DNA of 64,000 bases from Christiangramia portivictoriae DSM 23547 (GTDB taxonomy: Bacteria > Bacteroidota > Bacteroidia > Flavobacteriales > Flavobacteriaceae). Made by a program: the position numbers and the translations under genes. Each line of letters starts with the position of its first letter. The stretch's first letter is position 1. The stretch is taken from assembly GCF_000423045.1 (NCBI RefSeq), contig NZ_KE383971.1, forward strand, positions 382,092 through 446,091, read 5' to 3'. The notes under the pieces were generated by a model. The model saw only the letters and a program-made list of their open reading frames with translations. It searched no databases and was not told the DNA's origin. Shown here piece after piece: positions 1 to 64,000 of the stretch.

Positions 1-1480
1 CCAGATATTTTGCTTTTACACGTTTAAAATCCTTGAATTCTTCAGACTTTTCATTTTCAGCTTCAACCCAGGTAGCCTTATGTACATTAAGATTTTCATA
101 GGTACATTTTGCGCCGTACTCATGCTCGAGTCGATATTGAATAACTTCAAACTGTAACGCTCCCACCGTTCCAATAACCTTTCTGCCATTCAGCTCAAGG
201 ATAAACAACTGTGCAACCCCTTCATCCATCAACTGGTCGATCCCTTTTTCCAGTTGCTTGGATTTCATTGGATCTGCATTATTGATGTATCTAAAATGTT
301 CAGGTGAAAAGCTTGGAATACCTTTATACATGAGGTTCTCACCTTCAGTCAAAGTATCCCCAATCTTAAAACTCCCAGTATCGTGCAATCCTACAATATC
401 TCCAGGATAGGAGGTGTCTACAATTTCTTTCTTTTCAGCAAAGAAAGCATTGGGCGATGAAAATTTCATGTTCTTATTGTTTCGAACATGCAGGTAGTTT
501 TTATTACGCTCAAATTTACCCGAAACTATTTTGACAAATGCCAGTCGATCTCGATGTTTAGGATCCATATTCGCATGAATCTTAAAAACAAAACCGGTAA
601 ATTTCTCTTCTTCCGGCCTAACTAGTCGGCTGTCGCTTTCTTTCGGGCGGGGAGGAGGAGCTATGGAAATAAAACAGTCCAATAGTTCACGTACGCCAAA
701 ATTATTGAGGGCAGATCCAAAAAATACAGGTTGTAGTTTACCATCAAGGTAATCCTGTCTATCGAAGTCTGGGTAAACACCCTGGGCCAATTCCAGCTCA
801 TCACGAAGATTGTCTGCAGCATTACCACCAATTAGTTCATCCAGGGCTTTATCCTGAAGGTCATCTATTTCGATGGTTTCCTCGATATCTCTTCTGGGAT
901 CTCCAGTGAACAGGTTCACATTCTTTTCCCAGATATTATAAATTCCTTTAAAGTCGTATCCCATGCCTATCGGAAAACTTAGAGGAGTCACCTTCAGATT
1001 CAACTTCTGCTCAATTTCGTCGAGCAGCTCAAAAGCGTCTTTACCTTCACGATCCAGCTTGTTAATAAACACGATCATGGGGATATTCCGCATACGGCAT
1101 ACCTCGACAAGTTTTTCAGTTTGCTCCTCGACACCTTTTGCAACATCAATGACCACAATGACACTATCTACTGCGGTAAGCGTTCGAAAGGTATCTTCAG
1201 CAAAATCCTTATGCCCGGGAGTATCCAGGATATTTATCTTGATATCCTTGTATTCAAAAGCAAGTACAGAGGTGGCAACAGAGATCCCACGTTGACGTTC
1301 GATCTCCATAAAGTCACTCGTAGCACCTTTTTTTATCTTATTGGATTTTACCGCACCAGCTTCCTGAATGGCCCCTCCAAACAAAAGTAATTTTTCGGTT
1401 AAAGTGGTTTTTCCTGCATCTGGGTGAGAAATGATCCCGAATGTTCTTCTTTTATTGATCTCTTTTTGGTACTGCTTCAT
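1..1480 (-). CDS. prfC: Peptide chain release factor 3 (partial, C-terminus off the window)
   Basis: Translational GTPase that removes RF1/RF2 from the ribosome after termination; cytoplasmic. The ATG ends at 1480 and the frame stays open to the left edge, giving about 493 residues. The family is usually about 525-530, so only a short C-terminal piece is missing. The P-loop (SHPDAGKTT) is at residues 18-26, followed by the G3 motif DTPGH and the G4 motif NKLD. The stretch [15 protein letters not shown] and the long domain after the G domain (with [11 protein letters not shown]) are typical of RF3 rather than EF-G. A Bacteroidota-type -7 box lies 19 bases upstream of the start. No oddity seen. 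Confidence 0.96.
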
Positions 1481-1498
1481 AACGGATATTTGCAGCTG

Positions 1499-1506
1499 CA
1501 AAAGTA
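1499..1506 (-). promoter_or_regulatory. Predicted -7 promoter element of prfC
   Basis: Read on the minus strand this is TACTTTTG, matching the Bacteroidota sigma-A -7 consensus TAnnTTTG, and it ends 19 bases before the prfC ATG. I found no well-spaced -33 TTTG, so the call rests on the -7 box and its position. Confidence 0.55.
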
Positions 1507-1774
1507 AGATTATTTTAAAGATTTTTGCATGTGCAAGAGAGATTCAATCTTTTGGTAATCTGAATAGAAATTGATGGAAATGAAAACGGAATCCCCCATA
1601 GATCCCGTTATTTTTCATAGCGATCGTTTCCCCAACAATTCGCAAACATATCTACGTAAGCTCAAATTCAAAGGTTTTAAAAAATCAGATTTTTTGAACT
1701 GCGGTGTCTTCCTTCTTCGGAAAACTTTAGGAATTGCTTAATCGGCTTATTTATGAAAGGAAACCTTGATTTTG
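1507..1774. other. Intergenic region between divergent prfC and idi
   Basis: No gene is seen here. The only structure noted is an imperfect hairpin at 1585-1609 (arms AACGGAATC and GATCCCGTT, one mismatch, 7-base loop) followed by five T residues. No plus-strand gene lies upstream for it to terminate, so its role is unclear. The rest is AT-rich leader and promoter DNA for the two divergent genes. Confidence 0.5.
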
Positions 1775-1782
1775 TACATTTG
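1775..1782 (+). promoter_or_regulatory. Predicted -7 promoter element of the idi operon
   Basis: TACATTTG matches the Bacteroidota -7 consensus TAnnTTTG and lies 16 bases upstream of the idi ATG. The leader would therefore be very short. No convincing -33 element was found at the expected spacing. Confidence 0.55.
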
Positions 1783-1798
1783 AAATTCAAATTTTATA

Positions 1799-2317
1799 AT
1801 GGCGCAGGAGAACGTAATATTAGTAAACGAAAAAGACGAGCAAATTGGCCTTATGGAGAAGATCGAGGCCCACGAAAAAGCATTGCTTCACAGAGCTTTT
1901 TCAGTATTTGTTTTTAATGACAGGAATGAATTGATGATCCAGCAAAGAGCTCATTCAAAATATCATTCACCAGGTCTCTGGACGAATACCTGCTGCAGTC
2001 ATCAACGTGAAGGAGAGTCCAATATTGAAGCCGGAAAGCGCAGGTTGCAGGAGGAGATGGGATTTTCCACAGATCTAAAGGATACTATATCATTTATTTA
2101 CAAAGCACCATTCGATAATGGACTTACGGAGCATGAGTTTGATCATATTCTCGTAGGTTCCTATGAGGGTGTGCCAGATCTAAACCCGGATGAAGTTGCA
2201 GCCTGGAAGTGGATGTCCCTGGATGCTATAGAGGAGGACATGCGAAACAATCCTGCAATTTATACAGAATGGTTTAAGATCATCTTCGACAAATACTATT
2301 CACATATTCAACAATGA
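1799..2317 (+). CDS. idi: Isopentenyl-diphosphate delta-isomerase, type 1
   Basis: Interconverts isopentenyl and dimethylallyl diphosphate, the starting units for the menaquinone side chain, carotenoids and undecaprenyl phosphate. It is a 172-residue Nudix-fold protein. By comparison with the E. coli enzyme, the metal ligands are His25, His31, His68, Glu111 and Glu113, with catalytic Cys66 in NTCCSH; Glu113 doubles as the second catalytic residue. The Nudix box covers residues ~72-89. It is the first gene of a three-gene operon: its TGA overlaps the next ATG by four bases (ATGA). All key residues are present, so the enzyme should be active. Confidence 0.95.
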   Translation: MAQENVILVNEKDEQIGLMEKIEAHEKALLHRAFSVFVFNDRNELMIQQRAHSKYHSPGLWTNTCCSHQREGESNIEAGKRRLQEEMGFSTDLKDTISFIYKAPFDNGLTEHEFDHILVGSYEGVPDLNPDEVAAWKWMSLDAIEEDMRNNPAIYTEWFKIIFDKYYSHIQQ

Positions 2318-2727
2318 GAGTAACTGTTCACAGGAAAGCGCATTTCAATGCTGCCCATCGTCTTTTCAGGAAGGATTGGGATGATGCCAGAAATCTCCAG
2401 GTTTTTGGAAAGTGTAGCAATCCTAATTTTCATGGACACAACTATGAGCTTATAGTTTCTGTGACCGGGAGCATCGATCCTGATACAGGATTTGTTATGG
2501 ACCTGAAAGTTTTGAAAGATCTAATACGAACAGAAGTTGAAGACGCGTTTGATCATAAGAACTTAAATATAGAGGTTGCTGAATTTAAGGATATTAATCC
2601 TACTGCCGAGAATATTTCAGTAGTCATATGGAATAAATTACGCAAGCATATAGATTTGTCTCATGATCTGGAAGTCACATTGTATGAGACTCCGCGCAAT
2701 TATGTTACTTATAAAGGAGCGAAGTGA
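2314..2727 (+). CDS. 6-pyruvoyl-tetrahydropterin synthase / QueD family protein (COG0720)
   Basis: Pterin enzyme acting on dihydroneopterin triphosphate, 137 residues. Zinc ligands are His15, His40 and His42; Cys34 is the likely catalytic cysteine, DHKNL supplies the catalytic His, and LYETPRNY carries the substrate-binding Glu. The motif is Cys-x5-His-Gly-His (C34 to H40). As I recall the COG0720 subgroups, Cx5HGH is typical of 6-pyruvoyl-tetrahydropterin synthases, while queuosine QueD enzymes have Cx3HGH, so I leave the symbol blank. It overlaps idi by four bases and the next gene by four, so all three are probably translated together. Confidence 0.88.
   Translation: MRVTVHRKAHFNAAHRLFRKDWDDARNLQVFGKCSNPNFHGHNYELIVSVTGSIDPDTGFVMDLKVLKDLIRTEVEDAFDHKNLNIEVAEFKDINPTAENISVVIWNKLRKHIDLSHDLEVTLYETPRNYVTYKGAK
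2713..2719 (+). promoter_or_regulatory. Shine-Dalgarno-like site for the GTG start at 2724
   Basis: AAAGGAG lies five bases before the GTG at 2724-2726, inside the end of the upstream gene. Strong Shine-Dalgarno sites are uncommon in Bacteroidota. Here it supports a GTG start that overlaps the preceding TGA (GTGA). Confidence 0.5.
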
Positions 2728-3176
2728 AAAAGGGAGAATTAGTGCCAGATCTTGTGTTGAAGGACCAAAACGGTCATGATTTCAATTTTCGAGATCTGAT
2801 GGGAAAGAAAGCCTTCGTAGTTTATTTTTACCCTAAAGATTTTACACCGGGATGTACGAAGGAGGCCTGTAGTTTTCGTGATAGCTACCAGGAGTTTCAG
2901 GATCTGGGCGCAGAGGTTATCGGGATAAGTGCAGATACCACAACCTCTCATGCTAAATTTAGTAAGAAATACAGCTTACCCTATATTTTTCTTTCAGATA
3001 GGGATAAACGAGCGAGAAAGGCTTTTGATGTCAAGGCGAATCTCATGGGGTTGCTTCCAGGTAGAGAAACATTCGTATTTAGCAAGAGTGGTACATTACT
3101 TCACAGGTTCAACAGTATGAATGCAGCGAAGCATATGCCGGAGGCACTTGAAATCCTGAAAAATTATCAGAATTAA
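2724..3176 (+). CDS. bcp: Peroxiredoxin, Bcp/PrxQ type
   Basis: Thiol peroxidase that reduces hydrogen peroxide and organic hydroperoxides using thioredoxin; cytoplasmic (no signal peptide). 150 residues with the PrxQ signature DFTPGCTKEAC: peroxidatic Cys44 and resolving Cys49, the four-residue gap of atypical 2-Cys PrxQ enzymes. The start is a GTG overlapping the upstream TGA. The next ATG in frame is Met26, which would remove the first beta strands, so GTG is preferred. It is the last gene of the idi operon. The link between isoprenoid, pterin and peroxide genes is positional only. Confidence 0.93.
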   Translation: MKKGELVPDLVLKDQNGHDFNFRDLMGKKAFVVYFYPKDFTPGCTKEACSFRDSYQEFQDLGAEVIGISADTTTSHAKFSKKYSLPYIFLSDRDKRARKAFDVKANLMGLLPGRETFVFSKSGTLLHRFNSMNAAKHMPEALEILKNYQN

Positions 3177-3239
3177 TTTTCAGGAAAATCAATTTGGTTT
3201 CGAAAAATAGTTTAAATTCGCAGCCGAAATTAAATGATA

Positions 3240-3506
3240 ATGGCTAGTAAAAGACTGCTTAAAAAAGATGTGAATTATGTAATGGGAGACATCATTGATG
3301 CTGCCTATATTCACCAAATGGCTAACCCGAAGGAGGACAACAAGAAGTCTGAAGCTATCGTGGATGAAGCTATCAGCGATTACGATGAATTGATTAGAGA
3401 GATCAATAGACGTGATGTTGAAAACAAACCAAAACACTTCAAGAAAATCCAGCAGGATCTTGAGAAAAAGGCGAAAGACCTTATCGAGAAACTAAATGCA
3501 CTTTAA
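3240..3506 (+). CDS. Small conserved helical protein of unknown function
   Basis: 88 residues from the ATG at 3240; an ATG two codons earlier at 3234 is also possible. The protein is highly charged and predicted largely alpha-helical, with a lysine-rich C-terminal helix that could form a coiled coil (from about KPKHFKKIQQDLEKK onward). No signal peptide, membrane segment or catalytic motif is visible. It lies 63 bases after the peroxiredoxin and just before tRNA-Thr. A weak promoter-like TAAATTCG is found upstream. I do not recognise a named family. Codon use and charge pattern support a real gene. Confidence 0.7.
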   Translation: MASKRLLKKDVNYVMGDIIDAAYIHQMANPKEDNKKSEAIVDEAISDYDELIREINRRDVENKPKHFKKIQQDLEKKAKDLIEKLNAL

Positions 3507-3512
3507 TAAGAT

Positions 3513-3586
3513 GCCGATGTAGCTCAGCTGGCTAGAGCAGCTGATTTGTAATCAGCAGGTCGTGGGTTCGAGTCCCTCCATCGGCT
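3513..3586 (+). tRNA. tRNA-Thr (anticodon TGT)
   Basis: A complete 74-base cloverleaf. The acceptor stem GCCGATG pairs with CATCGGC at 3579-3585, the D arm contains AGCTCAGCTGGCTAGAGC, the anticodon loop is TTTGTAA with anticodon TGT, and the T arm contains GGTTCGAGTCC. CCA is not encoded. A terminator hairpin follows at 3594. The last 17 bases of this tRNA are repeated 102 bases downstream (see the repeat entry). Confidence 0.96.
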
Positions 3587-3593
3587 CTTAATG

Positions 3594-3623
3594 AAAAGCT
3601 TCTCCGCAAGGAGGGGCTTTTTT
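3594..3623 (+). terminator. Rho-independent terminator of tRNA-Thr
   Basis: A 12-base-pair stem (AAAAGCTTCTCC with GGAGGGGCTTTT, including two G-T pairs) closed by a GCAA tetraloop and followed by a T run. It lies eight bases after the tRNA. Confidence 0.85.
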
Positions 3624-3695
3624 GTTTTGCACATGTTGGGACGAGAAGCCTGTCCTGAGCGAAGTCGAAGGGAGTCCCTCCATCGGCTCTTAATG

Positions 3696-3725
3696 AAAAG
3701 CTTCTCCGCAAGGAGGGGCTTTTTT
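3696..3725 (+). terminator. Duplicate copy of the tRNA-Thr terminator
   Basis: Identical in stem, GCAA loop and T run to the hairpin at 3594-3623. It is the second copy within the 102-base tandem duplication. Confidence 0.8.
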
Positions 3726-3770
3726 GTTTTGCATAAGTTGGGGACTAGAAGCCAATCCTGAGCGAAGTCC

Positions 3771-3912
3771 AAAGCGCTTTTTCGATTTATATGCGAAATT
3801 TCCCTGCTACAATCGAATTTGCACAAACACCTAAGGGTATTTAGTCAATATGCTGATGAACTGCAGTCTGCAATACATAGAATTTACTAGAAATTACCTC
3901 TGTGCTTAACCG
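3771..3912. other. Gene-free spacer between tRNA-Thr repeats and mqo
   Basis: No coding frame or hairpin of note is seen. Readable minus-strand frames across 3524-3826 are only the antisense of the tRNA and its repeats. Confidence 0.5.
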
Positions 3913-5409
3913 CTAATGAAGGGCATCCAGTTCCAGTAATTTGCTGGTACGTTCCTGAACTGCTTTAAAACCTTCCTTGTCTTCACGTACATCCCTGTTC
4001 CAGAAAGGAATCATCTTATCCAATTGCTTTCTGTATTCTTTAGTTCTAATTTTTTCCGGAAATGCTATCTGCAATACTTCCAGCATGATATGAACGGCCG
4101 TAGACGCGCCCGGTGAAGCTCCCAGTAAAGCTGTAATTTTGCCGTCGTTGCTATGTACCACATCGGTACCAAATTCCAGTTTGCCACCCTGCTCATCATC
4201 ACGTTTAATGATTTGTACACGCTGTCCGGCCACCTTCAGTTCCCAGTCTTCCGGCTTTGCATCCTTAAGGAAAACTCTAAGTTCATCTACGCGGTCTTCG
4301 TGATCCATCCGTACCTGGTCTATGAGGTAGGTGGTAAGTGGAAGATTGTGCCAGAATACGCCCCACATGGAAGGAATATTGTCGAACCTGAGAGATTTTG
4401 GTAAATCTAGAATAGAACCCTGTTTCAAGAATTTGGTACTGAAACCTGCGAAGGGGCCAAACAGTAATTCTTTTTTTCCATCGATGAATCTAGAATCCAG
4501 GTGAGGTACAGACATGGGAGGTGCATCCACACCAGCTTTACTGTAAACTTTTGCATCATGCTTCTCAATAATTTCTCGATTAGTACAGGCGAGCCACTGC
4601 CCGCTTACCGGGAATCCACCATACCCGTCTTTCTCAGGTATTTCAACTTTTTGCAGTAGCGGTAAGGCACCACCACCTGTGCCTATGAAAATATGTTCTG
4701 CGTCATAATAGGATTTTTCTCCGGTTTTAAGATCCTTTACAATAGCCGACCATTCATCGGGACCATCTGGATCGATGTCCACAACTTCAGTGTTCCTTAT
4801 AACCGGAACAGAGAAATGATTCTCCAGAAGGTCAAAATATCTTTCTGTGAGAGCGCCAAAATTGACACCGGTTCCCAGCTCCATCCTGGTGGCTGCCATT
4901 TTCTCATCCGGCTCTCGATCTTTCATGATCAGCGGAAACCACTTTTTCATGACCGTCTGGTCATTAGTGTATTCCATTTCTTCAAACATGAATTCAGAAC
5001 TCATACGCTCGAATCGTTTCTTCAGGAATTCAATATTATCTTCCCCTCGTACCCAGGCATGATGCGGAATACTATGGATAAAGCTTTTTGGATCCTTTAG
5101 CAGATTCTGACTCACCAGGTGAGCCCAGAATTGTTTTGATTTTTCAAATTGCTGAAAGGTATCTACAGCTTTTGTAATATCGATCGATCCATCTTCCTGC
5201 TCAGGAGTATAGTTGAGTTCACAGAATGCTGAGTGTCCAGTCCCGGCATTGTTCCATGCTTTTGTACTTTCCTGGGCTATCTTATCTAACCGCTCAAATA
5301 TGATGATCTTCATATCTGGATCGATTAACTTCAGCATGAGGGCAAGGCTTGCGCTCATAATTCCTCCTCCGGCGCAGATGAGGTCATATTCTGTGTTTGT
5401 GTGATGCAT
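3913..5409 (-). CDS. mqo: Malate:quinone oxidoreductase
   Basis: FAD-dependent membrane-associated enzyme that oxidises malate to oxaloacetate and passes electrons to the quinone pool, here presumably menaquinone. From the ATG at 5409 the protein has 498 residues, the usual length. The N-terminal FAD-binding motif is CAGGGIMSASLALML (residues ~12-26), followed by QESTKAWNNAGTGHSA, typical of the family. A frame extends ten codons upstream to 5439, but the start chosen here places the Rossmann motif at the normal distance. It is probably monocistronic, with a terminator of the upstream gene at 5473-5495. No lesions seen. Confidence 0.96.
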   Translation of the reverse strand: MHHTNTEYDLICAGGGIMSASLALMLKLIDPDMKIIIFERLDKIAQESTKAWNNAGTGHSAFCELNYTPEQEDGSIDITKAVDTFQQFEKSKQFWAHLVSQNLLKDPKSFIHSIPHHAWVRGEDNIEFLKKRFERMSSEFMFEEMEYTNDQTVMKKWFPLIMKDREPDEKMAATRMELGTGVNFGALTERYFDLLENHFSVPVIRNTEVVDIDPDGPDEWSAIVKDLKTGEKSYYDAEHIFIGTGGGALPLLQKVEIPEKDGYGGFPVSGQWLACTNREIIEKHDAKVYSKAGVDAPPMSVPHLDSRFIDGKKELLFGPFAGFSTKFLKQGSILDLPKSLRFDNIPSMWGVFWHNLPLTTYLIDQVRMDHEDRVDELRVFLKDAKPEDWELKVAGQRVQIIKRDDEQGGKLEFGTDVVHSNDGKITALLGASPGASTAVHIMLEVLQIAFPEKIRTKEYRKQLDKMIPFWNRDVREDKEGFKAVQERTSKLLELDALH

Positions 5410-5472
5410 AATTTTTTTTCTACAAAATATGGAACACATAACTTCTTTTAACCCAAAGAAATATTAAGAAAT

Positions 5473-5495
5473 AAAAAAGGAGCCACCAGGCTCCT
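5473..5495 (-). terminator. Rho-independent terminator after the DUF4369 lipoprotein gene
   Basis: On the minus strand AGGAGCC, loop TGGT, GGCTCCT, then a T run. It lies 23 bases past the stop codon at 5519. Confidence 0.85.
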
Positions 5496-5518
5496 CAATT
5501 CTTTTATATTTGTATCAA

Positions 5519-6265
5519 TCAGGAATTTTCAACTTCCTGAGTCTGCACCTTATTTTCCAGTTTTTCTTCCTTCCTCCGCTCTTTTAAAAAGCTTTTCAAT
5601 TCCTTGCCGTATTTGGATTTTTTGATCTTTGGTTCCAGTGAATTGTATATGGTATCCAGATATTTGATATTGGCATCAAATACTTCTGATAGCGCCAGGT
5701 AAGGTGCTATCTCATGTTGCTTGTTATTCAGTGCAAAATTTACAGTATACAGGTATTTTCTACGTAGAAGCTTATCGTATTTCTGATCAATTTCCATAAG
5801 CTTCTCCTCATCCTGTTCTTTTTCTGCTTCAAAACTTTCCTTGATCAGGTCGAGATTCTGGTCGTTGAACCGGCTAATCATTTTCTTGTATTCAACCAGC
5901 TTTTCCTGGTTTACAGAACCAATCACCTCTGCACTGGTTTCGAACTTTTCAAGTTTTGTATTGATAGTGATTTGCCCTTCGTCTGCAAAGAAATCTATAC
6001 GATCATCATACTGGTTGTTATCTACCTTTTCAAGGTACAAATACATAATCTGCGGACTCTCCAAATAGGTTTCCATTGTGAACTTTGGATCGCCCGTCAC
6101 CTGAACTGAGTCCACATTCACCAATGCGGTATCCTCAATTTTCTGAAGGTACAAAGTTCCCTTTTTAAGACCTTTGATCTCTCCGTTTACAATCAGGTTG
6201 CTTTCTTTTTCTGAACAGGCGCTTACACTGATCAGAATAACTAAAAGAAGCGTTAATTTTTTCAT
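5519..6265 (-). CDS. DUF4369-type lipoprotein
   Basis: 248 residues from the ATG at 6265; a nine-codon upstream extension is possible, but the lipoprotein signal fits this start. The signal peptide ends in a lipobox with Cys17 (SVSAC). The N-terminal part, VNGEIKGLKKGTLYLQKIED, resembles the DUF4369 domain found at the front of many Bacteroidota lipoproteins and thioredoxin-like proteins. The rest is helical and rich in Glu and Lys; no thioredoxin CxxC is present, so it is the short form without a thiol-disulfide domain. It should be anchored in the periplasm or outer membrane. The biochemical role is unknown. Confidence 0.78.
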   Translation of the reverse strand: MKKLTLLLVILISVSACSEKESNLIVNGEIKGLKKGTLYLQKIEDTALVNVDSVQVTGDPKFTMETYLESPQIMYLYLEKVDNNQYDDRIDFFADEGQITINTKLEKFETSAEVIGSVNQEKLVEYKKMISRFNDQNLDLIKESFEAEKEQDEEKLMEIDQKYDKLLRRKYLYTVNFALNNKQHEIAPYLALSEVFDANIKYLDTIYNSLEPKIKKSKYGKELKSFLKERRKEEKLENKVQTQEVENS

Positions 6266-6317
6266 TGTTAGATGCGATTTTAAAGTGCGCAAATATCTTA
6301 TATTTTTCCGTTTATTA

Positions 6318-7583
6318 CTAACTGCCAGCAGCTAATTGCATTAAAATTGTGCACAAAATAGCGCCATAAGTTCCCACCACGTAACCAAACACTGCCAGTA
6401 GAACACCTACGGTGGCAAGGGATGGATGAAATGCTGCTGCAACCACCGGGGCAGATGCCGCCCCGCCTACGTTGGCCTGACTACCTACCGCGAGGAAAAA
6501 GTATGGAGCTTTGATTAATTTCGCGGTAATAACCAGTACGATCACATGTATAAGAATCCATACCAGGCCTATCGCCAGGAGTCCGGGATTATCGAATACA
6601 GATGTAAGATCCATTTTCATCCCAATGGTGGCGACGAGAATATATATAAAGATGCTACCAATTTTACTGGCGCCGGTACCTTCATATTTTTTGAATTTAG
6701 TAAACGAGAATAGGATCCCCAGGGCAGTTGCGATGGTGATCATCCAGAAAAACTGGGATGAAAAGCTGGATAGTGCACTTTTACTGTCATTAAAAACATC
6801 GAAATTAGCGGTTAGGTATGTAGAAATCCCGTCTGCACCCCAGTGCGCTATCCCAACTGCACCAAAAGCCAGTGCCAGCATGATCATAAAATCTGGTAAC
6901 ATGGGAATGCGGTTGACACTTTCAGCATAGCTGCTAACCTTTACTTTTAGTTCTTCGATAGCAGAATTGTCTGCTTTTAGCCATTGGTCTATAGCTTTAT
7001 TTTTACCAATCCCCATCAGCACAATTGCCATCCAGAGATTCGCCACGATGATATCCACCAGAACCATCCCGCCATACAGATCCTGGTTGTATTCATAAAT
7101 TTCGAGCATCGCAGCCTGGTTGGCCCCACCGCCAATCCAGCTGCCTGCAATTGTGGAAAGACCTCGCCAAACTGCATCCGGTCCAACGCCTCCAACAGTT
7201 TCCGGAGAAATACTGGAAATAAGTAAGATTGCAAGCGGTCCGCCAAGAACGATACCCAGGGTTCCTGCGAAAAACATGATAAGTGCTTTGGGTCCAAGAT
7301 TAAATACAGCTTTAAGGTCAATACTCAAAGTCATTAGCACCAGCGCTGCGGGTAAAAGATACCTGCTGGCTACAAAATAGAGTTGGGAAACTTCATCATC
7401 TATAAGGCCAACCGAGTTAAAGATCGCCGGTATAAGGTAACACATGAGAAGTGCGGGAACGACTTTATAAAATTTATTCCAGAATCCCTCTTTTTGAGAA
7501 GAAGTATAAAATACAAAACCCAGTGCGATCATTAAAAGTCCGAATACGATCGCATCGTTGGTAAATAAGGCAGTTGTCTCCAT
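6318..7583 (-). CDS. DUF819 family integral membrane protein (putative transporter)
   Basis: 421 residues with about ten to twelve hydrophobic segments throughout, a short charged start and a charged middle loop (residues ~200-225). Conserved glycine-rich stretches GSWIGGGANQAA and GSQANVGGAASAPVVAAAF are characteristic of the DUF819 (YjcL-like) family and resemble substrate-binding hairpins of secondary transporters. The substrate is not known. The gene is 52 bases upstream of the DUF4369 lipoprotein on the same strand, so the two may be cotranscribed. Confidence 0.85.
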   Translation of the reverse strand: METTALFTNDAIVFGLLMIALGFVFYTSSQKEGFWNKFYKVVPALLMCYLIPAIFNSVGLIDDEVSQLYFVASRYLLPAALVLMTLSIDLKAVFNLGPKALIMFFAGTLGIVLGGPLAILLISSISPETVGGVGPDAVWRGLSTIAGSWIGGGANQAAMLEIYEYNQDLYGGMVLVDIIVANLWMAIVLMGIGKNKAIDQWLKADNSAIEELKVKVSSYAESVNRIPMLPDFMIMLALAFGAVGIAHWGADGISTYLTANFDVFNDSKSALSSFSSQFFWMITIATALGILFSFTKFKKYEGTGASKIGSIFIYILVATIGMKMDLTSVFDNPGLLAIGLVWILIHVIVLVITAKLIKAPYFFLAVGSQANVGGAASAPVVAAAFHPSLATVGVLLAVFGYVVGTYGAILCTILMQLAAGS

Positions 7584-7647
7584 AGAAATTTTGAAAGTTG
7601 ACCGGCAAAATACAATTTTTATATTTTCTCCCGGTTTGCCATTACAG

Positions 7648-8457
7648 TTATTGCAACAGGATCTCTCTTAGGCTTTGCGCCACACCGTCTTCCTTTCCAG
7701 GGGCGGTGACCATATGCGCGACTTCAAGTACTTCAGGTTTGGCATTTCCAACCGCAATTCCCAGGCCTACCCCTTGCAGCATTTCCCTGTCATTATAATT
7801 ATCGCCAAAGGCCATGCTTTGCGAAAGAGGCAATTGAAAATGTTCCTTTAGCAAGTACTCCACAGCAGTAAGTTTTGAAATTTTACGCGGAGCGATCTCA
7901 AGGTAACTTGGCTTACTTCGGTACAAATGCAAATCCTCACCATGATACTCCACAAGGAAGTCTCTTATTTTATCAATTTTTTCTTCTTCACCCATCGCCA
8001 TAATCTTATGTACGCCCTTCCCAGACGCTTTCCATTTTTCCAGTACTTCAGCATTACTGCTCACTTCAGGTTGTACTTTCGTGTTGTTAATTTCTCTGCG
8101 AGTCCAGAAATCTTCTCTGGGAACATACCATTCATCTGCATGAAAAAGACTTAGATGTACATCATCTTCAAGATTAAAACGGTGCAGACTTTCCAGAGTG
8201 TTGATGGGGATTTCCGTAGAAATTACTTTTTGGTCATTCACGAGTATGAGTCCGCCATTGTAAGCGATGATGGGATGATGCTCGATCCCTAATTTTTCCT
8301 GAAGATGTCGCATGGCTGCTGGCATTCTGGAACTTATCAAAATGAACGGGATTTTTCGCTCCTCCAGGGACCCGATGGTCTGGATGGTAAGTGGTGATAA
8401 ATCTCTGTCGGCGTTCAACAGGGTGCCGTCAATGTCTGAAAATACGATCTTGAACAT
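7648..8457 (-). CDS. HAD-superfamily phosphatase, Cof/HAD-IIB type
   Basis: 269-residue cytoplasmic phosphatase of the Cof subfamily, which acts on sugar phosphates or small phosphorylated metabolites. Motif I is DIDGT with nucleophile Asp8 and Asp10. Motif II is the ISSR segment. Motif IV is GDNYND near residue 218, typical of HAD-IIB. The large C2-type cap lies between. It is the last gene of the operon led by the SPFH gene: its ATG is two bases after the TAG of the small ribbon-helix-helix gene. The substrate cannot be predicted from sequence. Confidence 0.9.
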   Translation of the reverse strand: MFKIVFSDIDGTLLNADRDLSPLTIQTIGSLEERKIPFILISSRMPAAMRHLQEKLGIEHHPIIAYNGGLILVNDQKVISTEIPINTLESLHRFNLEDDVHLSLFHADEWYVPREDFWTRREINNTKVQPEVSSNAEVLEKWKASGKGVHKIMAMGEEEKIDKIRDFLVEYHGEDLHLYRSKPSYLEIAPRKISKLTAVEYLLKEHFQLPLSQSMAFGDNYNDREMLQGVGLGIAVGNAKPEVLEVAHMVTAPGKEDGVAQSLREILLQ

Positions 8458-8459
8458 TT

Positions 8460-8627
8460 CTACTGGTCGGTTTTGGATTTAGGGTATCGTTTGGCGTCTT
8501 TCAGGGCTTTGTTCAGCATCCACTCGATCTGTCCATTGGTACTTCTGAATTCATCAGCAGCCCATTTTTCGATCGCTTTTAGCATATCTTCATCTACCCG
8601 AAGTGCGAATGCCTTTTTTTTACCCAT
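8460..8627 (-). CDS. Small Arc-type ribbon-helix-helix protein
   Basis: A 55-residue gene starting at the ATG ending at 8627. Residues ~5-12 (KAFALRVD) form the predicted DNA-contacting beta strand; DEDMLKAIEKWAADEF is helix A and TNGQIEWMLNKALKDA is helix B, matching the Arc/MetJ ribbon-helix-helix fold. It sits two bases before the HAD gene and three bases after the alpha/beta hydrolase stop, so it is clearly in the operon. It probably dimerises and may bind the operon promoter, but no operator was proven. No toxin partner is adjacent. Similar small Arc-like genes next to SPFH genes are, as far as I recall, common in Bacteroidota. Confidence 0.85.
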   Translation of the reverse strand: MGKKKAFALRVDEDMLKAIEKWAADEFRSTNGQIEWMLNKALKDAKRYPKSKTDQ

Positions 8628-8630
8628 AGT

Positions 8631-9569
8631 TTAGTCAAGTTCCTTTACAAATTCAGTTAGGGTGGAAATAAGATCTGGATGTAGCGGTAAATTTGGTTCG
8701 TTGTAGGACTTGGAATTCACCAGTCGATCTTTTGTTTCAATTTTTCTGAAGATATGATTCATATGATCCAGAATCGCTAATTCTGTATTTGGATTGGACT
8801 CAGCAAGCTTTACAGCCTGCTCTTCATTTACCTGAATATCGGAAGTCCCGTTGACGATAAGAACGGGGATCTCTAGTTTCTTAATTTCTTGGGAAGGCTT
8901 ATATTTCATCCAGCTTGCTATGAATGGTTGTACCGATGGTCTAAATACCGCTTCCAGCATTGGACTATAATTGGAAGTCTTTCCGTTTTCTGCAATCTCA
9001 TCAAAAGCGGCACGTGCGCTCGCTCCTAATGTTGGTGCCATGTTCGTGATCTGTTCAGTAACAATCACATCAATGGGATCTGCAGCACCGGCTAGCGATA
9101 TGTATGCGTCTGCATGCTCCTGGGCAACAAGCATCCCTATAAGACTTCCCTCGCTATGTCCGGCTATGATAATATTGCTGAAATTTTCTTCACTTCTGAA
9201 ATACGTGGCTACATTGGTAGCATCTGAAACAAAATCTTCGAAGATCATATCTTTCTCATTCAACTGAAGTTCCTGCGCTTTAAAAACCCGCTTATCATAT
9301 CTAAAAGAGGCAATGCCATTACCTGCCAGTTCACGGGCAATCTTCTTTATTCCATCATTCTGCATCATAGGCTGATTCCCATTTCTATCTGTAGGACCAG
9401 ATCCCTGAATAAAAATGATGAGGTTTTTATGATCACCGGCAACAGGCAGGGTTAAAGTACCGTCTGTAAATCTGTCTATGCTTAATTCGGTTTCTGTAAA
9501 AGTCGTATCCTGGGCCAGCGCAAATAAGGAGGAAACGATCATCAATAGGATACAGATTGATTTCTTCAT
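8631..9569 (-). CDS. Secreted alpha/beta hydrolase
   Basis: 312 residues with a signal peptide (about 1-19, ending FALAQ) and no lipobox, so probably periplasmic. The nucleophile elbow is GHSEGS (Ser139), the acid Asp lies in NGTSDIQV and the His in DHMNHIF, a full Ser-Asp-His triad. Residues 51-60 (IIFIQGSGPT) form the oxyanion-loop region typical of this esterase group. It lies three bases from the neighbours on both sides in the SPFH operon. Substrate unknown; acyl ester or peptide cleavage are both possible. Confidence 0.88.
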   Translation of the reverse strand: MKKSICILLMIVSSLFALAQDTTFTETELSIDRFTDGTLTLPVAGDHKNLIIFIQGSGPTDRNGNQPMMQNDGIKKIARELAGNGIASFRYDKRVFKAQELQLNEKDMIFEDFVSDATNVATYFRSEENFSNIIIAGHSEGSLIGMLVAQEHADAYISLAGAADPIDVIVTEQITNMAPTLGASARAAFDEIAENGKTSNYSPMLEAVFRPSVQPFIASWMKYKPSQEIKKLEIPVLIVNGTSDIQVNEEQAVKLAESNPNTELAILDHMNHIFRKIETKDRLVNSKSYNEPNLPLHPDLISTLTEFVKELD

Positions 9570-9572
9570 AAT

Positions 9573-10046
9573 TTAAACTTTTTTAAAATTTCTAAGAATC
9601 GCTTTCCTGGCCTGGTCAGGTTTTTCTGTACCAATCAAAAAACGTTCTTTATTTTTAGTAATGATCTGTATTCCCTTGTTGCCGGAAACATTGTAAGCCT
9701 TTGCTTTTCCAAAGCCTCTAATTCCCCAGCCTCCGTATTCTGAAACCGGCGCATAGCTTCTTACAAAACACTCCTCTATATCTTCCCATTTATAATTTCT
9801 TCTGAATAATGGCAATGGTTCAAACCGGGCACTTATACCTTTGCTATTGATCTTTGTTTCAAGTCTCAAAATAAAAATCAGTACAAAAATTGCGAGGGTA
9901 AAGAAGGGTGCTATAATACTCGTGAACTGAAACTCCTGAGCAGGCAACGAAGAAAAAAGCGGAATAGCACTTGCAAATACGGCAACGATCATTACTAAAA
10001 TGAGCCACCATTGTCTGAACCTCTGTGTTTCTTTAAAAACGCGCAT
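9573..10046 (-). CDS. Membrane protein with a PH-like domain (DUF6141-like)
   Basis: 157 residues. Two hydrophobic segments (about 14-32 and 44-62) are followed by a soluble part with KINSKGISARFEPL and a Trp-rich stretch YGGWGIRGFGKAKAYNVSG, then KGIQIITKNKERFLIGT. The pattern resembles bacterial PH-like membrane proteins; the DUF6141 name is from memory and not certain. It lies between the SPFH gene (one base away) and the hydrolase (three bases away). Together with the SPFH protein it may form a membrane assembly (inference). Confidence 0.7.
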   Translation of the reverse strand: MRVFKETQRFRQWWLILVMIVAVFASAIPLFSSLPAQEFQFTSIIAPFFTLAIFVLIFILRLETKINSKGISARFEPLPLFRRNYKWEDIEECFVRSYAPVSEYGGWGIRGFGKAKAYNVSGNKGIQIITKNKERFLIGTEKPDQARKAILRNFKKV

Positions 10047-10047
10047 A

Positions 10048-10908
10048 CTAATGATTTAGAGTCCCGGCATTCACCACGGGTGTCGCATCGCGATCTCCAC
10101 ATAGAACAACCATCAAATTGCTCACCATCGCTGCCCGTCTTTCTCCGTCAAGCTCAACAACTTCCTTTCTTTTAAGTTCCTCAAGAGCCATTTCCACCAT
10201 ACTTACCGCGCCTTCCACGATCTTGTGCCTGGCTGCTACGATTGCTGTCGCCTGCTGTCTTTTCAACATGGCGCTGGCAATTTCATTTGCGTAAGCCAGA
10301 TATCCTATCCTTGCTTCAAGCACTTCGATTCCAGCAATATTTAATCGTTCTTCCAGCTCTTTTTCCAAAGCATCACTTACTTCGTTTACACTGGATCTCA
10401 AAGTAATATCTTCATCAAGACCTTCATCTGCAAAGTTATCATATGGATACAAACTGGCTAATTTTCTAACTGCGGCATCGGTCTGTACCACTACGAAATT
10501 TTCAAAATTGTCTACATCAAAGGAAGCTTTGAAAGTATCCTGAACCCTCCAGACAAGAATGGTGCTAATCATTACAGGGTTTCCAAGTTTATCATTCACC
10601 TTAAGCCTTTCACTATCAAAATTTCTGGCTCTAAGGGAGATTTTCTTTTTCGTGAAGAACGGGTTTACCCAAAAAAGTCCGTTTTCCTTTACCGTGCCCT
10701 TGTAATCTCCAAACAGCAAAAGCACCCTGGATTCGTTTGGGTTCACAAGGATAAGTCCAGGGACTATCAGGAAAGCGATCAATACACCGAGCGCCCAGAG
10801 CGGACTTCCAGTATTAAAGATGGCGATAATACTTCCAAACAGCAGGATCAAAAATGCGAAAAGCATGATATATCCATTCAAACCGGTGATCGTTTTTTCT
10901 TCAGTCAT
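10048..10908 (-). CDS. SPFH/Band 7 domain membrane protein
   Basis: 286 residues: two adjacent transmembrane segments near the N-terminus (about 12-32 and 36-54), then a Band 7/SPFH domain beginning at VNPNESRVLLLFGDYKG, and a helical C-terminal part. Proteins of this group are stomatin-like scaffolds in the inner membrane. It is the first gene of a five-gene minus-strand operon and its promoter region is shared with the divergent S1/P1 nuclease gene. The C-terminus lacks the long Ala/Glu repeats of flotillins. The function is unknown beyond membrane organisation. Confidence 0.88.
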   Translation of the reverse strand: MTEEKTITGLNGYIMLFAFLILLFGSIIAIFNTGSPLWALGVLIAFLIVPGLILVNPNESRVLLLFGDYKGTVKENGLFWVNPFFTKKKISLRARNFDSERLKVNDKLGNPVMISTILVWRVQDTFKASFDVDNFENFVVVQTDAAVRKLASLYPYDNFADEGLDEDITLRSSVNEVSDALEKELEERLNIAGIEVLEARIGYLAYANEIASAMLKRQQATAIVAARHKIVEGAVSMVEMALEELKRKEVVELDGERRAAMVSNLMVVLCGDRDATPVVNAGTLNH

Positions 10909-10998
10909 AAGTAATATGATATTAAAATGATATCATAAATATACTATATTAAATTTAATGAAATCCATTTCTTAACATTAAAATTTTATTGGGAACCT

Positions 10999-11006
10999 TA
11001 TATTTG
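10999..11006 (+). promoter_or_regulatory. Predicted -7 promoter element of the S1/P1 nuclease gene
   Basis: TATATTTG matches TAnnTTTG and lies 19 bases upstream of the ATG at 11026. The region 10909-10998 is very AT-rich and must also hold the promoter of the divergent SPFH operon. Confidence 0.55.
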
Positions 11007-11025
11007 AGGTCTCTAAAATATTTCT

Positions 11026-11808
11026 ATGAAAAAAATACTATTATTTTTCGCTGTATTACTAATGGCTGTTCAAATGCAGGCTGCCGATTCAGATTGGGGT
11101 AAAACGGGGCACCGGGCAACCGCTGAGATCGCAGAAAGTCACTTATCCAAACAAGCTAAAAAAGCTATTGACGACCTTCTGGACGGTCATGGACTCGCGT
11201 TTGTTGCTAATTATGCAGATGATATCAAAAGTAACGCGGCCTATAGAAAATATGGACCATGGCATTATGTGAACATAAATCCTGATCAGGATACTTATAT
11301 TGAAGCTGAAGCAAGTGAAGACGGCGATCTTGTACAGGCAATTAATAAGTGTGTAAAGGTTTTGAAGGATAAGTCGGCTTCCAGAGAGGAAAAGCAGTTC
11401 CATTTAAAAATGCTGGTACATTTCGTAGGTGATCTTCACCAGCCTTTCCATACGGGTCATTCCGAAGATAAAGGTGGAAACGATATACAGGTGAGATGGT
11501 TTAACGATGGTTCAAATATTCACAGGGTGTGGGATAGTGAAATGATCAATTTTTACCAGATGAGCTATACAGAACTGGCCATGAACACCCGTAACCTTAC
11601 GAAGAAACAAATGGCTTCGATCCAAAAAGGTGAATTGCTGGATTGGGTTTATGAGTCAAGGGATATGGCCGAAGAACTTTACGCGGGCGTTGATAATGGT
11701 GAGAAACTCGGGTATAGATATATGTATGATCATATGCCACAGGTTCTGGCACAGTTACAAAAGGGAGGATTGCGACTTGCAAAGGTTTTAAATGAAATTT
11801 ACTCTTAG
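11026..11808 (+). CDS. S1/P1-type secreted nuclease
   Basis: 260 residues with a signal peptide (about 1-19). Enzymes of this family hydrolyse single-stranded DNA and RNA (some remove 3' phosphates) with three zinc ions. The mature N-terminus holds Trp24, whose amino group is normally a zinc ligand, and GHR (His29). Further ligands are in WHYVN, HFVGDLHQPFHTG and NIHRVWDSE. The product is likely periplasmic or exported, and could serve phosphate or nucleoside scavenging. Its stop overlaps the stop of the convergent AlkB-like gene by three bases. Confidence 0.93.
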   Translation: MKKILLFFAVLLMAVQMQAADSDWGKTGHRATAEIAESHLSKQAKKAIDDLLDGHGLAFVANYADDIKSNAAYRKYGPWHYVNINPDQDTYIEAEASEDGDLVQAINKCVKVLKDKSASREEKQFHLKMLVHFVGDLHQPFHTGHSEDKGGNDIQVRWFNDGSNIHRVWDSEMINFYQMSYTELAMNTRNLTKKQMASIQKGELLDWVYESRDMAEELYAGVDNGEKLGYRYMYDHMPQVLAQLQKGGLRLAKVLNEIYS

Positions 11809-12383
11809 TATATTCTTCGAAACGTAAGATTGATCCTGGAACCTATCTGCTTTTTTGTTTTTGGGAGTTGATGTTTCCAGAATTGCTGAGTTTCCCCTTT
11901 CATTACCAGAAGGCTGCCATGTTGCAGCCTTTTTTTATAGATTAGTCCTTTAACAGATCGATGTTTAAGATGAAAGATCCGTGGTTCACCAATACTTATA
12001 GAAGCAATTACCGGATTTGTTCCAAGCTCCTTCTCATCATCTGCATGCCAGCCCATACTATCCTGGCCATCACGATATAAATTTGCCAGGCAGGCATTAA
12101 AGGATTGCTCAAGTTTTTTTTCACAGCGCTCTTTAACCTCTAGTAAATACTTCGGAAAAATTTCCGGATGCATGGTAAGACCTGAGTAGGTATATGCACG
12201 GTCATTATTACTAAACAATGCTGTTAGCCTTGGCTGAAGAATCTCTTTTCCAAACATTTTAATATGATCCTGTCTCCAACCTCTGTATTCCATCAGTCTG
12301 TCGAAAAGTTCATCAGCAAACCTTTCACTTAAGAACTGCTCATCATACAGCAGGCTCGCATTCTGCAAATCGATTCCTTCCAT
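11805..12383 (-). CDS. AlkB-like 2-oxoglutarate/Fe(II) dioxygenase
   Basis: 192 residues from the ATG at 12383; a longer frame to 12446 overlaps the upstream gene and is less likely. Iron ligands are His and Asp in GWHADDE and the distal His in FWKHQLPK; the Arg that binds 2-oxoglutarate is in SRINLTFR. The layout NLYRDGQDSMGWHADDE matches alkylated-nucleic-acid demethylases of the ALKBH2/3 type, which repair methylated DNA or RNA. It is four bases downstream of the DoxX-like gene. Whether it is a repair enzyme or a modified-base oxidase is not settled by sequence. Confidence 0.9.
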   Translation of the reverse strand: MEGIDLQNASLLYDEQFLSERFADELFDRLMEYRGWRQDHIKMFGKEILQPRLTALFSNNDRAYTYSGLTMHPEIFPKYLLEVKERCEKKLEQSFNACLANLYRDGQDSMGWHADDEKELGTNPVIASISIGEPRIFHLKHRSVKGLIYKKRLQHGSLLVMKGETQQFWKHQLPKTKKQIGSRINLTFRRIY

Positions 12384-12387
12384 CAAT

Positions 12388-12744
12388 TTAAATAAGATAA
12401 TATAGGGCCCACCAGATAAGAATAAATTGTAGGGGAATTCTTGCAATCAATATCCACGGTGAAAATCCTGCTCCAGCTTTTTTCGAAGAAAGCATATAAA
12501 AGTGAACCAGTAAAAAAACCAGTAGCATGAGAACGATTCCATAAATTGAAGCATTTCGTGTGCTGGTAAATAAAAGTCCTATTCCAAGTATGATTTCAAC
12601 AGCACCACTCAGCAATACCAATTCCTTATGAGCTGGCAGATATCTTGGCATAATTCGCATGTATGCTTTTGGTTTTACAAAATGCATAATACCTGCGAAA
12701 ACATACATAAAGGACATTAAATATAGATGCCAGGAGTTTTCCAT
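12388..12744 (-). CDS. DoxX-like small membrane protein
   Basis: 118 residues with four hydrophobic segments spread over the whole length. FAGIMHFVKPKAYMRIMPRYLP near the N-terminus resembles DoxX/MauE-like proteins of Bacteroidota. It lies directly upstream of the AlkB-like gene with a four-base gap and is probably cotranscribed. The molecular role of these proteins is poorly defined. Confidence 0.8.
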   Translation of the reverse strand: MENSWHLYLMSFMYVFAGIMHFVKPKAYMRIMPRYLPAHKELVLLSGAVEIILGIGLLFTSTRNASIYGIVLMLLVFLLVHFYMLSSKKAGAGFSPWILIARIPLQFILIWWALYYLI

Positions 12745-12891
12745 AATTGGGAATTTTGATGAAGATTAAGCAATTAAATACCGAGCTAAATTGTTAATAA
12801 TTAGGTGTTTTTTAAAAAATTTTGTTGTGTAAGTACTTTTAATGGAGTAATTTCAGCGTCCAAAATCTATCGTTAACCTAATACAAATTAA

Positions 12892-15123
12892 TTGAAAACA
12901 AACGTTTCAGTTTATTTTCTCTTGTCTTTTTTATGCTCCAGCGTTACTTTTTCGCAGCATAGCCTTGAAAAACCGAAAGATACGCTTCAGACATTGCTTG
13001 AACAAGTTAATGAGGATATCGAAAAATATCATTATAAACAGGCAGTAGACAAAGCATATGATCTGGTAACCCTGGCCAAGAAAAATGAGAATAATTTGTA
13101 TGTTTCCAAAGCCTATCATTCTCTGGGGCACATCTATTCAGACACTAAAGATCTTGACCGTGCCCGGCAGAATCATACGTTTGGTCTGGAATACGCCGAA
13201 AAGACTGGTAATGATTCCATTATTTTAACTTCTTATAATAATCTTGGAAATGCGTTGTCTGAAAATCCAGAGTTTAGGGAAGAGGGGATAGCATATTATA
13301 ATAAATCGATCAAACTTGCCCGGGAGCTTAATTTGAGGGAAGAACTTATAGCGCCTACCACAAATATAGGTTGGACCTACCTGGATGCCAAGCAATATGA
13401 GAGGGCTTTTCCATTCCTTGATCGCGCACTGGGGCTCATGCTTGATGAGGTGGAAGAAGATGATACCCGCTATAATTCCTGGCTTTCACAAATGTATATG
13501 TTGCACGGCAGGTATTATGCCCACAAGCAAGCTTTCGATTCTGCCCATGTATATTATGATAAGTCACTTCAACTTGCCGAAAAAGATAGTCTTTTAATTA
13601 CAGCAGCTGAAGCTTATAAATATTATGCTGAATTTCTGGAGAACGAGGGAGATTATCAGGGAGCTTTTAACGCGCAAAGGAAATTTACAGAGTTCAATGA
13701 TCTCATTTTTGAAAATGAAAAACTGAGAGAGATGGAAATCGCTAACGCGAAATTCAAACTCTCAGAATACGAAAAAGATCTTGAAATAGCTCAAAGGGAG
13801 CAAAGCCTTCAGGATGAACTAATAGATCGTTCCAAGGAAAAGGTGATCATTATGGTCATCTCATCTGTGGTACTCGTATTTATCCTGGTGTTTCTTTTTA
13901 AAATTAATCGAGACCGAAGAAACCTTATTTCCGAGCTTCAGAAGAAAAACAAGCAGTATAAAACTGCCCGGGATCAGGCTGAAAATTTATCCAGAATGAA
14001 AACTAGGTTTTTCAGTACGGTAAGTCATGAAATACGAACACCACTTTACGGAGTGATTGGCCTTACCTCTTTATTACTTGAGGATAAACGACTAAAAAAA
14101 CATAAAACCGATCTTAAATCTTTAAAGTTCTCGGCAGATTATTTACTGGCACTCATCAATGATGTTCTGCAAATGAATAAGATGGAAAGCAATGAAGTGA
14201 AGCTTGAAAGTGTATCCTTTAATATTCGGGAATTGCTGAGTAGTATTGTGAACAGTTTTGAATTTACCAGAGTACAGAACAAGAATGAGATTGATCTGGA
14301 AATCGATGATCAAATTCCATCATACCTTATTGGAGATTCAGTACGCTTATCGCAGGTTTTAATGAACCTGGTGGGGAATGCGATGAAGTTCACAGAACGT
14401 GGCCTAGTTCAGATTCATATCAATCAACTGGAAGATACCGAGGATACTGCTAAAATTCATTTTGTGATTGAAGACAACGGTCCAGGTATTCCAGAAAGTA
14501 AAAAGAAGGTGATCTTTGAGGAATTTTCGCAGTTGAAAAACAGCAATTATAATTACCAGGGAACAGGTTTGGGCTTACCGATTGTGAAGAAATTACTGAA
14601 GCTTTTTGGTTCGAAGATCAAGCTCGATAGTAAAGAGGGTGAGGGGTCTACATTTAGTTTTACGATAGACTTTGGTATAGATCATTCTAAGACTGAAAAA
14701 CCGGTATTGAAAGATGATTCAGAACAGGTTGCTTTATATGGTAAAAAACGTATCCTGATTGTTGATGATAACCGAATTAACCAGGTAGTTACGAAAAGAA
14801 TCCTAGAAAAGAAGGACTTTGAGTGCGAAGTGGCCGGAGATGGAACCACAGCCATAGAGATGGTGAGAGATTCCAGTTACGACCTTGTACTTATGGATGT
14901 GAACATGCCTGGTATAAGCGGATTGGAGGCTACCAGTGAAATTCGAACCTTTAATCAATATCTTCCTATTGTAGCCTTAACGGCTGTGGAAGTAGAGGAG
15001 ATTCGGGAGGAGATCCAATCCGCAGGAATGAGTGACATCATTATTAAACCATACGATGTGCAGCAATTTTACCAGATTATTTATAAGAATCTAAGCATGT
15101 CTGCTATTCCAGAGAAGGTTTAA
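12892..15123 (+). CDS. TPR-containing hybrid sensor histidine kinase
   Basis: 743 residues. Signal peptide (about 1-22), then periplasmic tetratricopeptide repeats (~35-275), a coiled coil, one transmembrane segment (~318-340), a HisKA domain with phospho-acceptor His379 (SHEIRTPLYG), a HATPase domain with N, G1 and G2 boxes (NLVGNAMKF, DNGPGIP, GTGLGL), and a receiver domain with Asp669 (MDVNMPG) and Lys in IIKPYD. The start is TTG: the codon before it is a stop, and the next in-frame Met would remove the signal peptide. No output domain is fused, so a separate response regulator or HPt protein is expected. Signal unknown. Confidence 0.93.
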   Translation: MKTNVSVYFLLSFLCSSVTFSQHSLEKPKDTLQTLLEQVNEDIEKYHYKQAVDKAYDLVTLAKKNENNLYVSKAYHSLGHIYSDTKDLDRARQNHTFGLEYAEKTGNDSIILTSYNNLGNALSENPEFREEGIAYYNKSIKLARELNLREELIAPTTNIGWTYLDAKQYERAFPFLDRALGLMLDEVEEDDTRYNSWLSQMYMLHGRYYAHKQAFDSAHVYYDKSLQLAEKDSLLITAAEAYKYYAEFLENEGDYQGAFNAQRKFTEFNDLIFENEKLREMEIANAKFKLSEYEKDLEIAQREQSLQDELIDRSKEKVIIMVISSVVLVFILVFLFKINRDRRNLISELQKKNKQYKTARDQAENLSRMKTRFFSTVSHEIRTPLYGVIGLTSLLLEDKRLKKHKTDLKSLKFSADYLLALINDVLQMNKMESNEVKLESVSFNIRELLSSIVNSFEFTRVQNKNEIDLEIDDQIPSYLIGDSVRLSQVLMNLVGNAMKFTERGLVQIHINQLEDTEDTAKIHFVIEDNGPGIPESKKKVIFEEFSQLKNSNYNYQGTGLGLPIVKKLLKLFGSKIKLDSKEGEGSTFSFTIDFGIDHSKTEKPVLKDDSEQVALYGKKRILIVDDNRINQVVTKRILEKKDFECEVAGDGTTAIEMVRDSSYDLVLMDVNMPGISGLEATSEIRTFNQYLPIVALTAVEVEEIREEIQSAGMSDIIIKPYDVQQFYQIIYKNLSMSAIPEKV

Positions 15124-15124
15124 C

Positions 15125-15940
15125 TTATTTAGTGACCTCTTTCGAGTTTTCGGGTATCTGAAAATAATCACTTTCTGGTTGAAAGAACTGGATATTAGAA
15201 ATTTTTGCTTCTCCAATCTTGTCACCTAATCCATTCTCTTCATCCCAGTTGTGGAAACTCCAGGTAGTGGCAAAACTTATATTTTCAACCGTTTTGTAAT
15301 CTGAATATACGATCGCATGCGGATTCTCTTCAGCCTTGGATCTTTCCTTGCCAAAGGTTACGATATACGCCGCAGCCTTCAACAACTTGGTTTCCTCATC
15401 CTGGTACACTACATACCAATCGTCTGGTGAATCTCCGGTATTGCTTTTGAAAGTAAGTTTTGAGGAAGGATATTGCAGGCTGTCCAGTTTTCGCATAGTG
15501 GATTCTTCCCATACAGTACCCGGGTCTGTTAGTTTAAACGGCATGGCGAAAAAATACTGCCAGGTAAAAATATCGAAACGAGCTCCTTCTGTAGCACTGG
15601 TATCTGGAGTCACGGCGACCTGATTGCCATCAAAAACAATCCTTGAACCATTATCCTTCTTTATCATAATGCCAGTGGATTTCGTATTCATAGCCAGATT
15701 GGCCTTTAGTCTCTCAGATCCTCCAAAATTGAGTAGCAAATCTAAGGATACAGCTTCTTTCATTTGAAAGGCAGTCTTGTTGTGTGCCTCTTCGATGTTT
15801 TCAGAAAAGCTCAGCACTTGAGGAGGTCCGGCGCCATCCCCAATGCCATTATTTGGTTCTACAGGAATTTTCTCTTCTTCCGAAGAATTTTTGCAGCTCA
15901 CTATGCTGGCAATTAAGAATAAGGCAATCAATTTTTTCAT
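15125..15940 (-). CDS. Conserved lipoprotein downstream of htpG (DUF6503-like)
   Basis: 271 residues with a lipoprotein signal; lipobox SIVSC with Cys16. The mature part has no catalytic motif I recognise; repeated beta-strand-like stretches (LLLNFGGSERLKANLAMNT, WYVVYQDEETKLLKAAAY) suggest a LolA-like or clam-shaped lipid-binding beta sheet (weak inference). The DUF6503 name is from memory. It follows htpG on the same strand, separated by a strong terminator, so it may be only partly cotranscribed. Its stop lies one base from the stop of the convergent histidine kinase. Confidence 0.68.
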   Translation of the reverse strand: MKKLIALFLIASIVSCKNSSEEEKIPVEPNNGIGDGAGPPQVLSFSENIEEAHNKTAFQMKEAVSLDLLLNFGGSERLKANLAMNTKSTGIMIKKDNGSRIVFDGNQVAVTPDTSATEGARFDIFTWQYFFAMPFKLTDPGTVWEESTMRKLDSLQYPSSKLTFKSNTGDSPDDWYVVYQDEETKLLKAAAYIVTFGKERSKAEENPHAIVYSDYKTVENISFATTWSFHNWDEENGLGDKIGEAKISNIQFFQPESDYFQIPENSKEVTK

Positions 15941-15963
15941 GTTATTTAATTTATTGGTGAATA

Positions 15964-15994
15964 AAAAAAGCCGCTGTGGTGCAGCGGCTTTTTT
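15964..15994. terminator. Strong bidirectional terminator downstream of htpG
   Basis: AAAAAAGCCGCTG, five-base loop, CAGCGGCTTTTTT: a 13-base-pair stem with A and T runs on each side. It lies 18 bases past the htpG stop and would also affect read-through into the lipoprotein gene. Confidence 0.88.
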
Positions 15995-16011
15995 GGTCGT
16001 ATGTAAAGTGA

Positions 16012-17898
16012 TTACTTTACCATATCAAAGCTTCTTTTAATGAAATTGGTTAATTCCTCACCTTTCAGAAGATTCTGAGATAATCTCGCCAGGTCAAGAG
16101 ATTGCTTGATAAGGCGTTGTTGTTTTTTCTCAGTTTTGGTGTTTAAGATCGTATTGATCAACTCGTGATTTGTATTTACCACAAGATTGTACATCTCTGG
16201 CATATTACCCATACCAAACATTCCGCCACCACCGGTTTGCTGCATTTCTTTCATTCTACGCATAAATTCCGGCTGAGTAATAATCAAAGGTGCAGCAGTA
16301 CTATCCATCGCTTCTAGCTGGATCGTATATTTTTCAGAAGGGATTACTTTTTCCAGATCTCCTTTAAGCTGTTCTTTCTCTTCATCAGATAATTTCGAGA
16401 TCTTCTCATCATCTGTTTTGATAAGATTGTCTATATGATCTGAATCTACCCTTACGAAAGATATATTCTCATGCGTGGTCTCCAATTTTTGTAACAGGTG
16501 TGATACAATCGGGCTATCCAGCATCAATACCTTGTAACCTTTGTCTTTCGCAGCCTGAATGTAACTATGTTGCTCGTCTTTATTCGAAGCATATAAGATG
16601 ACCAGCTTATCGTCCTTGTCGGTTTGATTATCCTTGATCACATCCTTAAGTTCTTCAAAAGTGAAGAATTCGTTTTCAGTAGTTGGATACAACGCGAACT
16701 TATCGGCCTTCTCAAAGAATTTATCTTCTGAAAGCATTCCATACTCGATCACGATCTTAATGTCATTCCATTTCTTCTCGAAATCCTCACGATTGTTGTT
16801 GAATAAACTTTTCAGTTTATCTGCCACCTTACGTGTGATATAGCTGGAGATCTTCTTTACGGCACCGTCGGCCTGCAAGTAGGATCTGGAGACGTTAAGA
16901 GGGATATCCGGAGAATCGATCACACCACGAAGCATCGTAAGAAATTCTGGTACGATACCTTCCACATTGTCGGTTACATAAACCTGGTTCTGGTATAACT
17001 GAATTTTATCCTTCTGAATGTTCATGTCCTGAGCCATTCTTGGGAAATAAAGTATCCCGGTAAGATTGAATGGATAATCAACATTTAAGTGGATATGAAA
17101 CAACGGGTCTTCGAACTGCATTGGATACAACTCTCTGTAGAAATCGTTGTAATCTTTTTCTTCAAGGTCAGTAGGCTGCTTCGTCCACGCAGGATTGGGA
17201 TTATTGATAATATTATCAACGGTCTTTGTTTCTGGCTTCGCATCTTCCTTCGCATCCTCTGGAAGTGGCAGGGTTTCTTCTTTAGTACCGAACTTAATTG
17301 GAATTGGCATAAACTTGTTATACTTCACCAAAAGTTCCTGGATTCTGTTCTCTCCAAGAAATTCCTTATCCTCGTCGTTAATATGAAGGATCACCTCTGT
17401 ACCATGAGTGGATTTTTCACCGTCTTCAAGTGTAAACTCCGTAGTACCCTCACAAATCCAGTGAGCCGCAGGTTCATCTTTATGTGATTTAGTAATGATT
17501 TCTACCTTGTTAGCCACCATAAAGGCAGAATAGAAACCAAGTCCAAAATGACCTATTATTCCGCTATCTTTTGCTGAATCCTTGTATTTATCAAGAAACT
17601 CTTCAGCGCCAGAAAATGCTACTTCATTGATATATTTTTTTACTTCCTCTTTGGTCATTCCAATACCCTGATCTATAATGTGCAGAGTATTATTGTCCTT
17701 ATTTACTTTAACCTCTATTACAGGATTGCCATATTCAACATTGGCCTCTCCAAGACTGCTGAGGTGCTTTAATTTTAAAGTCGCGTCGGTTGCGTTCGAG
17801 ATCAGCTCCCTTAAAAAGATTTCATGATCACTGTATAAAAACTTTTTAATAAGCGGAAATATGTTTTCAACAGACACATTTATTTTTCCGGTTGCCAT
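16012..17898 (-). CDS. htpG: Molecular chaperone HtpG (bacterial Hsp90)
   Basis: 628 residues, the normal length. The N-terminal GHKL ATPase domain includes the catalytic Glu in LRELISNATDA, the DQGIGM motif near residue 80 and GHFGLGFYS. The middle domain contains NVSRSYLQ, and the C-terminal dimerisation domain includes GNMPEMYNLVVN. It folds and remodels client proteins in the cytoplasm, and is usually heat-induced. It is read divergently from a TetR regulator; the shared 200-base spacer contains a 24-base imperfect palindrome 58-81 bases upstream of this start. Confidence 0.97.
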   Translation of the reverse strand: MATGKINVSVENIFPLIKKFLYSDHEIFLRELISNATDATLKLKHLSSLGEANVEYGNPVIEVKVNKDNNTLHIIDQGIGMTKEEVKKYINEVAFSGAEEFLDKYKDSAKDSGIIGHFGLGFYSAFMVANKVEIITKSHKDEPAAHWICEGTTEFTLEDGEKSTHGTEVILHINDEDKEFLGENRIQELLVKYNKFMPIPIKFGTKEETLPLPEDAKEDAKPETKTVDNIINNPNPAWTKQPTDLEEKDYNDFYRELYPMQFEDPLFHIHLNVDYPFNLTGILYFPRMAQDMNIQKDKIQLYQNQVYVTDNVEGIVPEFLTMLRGVIDSPDIPLNVSRSYLQADGAVKKISSYITRKVADKLKSLFNNNREDFEKKWNDIKIVIEYGMLSEDKFFEKADKFALYPTTENEFFTFEELKDVIKDNQTDKDDKLVILYASNKDEQHSYIQAAKDKGYKVLMLDSPIVSHLLQKLETTHENISFVRVDSDHIDNLIKTDDEKISKLSDEEKEQLKGDLEKVIPSEKYTIQLEAMDSTAAPLIITQPEFMRRMKEMQQTGGGGMFGMGNMPEMYNLVVNTNHELINTILNTKTEKKQQRLIKQSLDLARLSQNLLKGEELTNFIKRSFDMVK

Positions 17899-17955
17899 AT
17901 AATTAGATTTAAAATTTATTTCGCTCTGGAGATTTCAAAAAAAATACCAATTATG

Positions 17956-17979
17956 TGAAGCTGTCAAACTGGCACTTCA
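17956..17979. promoter_or_regulatory. Imperfect palindrome upstream of htpG (candidate operator)
   Basis: TGAAG-c-TGTCA-AAC-TGGCA-CTTCA: outer arms TGAAG/CTTCA are perfect and inner arms TGTCA/TGGCA have one mismatch. It is 58-81 bases upstream of the htpG ATG, a suitable place for a heat-shock or other regulator. It is not the CIRCE element. Confidence 0.5.
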
Positions 17980-18045
17980 TGTAATGTAGTGGTAACAAGA
18001 ACGTCTAAAGTACCATACATAGCTGAATCAGAACTTTTAACAAAG

Positions 18046-18081
18046 TTTTGTTTATCGAACTAAATAAATACTTAAACAAAA
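18046..18081. promoter_or_regulatory. Inverted repeat upstream of the tetR-like gene (candidate operator)
   Basis: TTTTGTTTA at 18046-18054 and TAAACAAAA at 18073-18081 are perfect reverse complements with an 18-base spacer. The second arm ends three bases before the predicted -7 box at 18085, so a protein bound here would block the promoter. TetR autoregulation is the simplest reading (inference). Confidence 0.45.
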
Positions 18082-18084
18082 CAG

Positions 18085-18092
18085 TATCTTTG
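18085..18092 (+). promoter_or_regulatory. Predicted -7 promoter element of the tetR-like gene
   Basis: TATCTTTG matches TAnnTTTG and lies 17 bases upstream of the ATG at 18110. Confidence 0.55.
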
Positions 18093-18109
18093 TAAAACAA
18101 ATGATGATT

Positions 18110-18781
18110 ATGGCAAAGGCAACAGGAAATAGCAAAGTGAAGAAGAAGCCAAGTGAGGAAAAGCTTATTGCAACTTACATGGACTATGTGCTCATAAATG
18201 AGAAAACTCCCAGGAGTGTTTATAAATTCGCGAAGGAGAACAATATTACAGAACAGGAATTCTACGAATATTTTGGAAGCTTTGATGGGCTCAGAAAGAA
18301 GATCTGGGACAAGTTTTTTGAAAATACGCTAACCGTCATGGAAAAGTCTCCAGATTATCATTCCTTCAGTAATCGTGAAAAGCTTCTGACTTTTTTCTAC
18401 ACATTTTTTGAAGTTCTTACGGCAAATAGAAGTTATGTGTTATATGCCTTAAGTGAGCATAAAGACCGTATGAAGAATTTAGAACAATTAAAAGGGCTTA
18501 GAAAAAAGATGCGAAGATTTGCTAAAGAGTTGATCGCCGATGGCAATAGCGAGAAATCTTTTAAAATTTTTGAGCAGAGTGAAAGTATTTTTAGCGAAGG
18601 GGTCTGGGTTCAATTCTTATTCCTGCTAAAATTCTGGATGGAAGACAACTCTCCATCTTTTGAAAGTACAGATGTCGCCATTGAAAAATCTGTACACACC
18701 GTATTCGATTTGTTTGATAATACGCCTTTGGAACGTGTGGTAGACTTCGGAAAATTCCTGTGGAAAGAACGAATGGCCTAA
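18110..18781 (+). CDS. TetR-family transcriptional regulator
   Basis: 223 residues from the ATG at 18110; earlier in-frame ATGs at 18101 and 18104 are possible. The N-terminal helix-turn-helix is at about residues 15-65 (SVYKFAKENNITEQEFYEYFGSFDGLRKKIWDKF), preceded by a lysine-rich tail. The C-terminal part is all-helical and would bind a ligand and dimerise. It is 10 bases upstream of the ABC1 kinase gene and surely cotranscribed with it. An inverted repeat overlaps its promoter, suggesting autoregulation. The ligand is unknown. Confidence 0.85.
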   Translation: MAKATGNSKVKKKPSEEKLIATYMDYVLINEKTPRSVYKFAKENNITEQEFYEYFGSFDGLRKKIWDKFFENTLTVMEKSPDYHSFSNREKLLTFFYTFFEVLTANRSYVLYALSEHKDRMKNLEQLKGLRKKMRRFAKELIADGNSEKSFKIFEQSESIFSEGVWVQFLFLLKFWMEDNSPSFESTDVAIEKSVHTVFDLFDNTPLERVVDFGKFLWKERMA

Positions 18782-18791
18782 TTGAAAGATT

Positions 18792-20099
18792 ATGAAAACG
18801 ATAGATAAAATTCCAACTGGCAAAATAGGCCGAACCAGTAAACTGGTTCAGACGGGCGTCAAAATTGGTGGGAATTACATTAAATATTATGGAAAAAAGG
18901 CTTTCAATTCTGAACTAACCCGCGATGAACTTGATGAAGATAATGCTTCAGATATTTATGACGGTCTCAAGAGCCTAAAGGGTAGCGCATTGAAAGTGGC
19001 CCAAATGCTTTCGATGGAGAAAAACCTGCTTCCCGGAGCATATGTAGAAAAGTTCAGCCTCGCGCAGTTTAGTGTGCCACCACTTTCAGCACCACTGGTG
19101 AGAAAAACCTTTAAAAAATATAATGGAGCATATCCAGAAGAATTATATGATACGTTTGCAACCCAGTCGGTAAACGCCGCCAGTATCGGTCAGGTACACA
19201 AGGCGACAAAAGATGGGAAAAAACTTGCTGTGAAAATCCAATATCCGGGGGTTGCAGACAGTATCAGCTCAGATCTGGCGATGGTAAAACCAATTGCTTT
19301 GAAGATGTTCAATCTTTCAGCTAAGGATTCTGAGAAATATTTTAAAGAGGTTGAAGGAAAATTGCTGGAAGAGACAGATTATGTGCTGGAGGTGAAGCAA
19401 AGTAAGCATATTTCAAATGCAGCTGCACATATTCCTAATATCAGATTTCCGAAGTATTATGAAGATCTTTCCAGTGAGAGGATCATTACCATGGACTGGA
19501 TGGATGGCATGCACCTTAGTGAGTTTGCGAAACAGAATACCTCGCAGGAACTTGCAGATAAAGTGGGACAGGCACTTTGGGATTTTTATATGTTCCAGAT
19601 CCACGGTTTAAAGATGGTGCACGCAGATCCACATCCCGGCAATTTTATGGTAGATTCTGAGAATAATCTTATCGCGATCGATTTTGGTTGCATCAAACAA
19701 ATTCCAGATGATTTTTACACTCCATATTTTTCATTAACAGATCGTAAAAACCTGGATAATTCAGATTATTTCTTCGGAAGACTTTTTGAATTGGAAATTC
19801 TGCAGGAGAAAGATACCGATAAGGAAAGAAAGTTTTTTTCAGAAATGTTCTACGAGATGTTTGAAATGTTTTCAACTCCTTACCAATCTGAAGTCTTTGA
19901 TTTTACAGACAAGGAGTTTTGGGATAATCTTTCCCAGTTAAGTGAAAAATATTCTAAGGATCCGGAACTACGTCGTATGAATGGTAACAGGGGAAGCAGA
20001 CATTTCTTATATATGAGCAGAACGTTTTTTGGATTATATAATTTGCTACATGATCTCAAGGCTAAAGTTGAGGTGAATAAGTTTAGAGGACTCCTCTAA
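18792..20099 (+). CDS. ABC1/UbiB-family atypical kinase
   Basis: 435 residues. UbiB/ADCK proteins are atypical kinase-like ATPases linked to quinone and lipid metabolism. The A-rich nucleotide loop is AASIGQVH, the catalytic loop is HADPHPGN, and IDFG provides the metal-binding Asp. The N-terminal KxGQ motif that normally occludes the active site reads KVAQ (in LKVAQMLSME), a Gly to Ala change. No C-terminal transmembrane helix is evident. It is cotranscribed with the TetR regulator. This organism makes menaquinone, so a role in ubiquinone synthesis is unlikely; lipid or menaquinone handling is more plausible. Confidence 0.9.
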   Translation: MKTIDKIPTGKIGRTSKLVQTGVKIGGNYIKYYGKKAFNSELTRDELDEDNASDIYDGLKSLKGSALKVAQMLSMEKNLLPGAYVEKFSLAQFSVPPLSAPLVRKTFKKYNGAYPEELYDTFATQSVNAASIGQVHKATKDGKKLAVKIQYPGVADSISSDLAMVKPIALKMFNLSAKDSEKYFKEVEGKLLEETDYVLEVKQSKHISNAAAHIPNIRFPKYYEDLSSERIITMDWMDGMHLSEFAKQNTSQELADKVGQALWDFYMFQIHGLKMVHADPHPGNFMVDSENNLIAIDFGCIKQIPDDFYTPYFSLTDRKNLDNSDYFFGRLFELEILQEKDTDKERKFFSEMFYEMFEMFSTPYQSEVFDFTDKEFWDNLSQLSEKYSKDPELRRMNGNRGSRHFLYMSRTFFGLYNLLHDLKAKVEVNKFRGLL

Positions 20100-20172
20100 T
20101 GGTTGATTTATTGGTTAGGTTGAAGAGAGCGTAGTTGTTGGTAGCAGCTGCGCTTTCTTTTTTTGGTACAAA

Positions 20173-20206
20173 AAAATCCCCCGGTTTCTACGGGGGATTT
20201 TCTTTT
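20173..20206. terminator. Terminator between the ABC1 kinase and S9 peptidase genes
   Basis: AAATCCCCCG, loop GTTTCTA, CGGGGGATTT with A and T runs on both sides. It lies between convergent genes and can serve both. Confidence 0.88.
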
Positions 20207-20222
20207 AGAATAGAGTATTCTG

Positions 20223-22679
20223 TTAATTACCAGCTTCCTGTATTTCAGTTTTCGACTCTATTTCCTTATTCTTTACATATTTTTCCAACCATTGGTCCTG
20301 TTCCCATAAAACATGTAGCACAGATTCTTTGGCGCTGTAGCCATGACTTTCCTTAGGCAACATCACCAATCTTGCAGTTGCGCCTAGTCCTTTGAGAGCA
20401 TTGAAGTAACGTTCGCTTTGCATTGGATAGGTTCCAGAATTATTATCTGCTTCTCCATGGATCATCAACAATGGAGTGTCCATTTTTTCTGCGTGCATAA
20501 ATGGTGACATGGTGTTGTAAATCTCCGGCGCTTCCCAGTAACTTCTTTCTTCACTTTGGAATCCAAATGGTGTAAGCGTACGGTTATAAGCACCACTACG
20601 CGCAATTCCCGCTGCAAATAAATCTGAGTGCGAGAGCAGGTTGGCCGTCATAAATGCACCATAACTATGTCCTCCAACTGCAACGCGGTCGCGATCTACA
20701 TAACCTCGTTCGTCTACTGCATCAATTGCCGCTTTCGCATTTGCCACCAACTGCTTTCTAAACGTGTCATTTGGTTCTTCCTCGCCCTCTCCCACAATAG
20801 GGAAAGAAGCATCATCGAGAACTACATAACCTCTGTTAACCCAATAAATCGGGGAACCATAATAAGGATAAGTGAAATCGTTGGCATTCGAAGTATTCTG
20901 CGAAGCTGAATTTTTATCTTTGAACTCCCTTGGGTATGCCCACATGAACATAGGAAGTTTTTCCGGATTGGACATGTCATATCCGGAAGGGAGGTATAGC
21001 GTAGCGTTCAGTTCCAGGCCATCATCTCTTTTATAAGTGATCACTTCCTTGTGAACATCTTCCAAAGATTTAAATGGATTTTTAAAGTTTGTGATTTGAG
21101 TAAGTTTATTCTTGGCATCAATATCACGAATAAAGTAATTTGGATATTCTGTAGAAGATTCGATACGAACCAGGATCTCACCTTTGTCAATGTCCAATGC
21201 TTCCACCAGGCTTTCCTTTTGATCCTCAAGCGTAGACTGGTACATGCGTTCAGTTTTACCAGAATTGAGATCTATCCTGTCCACGAAAGGGAATTGTCCA
21301 TCTTCAGTAAACCCGGAACCCATCAAGAAAGCTTCGTTTTTGTCAAGTTCAAGTACAGATCGTCCCCACTTGTTTTTAGACATTACGAATCTACCTGGAT
21401 CGCTGTAAACATCCTGATAATTTCTATCAAATATGATCTCCGGCTCTTTGGAAGCATTGGATGGATCGAAAACGTAAGTTTTCGTATTTCTGGTATTCCA
21501 CCAGTAGTCGTTCGCAAGGGCAGTATCATCATCACCCCAGGTGATTCCGCTTGCACGATTTTTAAGTTTTATAAGTGATTTACCTTCCCCTTTAAATGGC
21601 GCTTCCAGTTGAAAATATTCATCTCTATAAGCTACCTCGTTTTCAGGATCTCCACCGTCAAGTGCCATCACATACGTTAAGGTTGCAGGGCGATCACTTC
21701 TCCAGCTCCAGTTACGCTTACCTTCTCTTTCTGCCATAAAACCTTTTGGCAAATCTTCGATCAATGGTACCTCATTGATCATGTTCACTAACTGCCCATT
21801 CTTATCGTAAATATTGGTTTCTGAAGGGAATCTGTAATATGGAACCAGGTAGGAAAATGGCTTTTTTAGATGCGTTATCATCACATATTCGCCATCTGGA
21901 GAAAAGGAGATGTCTGAATACATTTTTGGAGTCATCCAGGAGGTGACCGTTCCATCCAGCGCAACCTTCACGATCTCAGATCTGGCTAACTGTTCAAAAT
22001 TATATTCATCATTAGGATTCTTCAGTAAATCCTGGTAAGTTCTGTTCTGAGCCTCTTTTCCATCACTTACCGAAATTGTAGGACCAGAGGGAACTGAAGT
22101 TTCAGTATCGATCAGGGCTTTTCTATCTTCAGGAAGAGTGGTAACCAGTAGCGCAGAATTATCTCTAAACCAGTTCACGGTGCTGCGCATATTAGCATTT
22201 AGATTTGCTTCGGTAAGTTTTCTTGCAGCAGCATTTTCGATATCGAGCACCCATAATTCTACTCCGGTATCTGTAGTATGAGTAAATGCCATCATGCTTT
22301 CGTCTGGCGACCAGGAAAAGTTGGTAAGGCGAGGGTTTTCCGGAAGTCCGCTAACCTGTACTGGCTCCTTTGCATCTACAGATTTGACTTTGAAATTGTT
22401 ATAATAACTTGCTCTGCTATTAATATTGGTCATGGGATTGATTCTGAGACCACCAAGACGCAATTCTTCTTCGCTTAGTTCAGCTATACTTTTAAATTGA
22501 TCCCTGTAGAGGAAAATCATCATTTCTGCCTCGCTATCGATTAGAGTGGAAGGTGCCAGGGGAACATCAATAAGTTCAAGGATTTCCTGCGGGGGTTTCT
22601 GGTAGTCCAGACTTTCCTGAGCAGCTATTCCATGCAGGAATAGAACAGATCCGGCCAGACATGTCAAAAGTCGGTTCAT
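20223..22679 (-). CDS. Secreted S9-family (prolyl oligopeptidase-like) serine peptidase
   Basis: 818 residues. Signal peptide (about 1-20, ending GIAAQ), an N-terminal beta-propeller (~60-540) and a C-terminal alpha/beta hydrolase domain. The nucleophile is Ser in GGHSYGAFM, the acid Asp is in HGEADNNSG, and the His is in KESHGYS. The GGHSYGAF motif and length resemble glutamyl/acylaminoacyl endopeptidases of the S9 group. It probably degrades peptides in the periplasm. The gene is monocistronic, convergent with the ABC1 kinase gene, and divergent from the KAS III gene. Confidence 0.92.
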   Translation of the reverse strand: MNRLLTCLAGSVLFLHGIAAQESLDYQKPPQEILELIDVPLAPSTLIDSEAEMMIFLYRDQFKSIAELSEEELRLGGLRINPMTNINSRASYYNNFKVKSVDAKEPVQVSGLPENPRLTNFSWSPDESMMAFTHTTDTGVELWVLDIENAAARKLTEANLNANMRSTVNWFRDNSALLVTTLPEDRKALIDTETSVPSGPTISVSDGKEAQNRTYQDLLKNPNDEYNFEQLARSEIVKVALDGTVTSWMTPKMYSDISFSPDGEYVMITHLKKPFSYLVPYYRFPSETNIYDKNGQLVNMINEVPLIEDLPKGFMAEREGKRNWSWRSDRPATLTYVMALDGGDPENEVAYRDEYFQLEAPFKGEGKSLIKLKNRASGITWGDDDTALANDYWWNTRNTKTYVFDPSNASKEPEIIFDRNYQDVYSDPGRFVMSKNKWGRSVLELDKNEAFLMGSGFTEDGQFPFVDRIDLNSGKTERMYQSTLEDQKESLVEALDIDKGEILVRIESSTEYPNYFIRDIDAKNKLTQITNFKNPFKSLEDVHKEVITYKRDDGLELNATLYLPSGYDMSNPEKLPMFMWAYPREFKDKNSASQNTSNANDFTYPYYGSPIYWVNRGYVVLDDASFPIVGEGEEEPNDTFRKQLVANAKAAIDAVDERGYVDRDRVAVGGHSYGAFMTANLLSHSDLFAAGIARSGAYNRTLTPFGFQSEERSYWEAPEIYNTMSPFMHAEKMDTPLLMIHGEADNNSGTYPMQSERYFNALKGLGATARLVMLPKESHGYSAKESVLHVLWEQDQWLEKYVKNKEIESKTEIQEAGN

Positions 22680-22815
22680 AATGTAAATTTTAGATTTTGA
22701 ATTTAAATGATTACAAGCTTATTTGTAGTGTTAATGTTTCTTATATTGCGCGTCGGAATTTTTGCAAATTCATTAAATTTAATAAGAATTATTTTTAATA
22801 TCATAATTTTTACCC

Positions 22816-23826
22816 ATGTATCAAACAAAAATTGCAGGATTAGGAAAATATGTACCGGAGAATGTGGTCACGAACGATGATCTTTCGAAGCTGATGGACA
22901 CCAACGACGAGTGGATTACAGAGCGTACTGGGATCAAAGAGAGAAGACACATTAAGAAAGGTGATGGTAATACCACTGCAAGCATGGGTGTGAAAGCTGC
23001 CAAAATCGCGATCGAAAGAGCCGGCATATCCAAAGACGATATAGATCTTATTGTATTTGCAACTTTAAGTCCAGATTATTATTTCCCTGGATGCGGAGTT
23101 CAGGTTCAGGAAATGCTGGAGATAGCTACCTGTCCCGCGCTGGATGTTCGAAACCAGTGTAGCGGTTTTATTTATGCAGTTTCAGTAGCAGACCAGTTTA
23201 TCAAAACAGGTATGTATAAGAATGTACTTGTTATTGGTAGTGAGAATCATAGTGGTGGTCTTGACTTTACCACCAGAGGACGATCTGTCTCTGTAATTTT
23301 TGGAGATGGAGCAGGAGCAGCCGTGCTTACGAGAAGTGATCATAACGGGCAGGGTATTCTTTCCACACATTTGCATTCAGAAGGGAAGCATGCACTTGAA
23401 CTATCTTTAAAAGGACCAAGCACGAACCATTGGGTGCCGAAAATTATTGCTGAAAATCCTCAGGGAGACGACATTCCTTACTATCCATATATGAATGGTC
23501 AGTTCGTATTCAAAAATGCGATCCAGAGATTTTCAGAAGTCATCAACGAAGGGCTTCAGGAAAACGGACTTTCTGTTTCAGATATCGACATGCTTATTCC
23601 GCATCAGGCGAATCTAAGAATTTCTCAATTCGTCCAGCAAAAGTTCAAACTTGCAGATGACAAGGTTTATAATAATATTCAGAAATATGGAAATACCACA
23701 GCGGCGTCCATTCCTATTGCGCTTACTGAAGCCTGGGAGCAGGGCAAAGTAAAAGAAGGTGATACCGTGGTGCTCGCTGCATTTGGAAGTGGCTTCACCT
23801 GGGGAAGTGCGATTATCAAATGGTAG
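22816..23826 (+). CDS. fabH: Beta-ketoacyl-ACP synthase III
   Basis: 336 residues. KAS III condenses an acyl-CoA with malonyl-ACP to start fatty-acid synthesis, and in branched-chain producers it sets the primer. The catalytic triad is Cys115 (NQCSGF), His in LIPHQANLRI and Asn in YGNTTAASIPIAL. It is not next to plsX or rpmF, where the housekeeping fabH often lies, so this may be a second copy or a KAS III for another acyl chain. The gene is alone on the plus strand with a good terminator. The symbol is given for the enzyme type. Confidence 0.9.
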   Translation: MYQTKIAGLGKYVPENVVTNDDLSKLMDTNDEWITERTGIKERRHIKKGDGNTTASMGVKAAKIAIERAGISKDDIDLIVFATLSPDYYFPGCGVQVQEMLEIATCPALDVRNQCSGFIYAVSVADQFIKTGMYKNVLVIGSENHSGGLDFTTRGRSVSVIFGDGAGAAVLTRSDHNGQGILSTHLHSEGKHALELSLKGPSTNHWVPKIIAENPQGDDIPYYPYMNGQFVFKNAIQRFSEVINEGLQENGLSVSDIDMLIPHQANLRISQFVQQKFKLADDKVYNNIQKYGNTTAASIPIALTEAWEQGKVKEGDTVVLAAFGSGFTWGSAIIKW

Positions 23827-23841
23827 TGAAAAAATTGACGT

Positions 23842-23869
23842 AAAAAGACCGGCATTTGCCGGTCTTTTT
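23842..23869. terminator. Bidirectional terminator after the KAS III gene
   Basis: AAAAAGACCGGC, loop ATTT, GCCGGTCTTTTT: a perfect 12-base-pair stem between convergent genes. Confidence 0.92.
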
Positions 23870-23871
23870 AT

Positions 23872-24069
23872 TTAGATACCTTTAAAGTATTTATAGAGGT
23901 CATAGATCCCGAAGAGAATGAACCCAGCGGCGATCGCAGTTCCAAAGTTATCGGTTTCCAATGCAGTTAGTTTCTGGTACAGTCTAAAGCTTCCGTAGCA
24001 AATAAAAACGATCCCGAGGATAAGGTTCCATTTGTTACGTTGAGGTCTTTCTTCCATTTCATTATTCAT
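23872..24069 (-). CDS. Small membrane protein of unknown function
   Basis: 65 residues with a charged N-terminus (MNNEMEERPQRNK) and two hydrophobic segments (about 15-33 and 44-60). No family recognised. Its start overlaps the end of the upstream DUF2007-like gene by eight bases, so the two are translationally coupled. It lies against the bidirectional terminator of the KAS III gene. Confidence 0.7.
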   Translation of the reverse strand: MNNEMEERPQRNKWNLILGIVFICYGSFRLYQKLTALETDNFGTAIAAGFILFGIYDLYKYFKGI

Positions 24070-24304
24070 GATCGTAGTCGTTTGGGAATGTAGACCTAGC
24101 GATCTTTAAGGCGTTATCGAAATCTTTTTCAAAAACAAATAATAATACCATCCCGTGAGTGGAACCAAAGCCAGCAAGTCTGGCCGACTCCACGTCGTTG
24201 CGAATTCTTGAGTGGATATTGCTTTCACTAAAAAGTTCCTGCAAGTATAGCGCATTGGTTTCTGAACCTGTATATACTCTCTTATATTCTTCTGAAGTAC
24301 TCAT
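24062..24304 (-). CDS. DUF2007-like putative signal-transducing protein
   Basis: 80 residues without membrane segments. The pattern (VYTGSETNALYLQELFSESNIHSRIRND, then GMVLLFVFEKDFDNALKIA) matches the DUF2007 ferredoxin-like fold, whose members carry a short beta-alpha-beta unit with a conserved Ala/Leu-rich helix. The function of the family is unknown. It overlaps the 65-residue membrane protein gene by eight bases. Confidence 0.7.
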   Translation of the reverse strand: MSTSEEYKRVYTGSETNALYLQELFSESNIHSRIRNDVESARLAGFGSTHGMVLLFVFEKDFDNALKIARSTFPNDYDHE

Positions 24305-24369
24305 ATTCTCAAGATAAGATTACAAAATACGAATATACCGAAGTATTTGGCTACTTCATCTAAATTTAA

Positions 24370-25098
24370 TTAAGCATTGAAGTATTTACTGTCCCAAATT
24401 TCTGTACTGAAGTTCTTCCCCATTTTGAACCCATAGAAAATAGAAATTCCGGCGAACCACTTGAAGATAAAAAAGAAAATCATGAAAAACTGGGTTGTGC
24501 TTTGCTGTGGACTAAATAAACCATCTGGCACCAATAGAGCCGTAAGAAAACTGGTGATGAGCAGGAGCGCAAGAAAATTTTCCAATGTTTTGAATGGCCA
24601 CATGATGAGCCTTCGAAGAGGATGAAGATCATTACCCCATTTATGGACCAGGTAAAAATAATCATTTCCCATAGGAGCAAATAACAGTGGGTCATCAGCA
24701 TTTTTTAGCTTAAACAATTTAGAAGGTGCAATGATCTTGAAACCTTTCAGAGTTGTGTTATGCTCAATTTCCAGATGCTTGATCCTGGTGATCGCTTCAT
24801 AAGGAATTTCAGATTTGAAAAGTGCAGCATCCAGAAATCTGAGCCTGTAATTTATACATAGGTTGTAAATGTCATCCTTATGATAGATTCGGTTTGAATC
24901 CAGTAGATCGAAATTTAAATCATTAGCCTGCTCCAGTGTTTCCTTCAGGTTTTTCTGAATGTTGTCTTCCCGGATATCATCCTGTTTCAGGATCTCGCGA
25001 ACCTCATCCATGATGTGGTCTTCATCAATACGCTTATTTCGTGTTTTCTTTAATTGCTCCTGTAGATTCGTGCGGGATATATTCAACTTCATGTTCAT
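24370..25098 (-). CDS. Conserved protein with two C-terminal membrane segments, unknown function
   Basis: 242 residues. The first ~165 residues are soluble and acidic-to-mixed, starting with a charged helical region (SRTNLQEQLKKTRNKRIDE). Two hydrophobic segments follow at about 172-192 and 203-222, with a short GLFSPQQ loop between. The part LKGFKIIAPSKLFKLKNADDPLLFAPMGNDYFYLVHKWGND is the most motif-like, but I recognise no family. It stands alone, 65 bases upstream of the DUF2007-like gene start on the same strand. A Met at residue 3 is an alternative start. Confidence 0.65.
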   Translation of the reverse strand: MNMKLNISRTNLQEQLKKTRNKRIDEDHIMDEVREILKQDDIREDNIQKNLKETLEQANDLNFDLLDSNRIYHKDDIYNLCINYRLRFLDAALFKSEIPYEAITRIKHLEIEHNTTLKGFKIIAPSKLFKLKNADDPLLFAPMGNDYFYLVHKWGNDLHPLRRLIMWPFKTLENFLALLLITSFLTALLVPDGLFSPQQSTTQFFMIFFFIFKWFAGISIFYGFKMGKNFSTEIWDSKYFNA

Positions 25099-25284
25099 GG
25101 TCTTTAAGCTTTACTAAATTAATTATTAAGCTCAAGACTAACAACGACTTACTGTATTTTTTGAACTTAGAATCAAAACTTTAGGAGATGTTTCATCTTG
25201 TTAAAAGAATGCCAATTGCCTTCAATTTAAAAACCGTTGAAGCAACCTTCACGTAATTTAGATACATAATCAAAACAAATAATT

Positions 25285-25845
25285 ATGAAAAAGTTACAAT
25301 TACTAAGTTTACTAAGCTTTTTATTTATCGCGACCAGCGGAATTGCTCAAAATTCTAAAAACACCAAAATGGTTGGAGGAGCAGAAATGTATCCAACAAA
25401 GAATATCGTAGAGAATGCGGTTAATAGTCAGGATCATACCACTCTGGTTGCTGCAGTAAAGGCTGCTGAACTGGTAGAGGTTTTAAGCAGTGATGGACCA
25501 TTTACAGTGTTTGCTCCTACAAACAAGGCTTTTGAAGCACTTCCAGAAGGAACAGTAGAGACATTGCTGAAAGAAGAAAACAAAAGCAAATTACAGTCAG
25601 TTTTGACATACCATGTTGTTGCAGGGGACTATAAAGCTGCAGACATTGTAAAAGCTATCAAAAAGGGTAATGGAAAAGCAACTTTCACAACAGTGAGTGG
25701 TGCAGATATTACAGCGATGATGGACGGAAAGAATGTAAAAGTACAGGACGCTGCAGGAAATGTGGCTACCGTGACCATTGCAGATGTAAATCAATCAAAC
25801 GGAGTGATTCATGTAATTGACACCGTGCTTCTACCTACGAAATAA
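25285..25845 (+). CDS. Secreted fasciclin (FAS1) domain protein
   Basis: 186 residues: a signal peptide (about 1-21, ending GIAQ) and one FAS1 domain covering ~40-183. The two signature segments are FTVFAPTNKAFEALPEGTVE and NGVIHVIDTVLLP, with YHVVAGDY between. FAS1 domains mediate adhesion at the cell surface or in matrix. A weak -7-like TAATTTAG lies 30 bases upstream. Monocistronic, with a clear terminator downstream. Confidence 0.93.
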   Translation: MKKLQLLSLLSFLFIATSGIAQNSKNTKMVGGAEMYPTKNIVENAVNSQDHTTLVAAVKAAELVEVLSSDGPFTVFAPTNKAFEALPEGTVETLLKEENKSKLQSVLTYHVVAGDYKAADIVKAIKKGNGKATFTTVSGADITAMMDGKNVKVQDAAGNVATVTIADVNQSNGVIHVIDTVLLPTK

Positions 25846-25864
25846 CCAGAACAAAATAAGGTAT

Positions 25865-25890
25865 AAAAGCGGCTGAAAAGCCGCTTTTTT
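25865..25890 (+). terminator. Terminator of the fasciclin gene
   Basis: AAAAGCGGCT, loop GAAA, AGCCGCTTTTTT; 20 bases after the stop. Confidence 0.9.
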
Positions 25891-25971
25891 CAGTTAAATA
25901 AACGTCAAACCGGCTTTGTAATTTTACTATTCTGTTCTTTCCAGTTAATTTCATCTTTATAAAATAACGCT

Positions 25972-26550
25972 ATGAAAAAATTGAAAACATTCATCGTCTT
26001 AGGTATTGTGGCACTTAGCATGGCCTCTTGTGGAAGTAGTGCTCCTACAGCAAAAGACGATCTGAAAAAACTTAAATCCTACGATACTTACGCCTTTCTG
26101 GCAAACAAGGATACCATCCTAAGCAGGAAACTAGATAATAATGCGATCAACACCAGCATCGTTTCTACTATTAATGCGAATATGAAGGAGGAAGGTTTTA
26201 GTCTTGATAAGCTACAACCTGATGTTCTTGTGTATGTTCACCCGATGTTCGATGAAAAGGTAGCCGTAAATGCAAATCCTGTTTACACGAATTACCCATA
26301 TTACAAGCCGGGCTTCTTCATTGGATCCTATTACGAAGATTACTTGTATGAAAACTATTTTACAATTCAAAGAATTAGTGGATCCAGAGTGAAGCAGGTG
26401 CCATATCGTGAGCGCTCGATTGTTATTGACCTTATAGATCGAAGAACGAACGAGATCTTATGGAGAGGAACTTCCGAAGAGACTATTGAGACTAAGAGAA
26501 TGGATCGTGAGATTCGTGAATATGTTGATGAGATCTTTAAAGATTTGTAA
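25972..26550 (+). CDS. DUF4136 lipoprotein
   Basis: 192 residues with a lipoprotein signal (lipobox SMASC, Cys20). The mature protein fits the DUF4136 pattern: YDTYAFL near the start, VSTINANMKEEGF in the helix, PDVLVYVH, a Tyr-rich central loop (YTNYPYYKPGFFIGSYYEDY), and IVIDLIDRRTNEILWRGT near the end. It is probably anchored in the outer membrane. The function is unknown. A strong terminator follows 20 bases after the stop. Confidence 0.85.
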   Translation: MKKLKTFIVLGIVALSMASCGSSAPTAKDDLKKLKSYDTYAFLANKDTILSRKLDNNAINTSIVSTINANMKEEGFSLDKLQPDVLVYVHPMFDEKVAVNANPVYTNYPYYKPGFFIGSYYEDYLYENYFTIQRISGSRVKQVPYRERSIVIDLIDRRTNEILWRGTSEETIETKRMDREIREYVDEIFKDL

Positions 26551-26570
26551 TTTGAAAAATGATCTGAAGT

Positions 26571-26601
26571 AAAAAAACCGTACTTGATGTACGGTTTTTT
26601 T
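26571..26601. terminator. Bidirectional terminator between the DUF4136 gene and pheT
   Basis: AAAAAAACCGTAC, loop TTGAT, GTACGGTTTTTTT: a perfect 13-base-pair stem between convergent genes. Confidence 0.92.
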
Positions 26602-26624
26602 ATTTTGATACTACGTAGAGAATA

Positions 26625-29057
26625 TTAGCGTAATTCTGCTTTCAGTTCCTTTTCGAATCTATACTGAAGCTTACTCATCATCTTATCTACTTGCTTGTCT
26701 GTAAGTGTTTTGTTTTCATCCTGGAATACAAAGCTAACTGCGTAGCTTTTTTTACCTTCCGGAAGATTATCTCCTTCATAAACATCAAAAAGACTTACAT
26801 CCTTCAGTAATTTTTTTTCTGTTTGTTTTGCGATTTGATCGATCTCATCGTAAGTCACAGAGTTATCAAGAAGCAAAGCAAAATCTCTACGCATGCTAGG
26901 ATACTTCGGAATAGCACTGAACTTGTTCTGGTGCTGTTTGGCAACCTCAATGATCTCGTCCCAGTTAAAATCTGCGTAAACCACTTCCTGGTCTATATCA
27001 AACTTCTTCAGAATTGATCTCTTAACTACTCCAAAATCGACCAATTTTGATTTTTTTGTACTCATCTGAAGACTTTCAGAAAAAACAGAACTTTTACCGG
27101 TCCTGGTTTTAAGCGTATTTAAAATTCCTAATTTTTGAAAGATCGACTCGATCACTCCTTTAAGGTAAAAGAAGTTGCCTGCGGGAAATTTAGGTGCATT
27201 CCAGGTTTCAGCAGTTCTGTTACCGGACATAAACAGCGAAAGATGTTTTTTTTCTTCCCTGCCACTAACGAAAGAATGATAGGTCTTTCCAAATTCGAAA
27301 ATGCGAAGATTTGCTCGTTTCCGGTTTAGATTGTAACTAATAGCTTCCAGCCCTGAAAAGAGCATGGTTTGTCGCAATACCGAAAGATCCTGGCTGAGAG
27401 GATTCAGCATATTCACCTGGTATTCGTCCTTAGCATCATCGCTAAAGTCATTATAAGCAGGTGTGGTTAACGAATTCGCCATAGTCTCATAAAAGCCCTG
27501 CCCAATGAGCTGCTGTGCAATAAGATTCTGGATTTTATAATCCTCATATTTTGAGGAATTCGCCACAGACAGGCTTAGTTTGTCGCCAAACTTGATATTA
27601 TTGTAACCATAAACTCTAAGGATCTCCTCGATCACATCAGACTCTCGTTGCACATCTACACGGTAGGAAGGAATCGTAAGACCCATCCCGGTTTCAGTGA
27701 CATTATTCACTCTAATCTCCAGGGAAGCCAGAATGGATTTGATGGTTTCCTCCTCAAGATTTTCTCCAATAAGTTTATTCACCTTTTCAAAGGTTAAAAA
27801 AACCTGGAAGTCTTCGATCTTTTTGAAATAGAGATCATCGATATCGCTTGTGATCTCACCTCCCGAAATCTCCTTTATTAAAAGGGCGGCTCTTTTTAAC
27901 GCATATTCTACCGAATTGATATCGATTCCTCTTTCAAATCTAAAGGAAGCATCGGTATTGATCCCGTGTCTCTTGGCAGTTTTTCGAACACTTACCGGGT
28001 TGAAGTAGGCGCTTTCAAGAAATATTTGTGTGGTACCATCAGTAACGCCGCTTCCAAGTCCGCCAAATACACCTGCAATACATAGAGGTTTTTCAGCATC
28101 GCAGATCATAAGGTCTTCAGCATGCAATTCACGTTCAGCTTCATCGAGTGTCGTGAATTTAGTTCCGGCCTCCACGGTTTTAACATTGATCTCGTTGCCG
28201 GCAATCTTACCAGCATCGAAAGCATGTAGTGGCTGTCCCAGTTCATGCATGACATAATTGGTAGCATCCACAATATTATTTTTTGGTGCAAGTCCAATAG
28301 CTTTTAATCTATTCTGAAGCCATTTCGGGGACTCGCCAACCTTTACATCAGAAATGGTTACCCCGCAATATCTTGGAGCAAGATTAGAATCATCTACTTT
28401 TATCTGGATCTTTAGACTTCTGCTATCAACATGAAAACTACTAACTGAAGGGGTTATAAGCTCCAGGAATTTTCCCTGTTGCTGGTAACCAGCTTTCAGA
28501 TCCCGGGCTACACCCCAGTGACTCATCGCATCTGCACGGTTAGGAGTAAGTCCAATCTCAAAAACTTCATCATTCTCAACTTCAAAAAGTTCAGCAACCG
28601 GAGTTCCGGGAACCAGTTCATTGTCCATCACCATAATACCTTCATGACTCTGGCCCAGCCCAAGTTCTTTTTCTGAACAAATCATTCCGTAGCTTTCTTC
28701 CCCACGAATTTTTCCTTTTTTGATCTCCCAGCTTTCACCTTTTTCATCATAAAGCACCGTTCCAATAGTGGCTACAGGAACTTTTTGTCCTGCTGCAATA
28801 TTTGGAGCACCACAAACGATCTGTACTTCTTCTCCATTTCCAAGATTTACCCTGGTAAGGTTCAGCCTGTCTGCGTTTGGATGAGCTTCACAGCTTAATA
28901 CATGACCAACTACCACGCCGGCCATTCCTCCTTTAACACTTTGAAAAGTATCGATTCCTTCTACTTCCAGACCAAGATCTGTAAGAAGCTCTCCGGTAGT
29001 TTCTGCATTTTCAGGTAATTTGATAAACTGTTTCAGCCAGTTGTATGAAATCTTCAT
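26625..29057 (-). CDS. pheT: Phenylalanine-tRNA ligase beta subunit
   Basis: 810 residues, full length. It forms the alpha2-beta2 synthetase that charges tRNA-Phe. Domain order: N-terminal region, tRNA-binding OB-fold (~39-150, with HPNADRL), B3/B4 editing domain, B5 domain (~400-475), a catalytic-like core, and the C-terminal ferredoxin-fold anticodon-binding domain (~715-810, PSMRRDFALLLD). pheS is not in this window, which is common in Bacteroidota. The gene is monocistronic, ending at a bidirectional terminator. Confidence 0.97.
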   Translation of the reverse strand: MKISYNWLKQFIKLPENAETTGELLTDLGLEVEGIDTFQSVKGGMAGVVVGHVLSCEAHPNADRLNLTRVNLGNGEEVQIVCGAPNIAAGQKVPVATIGTVLYDEKGESWEIKKGKIRGEESYGMICSEKELGLGQSHEGIMVMDNELVPGTPVAELFEVENDEVFEIGLTPNRADAMSHWGVARDLKAGYQQQGKFLELITPSVSSFHVDSRSLKIQIKVDDSNLAPRYCGVTISDVKVGESPKWLQNRLKAIGLAPKNNIVDATNYVMHELGQPLHAFDAGKIAGNEINVKTVEAGTKFTTLDEAERELHAEDLMICDAEKPLCIAGVFGGLGSGVTDGTTQIFLESAYFNPVSVRKTAKRHGINTDASFRFERGIDINSVEYALKRAALLIKEISGGEITSDIDDLYFKKIEDFQVFLTFEKVNKLIGENLEEETIKSILASLEIRVNNVTETGMGLTIPSYRVDVQRESDVIEEILRVYGYNNIKFGDKLSLSVANSSKYEDYKIQNLIAQQLIGQGFYETMANSLTTPAYNDFSDDAKDEYQVNMLNPLSQDLSVLRQTMLFSGLEAISYNLNRKRANLRIFEFGKTYHSFVSGREEKKHLSLFMSGNRTAETWNAPKFPAGNFFYLKGVIESIFQKLGILNTLKTRTGKSSVFSESLQMSTKKSKLVDFGVVKRSILKKFDIDQEVVYADFNWDEIIEVAKQHQNKFSAIPKYPSMRRDFALLLDNSVTYDEIDQIAKQTEKKLLKDVSLFDVYEGDNLPEGKKSYAVSFVFQDENKTLTDKQVDKMMSKLQYRFEKELKAELR

Positions 29058-29141
29058 GGATTAGTCTTTTTCAGCCAGCAAAGATAGTATTACAGATGGT
29101 TTTGTCATAATCTGGAATCCTATTTTGTATACCTTAAATGA

Positions 29142-29168
29142 CAAAGGAGACCATTCGTGTCTCCTTTG
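29142..29168. terminator. Hairpin downstream of the TPR/DUF1579-like gene (weak terminator)
   Basis: CAAAGGAGAC, loop CATTCGT, GTCTCCTTTG: a perfect 10-base-pair stem. The T run on either side is short, so it is a weaker terminator candidate than the others. Confidence 0.55.
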
Positions 29169-29189
29169 AATATTTGAATCTTCAAAAGT

Positions 29190-30095
29190 TCAATCTTTCC
29201 TAGTAAGATTCATAGTTCTGGATTTATTCCAACCACTTTCTGTTTCTTCATAAATCGCCCATTTTACCGAGCCATCTTTTTTCAAAATATCATGTTTAAA
29301 TCTGAGTTGCTGGTTACTATCATCGAGATAGCTTTCTACGATCTCGTATTGATCGGGTCCTGTTTCTTTTACTTTCATTTTTGAACTGGAGATTCCTTCA
29401 GGAGCATTTCTGCGCATAAAGACCACGTCGAATTCATCCTCTAATGGATTGTACACCATAACTCTCTTACAGCAAGCTTGGTTCTCTGCAGTATCATGAT
29501 CCACGATCAGCATGGAACCGGCCTCATCAAATGAAATTTGGTTCGAACTATTCGTGGTATTCAAAACTTCCCCATTTTGGTAGACCTGTGTTTCGTTATT
29601 CCAGTTTCCAATTAGAAAGTTTAGTTGCTTATCTCTGTTCTCCAGAATGGCAATTTTTGCCAGACCTGCTTCCATGATCAAATCATCCTGTTCATGATCG
29701 TGCTTTTCAGCAATGGCCAGTGACTTCTCTATGTATTTTACGGCTTCATCTTTCTTATCCATTTCCAGCAGAACATCTGAAAATGAATCATAAGGATTGG
29801 CTTCCTGTGGATATTCATCGATCTGAGCCTGGAACAACATTTTTGCTGCTTCCAGATCATTTTCCTCCTGCATGAGTCTGTAAGCTAAAATGTTCAGAGG
29901 TTCATCCAGGCCCTGGTAAGCAGGATTCGGATTGTTCTTCTGGTAATTTTCCAAAACTGCTTCAACGCCATTGGACTTATAGACCTGGTAAAGTTTATCT
30001 ACAGATGCCTGGACCTGTTCCTGTGCATTCATACTTAGCGTTAAAAGAAATAACGCAATTGCAATTCCCCATGTGATTTTAAATTTTCTGCCCAT
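29190..30095 (-). CDS. Secreted TPR protein with a DUF1579-like C-terminal domain
   Basis: 301 residues from the ATG at 30095 (a frame extends 18 codons further upstream, but this start gives a clean signal peptide ending MNAQ). TPR-like helices span ~60-150 (NPYDSFSDVLLEMDKKDEAVKYIEKSLAIAE is the clearest repeat). The C-terminal half begins with LNFLIGNWNNETQVYQNG, resembling the lipocalin-like DUF1579/nitrobindin beta barrel. A Cys pair (ACCKR) lies in the barrel. Probably periplasmic; function unknown. Confidence 0.78.
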   Translation of the reverse strand: MGRKFKITWGIAIALFLLTLSMNAQEQVQASVDKLYQVYKSNGVEAVLENYQKNNPNPAYQGLDEPLNILAYRLMQEENDLEAAKMLFQAQIDEYPQEANPYDSFSDVLLEMDKKDEAVKYIEKSLAIAEKHDHEQDDLIMEAGLAKIAILENRDKQLNFLIGNWNNETQVYQNGEVLNTTNSSNQISFDEAGSMLIVDHDTAENQACCKRVMVYNPLEDEFDVVFMRRNAPEGISSSKMKVKETGPDQYEIVESYLDDSNQQLRFKHDILKKDGSVKWAIYEETESGWNKSRTMNLTRKD

Positions 30096-30238
30096 AATAT
30101 TGAATTTTGTGGTTATACCGAAGCTATAATCAGGCATTCCAAAGTACAAAAGCGTTTGAGGGCTATCTCGGGGGGTAAGTATTCTTAAAGATAAGCAAAA
30201 AATTAATCAATTGATTAGCAGGAGTTCATAAGATTTGA

Positions 30239-32338
30239 TTAGCTAATGTAATTCCAGATCGTTTTATTTTTTACCAGTCGTGAATAGGCGTTTTTCACAG
30301 TAATATTATTTTCTTGCTCCAGGTTTGGATCTTCTTTGAGCAATTTGTTGGCATAAAACCTGGCCGATTGCAGAATCGCGTTATCTTTCACAATATCTGC
30401 GATCTTAAGATTAAGTACGCCGCTTTGCTGAGTTCCCATAAGATCTCCGGGGCCTCGTAGCTTCAGGTCTACTTCAGCAATCTCAAAACCATCATTGGTA
30501 GAGGTCATAGTTTCCAGTCTGGTTTTACTATCGTTAGAAAGTTTATGGCCGGTCATAAGTATGCAAAAGCTTTGTTCAGCACCACGTCCAACTCGGCCTC
30601 TTAATTGATGCAACTGAGAAAGTCCAAATCTCTCTGCACTTTCTATGATCATCACACTGGCATTTGGCACATTAACGCCTACTTCAATTACGGTAGTGGC
30701 CACCATGATATCTGTTTCTCCTCTTACGAAGCGATCCATTTCAAAATCCTTGTCGGCCGGCTTCATCTGGCCATGAACAATAGAAATCTGGTTTTGTGGA
30801 AACTCTCTGGCGATACTTTCATAACCATCCATAAGATCTTTGTAATCCATTTTTTCAGATTCCTGTATTAGTGGATAAACGATATAAATCTGCCGTCCTT
30901 TCTGAATTTCATCCCGTATGAATGCAAAAACCTTGAGACGATTGCTATCATAGCGGTGCACAGTTTTAATAGGTTTACGTCCTGGCGGAAGTTCATCGAT
31001 TACTGAAATATCCAAGTCGCCATATAAACTCATGGCCAGTGTACGTGGAATAGGGGTTGCCGTCATCACCAGCACGTGAGGTGGGATATGATTCTTTTTC
31101 CAGAGCTTTGCTCTTTGTGCCACCCCAAAACGATGCTGCTCGTCAATAACGGCCAGTCCAAGGTTTTTAAATTTCACCTTGTCTTCAAGAAGCGCATGGG
31201 TACCAATGAGAATATGTAGATCACCGGTTTCCAGTTGTTCGTGGATCTCCCGGCGTTCTTTTGTTTTCGTGGATCCTGTGAGTAATCGAATATTCAGTTT
31301 AAGGTCCACACAAAGTTCTACCAGGCCGTGATAATGCTGAATGGAAAGAATTTCTGTAGGAGCCATCAAACATGCCTGGAATCCATTATCGAGAGCAAGC
31401 AGCATGGACATGAGGGCGACAATGGTTTTACCCGATCCTACATCACCCTGTAAGAGTCTGTTCATCTGGGCACCGCTACCCATATCACTACGAATTTCCT
31501 TAACCACACGTTTTTGTGCATTGGTAAGTTCGAAAGGCAAATGATTGCTGTAAAAATCGTTGAAAATGTGACCTACTTTGTCAAAATTGAAACCTTTGAT
31601 TTTTTGCTTATGCATAAGGTTTCTGCGAAGCAATTGCAGTTGCACATAAAAAAGCTCTTCAAACTTCAGTCTGAACTGCGCTTTTGCCAGCAATTCCTGG
31701 TTCTTCGGAAAATGAATATTGAAGAGTGATTCTGCTTTTCCCAGAAGTTTTAGTTCTTCCAGTAATCCTGGATTCAGACTTTCAGAAAATTTCATCCCGG
31801 TTTGCTGCAGAACCTCCTGCATCAATTTCATGATCACTCTGTTGGTAACACCTTTCTTCTGAAGCAATTCCGTAGAAGGATATACCGGTTGCATAGCTAC
31901 TCTTAAATTCCGTTTATAATCTGATACCAGTTCAAGTTCAGGGTGTGGCATGCTGAACATGCCGCTGTAAAAATTCGTTTTTCCGAAGATAACGTAAGGC
32001 GTATTCAATTTGATATTTTCCCTTATCCATTTGTGCCCTCTGAACCAGACCAGCTCCATTCTCCCGGTATCATCAACAAAATCGGCTACCAGTCGCTTAC
32101 CTTTCTTCTGTTCGACCATTTTAAGATGGACAATCTTGCCAACGATCTGTACTTCCGAAGAATTTTGCTGCAATTGTGCGACCTTATAGAAACCTGTCTT
32201 ATCGATATAGCGATTGGGGAAAAAATTGATAAGGTCTCGATAGGTGCTGATATTGAGTTCCTTCTTGAGAAGATCGGCCCGATTGGGGCCAACTCCTTTA
32301 AGATACTCAATGGGCGTTTGCAGCAGGTTCTGGATCAT
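30239..32338 (-). CDS. recG: ATP-dependent DNA helicase RecG
   Basis: 699 residues, normal length. RecG reverses stalled forks and migrates Holliday junctions. The N-terminal wedge/OB domain lies at ~50-150. Helicase motifs: Walker A GDVGSGKT, DEQH in VIDEQHRFGV, TATPIPRTLAMS, and the QxxGRxGR-type motif LRGRVGRG. The TRG-like segment FGLSQLHQ is present. The start ATG at 32338 is 126 bases from the divergent M1 peptidase start. Confidence 0.97.
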   Translation of the reverse strand: MIQNLLQTPIEYLKGVGPNRADLLKKELNISTYRDLINFFPNRYIDKTGFYKVAQLQQNSSEVQIVGKIVHLKMVEQKKGKRLVADFVDDTGRMELVWFRGHKWIRENIKLNTPYVIFGKTNFYSGMFSMPHPELELVSDYKRNLRVAMQPVYPSTELLQKKGVTNRVIMKLMQEVLQQTGMKFSESLNPGLLEELKLLGKAESLFNIHFPKNQELLAKAQFRLKFEELFYVQLQLLRRNLMHKQKIKGFNFDKVGHIFNDFYSNHLPFELTNAQKRVVKEIRSDMGSGAQMNRLLQGDVGSGKTIVALMSMLLALDNGFQACLMAPTEILSIQHYHGLVELCVDLKLNIRLLTGSTKTKERREIHEQLETGDLHILIGTHALLEDKVKFKNLGLAVIDEQHRFGVAQRAKLWKKNHIPPHVLVMTATPIPRTLAMSLYGDLDISVIDELPPGRKPIKTVHRYDSNRLKVFAFIRDEIQKGRQIYIVYPLIQESEKMDYKDLMDGYESIAREFPQNQISIVHGQMKPADKDFEMDRFVRGETDIMVATTVIEVGVNVPNASVMIIESAERFGLSQLHQLRGRVGRGAEQSFCILMTGHKLSNDSKTRLETMTSTNDGFEIAEVDLKLRGPGDLMGTQQSGVLNLKIADIVKDNAILQSARFYANKLLKEDPNLEQENNITVKNAYSRLVKNKTIWNYIS

Positions 32339-32464
32339 AAAAACGAAGATATTAAATAGGTTTGATTTACATGGGCGAGGGTATGGAAACTCGTTTTAAT
32401 CTTTAGAAATATCTGATAACAGCGTCAATTTTTCGTAATTTGCAATCGATATTTTTTATTCTGA

Positions 32465-34579
32465 ATGCGATATTTAGCTGCTCTTTTTTTCATCCTGAAT
32501 CTTTCCATCATCCACGCTCAGAAGATTCGCGATCATCAGATCGAACGATTTGATTTCCATAAAGTGGACGCCCATCTTAAAATTGATCCAACTCAAAAAA
32601 AGGTGGAGGGAAGCGTAGTTTATTCCCTGGAGGTCCTTTATCCTGATGACAGCCTGTTTATAAACGGGAAAAACATGCAATTCAGGAATGTTCGAATAGA
32701 TGGCAAAAACCCTGAATTTTCAGTAGATGTGGAAGGAATTTATATTTTACATGACTTTAAGGTCGATGATCGTATAACCTTGTCCCTTGACTATGAAGTA
32801 ACTCCAGGCAAAGCTGTTTATTTCATCAATTGGGACGAATCTGTTGCGAGCGAAGAAATAAAGCAGGTCTGGACGCAGGGCCAGGGAAAATACACATCCA
32901 GCTGGCTGCCAAGTGTGGATGATATGAATGAGAAAGCAGAATTCGATCTTAGTTTCGAATTTCCTGCCGGTTATGAACTTATCGCCAATGGAGAACAGAT
33001 TGGAAATGAAATTATAAACGATTCCGTTAGACTCTGGAAATTCAATATGGAAAAACCTATGAGTTCTTACTTGGTTGGCTTCGCGGCGGGTAAGTATCGA
33101 TCTGTGAACAGTACAACGAATACCGGAGTAGAGATCAGGAATTATTATCTGCCCGAGGATTCTTTGCGCGTAGAGCCTAGCTTCAGACATTCCAAAAGGA
33201 TCATGGAATTTTTAGAGAAAGAGATTGGTGTCGATTATCCATGGCGAAATTATAAGCAGATTCCCGTTAAAGATTTTCTGTATGCAGGAATGGAGAATAC
33301 AGGAACCACCATTTTTTCTGAATCTCTTATGGTGGACTCTATTGGCTACCATGATCAAAATTATGTGAATGTAAATGCGCACGAGCTGGCTCATCAATGG
33401 TTTGGTAACCTGGTAACCGAGAAAAGCGGAAAGCATCACTGGCTTCATGAAGGTTTCGCGACTTATTATGCCTTGTTAGCTGAAAAAGATATTTTTGGTG
33501 AGGACTATTTTTACTGGAAGCTATACCAGTCGGCTGAGGTTTTAAAGGAGTTAAGCGATTCCGGAAAAGGACAGAAATTATTATCGTCAACCGGAAGTTC
33601 CAGTACTTATTATCAAAAAGGAGCCTGGGCATTACATATTCTAAGACAGAAAGTTGGTGAGGAAGCATTTAGAAAGGGATTGAAAAATTACCTGGAGACT
33701 TATGCTTTCCAGAACGTTGAAACCGATAACTTTCTTGCTGAAATGGAATTGGCTTCCGGCATGGACCTTACTCAATATAAAGCAGACTGGCTGGAACAAT
33801 CTGCTTTCAAGGCCAACCAATCACTAAACGCTTTAAAGGAATCTGAATTTATAAAATCGTATCTCGAACTTGCAGCATTGCGGGAAACTCCGCTTCAAAC
33901 AAAGCATGAATATCTGGATAAAATCCTGGACTTCCCTGTAAATGATTATTTAGGGCAGGAGGTAGTGTATCAACTCGCGGGAGAAAATTCAGAAGAAGCC
34001 ATAAACCTGTACAAAAAAGCATTTGCATCGAACAATCTGTACGTGAGACAGGCAGTCGCTACCAGCATGCAAACAATTCTGCCGCAATTGCAAGCAAGTT
34101 TCGAAAGCCTGCTGCAAGATGAATCTTATCTCACCGTCGAAAAGGCCTTGTTTAAGCTATGGGAAAGATTTCCGAAGAAAAAAGCAGATTATCTTAAGAA
34201 AACCAGGAATATTGACGGATTTTATAATAAGAACGTTCGTATGCTCTGGCTAACCTTAAGCCTGGTCAGCGCCGAATTTGAGCCGGAAAAAACCTCTGAA
34301 TATTTTGAGGAATTATCAGGTTACACCAACCCCTCAAATCCTTTTGAAGTGCGGGAAAATGCTTTTGGATATTTATACCAATTAGGAGCTTTTAATGAAG
34401 CAAGTTTAGAGAGTCTTTTGATGGCAACAGCTCATCATGCTTACCGGTTCAGGGATTTCGCGAGACAATTGCTGGATGAATTGATCGCCAATGAGGAATA
34501 TCGGGAAAAGTTGATGTCATTGGCTTCAAACCTTGATGAGCAGTACACTAGATATTTAAATTCTAAAACTTCCAGTTAA
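32465..34579 (+). CDS. M1-family zinc aminopeptidase (secreted)
   Basis: 704 residues with a signal peptide (about 1-18, ending IIHAQ). The exopeptidase motif appears as GMENTGTTIF. Zinc ligands are His306 and His310 in HELAHQWFG, with catalytic Glu307, and Glu329 in WLHEGF 18 residues later. A C-terminal helical repeat region resembling the ERAP1-C part follows. It trims amino acids from peptides in the periplasm. The next gene starts one base after its stop, so it is cotranscribed with two patatin-like phospholipases. Confidence 0.93.
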   Translation: MRYLAALFFILNLSIIHAQKIRDHQIERFDFHKVDAHLKIDPTQKKVEGSVVYSLEVLYPDDSLFINGKNMQFRNVRIDGKNPEFSVDVEGIYILHDFKVDDRITLSLDYEVTPGKAVYFINWDESVASEEIKQVWTQGQGKYTSSWLPSVDDMNEKAEFDLSFEFPAGYELIANGEQIGNEIINDSVRLWKFNMEKPMSSYLVGFAAGKYRSVNSTTNTGVEIRNYYLPEDSLRVEPSFRHSKRIMEFLEKEIGVDYPWRNYKQIPVKDFLYAGMENTGTTIFSESLMVDSIGYHDQNYVNVNAHELAHQWFGNLVTEKSGKHHWLHEGFATYYALLAEKDIFGEDYFYWKLYQSAEVLKELSDSGKGQKLLSSTGSSSTYYQKGAWALHILRQKVGEEAFRKGLKNYLETYAFQNVETDNFLAEMELASGMDLTQYKADWLEQSAFKANQSLNALKESEFIKSYLELAALRETPLQTKHEYLDKILDFPVNDYLGQEVVYQLAGENSEEAINLYKKAFASNNLYVRQAVATSMQTILPQLQASFESLLQDESYLTVEKALFKLWERFPKKKADYLKKTRNIDGFYNKNVRMLWLTLSLVSAEFEPEKTSEYFEELSGYTNPSNPFEVRENAFGYLYQLGAFNEASLESLLMATAHHAYRFRDFARQLLDELIANEEYREKLMSLASNLDEQYTRYLNSKTSS

Positions 34580-34580
34580 G

Positions 34581-35483
34581 ATGAGAGCACTCGTAATTTC
34601 AGGAGGAGGAAGCAAAGGAGCTTTTGCCGGTGGAGTTGCGCAATATCTAATCCAGGAGCTGGGACGCGATTACGAGCTATTCATAGGCACTTCTACGGGA
34701 AGCTTGCTTCTTTCCCATATGGCACTGCATAAGGCAGATAAGGTGAAAAAGGCTTTTACAAGCGTGAATCAATCCAGCATTTTCAGTAGCAGGCCTTTCC
34801 TGATCAAAAAAAAGCACGGGCAGGAAACCATCACGATCAATCACTTCAATGTTATTCTGAATTTTTTAAAAGGAAGGAAGACGTTCGGCGATAGTCTGAA
34901 TCTTAAAACCCTGCTTCAGAAGACATTTACAAAGGAAGAATTCAGGCAACTGAAGGATAGCAACAAAGAAATTGTAGTAACGGTCTCCAATCTTTCTCTG
35001 AATGAGGTGGAGTATAAAAGCATTAGGGACTATGACTACGAGGCGTTCATAGACTGGATCTGGATTTCCTGCAATTACACGCCTTTTATGAGCCTGGTTA
35101 CCAAAAATGGTTGTGAATATGCCGATGGTGGTCTGGGAAGTATGGTGCCCATAGAAGAAGCGATCAAGCGTGGTGCTACAGAAGTGGATGCGATCATCCT
35201 GCAAACGGAAGTGACTTATTTTAACAGGATGCCATCAAAGAATGTGTTTTCGCTCATTACCAATCTGTTCGCTTTTATGCTGGACAGGATCGAAACTCAA
35301 AATATACGGATCGGGAAATTTTCTGCGGCGAATAAGAACTGCATTCTCAATTTTTATTATACTCCAAGCGTTCTAACCACGAATTCTCTTATTTTTGATA
35401 AAAAGAAAATGCAGGAATGGTGGGAGAGTGGCTACGAATTTGCCAAATACAGAAACGAAGAAATTAACGAAATTCAACCTTAA
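34581..35483 (+). CDS. Patatin-like phospholipase, copy 1
   Basis: 300 residues, cytoplasmic (no signal peptide). The oxyanion motif is GGGSKGAF (residues 8-15), the nucleophile elbow is GTSTGS with Ser38, and the catalytic Asp is in YADGG, so the Ser-Asp dyad is intact. Enzymes of this family hydrolyse acyl chains from phospholipids or other esters. It is one base downstream of the M1 peptidase stop, and its stop overlaps the start of the second copy (TAATG). The neighbouring copy is clearly a paralog. Confidence 0.9.
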   Translation: MRALVISGGGSKGAFAGGVAQYLIQELGRDYELFIGTSTGSLLLSHMALHKADKVKKAFTSVNQSSIFSSRPFLIKKKHGQETITINHFNVILNFLKGRKTFGDSLNLKTLLQKTFTKEEFRQLKDSNKEIVVTVSNLSLNEVEYKSIRDYDYEAFIDWIWISCNYTPFMSLVTKNGCEYADGGLGSMVPIEEAIKRGATEVDAIILQTEVTYFNRMPSKNVFSLITNLFAFMLDRIETQNIRIGKFSAANKNCILNFYYTPSVLTTNSLIFDKKKMQEWWESGYEFAKYRNEEINEIQP

Positions 35484-36406
35484 TGCGTGCACTGGTCATA
35501 TCTGGAGGAGGAAGTAAAGGCGCCTTTGCCGGCGGAGTTGCCCAACATCTAATTCAGGAACAAAAGAAAAGGTATGATCTTTTTTTAGGTACCAGTACAG
35601 GGAGTTTGCTTATCCCACACCTTGCGGCTGGCAATATCCAGAAGGTTTATGATATCTACACCAACGTAACCCAAAGAAAGATCTTCAGTGTAAATCCATT
35701 TGTGGTCAAAAAGAAAGATGGCCGGGAATATGTAACGATCAATTACCTCAATACGGTCTGGCAATTCATTCGGCAACGCCGAACTTTCGGGGAAAGTAAA
35801 GCGCTGAGAAGAAGCATCCGGAAAAATTTTTCTCAGCAGGATTTTAATGAGCTCAAGTCCAATATCAAAGACGTGGTGGTTACCGTATCCAACCTTTCCA
35901 AGAACAGGGTAGAATATAAATCCATACACGATTTCGAGTACGATGATTTTTGTGACTGGATCTGGATAAGCTGCAATTACATCCCATTCATGAGTCTCGC
36001 CACCAAAGACGGATTTGAGTACGCCGATGGCGGCCTGGGATGCGTGGTTCCCATTAGAGAGGCTATCAAAAGAGGTGCTACTGAAGTGGATGCCATTATC
36101 CTCGAAGCTGAAAATATGGAATACAATAAAATCCTAGGAAAAAATCCATTTTCATTGATGGTAAATCTATTCGGATTTTTACTGGACCAGGTTGAATATC
36201 ATGATATCGTCGAGGGAAAACTAGCGGCAATGAATAAAAAAGTAAAGCTGAATATTTATTACACTCCTACCAAGCTAACCGAAAATTCACTTGTTTTCAA
36301 TAAAAAAGATATGACCGACTGGTGGCAGCAGGGATTTGAATATGCGGAGAAAAAAGAGATGGAACGCAAAGCGGCCAAATCTTCCTGGTTCAAGCTAGGT
36401 TTCTAA
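35483..36406 (+). CDS. Patatin-like phospholipase, copy 2 (tandem paralog)
   Basis: 307 residues. The catalytic motifs are the same as in copy 1: GGGSKGAF (8-15), GTSTGS with Ser38, and YADGG. The two proteins align over their full length with many identical blocks, such as VVVTVSNLS and WIWISCNY, so they arose by tandem duplication. The C-terminus differs and ends in a lysine-rich tail. The start overlaps the upstream stop (TAATG). Its last 17 bases overlap the end of the convergent gene at 36390. Confidence 0.9.
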   Translation: MRALVISGGGSKGAFAGGVAQHLIQEQKKRYDLFLGTSTGSLLIPHLAAGNIQKVYDIYTNVTQRKIFSVNPFVVKKKDGREYVTINYLNTVWQFIRQRRTFGESKALRRSIRKNFSQQDFNELKSNIKDVVVTVSNLSKNRVEYKSIHDFEYDDFCDWIWISCNYIPFMSLATKDGFEYADGGLGCVVPIREAIKRGATEVDAIILEAENMEYNKILGKNPFSLMVNLFGFLLDQVEYHDIVEGKLAAMNKKVKLNIYYTPTKLTENSLVFNKKDMTDWWQQGFEYAEKKEMERKAAKSSWFKLGF

Positions 36407-36911
36407 CTTCCTGTTTGATAAAACCTAAAGCAGCCTCGGTAGGTGCCTGTTTTTCCATCATGGTTTCCAGGATAATTTTTCTCAGGTCATCTGGGTTTAC
36501 AACGCCTTCTTTTTCAGAAGCATTTCTTATCATACTAATTGTCGCGTTTTTTGAAGTTCTAATATAATCCCAGCATTCGTTGCTCACATAGATTTGTTGA
36601 GCGAGATTATGCTCGAATTCCTGCTCGATATTGGCAATCAATAAGCTGGTATAAGACGGAACATCCTCAGTAACAGGTTCTACGCGAAATAAAAGTTTTC
36701 CAGGGGATATTCTTTCCAGGAATAATGTGAGTCTTTCATACGCCTGTAATCGAATGGGTAATGAAGTCTTCTGTTTTTCTCTCAGCAATAAAAATCTTCT
36801 TCGATTTTCTTCATTGCTGGAATAAGTGTGAAAAAAGTAAAAACTTACCAGACCTACAATTGCGGCGGGTAGTAGCGCATAGATCAATTGCAAAGCATCA
36901 AATTCATTCAT
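36390..36911 (-). CDS. Conserved membrane-anchored protein of unknown function
   Basis: 173 residues. One N-terminal transmembrane segment (about 9-27), then a charged linker (NEENRRRFLLLREKQKT) and a helical soluble domain (ERLTLFLERISPGKL, ANIEQEFEHNLAQQIYVSNECW) without catalytic motifs. I do not recognise a named family with confidence. It is five bases downstream of the FMN-binding glutamate-synthase-like gene and probably cotranscribed. Its 3' end overlaps the end of the second patatin gene by 17 bases. Confidence 0.72.
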   Translation of the reverse strand: MNEFDALQLIYALLPAAIVGLVSFYFFHTYSSNEENRRRFLLLREKQKTSLPIRLQAYERLTLFLERISPGKLLFRVEPVTEDVPSYTSLLIANIEQEFEHNLAQQIYVSNECWDYIRTSKNATISMIRNASEKEGVVNPDDLRKIILETMMEKQAPTEAALGFIKQEVRNLA

Positions 36912-36916
36912 AAGTA

Positions 36917-38512
36917 TTAGTGTATTGCCTTTTCTGTTTTCTGAAGTGATTTGAGATCAAGATTACCACCTAAATGAGGACAGCTTACCAGATCCTGTAC
37001 AGACTGGAAATTTACTTTATCCTTGGTATATCCAAAAGTAGATTCTAAAGTATTTGACAAATTTTTATCACTCAGATTGATCTCAATATCATTGGTAGTA
37101 AATTGTGCCGGATGCTCATGACCACAGGCATGGGTGATCTGCAGCAGCTCTTTTCTGAATTTCACAAAATAGAAATTGGTGCGCATGGATTTATCTGCAA
37201 TATCAATACCTCTTTGCAGCCATTTGTTCTGGGTTGCAATTCCGGTAGGGCAGGTATTGGTATGACAGCTTTGTGCCTGTATACAGCCAATACTCATCAT
37301 CGCTTCCCTACCAACATTGATACAATCTGCACCCAGTGCAAATGCCATCGCGGCTTTTGCCGGGAATCCTAGTTTCCCAGCCGCTACAAATACGACCCTG
37401 TCGGTAAGTTCATATTCCTGAAAGATTTTATAAACATCACTGAAACCGTAGATCCATGGCACTGAAACGTGATCGGCAAAACTAGGTGGTGCAGCACCGG
37501 TTCCGCCTTCGCCACCGTCAATACTTATAAAGTCAGGTCCGTGGTTTTTAGATTTCATGATTTTTGCAAGGGTATGCCAGTCGGCGAGATTACCAATCGC
37601 TGCTTTTATTCCTACAGGTAGTCCGGTAGCGGCCGCCATCTCTTCAATAAAATCCACCATTCCATCGAGGTCATCGAAAGCGGAATGATATGCTGGGGAA
37701 AGTACATCTTTTCCCATGGGAACTCCGCGAATTTCAGAAATTTCCTGGGAAATCTTTTTCGCTGGAAGTACACCTCCTTTTCCGGGTTTTGCACCCTGAG
37801 ATAACTTAAGTTCGATAGCTCGAACCTGCGGATTCTCCTGTACCAGTTTGACCAGCCTGGACATATCGAAGTTCCCATGCTCGTCCCTGGTTCCAAAATA
37901 TCCGGTTCCTATCTGGAAAACAACATCAGCTCCTTTTTTATGATAAGGAGACAACCCGCCTTCTCCAGTATTGTGGTATGCTCCGGCAAGTTTACAGCCT
38001 TCATTCAAAGATTCTATGGCCTTTGCAGAAAGTGAACCATAGCTCATAGCCGACACGTTAATAATCGAGGCCGGTCTGAATGGTCGTTTCCGCTTGTTAT
38101 AAGTTCCCATTGCCTTGGCACAGGGTATCAATCCTGAGTTTTTCTCATTTGGATGTCCAGCTGGTAACTTATAAGGGAGAATAGCATTTTTTACGAAAAT
38201 ATAATGAGATGAATACATATCCTGGTCTGTACCAAAACCCTCATAATTATTTTCGTTTTTTGCTGAAGCATAGATCCAGCTTCGTTCGCGCCGGTTAAAT
38301 GGCAACTCCTCCCTGTTATTAGCAACCAGATACTGTCGTATTTCCGGTCCAATGCTTTCCAGGAAGTAACGTAAGTGTCCAACCACCGGGAAATTATGTT
38401 TGATGGTATGTTTCCGGTTGAACAGTACATCATTGATCGCGATGAGCACTAATACGAATAGAATCCATCCCCACCATGGAATAGATGATATAAAGCTTAA
38501 AAACTGGTCCAT
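36917..38512 (-). CDS. FMN-binding glutamate synthase family protein (GltB-like, stand-alone domain)
   Basis: 531 residues. An N-terminal transmembrane segment (~15-28) precedes the FMN-binding alpha/beta barrel of the glutamate-synthase central domain. The cysteines in GCIQAQSCHTNTCPTG match the [3Fe-4S] ligands. The flavin and 2-oxoglutarate-binding stretches include DGGEGGTGAAP and SAMSYGSLS. There is no amidotransferase or C-terminal GXGXG domain, so it is not a full GOGAT; the actual electron donor and substrate are unknown. Its start overlaps the M20 amidohydrolase stop (TAATG). Confidence 0.9.
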   Translation of the reverse strand: MDQFLSFISSIPWWGWILFVLVLIAINDVLFNRKHTIKHNFPVVGHLRYFLESIGPEIRQYLVANNREELPFNRRERSWIYASAKNENNYEGFGTDQDMYSSHYIFVKNAILPYKLPAGHPNEKNSGLIPCAKAMGTYNKRKRPFRPASIINVSAMSYGSLSAKAIESLNEGCKLAGAYHNTGEGGLSPYHKKGADVVFQIGTGYFGTRDEHGNFDMSRLVKLVQENPQVRAIELKLSQGAKPGKGGVLPAKKISQEISEIRGVPMGKDVLSPAYHSAFDDLDGMVDFIEEMAAATGLPVGIKAAIGNLADWHTLAKIMKSKNHGPDFISIDGGEGGTGAAPPSFADHVSVPWIYGFSDVYKIFQEYELTDRVVFVAAGKLGFPAKAAMAFALGADCINVGREAMMSIGCIQAQSCHTNTCPTGIATQNKWLQRGIDIADKSMRTNFYFVKFRKELLQITHACGHEHPAQFTTNDIEINLSDKNLSNTLESTFGYTKDKVNFQSVQDLVSCPHLGGNLDLKSLQKTEKAIH

Positions 38513-39786
38513 TAGGAATTGCTTAAAAAGTCAAGAGTTAATTGTGTCATGGTTTTTACGCCAAGTAAAAGTCCGCTTTCATCAATAAAAAAGTCCGGAG
38601 TATGATGTCTTGTAGGTTCTCCATCTTCAGGCATTCCACCTAAAAAGAAGTAGAATCCCGGAACTTTCTCCTGAAAAAACGAAAAATCCTCTCCACCGGT
38701 AGTTGCTTTCATCAAATTGACATTCTCCTTTCCTGCAACATTTTCAAGAGTAGGAAGCATTTGTTGCGTAAGAGCCACATCATTAAATGTGATCGCAGTA
38801 TTATTCTGAATGTCGATCGTGGCAGAACCACCGTATGCCTTAGCAATTGCCGGTACAAGTTCACGCATTCTGGATAAGATCACTTTCTTGTTTTCAGGAT
38901 CCAGGGTTCTAACGGTTCCAATAAGTTCGGCGGTTTCAGGAATAATGTTGAAACGCACACCGCTCGTGATCTTTCCAACCGTGATCACAGAAGCCGACTC
39001 CGTTAGATCTGCATTTCTACTTATGATCGTTTGCAGGCCGTCAATGATCTTGGCAGAGATGAGTATTGGATCCACGCCACTCCATGGAGCAGAGCCATGC
39101 GCCTGTTTACCTTGAACATTGATCACAAATCTTTCAACGGCGGCCATGGTGCCTTCAGGTTTATATTTAATCGTGCCTACTGGAGTAGCAGCGTTAATAT
39201 GCAAACCAAAAATAGCATCTACTGCAGGATTCTCAAGAACACCTTCCTTGATCATCAGTGAAGCTCCACCTTCTTCCCCCGGTGGTGGTCCTTCTTCCGC
39301 AGGTTGAAAAATAAATTTAACGCTGCCATGAATCTTGTCTTTGTGTTTGGAAAGAATTTCTGCCACACCCATTAGAATTGCCGTATGTGTATCGTGACCA
39401 CAGGCATGCATTACCCCGGTTTGGGTGCCTAAAAATTCGGTAGTTTTAGTCGATTTAAATTCCAGATCATTTTTTTCTGTAACTGGGAGCGCATCGATGT
39501 CTGCTCGAAGCGCCAGGGTTTTACCGGGTTTGTCACCTTTTAAAATTCCTACAACACCGGTTTTTGCAATTCCGGTGCTGGTTTCGATACCTAAAGAATC
39601 CAGGTGTGCTGCGATCTTTTTAGCGGTTTCAAATTCGCGATTGGATAATTCAGGATTTTGGTGGAGGTCTCTACGCCACTCGATCACCCGTTCTTCTATA
39701 TTCTGAAATTCATTTTCTGGAATATTCTGCTGCGCCTGAAGACCAAGTGTTGTGAGAAAAATGCCAAGAGTAATTATATATCTCAT
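38512..39786 (-). CDS. Secreted M20-family amidohydrolase
   Basis: 424 residues with a signal peptide (about 1-18, ending LGLQAQ). It belongs to the M20D group (N-acyl-amino-acid, hippurate or IAA-amino-acid hydrolases). Metal-binding motifs: MHACGHDTHTA, PAEEGPPPGEEGG, and GGEDFSFF, with HTPDF near the end. It removes acyl groups from amino acids or cleaves small peptides. The gene is overlapped by one base with the GltB-like gene and lies ten bases from the DsrE gene stop. Confidence 0.92.
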   Translation of the reverse strand: MRYIITLGIFLTTLGLQAQQNIPENEFQNIEERVIEWRRDLHQNPELSNREFETAKKIAAHLDSLGIETSTGIAKTGVVGILKGDKPGKTLALRADIDALPVTEKNDLEFKSTKTTEFLGTQTGVMHACGHDTHTAILMGVAEILSKHKDKIHGSVKFIFQPAEEGPPPGEEGGASLMIKEGVLENPAVDAIFGLHINAATPVGTIKYKPEGTMAAVERFVINVQGKQAHGSAPWSGVDPILISAKIIDGLQTIISRNADLTESASVITVGKITSGVRFNIIPETAELIGTVRTLDPENKKVILSRMRELVPAIAKAYGGSATIDIQNNTAITFNDVALTQQMLPTLENVAGKENVNLMKATTGGEDFSFFQEKVPGFYFFLGGMPEDGEPTRHHTPDFFIDESGLLLGVKTMTQLTLDFLSNS

Positions 39787-39796
39787 GTTAGAAAGT

Positions 39797-40333
39797 TTAG
39801 AATTTGATCAATTGATAATCATTTGCCTGAAGCTGTACCAGTGCCGTCATGGCGGAAAGCGCATATTTAACGTCTTTATGAACATCTTCAGGTTTTAAGT
39901 TATGATAAGCTGCACTTTGCCCGCAAAGGATAAGTTCCACACCCGCATTGGCCAGGGCTGTTAAAAGGGGAGTATTTGGATTGTTTTTAGTATCAGGATA
40001 AGCCTTTGTATATGAGAAGTCATCAAGAACATCTTTGGTTGCCGATCCATGGAAGACGAGAGCTATATGTATATTTTCAGGATCTACTCCGGCTTTTTCG
40101 TGCATATTCAAAAACCGGGCGGCGGTTTCTGCCAGTTTATTTACTTCAGAAGGATTAAAATTTCTGTCGATATCAAAAACCACTTTGTATACGAGACTGG
40201 TATCAACTTCAAATTTCGCGTGAGGAACTGCGACAGTTTTGCCAAAATCGGCTATAACATTTCCAGTTTCAAATTGCTGGCTGAAAGATAAATTTACCAG
40301 AAGGATGCTCAATAGCGTGATCAATTTCTTCAT
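39797..40333 (-). CDS. Secreted DsrE-family protein
   Basis: 178 residues with a signal peptide (about 1-18, ending SFSQQ). The C-terminal ~110 residues (HIALVFHGSATKDVL to the end) form a DsrE/DsrF-like fold with a Cys in ELILCGQSAA that corresponds to the family's conserved sulfur-relay cysteine. Secreted DsrE proteins are common in Bacteroidota; the role is unclear. It is ten bases from the M20 gene and starts the three- to four-gene minus-strand run. Confidence 0.85.
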   Translation of the reverse strand: MKKLITLLSILLVNLSFSQQFETGNVIADFGKTVAVPHAKFEVDTSLVYKVVFDIDRNFNPSEVNKLAETAARFLNMHEKAGVDPENIHIALVFHGSATKDVLDDFSYTKAYPDTKNNPNTPLLTALANAGVELILCGQSAAYHNLKPEDVHKDVKYALSAMTALVQLQANDYQLIKF

Positions 40334-40477
40334 GTATGTGCGACGAAATAAAGTTGAGTTTTTAAAGATATTAAAATATCGTGCAATGCTTCAGAAGACT
40401 TCCTTAATGTTTAAAAATCGCATCGATACGGGTTTAGTTTTTTGAGCATTTTGGTTACCTTTCAGCATTAATAAAAT

Positions 40478-40484
40478 GGAGAAG
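40478..40484 (+). promoter_or_regulatory. Shine-Dalgarno-like site supporting the TTG start of the helicase
   Basis: GGAGAAG lies just upstream of the TTG at 40487 (GGAG ends six bases before it). An ATG at 40476 opens an eight-codon frame that overlaps the helicase start and ends at the TAG 40500-40502, so ribosomes may be coupled or compete here. Confidence 0.45.
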
Positions 40485-40486
40485 AT

Positions 40487-42808
40487 TTGGAAGCTTACTT
40501 AGCTGAATTAAATGATGCACAAAGGGCCCCGGTGCTGCAGAAAGACGGCCCAATGATCGTGATCGCCGGTGCGGGATCTGGTAAAACCAGGGTATTAACC
40601 TACCGGATCGCTTACCTGATGAACCAGGGAGTGGATGCGTTCAATATACTATCACTAACCTTTACGAACAAAGCGGCGCGAGAAATGAAACAGCGTATCG
40701 CCAAAATCGTAGGTAACAGTGAGGCGAAGAATCTATGGATGGGGACCTTCCATTCTGTTTTTGCCAAAATGCTGAGGTTTGAGGCAGATAAGCTGGGATA
40801 TCCTTCCAATTTCACCATTTACGATACCCAGGATTCGCATTCGGTTATACGAGCGATCATCAAGGATATGCGTCTCGACAAGGATGTTTATAAGTACAAG
40901 CAGGTCTACAACCGGATTTCTTCTTATAAAAACAGTCTGATTACGGTAAAGGCCTATTTCCAGAACCCGGAATTGCAGGAAGCTGATGCCATGTCCAAAA
41001 AACCACGACTGGGTGAAATTTATAAAGAGTACGTAGATCGTTGTTTCAAAGCTGGAGCAATGGATTTTGATGATCTTCTATTGAAGACGAACGAACTTTT
41101 AAACAGGTTTCCAGATGTACTGCATAAATACCAGAGTAGATTTAAATACATTCTGGTGGATGAGTACCAGGATACGAACCATTCTCAGTATTTGATCGTT
41201 AGAGCACTTTCAGATAAATTTCAGAACATTTGTGTGGTAGGTGATGATGCCCAGAGTATTTATGCCTTTCGTGGAGCCAATATCAATAATATTCTGAACT
41301 TCCAGAAGGATTATGACAATGTGCAAATGTATAGACTGGAGCAGAATTACAGGTCTACCAGGAATATTGTTCATGCTGCCAATTCCATCATCGATAAAAA
41401 CAAGACAAAGCTTGATAAGATCGTATGGACTGCGAATGACGATGGACCTAAAATCGTTGTAAACAGGTTGCTTACAGATGGTGAAGAGGGTCGTTATGTG
41501 GCCAGTTCTATTTTTGAAAATAAAATGCAGCACCAGCTCAATAACGGTGATTTTGCGATCTTATATAGAACGAATGCTCAGAGTAGGGCAATGGAAGACG
41601 CACTGCGGAAAAGGGATATCCCTTACAGGATTTATGGCGGACTTTCATTCTACCAGCGAAAAGAGATCAAGGATGTCCTATCCTATCTAAGACTTATTCT
41701 TAATCACAAGGATGAGGAAGCTTTGAAAAGAGTGATCAATTATCCTGCACGGGGAATTGGTCAAACCACTATGGACCGACTTTCTGTAACGGCCAACGAG
41801 CATAACAGATCAATTTTTGAAGTTATCCAGAACCTGGACAAACTGGATCTCAAGATCAACCGTGGTACGCAAACAAAACTGGAGAATTTTGTGAATATGA
41901 TCCAGAGTTTTGCGATCTCCAACGAGACCATGGATGCTTTCCAGATTGCTGAAATGGTGACCAAAAAAACTGGACTTGTTCAGGAACTCAAAAAAGATGG
42001 TACTCCTGAAGGAATTGCCAGAATTGAAAATATCGAAGAACTACTGAACGGGATCAGGGATTTTGTGGAAGGACAGCGGGAAATTGCAGATGCGACCGGC
42101 TCATTATCAGAATTTCTGGAGGACGTGGCACTGGCTACAGACCTGGATAATGATACTGGTGACGATGATCGTGTAGCATTAATGACCATTCACCTGGCAA
42201 AAGGTCTCGAATTTCCATACGTTTATATTGTAGGAATGGAAGAAGATCTCTTCCCATCAGGAATGAGTATGAATACGAGAAGCGAACTTGAGGAAGAGCG
42301 CAGGTTATTCTATGTTGCCATTACCAGAGCTGAAAAACAGGCGTATCTTACCTACACGCTTTCCAGGTATCGCTGGGGTAAACTTGTAGATGCAGAGCCC
42401 AGCAGGTTCATTGAGGAAATTGATGAGCAGTATCTTGAAACTCTTGTGCCGCAAGACGATTATAAATACAAGCCATTAATAGATACCGATATTTTCGGGG
42501 ATGCGGTAGATAAAAGTAAATTACGGCAAACTAAACCCAGAACAGGAACTCCTCCTCCAGCTCATAAACCTTCAGAAGAACAACTGCGAAAATTACGCAA
42601 ACTAAGGCCAGCTGCGAAAGAACCAGAGAAAGCGATGAATACCCTGGACCTTTCCGCAGGGAATGAAGTGGAACATATGCGCTTCGGAAAAGGGAAGGTT
42701 TTGAAACTCGAAGGTGTTGGACAGGATCGTAAAGCAGAAATCGATTTTGAACAGGGAGGTATCAAAAAATTACTTCTGCGTTTTGCCAAGCTGAAAATTC
42801 TTTCCTAA
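40487..42808 (+). CDS. UvrD/PcrA-type DNA helicase
   Basis: 773 residues. Superfamily 1A 3'-5' helicase for repair and replication-fork clearing. Motifs: Walker A AGAGSGKT, motif II VDEYQD, motif III GDDAQSIYAFRG, motif V TIHLAKGLEFPYV, motif VI YVAITRAE. The C-terminal ~60 residues (VEHMRFGKGKV and KLLLRFAKL) form the tudor-like PcrA tail. The start is TTG, supported by the family's EAYLxELN-like N-terminus and the upstream GGAG. The rest of the first-ATG frame (40476) is out of frame. PcrA versus UvrD cannot be separated by sequence here. Confidence 0.95.
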   Translation: MEAYLAELNDAQRAPVLQKDGPMIVIAGAGSGKTRVLTYRIAYLMNQGVDAFNILSLTFTNKAAREMKQRIAKIVGNSEAKNLWMGTFHSVFAKMLRFEADKLGYPSNFTIYDTQDSHSVIRAIIKDMRLDKDVYKYKQVYNRISSYKNSLITVKAYFQNPELQEADAMSKKPRLGEIYKEYVDRCFKAGAMDFDDLLLKTNELLNRFPDVLHKYQSRFKYILVDEYQDTNHSQYLIVRALSDKFQNICVVGDDAQSIYAFRGANINNILNFQKDYDNVQMYRLEQNYRSTRNIVHAANSIIDKNKTKLDKIVWTANDDGPKIVVNRLLTDGEEGRYVASSIFENKMQHQLNNGDFAILYRTNAQSRAMEDALRKRDIPYRIYGGLSFYQRKEIKDVLSYLRLILNHKDEEALKRVINYPARGIGQTTMDRLSVTANEHNRSIFEVIQNLDKLDLKINRGTQTKLENFVNMIQSFAISNETMDAFQIAEMVTKKTGLVQELKKDGTPEGIARIENIEELLNGIRDFVEGQREIADATGSLSEFLEDVALATDLDNDTGDDDRVALMTIHLAKGLEFPYVYIVGMEEDLFPSGMSMNTRSELEEERRLFYVAITRAEKQAYLTYTLSRYRWGKLVDAEPSRFIEEIDEQYLETLVPQDDYKYKPLIDTDIFGDAVDKSKLRQTKPRTGTPPPAHKPSEEQLRKLRKLRPAAKEPEKAMNTLDLSAGNEVEHMRFGKGKVLKLEGVGQDRKAEIDFEQGGIKKLLLRFAKLKILS

Positions 42809-42846
42809 AAATATTAGGATTAATGTTTTAAATACATATATTAGCT

Positions 42847-42938
42847 ATGAGTCGTAAGAATCCCTACGTTTTTATAGCTCGAAAAACCAAATAAAAAACA
42901 ACGTTTTTATAGAGACCTGATTTGAGGTCTCTTTTTTT
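42847..42938 (+). ncRNA. Possible small transcript with a 15-residue frame and a terminator
   Basis: Between the helicase and DUF2945 genes, a short frame (42847-42894, MSRKNPYVFIARKTK) is followed by a good terminator at 42911-42938. The 12-base word ACGTTTTTATAG occurs twice, at 42866-42877 and 42901-42912. No TAnnTTTG box is seen upstream, so a separate transcript is unproven. It may be just the 3' UTR of the helicase gene. Confidence 0.3.
42911..42938 (+). terminator. Terminator downstream of the helicase gene
   Basis: AGAGACCT, loop GATTTG, AGGTCTCT followed by a run of T. Confidence 0.88.
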
Positions 42939-43043
42939 ATGCCCTTCGCCCAGATACGTTAATCTTCTTCTAAAACACTGTTAGCAATTTATTTAAATTT
43001 CCATGGAACGCTAATCTATGTTCTATATTGAAAGAAAAAAGTT

Positions 43044-43256
43044 ATGATCAAAGAAGGAAGTAAAGTAAAATGGGAATGGGGAAATGGAACTGCTGAAGGA
43101 AAAGTAAAAAGTACATTTACCAAAAAAGTCACCCGCACAATCGATGGAAATGAAGTAACCCGGGAAGGCGAAGAGGGTAACAAAGCTTTGTATATCGAGC
43201 AGGAAGACGGCAGTAATGTGCTCAAACTCGAAAGCGAAGTTAAAAAGGCAGACTAA
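43044..43256 (+). CDS. DUF2945 / hypervirulence-associated TUDOR-domain protein
   Basis: 70 residues. The pattern EGSKVKWEWGNGTAEGKVKSTF followed by a central threonine/arginine stretch (TRTIDGNEVTR), GEEGNKALYIEQEDGSNVLKLESEV is characteristic of the small tudor-like DUF2945 fold. These proteins are usually stand-alone and of unknown function. A TATATTGA sequence 20 bases upstream is a poor promoter match. Confidence 0.85.
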   Translation: MIKEGSKVKWEWGNGTAEGKVKSTFTKKVTRTIDGNEVTREGEEGNKALYIEQEDGSNVLKLESEVKKAD

Positions 43257-43310
43257 GGCCTTAGATTTCTCCGGAATATCTTAATTTTAAGAAGATCAAA
43301 ATATTTAAAT

Positions 43311-43931
43311 ATGGCTGAGCTTCTAAGAATTTACGATGAAAATCCCGCACCTAAGCACATTAATAAGGTAGTAGAAGTACTGAAAAAAGGAGGTCTTATC
43401 ATTTATCCCACCGATACTATTTATGGACTTGGTTGTGATATTACCAACAACAGTGCATTAGAAAAGATTGCCAGGATCAAAAACGTAAAACTTGAAAAAG
43501 CTAATTTTTCCTTCGTTTGCGAAGATCTTAGCAATCTTTCTGATTATGTGAAACAAATTGATACTGCTACCTTCAAAATTCTCAAGAGATGTTTGCCAGG
43601 CCCGTATACATTTATTCTCCCGGGTGGAAACAATCTTCCCAGTGTTTTTAAAAAGAAGAAAACTGTAGGTATCAGGGTTCCTGATAATACGATTTGTCAG
43701 GCTATTGTCAAAGCCCTTGGAAACCCCATCATTTCAACTTCTATTCGTGATGAAGATGAGGTTCTTGAATATAGTACAGACCCGGAATTAATTCGTGAAA
43801 AATGGGATAATCTGGTGGATCTTGTTATTGATGGGGGTTACGGGGATAACGTTGCCTCTACAGTGATCGACCTAACAACCCCGGAGCCCGAGGTAATTCG
43901 GGAAGGAAAAGGCTCTCTGGAGATTATGTAA
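43311..43931 (+). CDS. L-threonylcarbamoyladenylate synthase family protein (YrdC/Sua5/YciO)
   Basis: 206 residues. The YrdC fold makes threonylcarbamoyl-AMP, the precursor of t6A37 on ANN-decoding tRNAs. Conserved parts: PTDTIYGLGCD, RIKNVK, LPGPYTFIL and VGIRVPDN. This length without a Sua5 C-terminal domain fits either TsaC or the YciO subgroup. The typical TsaC K-R/S-N signature is only partly matched (KNVKLEKANF, then STSI instead of STSAN), which favours the YciO-like branch, so the t6A role is not certain. It is 54 bases after the DUF2945 gene. Confidence 0.85.
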   Translation: MAELLRIYDENPAPKHINKVVEVLKKGGLIIYPTDTIYGLGCDITNNSALEKIARIKNVKLEKANFSFVCEDLSNLSDYVKQIDTATFKILKRCLPGPYTFILPGGNNLPSVFKKKKTVGIRVPDNTICQAIVKALGNPIISTSIRDEDEVLEYSTDPELIREKWDNLVDLVIDGGYGDNVASTVIDLTTPEPEVIREGKGSLEIM

Positions 43932-44030
43932 TTTTATGAATTGGCGCCCAATCTAGTTAATTCACTATTAAAGGGGCATTAGTGTTCTTCAAATTTAAGC
44001 AGAGTTAGTAACTTAATGAAAAAATAGGTT

Positions 44031-44867
44031 ATGAGTAAATTAGAGACTACAACGAAGGTCAACGGGCAACCCGTTAATTTATATTATGAAGACTATGGAG
44101 AAGGTAAACCTGTCATATTGATTCATGGCTGGCCATTAAGTCACCGAATGTGGGAATACCAAATTGAGACCATTGTTGAAGCAGGTTTTAGGTGTATTGC
44201 TTATGACCGCAGAGGATTTGGTGACAGCGACAAGCCGTGGACAGGCTACGATTATGATACTCTTGCAAGTGATTTAAATGATCTCATCACTAAGCTGGAT
44301 CTTACAGAGGCAACTATTGTTGGTTTTTCTATGGGCGGGGGAGAAGTTGCGCGTTATATCGCAAACTATGGGACTGCCAAATTAAGCAAAGCAGCATTAA
44401 TCTCTGCGGTGCCACCATTTATGCTAAAGACCGACGATAACCCTGATGGGCTGGAAGAAGAAACTTTTGAAGGATTTAAAAAGAGTCTGCGTAAAGATCG
44501 TCCCGGCTTCCTTTCAGAATTTGGAGATCAATTCCTGAATTTCGAAGATAACTCAGATCGCATTAGTGAGGATATGGCACATTACTACTGGTCTATTGGT
44601 TGCCAGGCGTCACCAAATGCTACGATCGAGTGTGTGGATTCTTTCGGAAAAACTGATTTTAGAGAGGATCTCAAAAAATTTGACATCCCAACACTGGTGG
44701 TTCACGGTACAGCAGATAAGGTAGTGCCCATTGAAATGTCTGGACAGAAAAGCGCGGAAATGATCGCCAACAGTGAATTCCACGAGGTGGTAGATGCTCC
44801 ACATGGTTTGATACTTACCCATACGACAGAATATAACAGGCTGCTAGTAGATTTTCTTAGTAAGTAA
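44031..44867 (+). CDS. Alpha/beta hydrolase of the chloroperoxidase/arylesterase type
   Basis: 278 residues, cytoplasmic. The oxyanion region is HGWPLSHRMW, the nucleophile elbow is GFSMGGGE (Ser at ~102), the acid Asp is in HGTADKVVP, and the His is in DAPHGLILTH. The sequence AYDRRGFGDSDKPWTGYDYDT is characteristic of cofactor-free chloroperoxidases and arylesterases, which are esterases with side perhydrolase activity. Flanked by 99 bases of non-coding DNA upstream and a terminator downstream. Confidence 0.9.
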   Translation: MSKLETTTKVNGQPVNLYYEDYGEGKPVILIHGWPLSHRMWEYQIETIVEAGFRCIAYDRRGFGDSDKPWTGYDYDTLASDLNDLITKLDLTEATIVGFSMGGGEVARYIANYGTAKLSKAALISAVPPFMLKTDDNPDGLEEETFEGFKKSLRKDRPGFLSEFGDQFLNFEDNSDRISEDMAHYYWSIGCQASPNATIECVDSFGKTDFREDLKKFDIPTLVVHGTADKVVPIEMSGQKSAEMIANSEFHEVVDAPHGLILTHTTEYNRLLVDFLSK

Positions 44868-44884
44868 ATTGAAGAATAAAACTT

Positions 44885-44912
44885 AAAAGCTCTCGAAAGA
44901 GGGCTTTTTTTA
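44885..44912. terminator. Terminator between the hydrolase and lipoprotein genes
   Basis: AAAAGCTCTC, loop GAAA, GAGGGCTTTT with T run; it overlaps the last codon of the convergent lipoprotein gene. Confidence 0.88.
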
Positions 44913-45962
44913 TAAGCTCTCCAGAAATGCTTTATGGATCGCTGCTGCAGATTGAGGCTTGCCTTTCGATTTCTCAGATTCTGCCAGCTCAGCACCGTTT
45001 CGCGCAGCTTGCAACCTTTGAGCAGGTGTTCCATGATGACCGGGACTATCAATCAGGCAATCTCCAGAATTAAAACTCATTTCAAAAAAAGAATCGATAC
45101 GCTTCCAGTTATATGTCGCTCCTTTTTTGTGAACGAGAAAATAAGCTGCTGCAAAATCTGCTTCTAATTCTTTTAAAAGTTCGGGATTCCTGGATTCGAA
45201 ATAATCTCCTTCCCAGACATGCTGAAACTCAAATTGTGCCTGGTGCCACCACTCGTGTGCAAGTAGTCCGCTAAAAGCTATCTCTCCGGGGACTCCCGAC
45301 TGTTCCAGTAATTCCAGAATACCATCGCTTATGACCATCAGTCCATTGGAGCTGGTGAATGCTTCCAGGGCGAAAAAATGGTTTTCCGGGATCTGTTCAC
45401 TTGATTCAGAATAATTGAGAATATGCCGAGCTTTCATTTCAGCTTCTTTTGCATTGCGAACACTGCGATCAAAACTTTCGATCATATCTGCCAGATATCG
45501 AAAATCTTGCAGAGTTGCGGTATGCTGTCCATTCAAATAAATCTGCCGGTCAAGCTCCCAGAATTTCTTAAGTTCCCGTAATCGTTTTTTTGCCAGTTGA
45601 TTGAATTGTCCATCGATACCGTAATAGTTTGGTCCGATATAATGAGTAACATATTTGTGATGAAGATCACGTAAGTAAAAAGCCAGCTGTAGATCAAAAG
45701 TTGGATCCTGTATAAGCATCTCAAAATTCTTCTTTAAAACTTCCTGGAAAGCTGTCATTTCACAGGTAGTAGTTTTAGCGATTGACGCTTCAGTTGCTGT
45801 TTTGAAATAGGCAGAGCTCAGGCTCATCTCCTCAATTTCAATTTCAGCAGAAGTATGGCGAACCGATGGTGGTAGCGTTTCAATAGGATCTGATGAGCAG
45901 GATACCTGAAGCAGGTACAACATTAGAAGAAGTATTCCGCTACTAATTTTGATTGTTTTCAT
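44910..45962 (-). CDS. Predicted zinc-metalloprotease-like lipoprotein
   Basis: 350 residues with a lipoprotein signal (lipobox LQVSC, Cys22). Residues 236-240 are HEWWH, a match to the HExxH zinc motif, in SGLLAHEWWHQAQFEF. A likely third ligand lies in KELEADFAAA (residues 264-273), the ExxxD pattern of M48-like gluzincins, and GTPAQRLQAARNG near the end matches a conserved segment after the active site in such proteins. The N-terminal 200 residues are helical. Whether it is an active peptidase is unproven. Monocistronic. Confidence 0.78.
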   Translation of the reverse strand: MKTIKISSGILLLMLYLLQVSCSSDPIETLPPSVRHTSAEIEIEEMSLSSAYFKTATEASIAKTTTCEMTAFQEVLKKNFEMLIQDPTFDLQLAFYLRDLHHKYVTHYIGPNYYGIDGQFNQLAKKRLRELKKFWELDRQIYLNGQHTATLQDFRYLADMIESFDRSVRNAKEAEMKARHILNYSESSEQIPENHFFALEAFTSSNGLMVISDGILELLEQSGVPGEIAFSGLLAHEWWHQAQFEFQHVWEGDYFESRNPELLKELEADFAAAYFLVHKKGATYNWKRIDSFFEMSFNSGDCLIDSPGHHGTPAQRLQAARNGAELAESEKSKGKPQSAAAIHKAFLESL

Positions 45963-46040
45963 AATTAGTGATTTTACGAGTAGGGAATACTACTAATTTA
46001 GTATAAATTATTGAAGATCAGAAGTTAATGCTATTAAATA

Positions 46041-46069
46041 AAAAAAGCCCCTGCAGTGCAGAGGCTTTT
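46041..46069 (-). terminator. Terminator of the OmpA lipoprotein gene
   Basis: On the minus strand AAAAGCCTCTGCACTGCAGG, then GGCTTTT and a T run; a stem with one mismatch and a short loop, 20 bases after the stop. Confidence 0.75.
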
Positions 46070-46088
46070 GTGTGATGAAGTTTTTTTC

Positions 46089-46934
46089 TTATTTACCCTG
46101 AGAAGTTGCTTTCTCCATTCCATCTTCGATCATACTGTAAAACTGATCAAGTTTAGGAAGAACAACAATTCTTGTTCTACGGTTTTTAGCACGACCTTCA
46201 GCAGTTTCATTACTTGCGATTGGCACATAGTAAGATCTACCTGCAGCAGTCATACGCGCTGGCTCAACACCAAATTCGTCCTGAAGAACACGTACTACAG
46301 AAGTTGCACGTTTTACACTTAGATCCCAGTTGTCCTCGAACATAGAGGTGCTGATAGCTTTATCATCTGTATGACCTTCAACCATGAATTCGATGTTTGG
46401 CTTATTGTTTACAACCGTAGCTACTTTTCCAAGAACTTCTTTCGCACGGGATGTTACGTTGTAACGACCGCTATCAAAAAGTAACTTGTCTGAAATAGAT
46501 ACGTAAACCACACCTTTCTCTACGTTGATCTCGATATCCTCATCATTAAGGTTACCAAGAGCACCTTTAAGACTTGTTACAAGAGCAAGAGTTACAGAAT
46601 CTTTCTTGTTCATTGCATCCTGCATAGAACGAATGGCAAGGTCCTTTTCTTTGATGCTTTCCAGAGAACGCTCCATGTTCTCAGCTTCTTTCTTAGAAAG
46701 AGTAGCTAAGTTCCCTACGTTATTCAATAACGCAGCGTTTGTATTATTTAAAGTTGCAACCTGGCTATTTAGACGCTCTTTCTCATCAAGACAGGAGTTT
46801 AATTTTACTGTAGCAGTATTTAATTGATCCTGAGTTTCACGTTGTTTTGTTTCAAGTTCATTGTATTTTTTCTGTGAAACACATGAAGATAGCAAAAGGG
46901 CCGCAGTAGCCGACATTAGCATGATTTTTTTCAT
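46089..46934 (-). CDS. OmpA/MotB-family outer-membrane lipoprotein
   Basis: 281 residues. Signal peptide with lipobox LSSC (Cys18), a long coiled coil (~20-120, rich in Asn, Glu, Lys), then a C-terminal OmpA-like domain that binds peptidoglycan. Motifs: LLFDSGRYNVTSRA, FMVEGHTDDKAIS, and AEGRAKNRRTRIVVLPKL. It probably ties the outer membrane to the cell wall. A -7 box lies 34 bases upstream of the ATG. Likely highly expressed; monocistronic. Confidence 0.92.
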   Translation of the reverse strand: MKKIMLMSATAALLLSSCVSQKKYNELETKQRETQDQLNTATVKLNSCLDEKERLNSQVATLNNTNAALLNNVGNLATLSKKEAENMERSLESIKEKDLAIRSMQDAMNKKDSVTLALVTSLKGALGNLNDEDIEINVEKGVVYVSISDKLLFDSGRYNVTSRAKEVLGKVATVVNNKPNIEFMVEGHTDDKAISTSMFEDNWDLSVKRATSVVRVLQDEFGVEPARMTAAGRSYYVPIASNETAEGRAKNRRTRIVVLPKLDQFYSMIEDGMEKATSQGK

Positions 46935-46968
46935 AACTAGTTTCTTAAAATTTAAATTGTTAGAGGGC

Positions 46969-46976
46969 CAAAAATA
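46969..46976 (-). promoter_or_regulatory. Predicted -7 promoter element of the OmpA lipoprotein gene
   Basis: On the minus strand TATTTTTG matches TAnnTTTG, 34 bases upstream of the ATG at 46934. Confidence 0.5.
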
Positions 46977-47024
46977 TCAAAAAAATAGCAAGGTGGAAAG
47001 CTATTTTAACATTTCCTTTTTATA

Positions 47025-48023
47025 TTATTTTTCAAGTTCACTAAAGCGCGCCTTTTTCAGTATAAAATGTTGATACACAATAGAACGCAAATTATAATAT
47101 TGATCAATTTTGAATTCATCCGGACGCTTTTTTCTCATCTTGTTAAATGAGGAGTAGAAGCTGCCATGAGCTTTCAAAACTGCTGTAAAATGATCCGGTT
47201 TTCCATCGCTTAAAAACTTCAGAGCAGCAACTCCGTCAAGGATCATTCTGCCAAATATAATTGGCAACAGATCCCTGGATCTGAGGTTTTTCAGCAGTAA
47301 AAAAAGACCGTTTCTAAAATTATAATAGGTTTTCTTGGGATCCATACTGGAAAGGGTCGCTCCACCTACGTGATAAACGACAGAATCTGCAGCATATTTT
47401 ATTCTATATCCCATATTCTGAATTCGCCAGCAAAGATCTATTTCTTCCTGATGAGCAAAGAAATCCTCGTCCAGCCCTCCAGCTTCCTGGTAAACAGAAT
47501 TTCTTATGGCAAGGCATGCACCAGACGCCCAGAATATTTCAGCATTGTTGTCGTACTGTCCCGAATCCTCTTCCGTGGTTTGAAAAATTCTTCCCCGACA
47601 GTAAGGATATCCAAATTGATCAAGATAACCACCGGCAGCACCGGCATATTCAAAATGGTCTTTCCTTTTGTAATCCAGAATCTTAGGTTGAATGGCCGCC
47701 ACTTCAGCTTCCTTCTGAAAAATTTCCACAATAGGAGCAAGCCAGCTGCTGGTCACTTCCACATCGCTGTTCAGTAAAACTATGATTTCTTCGGAAACCT
47801 GCTTCAGAGCTTCGTTGTATCCACCGGCATAACCATTATTCGATGTATTCTGAATAACTTGAACCTGAGGAAAATTTCTCTTTAAGAACTTCACCGAATC
47901 ATCTGAAGAATGATTATCTGCTACGTAGACCTTTGCATCTTCAGAATAAAGCAATATGGAAGGGAGGAACTTCTCCAGCAAATCTTTTCCATTCCAGTTC
48001 AGGATCACTACAGCTGTATTCAT
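47025..48023 (-). CDS. GT2-family glycosyltransferase
   Basis: 332 residues. The N-terminal GT-A domain holds VVILNWNGKDLLEKFLPS, ADNHSSDDS, NNGYAGGYNEAL and the DxD-like LLNSDVEV, then QEEIDLCWRIQNMGYRIKYAADSVVYH, typical of rhamnosyl- or mannosyl-transferase-like GT2 enzymes. The C-terminal ~80 residues are helical and basic. It overlaps the HsdR-N-like gene by four bases. The acceptor (lipid A, capsule or exopolysaccharide) is unknown. Confidence 0.9.
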   Translation of the reverse strand: MNTAVVILNWNGKDLLEKFLPSILLYSEDAKVYVADNHSSDDSVKFLKRNFPQVQVIQNTSNNGYAGGYNEALKQVSEEIIVLLNSDVEVTSSWLAPIVEIFQKEAEVAAIQPKILDYKRKDHFEYAGAAGGYLDQFGYPYCRGRIFQTTEEDSGQYDNNAEIFWASGACLAIRNSVYQEAGGLDEDFFAHQEEIDLCWRIQNMGYRIKYAADSVVYHVGGATLSSMDPKKTYYNFRNGLFLLLKNLRSRDLLPIIFGRMILDGVAALKFLSDGKPDHFTAVLKAHGSFYSSFNKMRKKRPDEFKIDQYYNLRSIVYQHFILKKARFSELEK

Positions 48024-48469
48024 GCTCGTTGATATTCCGGTAATTCAGTTAAAAAAATATAAGTTTGCTTTTCGTAATCCATCTGGCAAAAATAATGTTC
48101 CAGTCCGTTGGTCACCATTAAATAATTGGCTTTTAAACTAAGATTATATCTGGCGATCTGGTCGAAGGTATCTTGGGTGATCTTGATTTTTGGAGCTTTG
48201 CATTCCACGATAATATGGATATTGCCTTCCGGCTCGAACACCACGACATCATACCTTTTGGTAAGACCAGCGATCTTTAATTGTTTTTCAACATTGATAA
48301 GGCTTAGCGGGTAATTTTTTTCCTTTTCCAAAAATTTTACCGTGTGCTGGCGAACCCATTCTTCAGGTGTAAGGATGATAAACTTTTTCCGTAGATCGTC
48401 AAAAACAGCTACTTTATTTTGATTATTTTTGAACCGAAATGAGTAGGATGGAAAATTCAGCTTTTGCAT
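48020..48469 (-). CDS. Stand-alone HsdR N-terminal-like (PD-(D/E)xK) nuclease domain protein
   Basis: 149 residues. Matches the type I restriction HsdR N-terminal fold: Glu61, Asp74 in RYDVVVFEP, Glu89-x-Lys91 in VECKAPK, and Gln104 in TFDQIARYN, the motif QxxxY. No helicase domain follows and no HsdM or HsdS gene is near, so it is not a restriction system. It overlaps the glycosyltransferase gene by four bases (ATGA) and faces holA divergently. As I recall, solitary proteins of this type are common in Bacteroidota near holA, which suggests a housekeeping role (inference). Confidence 0.82.
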   Translation of the reverse strand: MQKLNFPSYSFRFKNNQNKVAVFDDLRKKFIILTPEEWVRQHTVKFLEKEKNYPLSLINVEKQLKIAGLTKRYDVVVFEPEGNIHIIVECKAPKIKITQDTFDQIARYNLSLKANYLMVTNGLEHYFCQMDYEKQTYIFLTELPEYQRA

Positions 48470-48552
48470 TTTTCAAAAGTAATGAAGATTATCCAGTGAT
48501 AAAATATCACCTTCAGTTTTCCAGCAATTCATAAATCGCCGTAAACTCCTCT

Positions 48553-49557
48553 ATGGACGAAGCCAGAAAAATTGTAAACGACATTAAGCAGGGTGATATC
48601 AAACCTATCTATTTCCTGATGGGTGAGGAAACCTTTTATATCGACGGAATTTCAAACTATATCGCAGACAATCTTCTGTCCGAAGATGAAAAAGGCTTCA
48701 ATCAAATGACTCTCTACGGAAGAGATACAAGTATCGAGGAGATCGTGAGCAATGCCAAACGGTATCCAATGATGGCCGAAAGGCAGGTAATCATCGTAAA
48801 AGAAGCACAGGATCTTTCCAGAACGATCGAAAAACTGGCAGATTACGCTGAAAATCCTCAGCCTACCACAGTTCTGGTCATGTGCTATAAATATAAAAAG
48901 ATCGATAAGCGCCGGAAACTGCATAAAACCATCTCGAAATCAGGTCTTATCTTTGAAAGTAAGCGACTGTATGAAAACCAGGTAGGAGACTGGATCATGA
49001 AGACCATGAAAGGTCGGGGGTATTCGATTGCACCCAAAGCCTCTCAAATGCTCGTTGAATTCCTGGGAACAGATCTCGGGAAGATCGATAATGAACTTCA
49101 AAAGCTTCAGCTTATCTGCAAAAAGGAAACGCTTATTAGTCCGGAGATCATCGAAGAAAATATCGGGATTAGCAAAGATTTCAACAATTTTGAATTGCGT
49201 AAAGCGATAGGAGAAAGAGATACTTTGAAAGCACATCGCATAATCAACTATTTTGCTCAGAACCCCAAGGACAATCCACTGGTAGTGACCATAAGCCTGT
49301 TGTTTTCTTATTTTTCCCAAATCCTGCAATATCACGGGCTCAAGGATAAATCCAAGGGAGCGGTTTCCAAACAATTAAAGATTAGTCCTTATTTTGTAGG
49401 TGATTACATCACAGCAGCAAGAAATTTTCCCATGAAAAAAGTAAGCAGGGTCATTAGCGATCTGCATGAAACCGATGTGAAAAGTAAAGGTGTAGGCGCT
49501 GCAAATGTATCGCAGGGAGATCTGCTTAAAGAACTACTTGTAAAAATCTTGAACTAA
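48553..49557 (+). CDS. holA: DNA polymerase III subunit delta
   Basis: 334 residues. Subunit of the clamp loader that opens the beta clamp. Typical order: GDIKPIYFLMGEETFYIDG (residues ~13-31) near the start, the clamp-binding region, and a helical C-terminal collar with LLKELLVKIL at the end. The start ATG is 84 bases from the divergent nuclease-like gene. It ends with a stop immediately followed by the menA ATG, so both may be cotranscribed. Confidence 0.94.
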   Translation: MDEARKIVNDIKQGDIKPIYFLMGEETFYIDGISNYIADNLLSEDEKGFNQMTLYGRDTSIEEIVSNAKRYPMMAERQVIIVKEAQDLSRTIEKLADYAENPQPTTVLVMCYKYKKIDKRRKLHKTISKSGLIFESKRLYENQVGDWIMKTMKGRGYSIAPKASQMLVEFLGTDLGKIDNELQKLQLICKKETLISPEIIEENIGISKDFNNFELRKAIGERDTLKAHRIINYFAQNPKDNPLVVTISLLFSYFSQILQYHGLKDKSKGAVSKQLKISPYFVGDYITAARNFPMKKVSRVISDLHETDVKSKGVGAANVSQGDLLKELLVKILN

Positions 49558-50460
49558 ATGAATAAATTTTCAACCTGGGTTGGTGCGGCAAGGCTGAGAA
49601 CACTTCCATTATCCATTTCAGGAATTATTGTAGGAAGTAGTATCGCTGCACAACAAGGCCGGTTCAATCTGGCAATTTTTAGTCTCGCCCTGGGAACTAC
49701 CCTGGGATTACAGATCCTTTCAAACTTTGCGAACGATTACGGTGATGGGGTAAAGGGAACCGATAACGAGGATCGTATAGGGCCCATTCGCGCCCTACAG
49801 AGCGGGATCATTACTCAGAAAGAAATGTTGCGTGCCATGATCGTTACGGCAATTGCAACTTTTATACTGGCAGTATTACTAATCTATGCTTCTTTCGAAG
49901 ATGAGAACTGGATCGCTGCCCTGGTTTTTTTAATCCTGGGAATCGGGGCTATCGTCGCTGCCATCAAATACACCGTGGGAAATTCGGCTTATGGTTACCG
50001 GGGAAGAGGTGATATTTTCGTTTTTATATTCTTTGGACTGGTCGCCGTCTACGGTAGTTATTTTTTATATACTCATGACCATAATCTCGTAAGCTTTTTA
50101 CCGGCGATTGCCATAGGTTTTTTGAGTGTGGCAGTTCTAAATCTCAATAATCTCAGGGATCGAATCTCAGATGCGAAAGCTGGAAAGAATACACTGGTGG
50201 TAAAGTTAGGCGAGCGAAAAGCCAAGAATTACCATTTTCTGCTTATCATTGGAGCGTTATTTTTTATGTTGATCTATTCTGCAATGGTCTCCAGGGAACT
50301 GGACGATATTATGTATGTGGTGGGTTTTATTCCTTTAATCTTTCATTTAATGCGCGTTGATAAGAACGAAAATCCTAAAGACCTGGATCCGGAACTAAAG
50401 ATCGTTGCCCTTTCCACCTTTGCAATTTCTATCCTGTTTGCGATAGGCCTGGTGATTTAA
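49558..50460 (+). CDS. menA: 1,4-dihydroxy-2-naphthoate prenyltransferase
   Basis: 300 residues with about nine transmembrane segments. Attaches the polyprenyl chain to 1,4-dihydroxy-2-naphthoate in menaquinone synthesis at the inner membrane. Conserved Asp-rich motifs: NFANDYGDGVKGTDNEDRIGP (UbiA motif I) and NLRDRISDAKAGKNTLVVKLG (motif II). The start is directly after the holA stop. It heads a run of menaquinone genes that includes menC and menE. Confidence 0.95.
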   Translation: MNKFSTWVGAARLRTLPLSISGIIVGSSIAAQQGRFNLAIFSLALGTTLGLQILSNFANDYGDGVKGTDNEDRIGPIRALQSGIITQKEMLRAMIVTAIATFILAVLLIYASFEDENWIAALVFLILGIGAIVAAIKYTVGNSAYGYRGRGDIFVFIFFGLVAVYGSYFLYTHDHNLVSFLPAIAIGFLSVAVLNLNNLRDRISDAKAGKNTLVVKLGERKAKNYHFLLIIGALFFMLIYSAMVSRELDDIMYVVGFIPLIFHLMRVDKNENPKDLDPELKIVALSTFAISILFAIGLVI

Positions 50461-50547
50461 TTCACAAGTTTAACAAAACTATATATCCAGCCACTTAGCC
50501 GAGTTTGGTTGAATTCCTATTTTTATGTAAACCGAAAAACTTGTTTG

Positions 50548-51228
50548 ATGAAAGTTACATTTTACGGGCAGAACTCGCTCGCTCTCGAGATTGGAAATAA
50601 GCATATTATCGTAGATCCTTTTATTACAGGAAACGATCTTTCCAAGGATAAAGTGGATATCAATGATTTAAAGGCAGACTATATTCTACTAACGCACGCT
50701 CACGAAGATCATGTTCTGGATGCGGAAGCGATTGCGAAAAATACCGGTGCGACCATTGTAAGCAATTACGAGATCGCTAATCATTATGGTGACAAAGGCT
50801 TCGAGGTACATCCCATGAATCATGGCGGAAGCTGGGATTTTGACTTCGGAAGAGTAAAATATGTAAATGCTTTGCATACCAGTTCATTTCCTGATGGCAA
50901 ATACGGCGGTCAACCCGGCGGTTTTGTGATCGAAACTGATGGCGGAAATATTTATATCGCCGGTGATACAGCTTTGACGCTTGATATGAAATTGATTCCT
51001 ATGCGTACCAAAATTGACCTTGCCGTGCTGCCAATTGGAGATAATTTTACCATGGGTGTGGACGATGCAATTTTGGCCAGTGATTTTATTGAATGTGATC
51101 GCATCCTGGGATGTCACTATGATACCTTTGGTTACATAGAGATCGATCACGATCTTGCCAAAAAGAAATTTGCCAATAAGGGCAAGGAGCTTTTACTCCT
51201 GGAAATTGGTGAATCTGTTGAATTATAA
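50548..51228 (+). CDS. Metal-dependent hydrolase, metallo-beta-lactamase fold (UPF0173)
   Basis: 226 residues from the ATG at 50548; a frame extends 13 codons further upstream. Zinc motifs: HAHEDH (residues ~50-55), HTSSFP, GDTALTLD and LGCHYDT. This is the UPF0173/UlaG-like branch of the MBL fold. The substrate is unknown. It is two bases upstream of menC, so it is part of the menaquinone-gene run, but a role in that pathway is not established. Confidence 0.9.
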   Translation: MKVTFYGQNSLALEIGNKHIIVDPFITGNDLSKDKVDINDLKADYILLTHAHEDHVLDAEAIAKNTGATIVSNYEIANHYGDKGFEVHPMNHGGSWDFDFGRVKYVNALHTSSFPDGKYGGQPGGFVIETDGGNIYIAGDTALTLDMKLIPMRTKIDLAVLPIGDNFTMGVDDAILASDFIECDRILGCHYDTFGYIEIDHDLAKKKFANKGKELLLLEIGESVEL

Positions 51229-51230
51229 AC

Positions 51231-52265
51231 ATGAAAGCTTCTTACAAACGATACCTTTTAAACTTTAAACGCCCCAGTGGAACTTCCCGGGGCGTTCTTA
51301 CTGAAAAAGAGACCTGGTTTCTGAAGATCGAGGATAAAGAAAGTGTTGGCGTAGGTGAATGCGGAATCCTTCGATCTTTAAGCTATGATGATCGTCCAGG
51401 TTACGAGGATAAGCTGCAGTGGGTTTGTAACAATATTAATCTGGGAAAAGAAATGTTGTGGGAGGAACTGCGGGAGTTCCCAAGTATTCAGTTTGGAGTG
51501 GAAATGGCCTTTCAAAGCCTGGCATCCAGAACTCCTTTTGAACTATTTCCTTCAGAATTTACGCGAGGCAAGGACCAGATCGCCATCAACGGACTCATAT
51601 GGATGGGTGATAAGGAGTTCATGAAAGAACAGATTTCAGAAAAGATCGAGCAGGGCTTTCGCTGTATTAAGCTGAAAATTGGCGCGATAGATTTTGAAAC
51701 TGAAATTGCATTACTGAAATCTATCCGGAAGAATTTTTCCGCAGAAACCATGGAGCTGAGAGTCGATGCCAATGGAGCATTTCATCCAGCCGAAGCATTG
51801 AAAAAATTAGAGCGGCTCTCTAAATTCGACCTTCATAGCATTGAACAGCCTATCAAACAGGGTCAAATTACAGAAATGACGCATTTATGCGCCAACACAC
51901 CGGTTCCAATTGCCCTGGATGAGGAATTGATAGGAGTTACAGATGTAACAGAAAAGGCAAAACTGATACAAACTATACAACCGCAGTATGCCATTTTTAA
52001 GCCGAGTTTGATTGGTGGAATAAAAGGTACCCGGGAATGGATGGATATCTGTGAAGCTAACCAGGTGCAATGGTGGATTACCAGCGCGTTGGAGAGCAAT
52101 GTTGGGCTCAATGCGATCGCGCAGTGGACTTACACTTTGGATACAGATCTTCCGCAAGGACTGGGAACGGGTGGTTTGTATACGAATAATTTTACCAGTC
52201 CTTTGCTGGTGCAGGATGGTAAGATTCAATATGATCCCAAGTTAAGCTGGGATTTTAAATTTTAA
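51231..52265 (+). CDS. menC: o-Succinylbenzoate synthase
   Basis: 344 residues of the enolase superfamily. It dehydrates SHCHC to o-succinylbenzoate in menaquinone synthesis. Catalytic residues: the Lys pair in CIKLKIG, metal ligands Asp in RVDANGAF, Glu in SIEQPI and Asp-Glu in ALDEEL, and the second general base Lys in IFKPSL. N-terminal capping domain with RPSGTSRGVLTEKETWFL. It lies between an MBL hydrolase (2 bases away) and a CPBP protease (7 bases away). The family also holds N-succinylamino-acid racemases, but context and residues favour MenC. Confidence 0.93.
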   Translation: MKASYKRYLLNFKRPSGTSRGVLTEKETWFLKIEDKESVGVGECGILRSLSYDDRPGYEDKLQWVCNNINLGKEMLWEELREFPSIQFGVEMAFQSLASRTPFELFPSEFTRGKDQIAINGLIWMGDKEFMKEQISEKIEQGFRCIKLKIGAIDFETEIALLKSIRKNFSAETMELRVDANGAFHPAEALKKLERLSKFDLHSIEQPIKQGQITEMTHLCANTPVPIALDEELIGVTDVTEKAKLIQTIQPQYAIFKPSLIGGIKGTREWMDICEANQVQWWITSALESNVGLNAIAQWTYTLDTDLPQGLGTGGLYTNNFTSPLLVQDGKIQYDPKLSWDFKF

Positions 52266-52272
52266 GAAAACT

Positions 52273-53187
52273 ATGTTTATAGCGCAGGCGTTCAAATACG
52301 AACATTCTTTCTGGAGATATCTGGTGATTCCGATACTGTTTTTTGGCCTGATGGCTCTCAATTATGTAGCGGTAGAAATGCTGGATCTGGACGTGAATGA
52401 AATGATGCGACAGCAAATCGAAAGTAAAGGTTCCAACCGCGTACTATTTGAAAACCTGTTATCATTTCTCGTCTTTCTAGCTGGATTACTCTTATGGGTA
52501 AAGTATGTCCATAAACAACCAATCAAAACATTAACCACCAGTCGAAACAAAGTGGACTGGAGTAGGTTCTGGTTTGCCTTCGCACTGGTTGCCGTGTTCA
52601 ATATTGGTATTACGGTACTGGACTATTATTCGAATCCGCAGGATTATGTGCTGAATTTTCAATGGGAACCCTTCTTATATCTTGTGTTGATCTCAGTTTT
52701 TCTGATTCCTATCCAAACGAGTTTTGAAGAATATTTTTTCCGGGGCTATTTGATGCAGGGGATAGGAGTACTGGCTAGAAACAGGTGGATTCCCCTGGTA
52801 CTTACGTCTGTTATTTTTGGTGGCTTACATTATTTTAATCCTGAAGTGACCAAACTGGGCAATATTATTATGATCTACTATATTGGAACAGGTTTTATGC
52901 TTGGGATCATGACCCTGATGGATGAAGGTATGGAGCTTGCCCTAGGGTTTCATGCTGCGAACAATCTAATCACAGCTTTGCTGGTCACTGCCGACTGGAC
53001 CGCATTTCAAACCAATTCTATTTTAAAAGATGTTTCAGAACCTTCCGCCGGGTGGGACGTACTCATCCCTGTTCTGGTCATCTATCCCATCTTTCTGTTC
53101 ATATTTGCCAGGAAGTACAAGTGGAATAACTGGTCTGAAAAGCTCTTCGGAAGGGTGGAAAAACCTGAAAATGTAACAATTACTTAG
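52273..53187 (+). CDS. CPBP-family intramembrane metalloprotease
   Basis: 304 residues with about eight transmembrane segments. CPBP motifs: EEYFFRGYLMQ (glutamates and Arg), GGLHYFN (His), and GFHAANNL (His and Asn). CPBP (Rce1-like) proteins are membrane glutamate proteases. It is inserted between menC and menE. The substrate is unknown; a link to menaquinone is not supported beyond gene order. Confidence 0.88.
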   Translation: MFIAQAFKYEHSFWRYLVIPILFFGLMALNYVAVEMLDLDVNEMMRQQIESKGSNRVLFENLLSFLVFLAGLLLWVKYVHKQPIKTLTTSRNKVDWSRFWFAFALVAVFNIGITVLDYYSNPQDYVLNFQWEPFLYLVLISVFLIPIQTSFEEYFFRGYLMQGIGVLARNRWIPLVLTSVIFGGLHYFNPEVTKLGNIIMIYYIGTGFMLGIMTLMDEGMELALGFHAANNLITALLVTADWTAFQTNSILKDVSEPSAGWDVLIPVLVIYPIFLFIFARKYKWNNWSEKLFGRVEKPENVTIT

Positions 53188-53256
53188 GATTTTGAAGAAA
53201 TTAATTGCAAATTCTTAACTTTAAGTAATTGGTGAATGTCCAACTTAGCTTGAAGT

Positions 53257-54351
53257 ATGAATAATAATTACAAGATTCCTGAAACTCACCCTGACTTTAG
53301 GTTGAACAAACGGCACTTCACGAATGCCGAATTGAAACATATCGCTTACAGTTACATCAAGGAAGGAGAACCATTCGAACAACAAATTGGTAATTTTCTT
53401 CTGGACTGGTTAAAAACAACAGATTATATCGAAGTGCATACTTCAGGTTCTACCGGAAAGCCTAAGAAAATCAGGCTTACCAAGGAGCATATGATCAACT
53501 CTGCACTGGCAACCTCAAAATTCTTTAAACTTCCCAATCATACGAAAGCATTATTATGCCTGCCTGTAGACTATATCGCAGGGAAGATGATGTTGGTAAG
53601 GGCCATGTTTTTAGGTTGGGATCTCGATTCGGTTCCACCGTCTTCAAGTCCATTCGATCAATTGTACAAGGTTTATGATTTTTCAGCAATGACGCCGTTC
53701 CAGCTGGACAACTCGATAGGTAGGCTACACCTGGTCAAAAAGCTGATCATTGGTGGAGGAGCAGTTTCACCGAGATTGCGAAAAATGCTGGTAGACCTGG
53801 ATACGAGAATTTACGAAACCTATGGGATGACCGAAACCTGTAGTCATATTGCCGCAAAACGTTTGAATCCAAAAAAGAAAAAAGCATCAAAAGCTTTTAA
53901 ATTACTTCCAAATGTGAGTATCGCCAAAGATGATCGTGATTGCCTGGTGATTAAAGCTCCTAAGGTACTGGACGAGGAAATTGTGACGAATGATGTGGTG
54001 GAAATCATCACCTATAAAAAATTTATCTGGAAAGGCCGGTATGATAATGTAATCAATTCCGGAGGGATCAAGATCTTTCCTGAAGAGATCGAACGGAAGA
54101 TCAATAAAAAGCTGGATCATCGATTTTTTATCACCTCCATGCCAGATGATGCATTGGGTGAGAAAGTAGTAATGTTCGTGGAAGATGATTTTTCCGAAGA
54201 AAGATTAGCGGAACTTAAGGAAATTATTCAAAAAATGAAATCTCTGGGGAAATATGAAAAGCCACGAAAGATTTACCTGGTGGCCAAATTCGAGGAAACT
54301 CCCAACGGGAAGATTCACCGTGAAAACACCGCTAAAAGTAAAGTCTCCTAG
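53257..54351 (+). CDS. menE: o-Succinylbenzoate-CoA ligase
   Basis: 364 residues, the compact form of the acyl-CoA synthetase superfamily seen in Bacteroidota MenE. It activates o-succinylbenzoate with ATP and CoA. Motifs: HTSGSTGKPKKIRL (P-loop-like A3), YETYGMTETCSHIA (A5) and the C-terminal NGKIHRE with the catalytic Lys (A10). It follows menC and the CPBP gene. menD, menB, menF and menH are not in this window. Confidence 0.9.
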   Translation: MNNNYKIPETHPDFRLNKRHFTNAELKHIAYSYIKEGEPFEQQIGNFLLDWLKTTDYIEVHTSGSTGKPKKIRLTKEHMINSALATSKFFKLPNHTKALLCLPVDYIAGKMMLVRAMFLGWDLDSVPPSSSPFDQLYKVYDFSAMTPFQLDNSIGRLHLVKKLIIGGGAVSPRLRKMLVDLDTRIYETYGMTETCSHIAAKRLNPKKKKASKAFKLLPNVSIAKDDRDCLVIKAPKVLDEEIVTNDVVEIITYKKFIWKGRYDNVINSGGIKIFPEEIERKINKKLDHRFFITSMPDDALGEKVVMFVEDDFSEERLAELKEIIQKMKSLGKYEKPRKIYLVAKFEETPNGKIHRENTAKSKVS

Positions 54352-54882
54352 ATGATTAGAACAATTCTTATCATTTTAATCCTGTGCCATTTGAACGAAC
54401 TACAGCTTTACGATTTCAATGAAAATACGTCGATCAACAACTGGGTGATCGTGGAAGATCGTGTTATGGGTGGAAGGTCCAGCGCATCCATCAAATTAAC
54501 CGGAGAAGGTCACGCCAATTTCAGCGGGTTTGTATCGCTTGAGAATAATGGAGGTTTCGCTTCGGCACGGTATCGTTTGAATGTAGAAGGAGTACAGCGT
54601 TACTCGAAAGTGGTGATAAGATTAAAAGGTGATAGGAAAAACTATCAATTCAGGCTCAAAAATCAATTAAGTGATCGCCACTCCTACATAAAGGAGTTTG
54701 CTACCAGTGGAGAATGGCAGAAAATTGAACTGAATCTTTCAGATATGTATCCTGGTTTTCGTGGCAGAACTCTGGATATCCCAAACTGGGATCACGATAG
54801 AATACAGGAAATTAGTTTTCTTATTGGTAATAAAACCAACGAAGAATTCAGTTTATTAATTGATTATATTCGACTCAAATAA
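54352..54882 (+). CDS. CIA30-family protein (NDUFAF1-like)
   Basis: 176 residues. The CIA30 domain spans almost all of it: YDFNENTSINNWVIVEDRVMGG, LENNGGFASARYRL, RLKGDRKNYQFRL and a final beta sandwich. Mitochondrial CIA30 assists complex I assembly; bacterial members have unproven roles. A short hydrophobic N-terminus could be a signal peptide. The ATG follows the menE stop with no gap. Confidence 0.88.
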   Translation: MIRTILIILILCHLNELQLYDFNENTSINNWVIVEDRVMGGRSSASIKLTGEGHANFSGFVSLENNGGFASARYRLNVEGVQRYSKVVIRLKGDRKNYQFRLKNQLSDRHSYIKEFATSGEWQKIELNLSDMYPGFRGRTLDIPNWDHDRIQEISFLIGNKTNEEFSLLIDYIRLK

Positions 54883-54906
54883 ACCCGTCCTCATTATTTT
54901 TTACAT

Positions 54907-56226
54907 ATGCGTAACATACTAGGTTTTTTATTTTGTCTGCTTTCTTTGAGTACTCATGCCCAGATTCTTTCAGAAAAAGATCGTGCTTCGGTACGCGATG
55001 AGATTTTGGCGGAGCGATTTGATAAACTTCTGCCTGATTTGATGGATCGTGCTGAAATTGATATGTGGGTAGTTATTTCAAGAGAATATAACGAAGATCC
55101 CGTGATGAAAACCATGCTGCCTTCAACCTGGCTTAACGCGAGACGAAGAACCATGCTGGTATTTGCGAAAAATGGGGATACCATAGAAAAACTAGCGGTC
55201 GCGCGTTACAATATTGGCGATGCCATCAAGTCTGCATGGGACAAGGAAAAGCAACCCGACCAATGGAAGGCGCTGGCCGACATTATTAGCTCAAGAGATC
55301 CTGAAAAAATTGGGATCAATATTTCTGAAAATTATGGTCTTGCAGACGGACTTGTAAAAACCGATTACGAGGAGTTTCTTAAAAACTTACCTGAAAACTA
55401 TCATTCGAGATTGATCTCTGCGGAAGAGTTGGCCGTAGGATGGATAGAAACCCGAACCCTCAAAGAAATGCTCATATTTAGCTCTCTCGTGGAGCTTACC
55501 CACGATGTCATTGAAGAGGCTTTTAGCACTAAAGTGATCGAACCTGGAGTAACTACCACAGATGATGTGGTCTGGTGGTTACGACAAAAGGTGACCGACC
55601 TGGGACTGGAAACCTGGTTTCATCCAACGGTTGATATTCAGCGAAATAATGAGGCACTGGTGGATCACATTACCGCATTCTCAGATGAAAATGGCAGCGA
55701 TATCATCCTGAAAGGGGATCTCCTTCATTGCGATTTCGGAATTTCTTATTTGGGTTTGAATACAGACTGCCAGCAAATGGCTTATGTACTTAAGGATACC
55801 GAAACTGAAGCTCCGGAATTTTTACAGGAAGCCCTGGCCAAAGGAAACAGGTTGCAGGATATTTTAACTGAAAATTTTAGAACCGGTAGAACCGGAAACG
55901 AAATTCTCGCTGCAAGTCTTAAAAAAGCAAAAGCTGAAGGTTTAAAGCCTTCCATATATACACACCCACTTGGACTTTACGGTCATTCTGCAGGTTCTAC
56001 CATTGGAATGTGGGATCAACAGGGCGGAGTTCCCGGGAGCGGTGATTATCCACTTTATGAGGACACAGCCTACGCCATCGAGTTAAATACTGAAGTAAAT
56101 ATTCCAGAATGGAACAAGGATATAAGGATCATGCTGGAAGAAGCTGGTTTCTGGGGGAAAGAAGGTTTTCGATATGTGAATAAGAGACAGACATCTTTAA
56201 TATTGATTGATCTCTCTACGGAATAA
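54907..56226 (+). CDS. Secreted M24-family metallopeptidase (Xaa-Pro aminopeptidase-like)
   Basis: 439 residues with a signal peptide (about 1-18, ending THAQ). N-terminal creatinase-like domain (~30-190) and C-terminal pita-bread catalytic domain. Metal ligands: Asp in HCDFGISY, Asp in NTDCQQM, His in GLYGHSAG, and Glu in AIELNTEV and a second late position. It cleaves a residue next to proline, or is a related aminopeptidase. It is 24 bases downstream of the CIA30 gene on the same strand. Confidence 0.88.
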   Translation: MRNILGFLFCLLSLSTHAQILSEKDRASVRDEILAERFDKLLPDLMDRAEIDMWVVISREYNEDPVMKTMLPSTWLNARRRTMLVFAKNGDTIEKLAVARYNIGDAIKSAWDKEKQPDQWKALADIISSRDPEKIGINISENYGLADGLVKTDYEEFLKNLPENYHSRLISAEELAVGWIETRTLKEMLIFSSLVELTHDVIEEAFSTKVIEPGVTTTDDVVWWLRQKVTDLGLETWFHPTVDIQRNNEALVDHITAFSDENGSDIILKGDLLHCDFGISYLGLNTDCQQMAYVLKDTETEAPEFLQEALAKGNRLQDILTENFRTGRTGNEILAASLKKAKAEGLKPSIYTHPLGLYGHSAGSTIGMWDQQGGVPGSGDYPLYEDTAYAIELNTEVNIPEWNKDIRIMLEEAGFWGKEGFRYVNKRQTSLILIDLSTE

Positions 56227-56227
56227 A

Positions 56228-56255
56228 AAAAAAGCAGCTTTTCAGCTGCTTTTTT
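56228..56255. terminator. Terminator between the M24 and M1 peptidase genes
   Basis: AAAAAAGCAGCT, loop TTTC, AGCTGCTTTTTT: a perfect stem between convergent genes. Confidence 0.9.
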
Positions 56256-57903
56256 ATGACTTGATTTTTTCCAATGCAATATAAAATTCCAGGTCATTTA
56301 ACAGGATTTCATCCAGTTCTTCACCAGTTTCAAAACGTTGCCATTCTGAAGTGGCATCGAGTCTTAACTCTTCCTCATCTATTAATAGATCTACTGGCAT
56401 ATTGAAATTGGCAACATCTGCTTTCCATCGATACTGGAAGTGATCATCGCCCTGTTTTAATTGTAAAACAGGCAATGCCGAATGTCTCAGATATTGATCG
56501 AAAACCGGTTTTAAATCTACTTTGGTAGCTTTATCGAAAAAGGCCTCTGTATCTTCTGTATTGATAGTTTTATGCCTGTAAGTGCTGGTATAGTCACGCA
56601 GGGTGTTCCACCAAAGTTCATCGTCATTATAAATACTCCTGATCATATTCAGAAGATTCGCACCTTTAAAATACATATCTCCGGAACCTTCAGCATTCAC
56701 TCCGTAATCTCCTATGATAGTGCTATTATTGCTAATACCTCTTCTGGTCCCTTTTAAATATTCCTGAGCTTTTTCTTTGCCCCAGCGGCATTCTACATAA
56801 ATAGCTTCAGTATAGCTGGTAAAACCTTCTTGGATCCACATATCTGCAATATCTTTTGCGGTGATGCTATTTCCATACCACTCGTGACCAGATTCGTGAA
56901 TGATGATATAATCCCAAAGAAGTCCGATTCCGGTTCCGGAAAGATCATTTCCAAGGTAACCTTTCATATACTCATTCCCATAAGCCACAGCCGACTGATG
57001 TTCCATTCCTAAATAAGGAGTTTCTACCAGCTTAAATCCATCCTCTTCAAAAGGATATGGGCCCATTTTTTCATAGAAACAAGCCATCATATCCTGAACC
57101 TCTTCGAATTGTTTTTTTGCTTTCTCGAGGTTGTAAGGCAGGACATAATAATCAAGATCAAGATCTTTAAATTTATCTGAGAAATGAGTGTAATTCCCGA
57201 TATTGATCATGATGTTGTAATTATTAATGGGACTTTTTACGGCCCACTTCCATTTCGTGTATCCATCTTTTAACTCTTCTTTCCCTAAAAATCTTCCGTT
57301 GGAGACATTCATGAGTCCGTTTGGTACCGCGATATCGATTTGGGCAGCATCTGGTTCATCGCTTTGATGATCTTTATTGGGATACCAGAGACTAGCGCCG
57401 GTTCCCTGTACTGCCACTCCCACCCATGGGTTTCCGTCTTCATCGGTATCCCAGACAAAACCTCCATCCCAGGGTGCGTTCTTGGCAACAATAGGATTTC
57501 CGTGGTAATAGAATTTAATAGAGTCTGATAGTCCCTCTTCCAGTGCTTCTTTAAAATTTATGAAAACGGCGTTGTGCTTACGGGTATATTCCAGTTTTGT
57601 ATGTTGATGCTTAATAGAATCTATCTGCATATTTTCAAACAGGTCCAGTTGCATCACAGGTAAGGTCCCAAGGACTTTGAAATGAATGGTATTGCTTCCC
57701 GCGATTGATCGTGCGTCTGGATTCACTTTAAGATCCAGGTGATATTTGGTAACATCGTAATTGGATCTTTCCGGTCGTAAGGAACCCCTTAAAGTATCAG
57801 CTTCAGTATAAGTAGTATGATTTGAGCCAACAACCTGCGCCTCCAGGTTCATTGATAATAGAAAGGTGACCAGCAAGCCAACAAATAATAATTTATTCTG
57901 CAT
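56254..57903 (-). CDS. Secreted M1-family metallopeptidase (second copy type)
   Basis: 549 residues from the ATG at 57903 (a frame runs seven codons longer). Signal peptide ends near LEAQV. Zinc site: HESGHEWYGNSITAKDIADMWIQE, the HExxH-x18-E arrangement. Typical M1 aromatic segment LGMEHQSAVAYGNEYM in place of GAMEN. It lacks the long C-terminal helical domain of the other M1 peptidase at 32465. Its start overlaps the end of the upstream secreted protein gene by 11 bases. Confidence 0.9.
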   Translation of the reverse strand: MQNKLLFVGLLVTFLLSMNLEAQVVGSNHTTYTEADTLRGSLRPERSNYDVTKYHLDLKVNPDARSIAGSNTIHFKVLGTLPVMQLDLFENMQIDSIKHQHTKLEYTRKHNAVFINFKEALEEGLSDSIKFYYHGNPIVAKNAPWDGGFVWDTDEDGNPWVGVAVQGTGASLWYPNKDHQSDEPDAAQIDIAVPNGLMNVSNGRFLGKEELKDGYTKWKWAVKSPINNYNIMINIGNYTHFSDKFKDLDLDYYVLPYNLEKAKKQFEEVQDMMACFYEKMGPYPFEEDGFKLVETPYLGMEHQSAVAYGNEYMKGYLGNDLSGTGIGLLWDYIIIHESGHEWYGNSITAKDIADMWIQEGFTSYTEAIYVECRWGKEKAQEYLKGTRRGISNNSTIIGDYGVNAEGSGDMYFKGANLLNMIRSIYNDDELWWNTLRDYTSTYRHKTINTEDTEAFFDKATKVDLKPVFDQYLRHSALPVLQLKQGDDHFQYRWKADVANFNMPVDLLIDEEELRLDATSEWQRFETGEELDEILLNDLEFYIALEKIKS

Positions 57904-58765
57904 GTATAACAAATAATTGAGCATTAGGATCCTCTTCCAGTTTCTCCTGCATGCTGTTGGTTAATTCGGTAAAACTTTTTAGCGACTGTCCTTTACAGAC
58001 TCCATAAGAATAATGGTATTTCAATAATTCCAGATCCTCGTCACTCAGTCTTCTATAAGAATTACAGGCAGATAATATGCTGGAGCAATCAAGTTCCTTA
58101 CTTGAAGAGAAGTAGCCAAGTGATTTGAAGAAATGATATTTCAGCAGGTTTTCTTTTAGAAGATTATTGGTAACCACCGCAGTATTCACTTTTAATGAAG
58201 CTTTATAGATCTGGCTTTTGCCATTCCAGCTAACGTAATAACCACTCTTATTACCAATCCTGGGTTCGTGTTCAATCTTGTGATCTTCGTTAACATAATA
58301 GACAACATAATTGCTTTTCTCCCGAATAAAATTCCGACTAATTTTGAGGGAGTCAACCTCGCTGGATAGTTTTTCTGCAAAATTCATAAGAAATTTTGCA
58401 TCGTCTTCAGGCACACTTTTATCAAAGTAAATACGAATTTCATCTTTCCAGTAACGCATGAATCTCGATGAATCTACCTTGTTTTCTATATTGTAAGCTA
58501 CCGCTTTGTATCTGTCCAAGAAAACCGAATCTTTAGGTTCGTAGCGAACCCGCTTCTTACCGCGAAAAGGATCATAATCCATTGGCACCTGGACCATGGA
58601 GTCGCCGTTTATGTAACGAACATCCACAGTATCAGGAATAGATTTGAACTGCGAGAGATATACTGTTTTAGGAATATATTTCCTGGAACGTCTCAGGCCT
58701 ATCGTATCCTGTGCATATCCCTGGCTGGACATTATCATTACCAGAAGTAGTATTATTTTCTTCAT
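57893..58765 (-). CDS. Secreted protein of unknown function, possibly a degenerate DUF2927-like zincin
   Basis: 290 residues with a signal peptide (about 1-18, ending GYAQ). The middle (IRIYFDKSVPEDDAKFLMNF, SNYVVYYVNEDHKI) and the end (LLKYHFFKSLGYFSSSKELD, LSDEDLELLKYHYS) follow the outline of DUF2927/metzincin-type domains, in which HELTHALGL would be the zinc site. Here only His211 of that site is left, so zinc binding is unlikely. This reading is weak. The gene overlaps the M1 peptidase start by 11 bases and follows the carboxyltransferase by five. Confidence 0.55.
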   Translation of the reverse strand: MKKIILLLVMIMSSQGYAQDTIGLRRSRKYIPKTVYLSQFKSIPDTVDVRYINGDSMVQVPMDYDPFRGKKRVRYEPKDSVFLDRYKAVAYNIENKVDSSRFMRYWKDEIRIYFDKSVPEDDAKFLMNFAEKLSSEVDSLKISRNFIREKSNYVVYYVNEDHKIEHEPRIGNKSGYYVSWNGKSQIYKASLKVNTAVVTNNLLKENLLKYHFFKSLGYFSSSKELDCSSILSACNSYRRLSDEDLELLKYHYSYGVCKGQSLKSFTELTNSMQEKLEEDPNAQLFVIHAE

Positions 58766-58770
58766 AGAAA

Positions 58771-60399
58771 TCAGGTTTGGATGACTCCCATATTGAAATC
58801 TTTTTCAATCGGGGCGTGGTCTGCGGCTTCAATTCCCATCGAGATCCATTTTCTGGTATCTTTCGGTTCTATCACTGCATCTGTCCAAAGTCTGGCTGCA
58901 GCGTAATAGGCTGAAGTCTGCTCGTCATATTTCGCTTTAAGTTTTTCAAAAACTTCTTTTTCTTTCGCTTCATCTACTTTTTCTCCTTTCTTGGCCATGG
59001 AAGCGGTTTCGATTTGTGCCAGTACTTTTGCAGCCTGAGTTCCTCCCATTACCGCAAGTTCTGCACTTGGCCAGGCAGCGATCAGCCTTGGGTCGTAAGC
59101 TTTACCGCACATCGCGTAATTTCCTGCTCCGTAGGAATTTCCAAGAATGATGGTGAATTTTGGTACTACAGAGTTACTTACAGCATTAACCATTTTTGCT
59201 CCATCTTTTATGATCCCGCCATGTTCACTCTTACTTCCTACCATAAAACCGGTCACATCCTGTAGAAAGACCAGAGGAATTTTCTTTTGATTACAGTTGG
59301 CAATAAAACGTGTCGCCTTATCTGCAGAATCTGAGTAGATGACTCCTCCAAACTGCATTTCTCCTTTTTTTGTTTTTACGATCTTACGCTGATTGGCTAC
59401 GATTCCTACCGCCCAGCCATCTATTCGCGCATAACAGGTAAGAATGGTTTGTCCATAACCTTCTTTATATTCTTCAAATTCAGAATTGTCAACCAGTCTT
59501 TCAATGATCTTACGCATATCGTATTGATCACTTCTTTTCTTCGGAAGAATTCCGTAGATCTCATCTGGATCTTCTTTAGGCTTTACAGGTTTTTTGTGAC
59601 TGAAGCCGGCTCTGTCAAAATCCCCGATCTTATCCATGATATTCTGGATCTTGGTAAGGGCATCCTTATCATCCTTGGCTTGGTAATCTGTTACTCCGCT
59701 AATTTCAGAATGAGTTGTAGCGCCGCCAAGCGTCTCGTTATCGATACTTTCTCCTATGGCGGCTTTTACAAGATAACTTCCGGCAAGAAAGATACTTCCT
59801 GTTTTTTCTACGATAATTGCCTCATCACTCATGATTGGAAGATAAGCTCCACCAGCTACACAGCTACCCATTACGGCAGCGATCTGGGTAATTCCCATGC
59901 TGCTCATAACCGCGTTGTTCCTAAAGATCCTTCCGAAGTGCTCTTTATCCGGAAATATTTCATCCTGCATAGGCAGAAAAACTCCTGCACTGTCTACCAG
60001 ATAAATAATAGGTAGTCGGTTTTCGATAGCGATCTCCTGAGCCCTGAGATTCTTTTTTCCTGTAATGGGGAACCATGCACCGGCTTTTACCGTGGCATCA
60101 TTTGCCACCACAATACATTGCTTTCCTGAAACATGCCCGATCTTCACCACAACACCGCCACCAGGACAGCCACCGTGTTCTTCGTACATTCCTTCTCCGG
60201 CAAATGCTCCAATTTCTATCGCTTTCTCAGCATCATCAAGCAAGAAATTGATACGCTCTCTCGCGGTCATTTTCCCTTTTTCATGATGTTTTTCTATTCT
60301 TTTTTCTCCACCACCTAATTTTACCTTGGCAAGTTTCTGTCTTAAAGTGGAAACCAGTAACTTGTTATGATCTTCATTCTTATTGAAGTTGATATCCAT
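58771..60399 (-). CDS. Acyl-CoA carboxylase, carboxyltransferase (beta) subunit
   Basis: 542 residues. Carboxyltransferase of the methylcrotonyl/propionyl-CoA carboxylase type. Two crotonase-like halves: N half with GGCPGGGVVVKIGHVSGK, SAGVFLPMQDEIFPDKEHFGRIF and GSCVAGGAYLPIMSDEAI; C half with FLQDVTGFMVGSKSEHGGIIKDGAKMV and GNSYGAGNYAMCGKAYDPRL. The sequence QDEIFPD resembles methylcrotonyl-CoA carboxylase beta, acting in leucine breakdown. No biotin-carboxylase/BCCP subunit is adjacent. A perfect 8-base inverted repeat lies 40 bases upstream of the ATG. Confidence 0.92.
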   Translation of the reverse strand: MDINFNKNEDHNKLLVSTLRQKLAKVKLGGGEKRIEKHHEKGKMTARERINFLLDDAEKAIEIGAFAGEGMYEEHGGCPGGGVVVKIGHVSGKQCIVVANDATVKAGAWFPITGKKNLRAQEIAIENRLPIIYLVDSAGVFLPMQDEIFPDKEHFGRIFRNNAVMSSMGITQIAAVMGSCVAGGAYLPIMSDEAIIVEKTGSIFLAGSYLVKAAIGESIDNETLGGATTHSEISGVTDYQAKDDKDALTKIQNIMDKIGDFDRAGFSHKKPVKPKEDPDEIYGILPKKRSDQYDMRKIIERLVDNSEFEEYKEGYGQTILTCYARIDGWAVGIVANQRKIVKTKKGEMQFGGVIYSDSADKATRFIANCNQKKIPLVFLQDVTGFMVGSKSEHGGIIKDGAKMVNAVSNSVVPKFTIILGNSYGAGNYAMCGKAYDPRLIAAWPSAELAVMGGTQAAKVLAQIETASMAKKGEKVDEAKEKEVFEKLKAKYDEQTSAYYAAARLWTDAVIEPKDTRKWISMGIEAADHAPIEKDFNMGVIQT

Positions 60400-60438
60400 T
60401 ATTTTGAATTTATTACAAGAATTTGATTATTTTAATGT

Positions 60439-60457
60439 GATTAATTCGAAATTAATC
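60439..60457. promoter_or_regulatory. Perfect inverted repeat upstream of the carboxyltransferase gene (candidate operator)
   Basis: GATTAATT, CGA, AATTAATC: 8-base perfect arms with a 3-base centre. It is 40 bases before the minus-strand carboxyltransferase ATG and 124 bases before the plus-strand 59-residue protein. A dimeric repressor could sit here. The rest of 60400-60580 has no visible gene. Confidence 0.45.
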
Positions 60458-60580
60458 TATTTTCTGAATAATTTTTAAGAATTCTCATTCAGAAACGGCT
60501 TATGGCTAAAATACAAAAAGACAGCAATTCTTTAGATCAATTGCGTTATTTATAGTTAAACTCACATTAAAATCGCATCT

Positions 60581-60760
60581 ATGGCAATGAATAAAAACAC
60601 CATTTTCGCCTGGGCCTCTTTTCTTACATTTTTGGTAGGTACAGCTTTGGTATTATTAGGAGTATTGAAATATAAAGAATACGCCATTGGCTTTTCGGTT
60701 ACCGGCATAGGATTTTTCTTCATTTCATGGGTATTCAATGCTTTAAAAGGTAGAATCTAG
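60581..60760 (+). CDS. Small two-segment membrane protein
   Basis: 59 residues from the ATG at 60581, with alternative start Met3. Two transmembrane segments (about 9-28 and 33-52) joined by a short KYKEYA loop. The sequence ends VFNALKGRI. It resembles small conserved membrane proteins of flavobacteria (a family I recall as named after a Gramella forsetii protein, not certain). It is one base upstream of the DinB gene and so is cotranscribed. Confidence 0.78.
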   Translation: MAMNKNTIFAWASFLTFLVGTALVLLGVLKYKEYAIGFSVTGIGFFFISWVFNALKGRI

Positions 60761-60761
60761 T

Positions 60762-61238
60762 ATGAATACAAGTGCTATTAAGAACCAGATCGCCGCGCAT
60801 CTGGATGGAGGCGAGGCGTTTCTTCCCGTTCAGAATTTGATAGATACGATCCCTTTTAACAAAACAGGTATACGACCGCATAATTTGCCTTACTCTTTAT
60901 ACGAACTATTTTATCATATCGTATTCGCACAAAAGGATATTCTGGATTATTGTGTCGAGAAGAATTATTCCGCTGCCAACTGGCCAGATGACTACTGGCC
61001 TGAAATGCACAAACCACAAAACGAACAGGAATGGGATGACCTGAAGACTCAGTTCCTTCAGGACCGGGAGTGTTTAAGAAACTTTATTACTTCCGAAGAA
61101 AATGCGCTTGATGACCTGGTCCTGAATTCTAGTGAACATAAGATCATACGTCAGGTTTTGCTGGTTATCGAACATAATGCCTATCATACCGGTCAATTAG
61201 TTTTAGTATCCAGATTATTGGAAATTTATGATAATTGA
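60762..61238 (+). CDS. DinB-like four-helix-bundle protein
   Basis: 158 residues. The fold is a DinB/YfiT-like bundle with metal-binding histidines in YELFYHIVFAQ (His at ~50) and EHNAYHTGQL (two His). Such proteins include bacillithiol/mycothiol transferases, but the substrate here is unknown. The ATG is one base after the upstream stop. It is 62 bases upstream of ettA. Confidence 0.85.
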   Translation: MNTSAIKNQIAAHLDGGEAFLPVQNLIDTIPFNKTGIRPHNLPYSLYELFYHIVFAQKDILDYCVEKNYSAANWPDDYWPEMHKPQNEQEWDDLKTQFLQDRECLRNFITSEENALDDLVLNSSEHKIIRQVLLVIEHNAYHTGQLVLVSRLLEIYDN

Positions 61239-61300
61239 TTTCTCTGAAAATTTCAGGATATTTGCACTCGCAATCATTTGAAAATTAATTACACAAAAAT

Positions 61301-62992
61301 ATGTCAGACGATAAAAAAGTGATCTTTTCGATGTCTGGTGTGACCAAAACCTTTCCGAAGGCAAACACACCGGTATTGAAAAATATCTATTTAAGTTTCT
61401 TTTATGGCGCCAAGATCGGGATCCTTGGTCTTAACGGCTCGGGTAAATCTACCTTGATGAATATCATTGCCGGGAAGGACACAAACTTCCAGGGTGATGT
61501 GGTCTTCTCGCCTAACTATACGGTGGGAATGCTGGAACAGGAACCAGAACTTGATGATGAGAAAACGGTCCTGGAAGTAGTAAAAGAGGGTGCTGCTGAA
61601 ACGGTAGCCATTCTTGATGAATACAACAAGATCAATGATATGTTCGGCCTGCCGGAAGTTTATGAGGATGCAGATAAGATGCAGAAACTTATGGACAAGC
61701 AGGCAGAACTTCAAGACAAGATCGATGGCAGTAATGCCTGGGAACTGGATACGAAGCTGGAAATTGCGATGGACGCTTTAAGAACTCCGGAGCCAGATAA
61801 AAAGATCGGCGTGCTTTCAGGAGGGGAAAGAAGAAGAGTTGCGTTATGCAGATTGCTGCTTCAGGAACCAGATGTTCTTTTGCTTGATGAGCCTACTAAC
61901 CACCTTGATGCAGAATCGGTACACTGGCTGGAGCATCACCTGCAACAATATAAAGGAACAGTGATCGCGGTAACCCACGACAGGTATTTCCTGGATAATG
62001 TAGCTGGATGGATCCTTGAACTGGACAGGGGAGAGGGTATCCCATGGAAAGGAAACTATTCTTCCTGGCTGGATCAAAAATCTAAACGACTTGCGCAGGA
62101 GCAGAAACAAGCGAGTAAAAGACAGAAAACCCTGGAGCGAGAGCTGGAATGGTCAAGAATGAGTCCGAAAGGAAGACAGTCCAAGCAAAAGGCGAGATTA
62201 AAGAATTACGATAAACTTCTTAGTCAGGACCAGAAGCAAATGGACGAAAAGCTGGAGATCTACATTCCAAACGGACCTCGACTAGGTACAAATGTGATCG
62301 AGGCTGAGGGTGTTAGCAAAGCTTTTGGGGATAAACTTCTTTATGAGGATTTGAACTTCCAGTTGCCACAAGCGGGAATTGTTGGGATCATTGGACCAAA
62401 CGGTGCAGGTAAGACCACGATCTTTAAAATGATCATGGGGGAAGAAACTCCGGATAAGGGATCATTCAAAGTTGGTGAAACTGCCCAGATCGCTTATGTG
62501 GATCAAAGCCACTCCAATATAGATCCTGAAAAGACCATCTGGCAAAACTTTAGTGATGAACAGGAATTGATCATGATGGGTGGTCGCCAGGTGAATTCGC
62601 GAGCTTATTTAAGCAGGTTTAACTTTAGCGGTAGCGAACAGAATAAGAAAGTAAACATGCTTTCTGGTGGAGAGCGAAACAGGTTGCACCTGGCCATGAC
62701 CTTAAAAGAAGAAGGAAACGTTCTGCTTCTGGATGAGCCTACGAACGACCTGGATGTAAACACGCTTCGTGCTCTGGAAGAAGGCCTGGATAATTTTGCT
62801 GGATGTGCTGTAGTGATTTCTCACGACCGTTGGTTCCTGGACAGAATCTGTACACATATTTTAGCATTCGAAGGAGATTCACAGGTGTATTTTTTTGAAG
62901 GTAGCTTCTCAGATTATGAAGAGAACAAGAAAAAACGATTGGGCGGGGATTTGATGCCTAAACGTATCAAATACAAAAAACTGACTCGTTAA
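61301..62992 (+). CDS. ettA: Energy-dependent translational throttle protein EttA (ABC-F)
   Basis: 563 residues, two ATP-binding cassettes and no membrane part. Cassette 1: GLNGSGKS, LSGGERRR, LLLDEPTNHLDA. A P-site tRNA interaction linker follows (ERELEWSRMSPKGRQSKQKARL region, ~285-310). Cassette 2: GPNGAGKT, LSGGERNR, LLLDEPTNDLD. It binds the ribosomal E site and gates the start of elongation by ATP/ADP level. Length and linker match EttA better than Uup. A strong terminator follows. Confidence 0.95.
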   Translation: MSDDKKVIFSMSGVTKTFPKANTPVLKNIYLSFFYGAKIGILGLNGSGKSTLMNIIAGKDTNFQGDVVFSPNYTVGMLEQEPELDDEKTVLEVVKEGAAETVAILDEYNKINDMFGLPEVYEDADKMQKLMDKQAELQDKIDGSNAWELDTKLEIAMDALRTPEPDKKIGVLSGGERRRVALCRLLLQEPDVLLLDEPTNHLDAESVHWLEHHLQQYKGTVIAVTHDRYFLDNVAGWILELDRGEGIPWKGNYSSWLDQKSKRLAQEQKQASKRQKTLERELEWSRMSPKGRQSKQKARLKNYDKLLSQDQKQMDEKLEIYIPNGPRLGTNVIEAEGVSKAFGDKLLYEDLNFQLPQAGIVGIIGPNGAGKTTIFKMIMGEETPDKGSFKVGETAQIAYVDQSHSNIDPEKTIWQNFSDEQELIMMGGRQVNSRAYLSRFNFSGSEQNKKVNMLSGGERNRLHLAMTLKEEGNVLLLDEPTNDLDVNTLRALEEGLDNFAGCAVVISHDRWFLDRICTHILAFEGDSQVYFFEGSFSDYEENKKKRLGGDLMPKRIKYKKLTR

Positions 62993-63011
62993 GAAATAGT
63001 TTTTTATAAAT

Positions 63012-63048
63012 AAAAGAGGAGTTGAAACTTGTTTCAACTCCTCTTTTT
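63012..63048. terminator. Strong terminator after ettA
   Basis: AAAAGAGGAGTTGAAA, loop CTTG, TTTCAACTCCTCTTTT: a 16-base-pair perfect stem with a T run, between convergent genes. Confidence 0.92.
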
Positions 63049-63069
63049 AATTGTGTGTAATGTCTATTG

Positions 63070-63306
63070 CTACTTTTTCTGCGGCATTGGTCCGCGTAAA
63101 TAGATAATTAGGCCATCCAGGAAATTTCTAAGAAACTGGTCTCCACACTCCATGTATTTCTCATGGTCTTCTCTTCTGAAGATCGCGCCCAGTTCACTTT
63201 TACTCACCTTGAAATCTACGAGTTCACAGATTTTTACGATATCATCGTTCGTAAGTTTGTGGGCTACTCTTAATTTTTTAAAAATATCATTATTTGTTAG
63301 CGGCAT
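63070..63306 (-). CDS. DUF1456 family protein (single-repeat form)
   Basis: 78 residues. LTNNDIFKKLRVAHKLTNDDIVKICELVDFKVSKSELGAIFRRE and FLRNFLDGLIIYLRGP match DUF1456. E. coli YehS has this unit twice (about 150 residues); here only one copy is present, and an intact ATG and stop bound it, so it is not visibly truncated. The C-terminus ends in MPQKK. It is two bases downstream of the DUF2254 gene and cotranscribed with it. Function unknown. Confidence 0.85.
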   Translation of the reverse strand: MPLTNNDIFKKLRVAHKLTNDDIVKICELVDFKVSKSELGAIFRREDHEKYMECGDQFLRNFLDGLIIYLRGPMPQKK

Positions 63307-63308
63307 GC

Positions 63309-64000
63309 TTAAGTTGTTTCTAGATTAAATCGTTTGACCAGTTTCTCAATTGTCTTAATATCCACCTCGTTATCGATCGAGTTTTTGGCATCTATCAAAA
63401 GATTCTCTGCCTCTTTTCTAAGGCATTGCGAATATTCATCTTTATGTTTTACCTGCTTTTCAAGATAATAAAACATGAGAAGTAACTTTTGCACCAAAGT
63501 TATATCATGTTTACAATATGTGCGAATAGAGGCCATAATATTATACAAAAGATCTTCAAAATCAATGGTAGTCAATTTGATAAAAGCTTCCTTATCCCTG
63601 AAAATATAGCTGGTGTCTCTTTTTTGCATTCTCAACGCCAGTAATTCCGTTAAATAATCGATGCCATTAATAGCCGTTCCAGGATCATTGATCCCGGGAG
63701 ACATAGCTTTCACAATAATTTCTGTAATTTGTTTAAATGCAAGGGTGTAATTGTCTGCCACCAGTTCTTCCCTGGAAAAGTTGAAGTTGGACAGGATCAT
63801 TTTAGCAACATCTTCATCTACTTCTTTACTTACTTTAAATAATGGGATTCCGCTGAGTACAAAAATCCCTTTGATAGGGAGTATATGAATCTTAACATCA
63901 TGTTCTTTACAAATATCAACTAAGTTGGTGAAAGAGATATTTTGAAGATATCCACTCTGTTCACTATGATAATCTGTCCAGTCATCTGTCTTCGGAAATT
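63309..64000 (-). CDS. DUF2254 family membrane protein (partial, N-terminus off the window)
   Basis: The frame is open at the right edge and ends at 63309, giving about 229 C-terminal residues. The segment SGYLQNISFTNLVDIC, LPIKGIFVLSGIPLFKV, and later AFKQITEIIVKAMSPGINDPGTAI match the soluble C-terminal part of DUF2254 proteins. The first ~200 residues with the membrane helices are outside the window. Function unknown; putative membrane protein. It is upstream of the DUF1456 gene in the same operon. Confidence 0.85.
   Translation of the reverse strand, partial: FPKTDDWTDYHSEQSGYLQNISFTNLVDICKEHDVKIHILPIKGIFVLSGIPLFKVSKEVDEDVAKMILSNFNFSREELVADNYTLAFKQITEIIVKAMSPGINDPGTAINGIDYLTELLALRMQKRDTSYIFRDKEAFIKLTTIDFEDLLYNIMASIRTYCKHDITLVQKLLLMFYYLEKQVKHKDEYSQCLRKEAENLLIDAKNSIDNEVDIKTIEKLVKRFNLETT

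Follow-up and report, generated by a model that had tools for sequence, protein, structure and literature searches.

The short tandem repeat behind the tRNA-Thr gene of the window, i.e. of the 64,000-nucleotide stretch of Christiangramia portivictoriae DSM 23547 analysed here, has counterparts behind many other tRNA genes, and we tentatively read it as a tRNA-tail/hairpin unit, a REP-like palindrome that would lie at a gene 3' end beside a functional copy of that end and would have entered as a cassette. The recurrent order is a tRNA tail, a spacer or terminator, a short left arm, a hairpin core GAGAAGYYTRTCCTGAGCGNAGTCGAAGG and a second tail copy, and the left arm covaries with the start of the tail of the host tRNA. 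Both the description of these units and their recurrence are secure; that they move is our inference. The repeats at E. coli tyrT have hitherto looked like a one-locus curiosity; an equivalent layout behind at least 12 kinds of tRNA, mostly in Flavobacteriaceae and also in candidate phyla, suggests a process that acts repeatedly at the 3' ends of tRNA genes. The origin of the tail repeats is testable through strain comparison, and the tRNA-anchored hairpins provide a tractable case of site choice by REP-like palindromes without coding capacity.

Table 1. Features of the tRNA-Thr locus and its repeat, in positions of the window
Feature	Position	Strand	Basis
tRNA-Thr (anticodon TGT), intact	3513..3587	+	ARAGORN; Rfam RF00005 at 3513-3586, 70.2 bits
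Original tRNA tail, from tRNA position 57 to the 3' end	3570..3587	+	Repeat comparison
First terminator-like stem, GCAA loop, then T run	3593..3622	+	Terminator scan; stem also in fold
Left arm GGGAC, the complement of GTCCC in the tail copy (3674-3678)	3638..3642	+	Covariation across 55 units
Hairpin core GAGAAGCCTGTCCTGAGCGAAGTCGAAGG	3643..3671	+	Core scan
Second tRNA tail copy, its GTCCC being the right arm of the hairpin	3672..3689	+	18/18 identical to 3570-3587
Second terminator-like stem, identical to the first	3695..3724	+	Terminator scan
Second left arm and core, decayed, no tail copy 3' of them	3740..3774	+	Sequence

The direct repeat of the window comprises 3570-3640 and 3672-3742, with 69 of 71 bases identical at a spacing of 102. 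As the preliminary description had reported, the tRNA tail, the terminator with its GCAA loop and a following segment are repeated at this offset with 62 identical bases (3570-3631 and 3672-3733), and this block holds the last 17-18 bases of the tRNA. Its statement that each copy ends with CCTGAGCGAAGTC holds for the word itself, which starts at 3654 and 3757, and not for the offset, which is 103 at this point owing to a one-base indel. The word occurs three times in the whole genome, and a tandem array spread across the genome can thus be set aside. With the second tail starting GA-GTCCC, the left arm GGGAC and its complement GTCCC lie on either side of the core and can pair. Terminator-like sites number four in 421 bases of the locus, against a shuffled mean of 0.5, and the window unit, when folded alone, does no better than its shuffles (z -0.74 as RNA; -0.46 and -0.59 as DNA, either strand). 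At up to three mismatches the core pattern has this one site in the genome, and a tail unit lies behind one of the 32 tRNA genes examined there, which come from 41 tRNA matches; where one Lys and one Glu tRNA of this genome are followed by an exact copy of their tail, that copy is part of a neighbouring tRNA gene. On its 3' side the locus adjoins a malate:quinone oxidoreductase gene. Just 5' of the tRNA-Thr (3234-3506) there is a 90-aa open reading frame without a Pfam match, and the stretch that holds the tRNA is conserved in the genus, while a 100-aa open reading frame on the minus strand (3524-3826), which spans the tRNA and both repeat copies, is very likely spurious.

A scan for the exact core in one genome per species yielded at least 141 cores in at least 118 stretches, the units being carried by at least 12 tRNA kinds. 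Among the matches listed, a same-strand tRNA lies less than 1.5 kb upstream of 116 of the 141 cores, and 107 of these 116 adjoin a copy of their own tRNA's tail (at least 10/13) while nine fail this tail criterion; the 25 cores without a detected tRNA comprise nine near contig edges and 16 others. Inspection by eye shows nothing tRNA-like next to 11 of the 16, and a tRNA-like tail at most of the remaining 14 cores. An even sample of Flavobacteriaceae contains the exact core in 14 of 299 genomes, with 24 of 25 sites behind a tRNA and the 25th in an orphan array with a tRNA-Leu-like tail. The right flank of the core is repeated upstream (score of at least 11) for 133 of 148 tRNA-near cores, as compared to 3 of 148 in the best of three shuffles of the flank, and for 11 of 66 cores without a tRNA, as compared to 1 of 66. 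With 11 of 66, capture of gene ends as a general property of cores away from tRNAs was rejected; by eye, these 11 include three tRNA-Leu tails, several second hairpins and some repeats possibly due to chance, and two of them, L298 and L301, are protein-gene ends. Some tRNA-Leu loci are odd: L100 (about 6470-6650, minus strand) and L102 (about 5700-5890) show a tRNA-Leu-like 3' half and a tail unit without an ARAGORN tRNA, possibly a truncated or displaced tRNA, and at L144 (3500-3700) and L245 tRNA-Leu-like tails and cores form an orphan array, upstream of which no tRNA gene was detected. No Rfam match, for instance to an intron, explains L100, L102 or L144.

Within Christiangramia, formerly Gramella, the core (up to three mismatches) is present in 17 of 24 genomes, and of the 39 sites in the five genomes for which tRNAs were tabulated 32 are behind a tRNA (G000 1/1, G001 9/9, G002 11/11, G005 4/4, G011 7/14). 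Here the layout is also found behind Gly, Asn, Gln, Trp, Met, His, Lys and Ile tRNAs and behind a second tRNA-Thr, and in every unit the copied tail is that of the tRNA which it follows. Arrays of at least two units, which are tandem and whose units look alike within an array, are located behind Gly, Thr, Gln, Trp, Ile and Lys tRNAs. At L064, L065 and L087 of G002, units lie inside the spacer from tRNA-Ile to tRNA-Ala, with one core at one of these loci and two at the others.

Comparison with relatives, which had been proposed as a check, shows that the tRNA-Thr loci of the genus differ. Seven of 21 loci compared have a second tail (up to two mismatches), namely those of G000, G019, G001 (three tails), G005, G011, G009 and G015, and 14 have a single tail, two of these (G003 and G006) with decayed remains; L006 and L024, which stop at contig ends, and L023, which lacks the search word, are outside the 21. 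G019 with two tails and G007 with one form a close pair (branch lengths 0.0044 and 0.047) that is one unit apart, the terminator of G007 being most like the outer copy of G019 (0.90). Likewise, the unit of G005 is absent from its tree neighbour G013. The similarity of spacer 1 to spacer 2 is 0.96 in the window, 0.88 in G019 and 0.94 in G011, a likeness that is compatible with tandem duplication at the locus no less than with cassette entry. Spacer 1 of G005 is nearest to that of G000, and as this likeness (0.81) compares with a background near 0.75, horizontal transfer is not proven.

In 64 of 81 single-unit loci the tail copy matches at 15/15 bases and in 72 at 14/15 or better, while the 25 bases 3' of the tail have a mean identity of 0.72, as compared to 0.62 for random AT-rich DNA. 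This identity falls below 0.65 in 34 of the 81 loci, of which 23 still have a 15/15 tail copy, so that in many loci the shared block ends at about the end of the tRNA; in others, such as the window, it extends through the terminator. The preliminary description had ascribed the perfect identity of the 62 bases to selection or conversion, a thought that survives in another form, for it is the tail that is retained next to random-like DNA in these 23 loci.

The left arm follows the tail. Over 55 aligned units, which were hand-picked from 83 distinct ones mostly by omitting near-repeats and which are related, so that the figures are not probabilities, the five core-adjacent pairs are 86.5% paired against 73.2% after shuffling, and doubly changed cells number 57 against a shuffled mean of 14.7. 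Sliding the arms by 1-3 columns lowers pairing to 33.8-52.7% and the covariation score from 0.539 to 0.10-0.23. In the five-pair analysis, however, neither doubly changed pairs (4 against 3.1, a value reached in 67 of 500 shuffles) nor further pair types (10 against 10.1) outnumber those of the shuffles. For eight pairs the pairing values are 71.8% and 59.4%. A separate shuffle of the 83 units, a set that excludes seven non-tRNA loci, gave 4.02 Watson-Crick pairs of 5 as compared to 3.06, with a maximum of 3.39 in 2000. Past the first five pairs, complementarity is not enriched overall (5.70 against 5.67 shuffled, local alignment, 122 units), although single loci (L093, L102, L119, L144 and L169) reach 7-11 arm pairs. 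Descent of the arm from a full-length inverted tail copy, for which L119 and L102 with 11 pairs each were suggestive, was rejected for want of enrichment over the 122 units.

A similar layout is known from E. coli tyrT/tyrV, where a 19-base tRNA tail AATCCTTCCCCCACCACCA recurs 3' of the gene and four stretches match RtT (RF00391). In three units behind tyrV, GAGAAGCTT follows a left arm GGGGAAGGAT whose complement, ATCCTTCCCC, lies in the tail, which gives a 10-bp arm; GAGAAGCTT fits GAGAAGYYT of the core described here, whereas the fourth unit, between tyrT and tyrV, has GGGGAAGGGTGAGAACCTT instead. A folded E. coli unit closes the 10-bp stem (z -2.95). The window shares with this system a tRNA end that is repeated behind its own gene, each copy being preceded by an element whose arm is complementary to the tail, as in three of the four E. 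coli units. It differs in unit spacing (102 as compared to 178) and in the remainder of the element, and the E. coli repeats involve one tRNA kind as opposed to at least 12 for the exact core. Moreover, rttR is annotated as a non-coding RNA and none is known for the window unit; a comparison of window 3200-4000 with Rfam returned tRNA only and did not reach the gathering score of RtT RNA. The likeness therefore consists of the layout and the common GAGAAGYYT and falls short of proving descent. Some chromosome-sized records in the plasmid collection (H2, H4, H6 and H15) hold tyrT repeats.

CGTC/GTAG palindromes are reported to occur in Bacteroidetes too (PMC3733652), and rtT-like sequences have been linked to BIMEs (PMC2965389). 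The REP/CGTC repeats and the BIMEs of E. coli are like the window core in being short dispersed palindromes with complementary stem changes; they differ from this core subtype in that most copies here are at tRNA tails and the tail forms one arm. No CGTC/TGTC head with a CCA-like end was noticed by eye in the tRNA units, and TGTC is present in some dispersed copies. The searchable part of the open-licence literature yielded no description of tRNA-tail/hairpin units. Integron cassette arrays consist of tandem units that end in an imperfect attC hairpin, with the beginning of the following unit supplying the rest of its outer arm. The likeness to them is one of layout only; a cassette gene of the usual kind would not fit into the 102-base unit, and the arm here varies with the target.

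Exact cores are also found, among the matches listed, in candidate phyla, in records of CPR2 and Shapirobacteria. In the phylum of the latter the core (up to two mismatches) occurs in 4 of 286 genomes at seven places, four of which follow three CCA-bearing tRNA genes (one place each at Ser and Arg, two at Pro) and two a recombinase gene; the seventh (L297, about 1500, G421), with a GAGAGGAC/GTTCTCTC arm, precedes a tRNA-Val and has no tRNA found upstream. The arm has 11 contiguous pairs in the Pro case but no more than 4 and 3 in the Arg and Ser cases, respectively. As CCA is mostly absent from the flavobacterial tRNA genes inspected, its presence in these genes disfavours contamination. In one candidate-phylum family a tyrosine recombinase gene (PF00589) is followed by the hairpin, complete or shortened, and then by a second copy of the gene end, a layout seen in 5 of 14 loci returned (two places in G435, and G421, G631 and G636). 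The two gene ends of these five copies, which are not independent events because G421 and G435 share the downstream copy, differ at 6, 6, 6, 4 and 5 nucleotides (27 in total) and at 0 amino acids over hand-chosen stretches of 18-27 bases, with mismatches in the preceding bases of L307 and an indel after the stretch in L309. The G631 copy lacks the outer arm, and that of G636 has an indel 3' of the compared stretch. Such synonymous-only differences suggest that both ends were coding before they were joined. Integrating elements restore the end of their target gene, and the recombinase gene ends resemble such restoration, or replacement by a diverged allele. Among the 14 loci, the gene end is missing from L315, and L316 represents a second copy of the gene that is partial. 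This copy and the first (L303), both in G435:C28, are about 2.7 kb apart, and the partial one likewise has a hairpin and a recoded end behind it, and at L307 a bare inner hairpin without an outer arm is placed between two recombinase gene ends.

How would such units arise? In the reading that we tentatively prefer, a REP-like palindrome would lie just 3' of a tRNA gene, with a second tRNA 3' end as its right arm. A small DNA cassette made up of tail, spacer or terminator, left arm and hairpin would enter at the gene 3' end, possibly after recognition as a folded single strand; the gene would stay intact, as the cassette would supply a functional end and the displaced old end would be left behind the hairpin, and recombination between tail copies would give rise to tandem arrays or to loss of a unit. 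Entry of a cassette is supported by the gene ends recoded without a residue change, as expected if both had been coding before joining, and by the tRNA-tail linkage, the 15/15 tails, the covarying arms, the arrays and the candidate-phylum cores behind CCA-bearing tRNAs. Against it count the tRNA units being linked to no recombinase or transposase (Y1 searched), the alike spacers of the window, G019 and G011, arms not enriched past five pairs, the null fold of the window unit, and, among the matches listed, the 9/116 tail failures and the 25/141 tRNA-less cores. The Y1 transposase (PF01797) is present in 8 of 24 Christiangramia genomes and was not found in G000, G001 and G005, which all carry units; no core (up to four mismatches) was found in the 2-3.4 kb around 11 Y1 genes of other Christiangramia, and the Y1/RAYT transposase was rejected as mobiliser, as no association was seen over the 24 genomes. 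The alike spacers, including the 62 identical bases of the window, as well as the tandem arrays of alike units, would also be explained by local duplication, with a REP-like hairpin behind the terminator and replication slippage from its right arm to the tail start that duplicates tail, terminator and hairpin, tail-matching arms being those able to slip. We consider this possible but somewhat unlikely, for it leaves unexplained the 34 of 81 single-unit loci without post-tail similarity, 23 of them with 15/15 tails, it requires a pre-existing tail-matching hairpin behind each of at least 12 tRNA kinds, and simple duplication with neutral decay is incompatible with gene ends recoded without a residue change.

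The hairpin and tail copy might instead act as RtT-like functional RNA, whether within the read-through transcript, during tRNA processing or in the form of a small RNA, the arms being kept by selection on RNA pairing. The annotated rttR of E. coli has the same layout, some units (Trp, Pro and Ile) lie 14-32 bases past the tRNA with no terminator by eye, and at pairs 1-3 G-T/T-G (32/180) is commoner than A-C/C-A (4/144; p 1e-5, rows not independent) in a tally that excludes eleven non-tRNA loci. Yet over all five pairs the tally is 44 against 33 (p 0.25), and as the excess is confined to pairs 1-3 it gives partial support for folding of the tRNA-sense strand. Furthermore, pairing is no poorer in units with an upstream T run (4.47/5, 68 units) than in those lacking one (4.20/5, 54 units), the window hairpin is preceded by a terminator-like stem, some copies are behind a protein gene, and the distribution is patchy, with the exact core in 14 of 299 Flavobacteriaceae genomes; we therefore regard an RNA function as unlikely. 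Cassette entry, slippage and RNA function can overlap. The preliminary description, from which the tail-covarying arm and the recurrence behind many tRNAs could not be seen, had proposed insertion and excision at an integrase attachment site or a slipped duplication. The class of event was right, and the tRNA 3' end is the repeated part, whereas the scar of a large element finds no support. Integrative elements with attB at tRNA 3' ends leave direct repeats of the tail, an intact tRNA and a tandem arrangement, and the window is like them in its tail repeat of 17-18 bp, its intact tRNA and its tandem order. However, only 84 bases separate the two tails of the window, which harbour neither an integrase nor cargo genes, the loci inspected through hairpin-anchored searches consist of a short spacer and a hairpin, this short hairpin is present at many loci with its arms varying as the tail does, and neither the exact core in viral contigs nor a match to window 3628-3690 in phage records was found. 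The scar of a conventional integrase-driven genomic island is thus highly improbable. Finally, tail units, E. coli rtT and the recombinase hairpins of the candidate phylum might form one cross-phylum class of gene-tail micro-cassettes, with a recombinase acting in trans that would recognize the folded strand. We think this doubtful; if it were true, the arm would be completed by the tail of the target and re-made for each host gene, and the duplication of tRNA tails would be the footprint of an undescribed structure-guided insertion.

Relatives of the hairpin are also dispersed away from tRNAs, as at L056, L059, L060, L075 and L077 of G015 and G011, where by eye their own outer stems covary (AGGTC/GACCT, AGGCC/GGCCT, AGGCT/AGCCT), and the dispersed core of L286 is flanked on both sides by TTATAA. 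Within the core itself, Y7 and R10 of GAGAAGYYTR (columns 15 and 18 of alignment A1), three positions apart, covary, the combinations being T-A in 101 and C-G in 15 of 116 cases.
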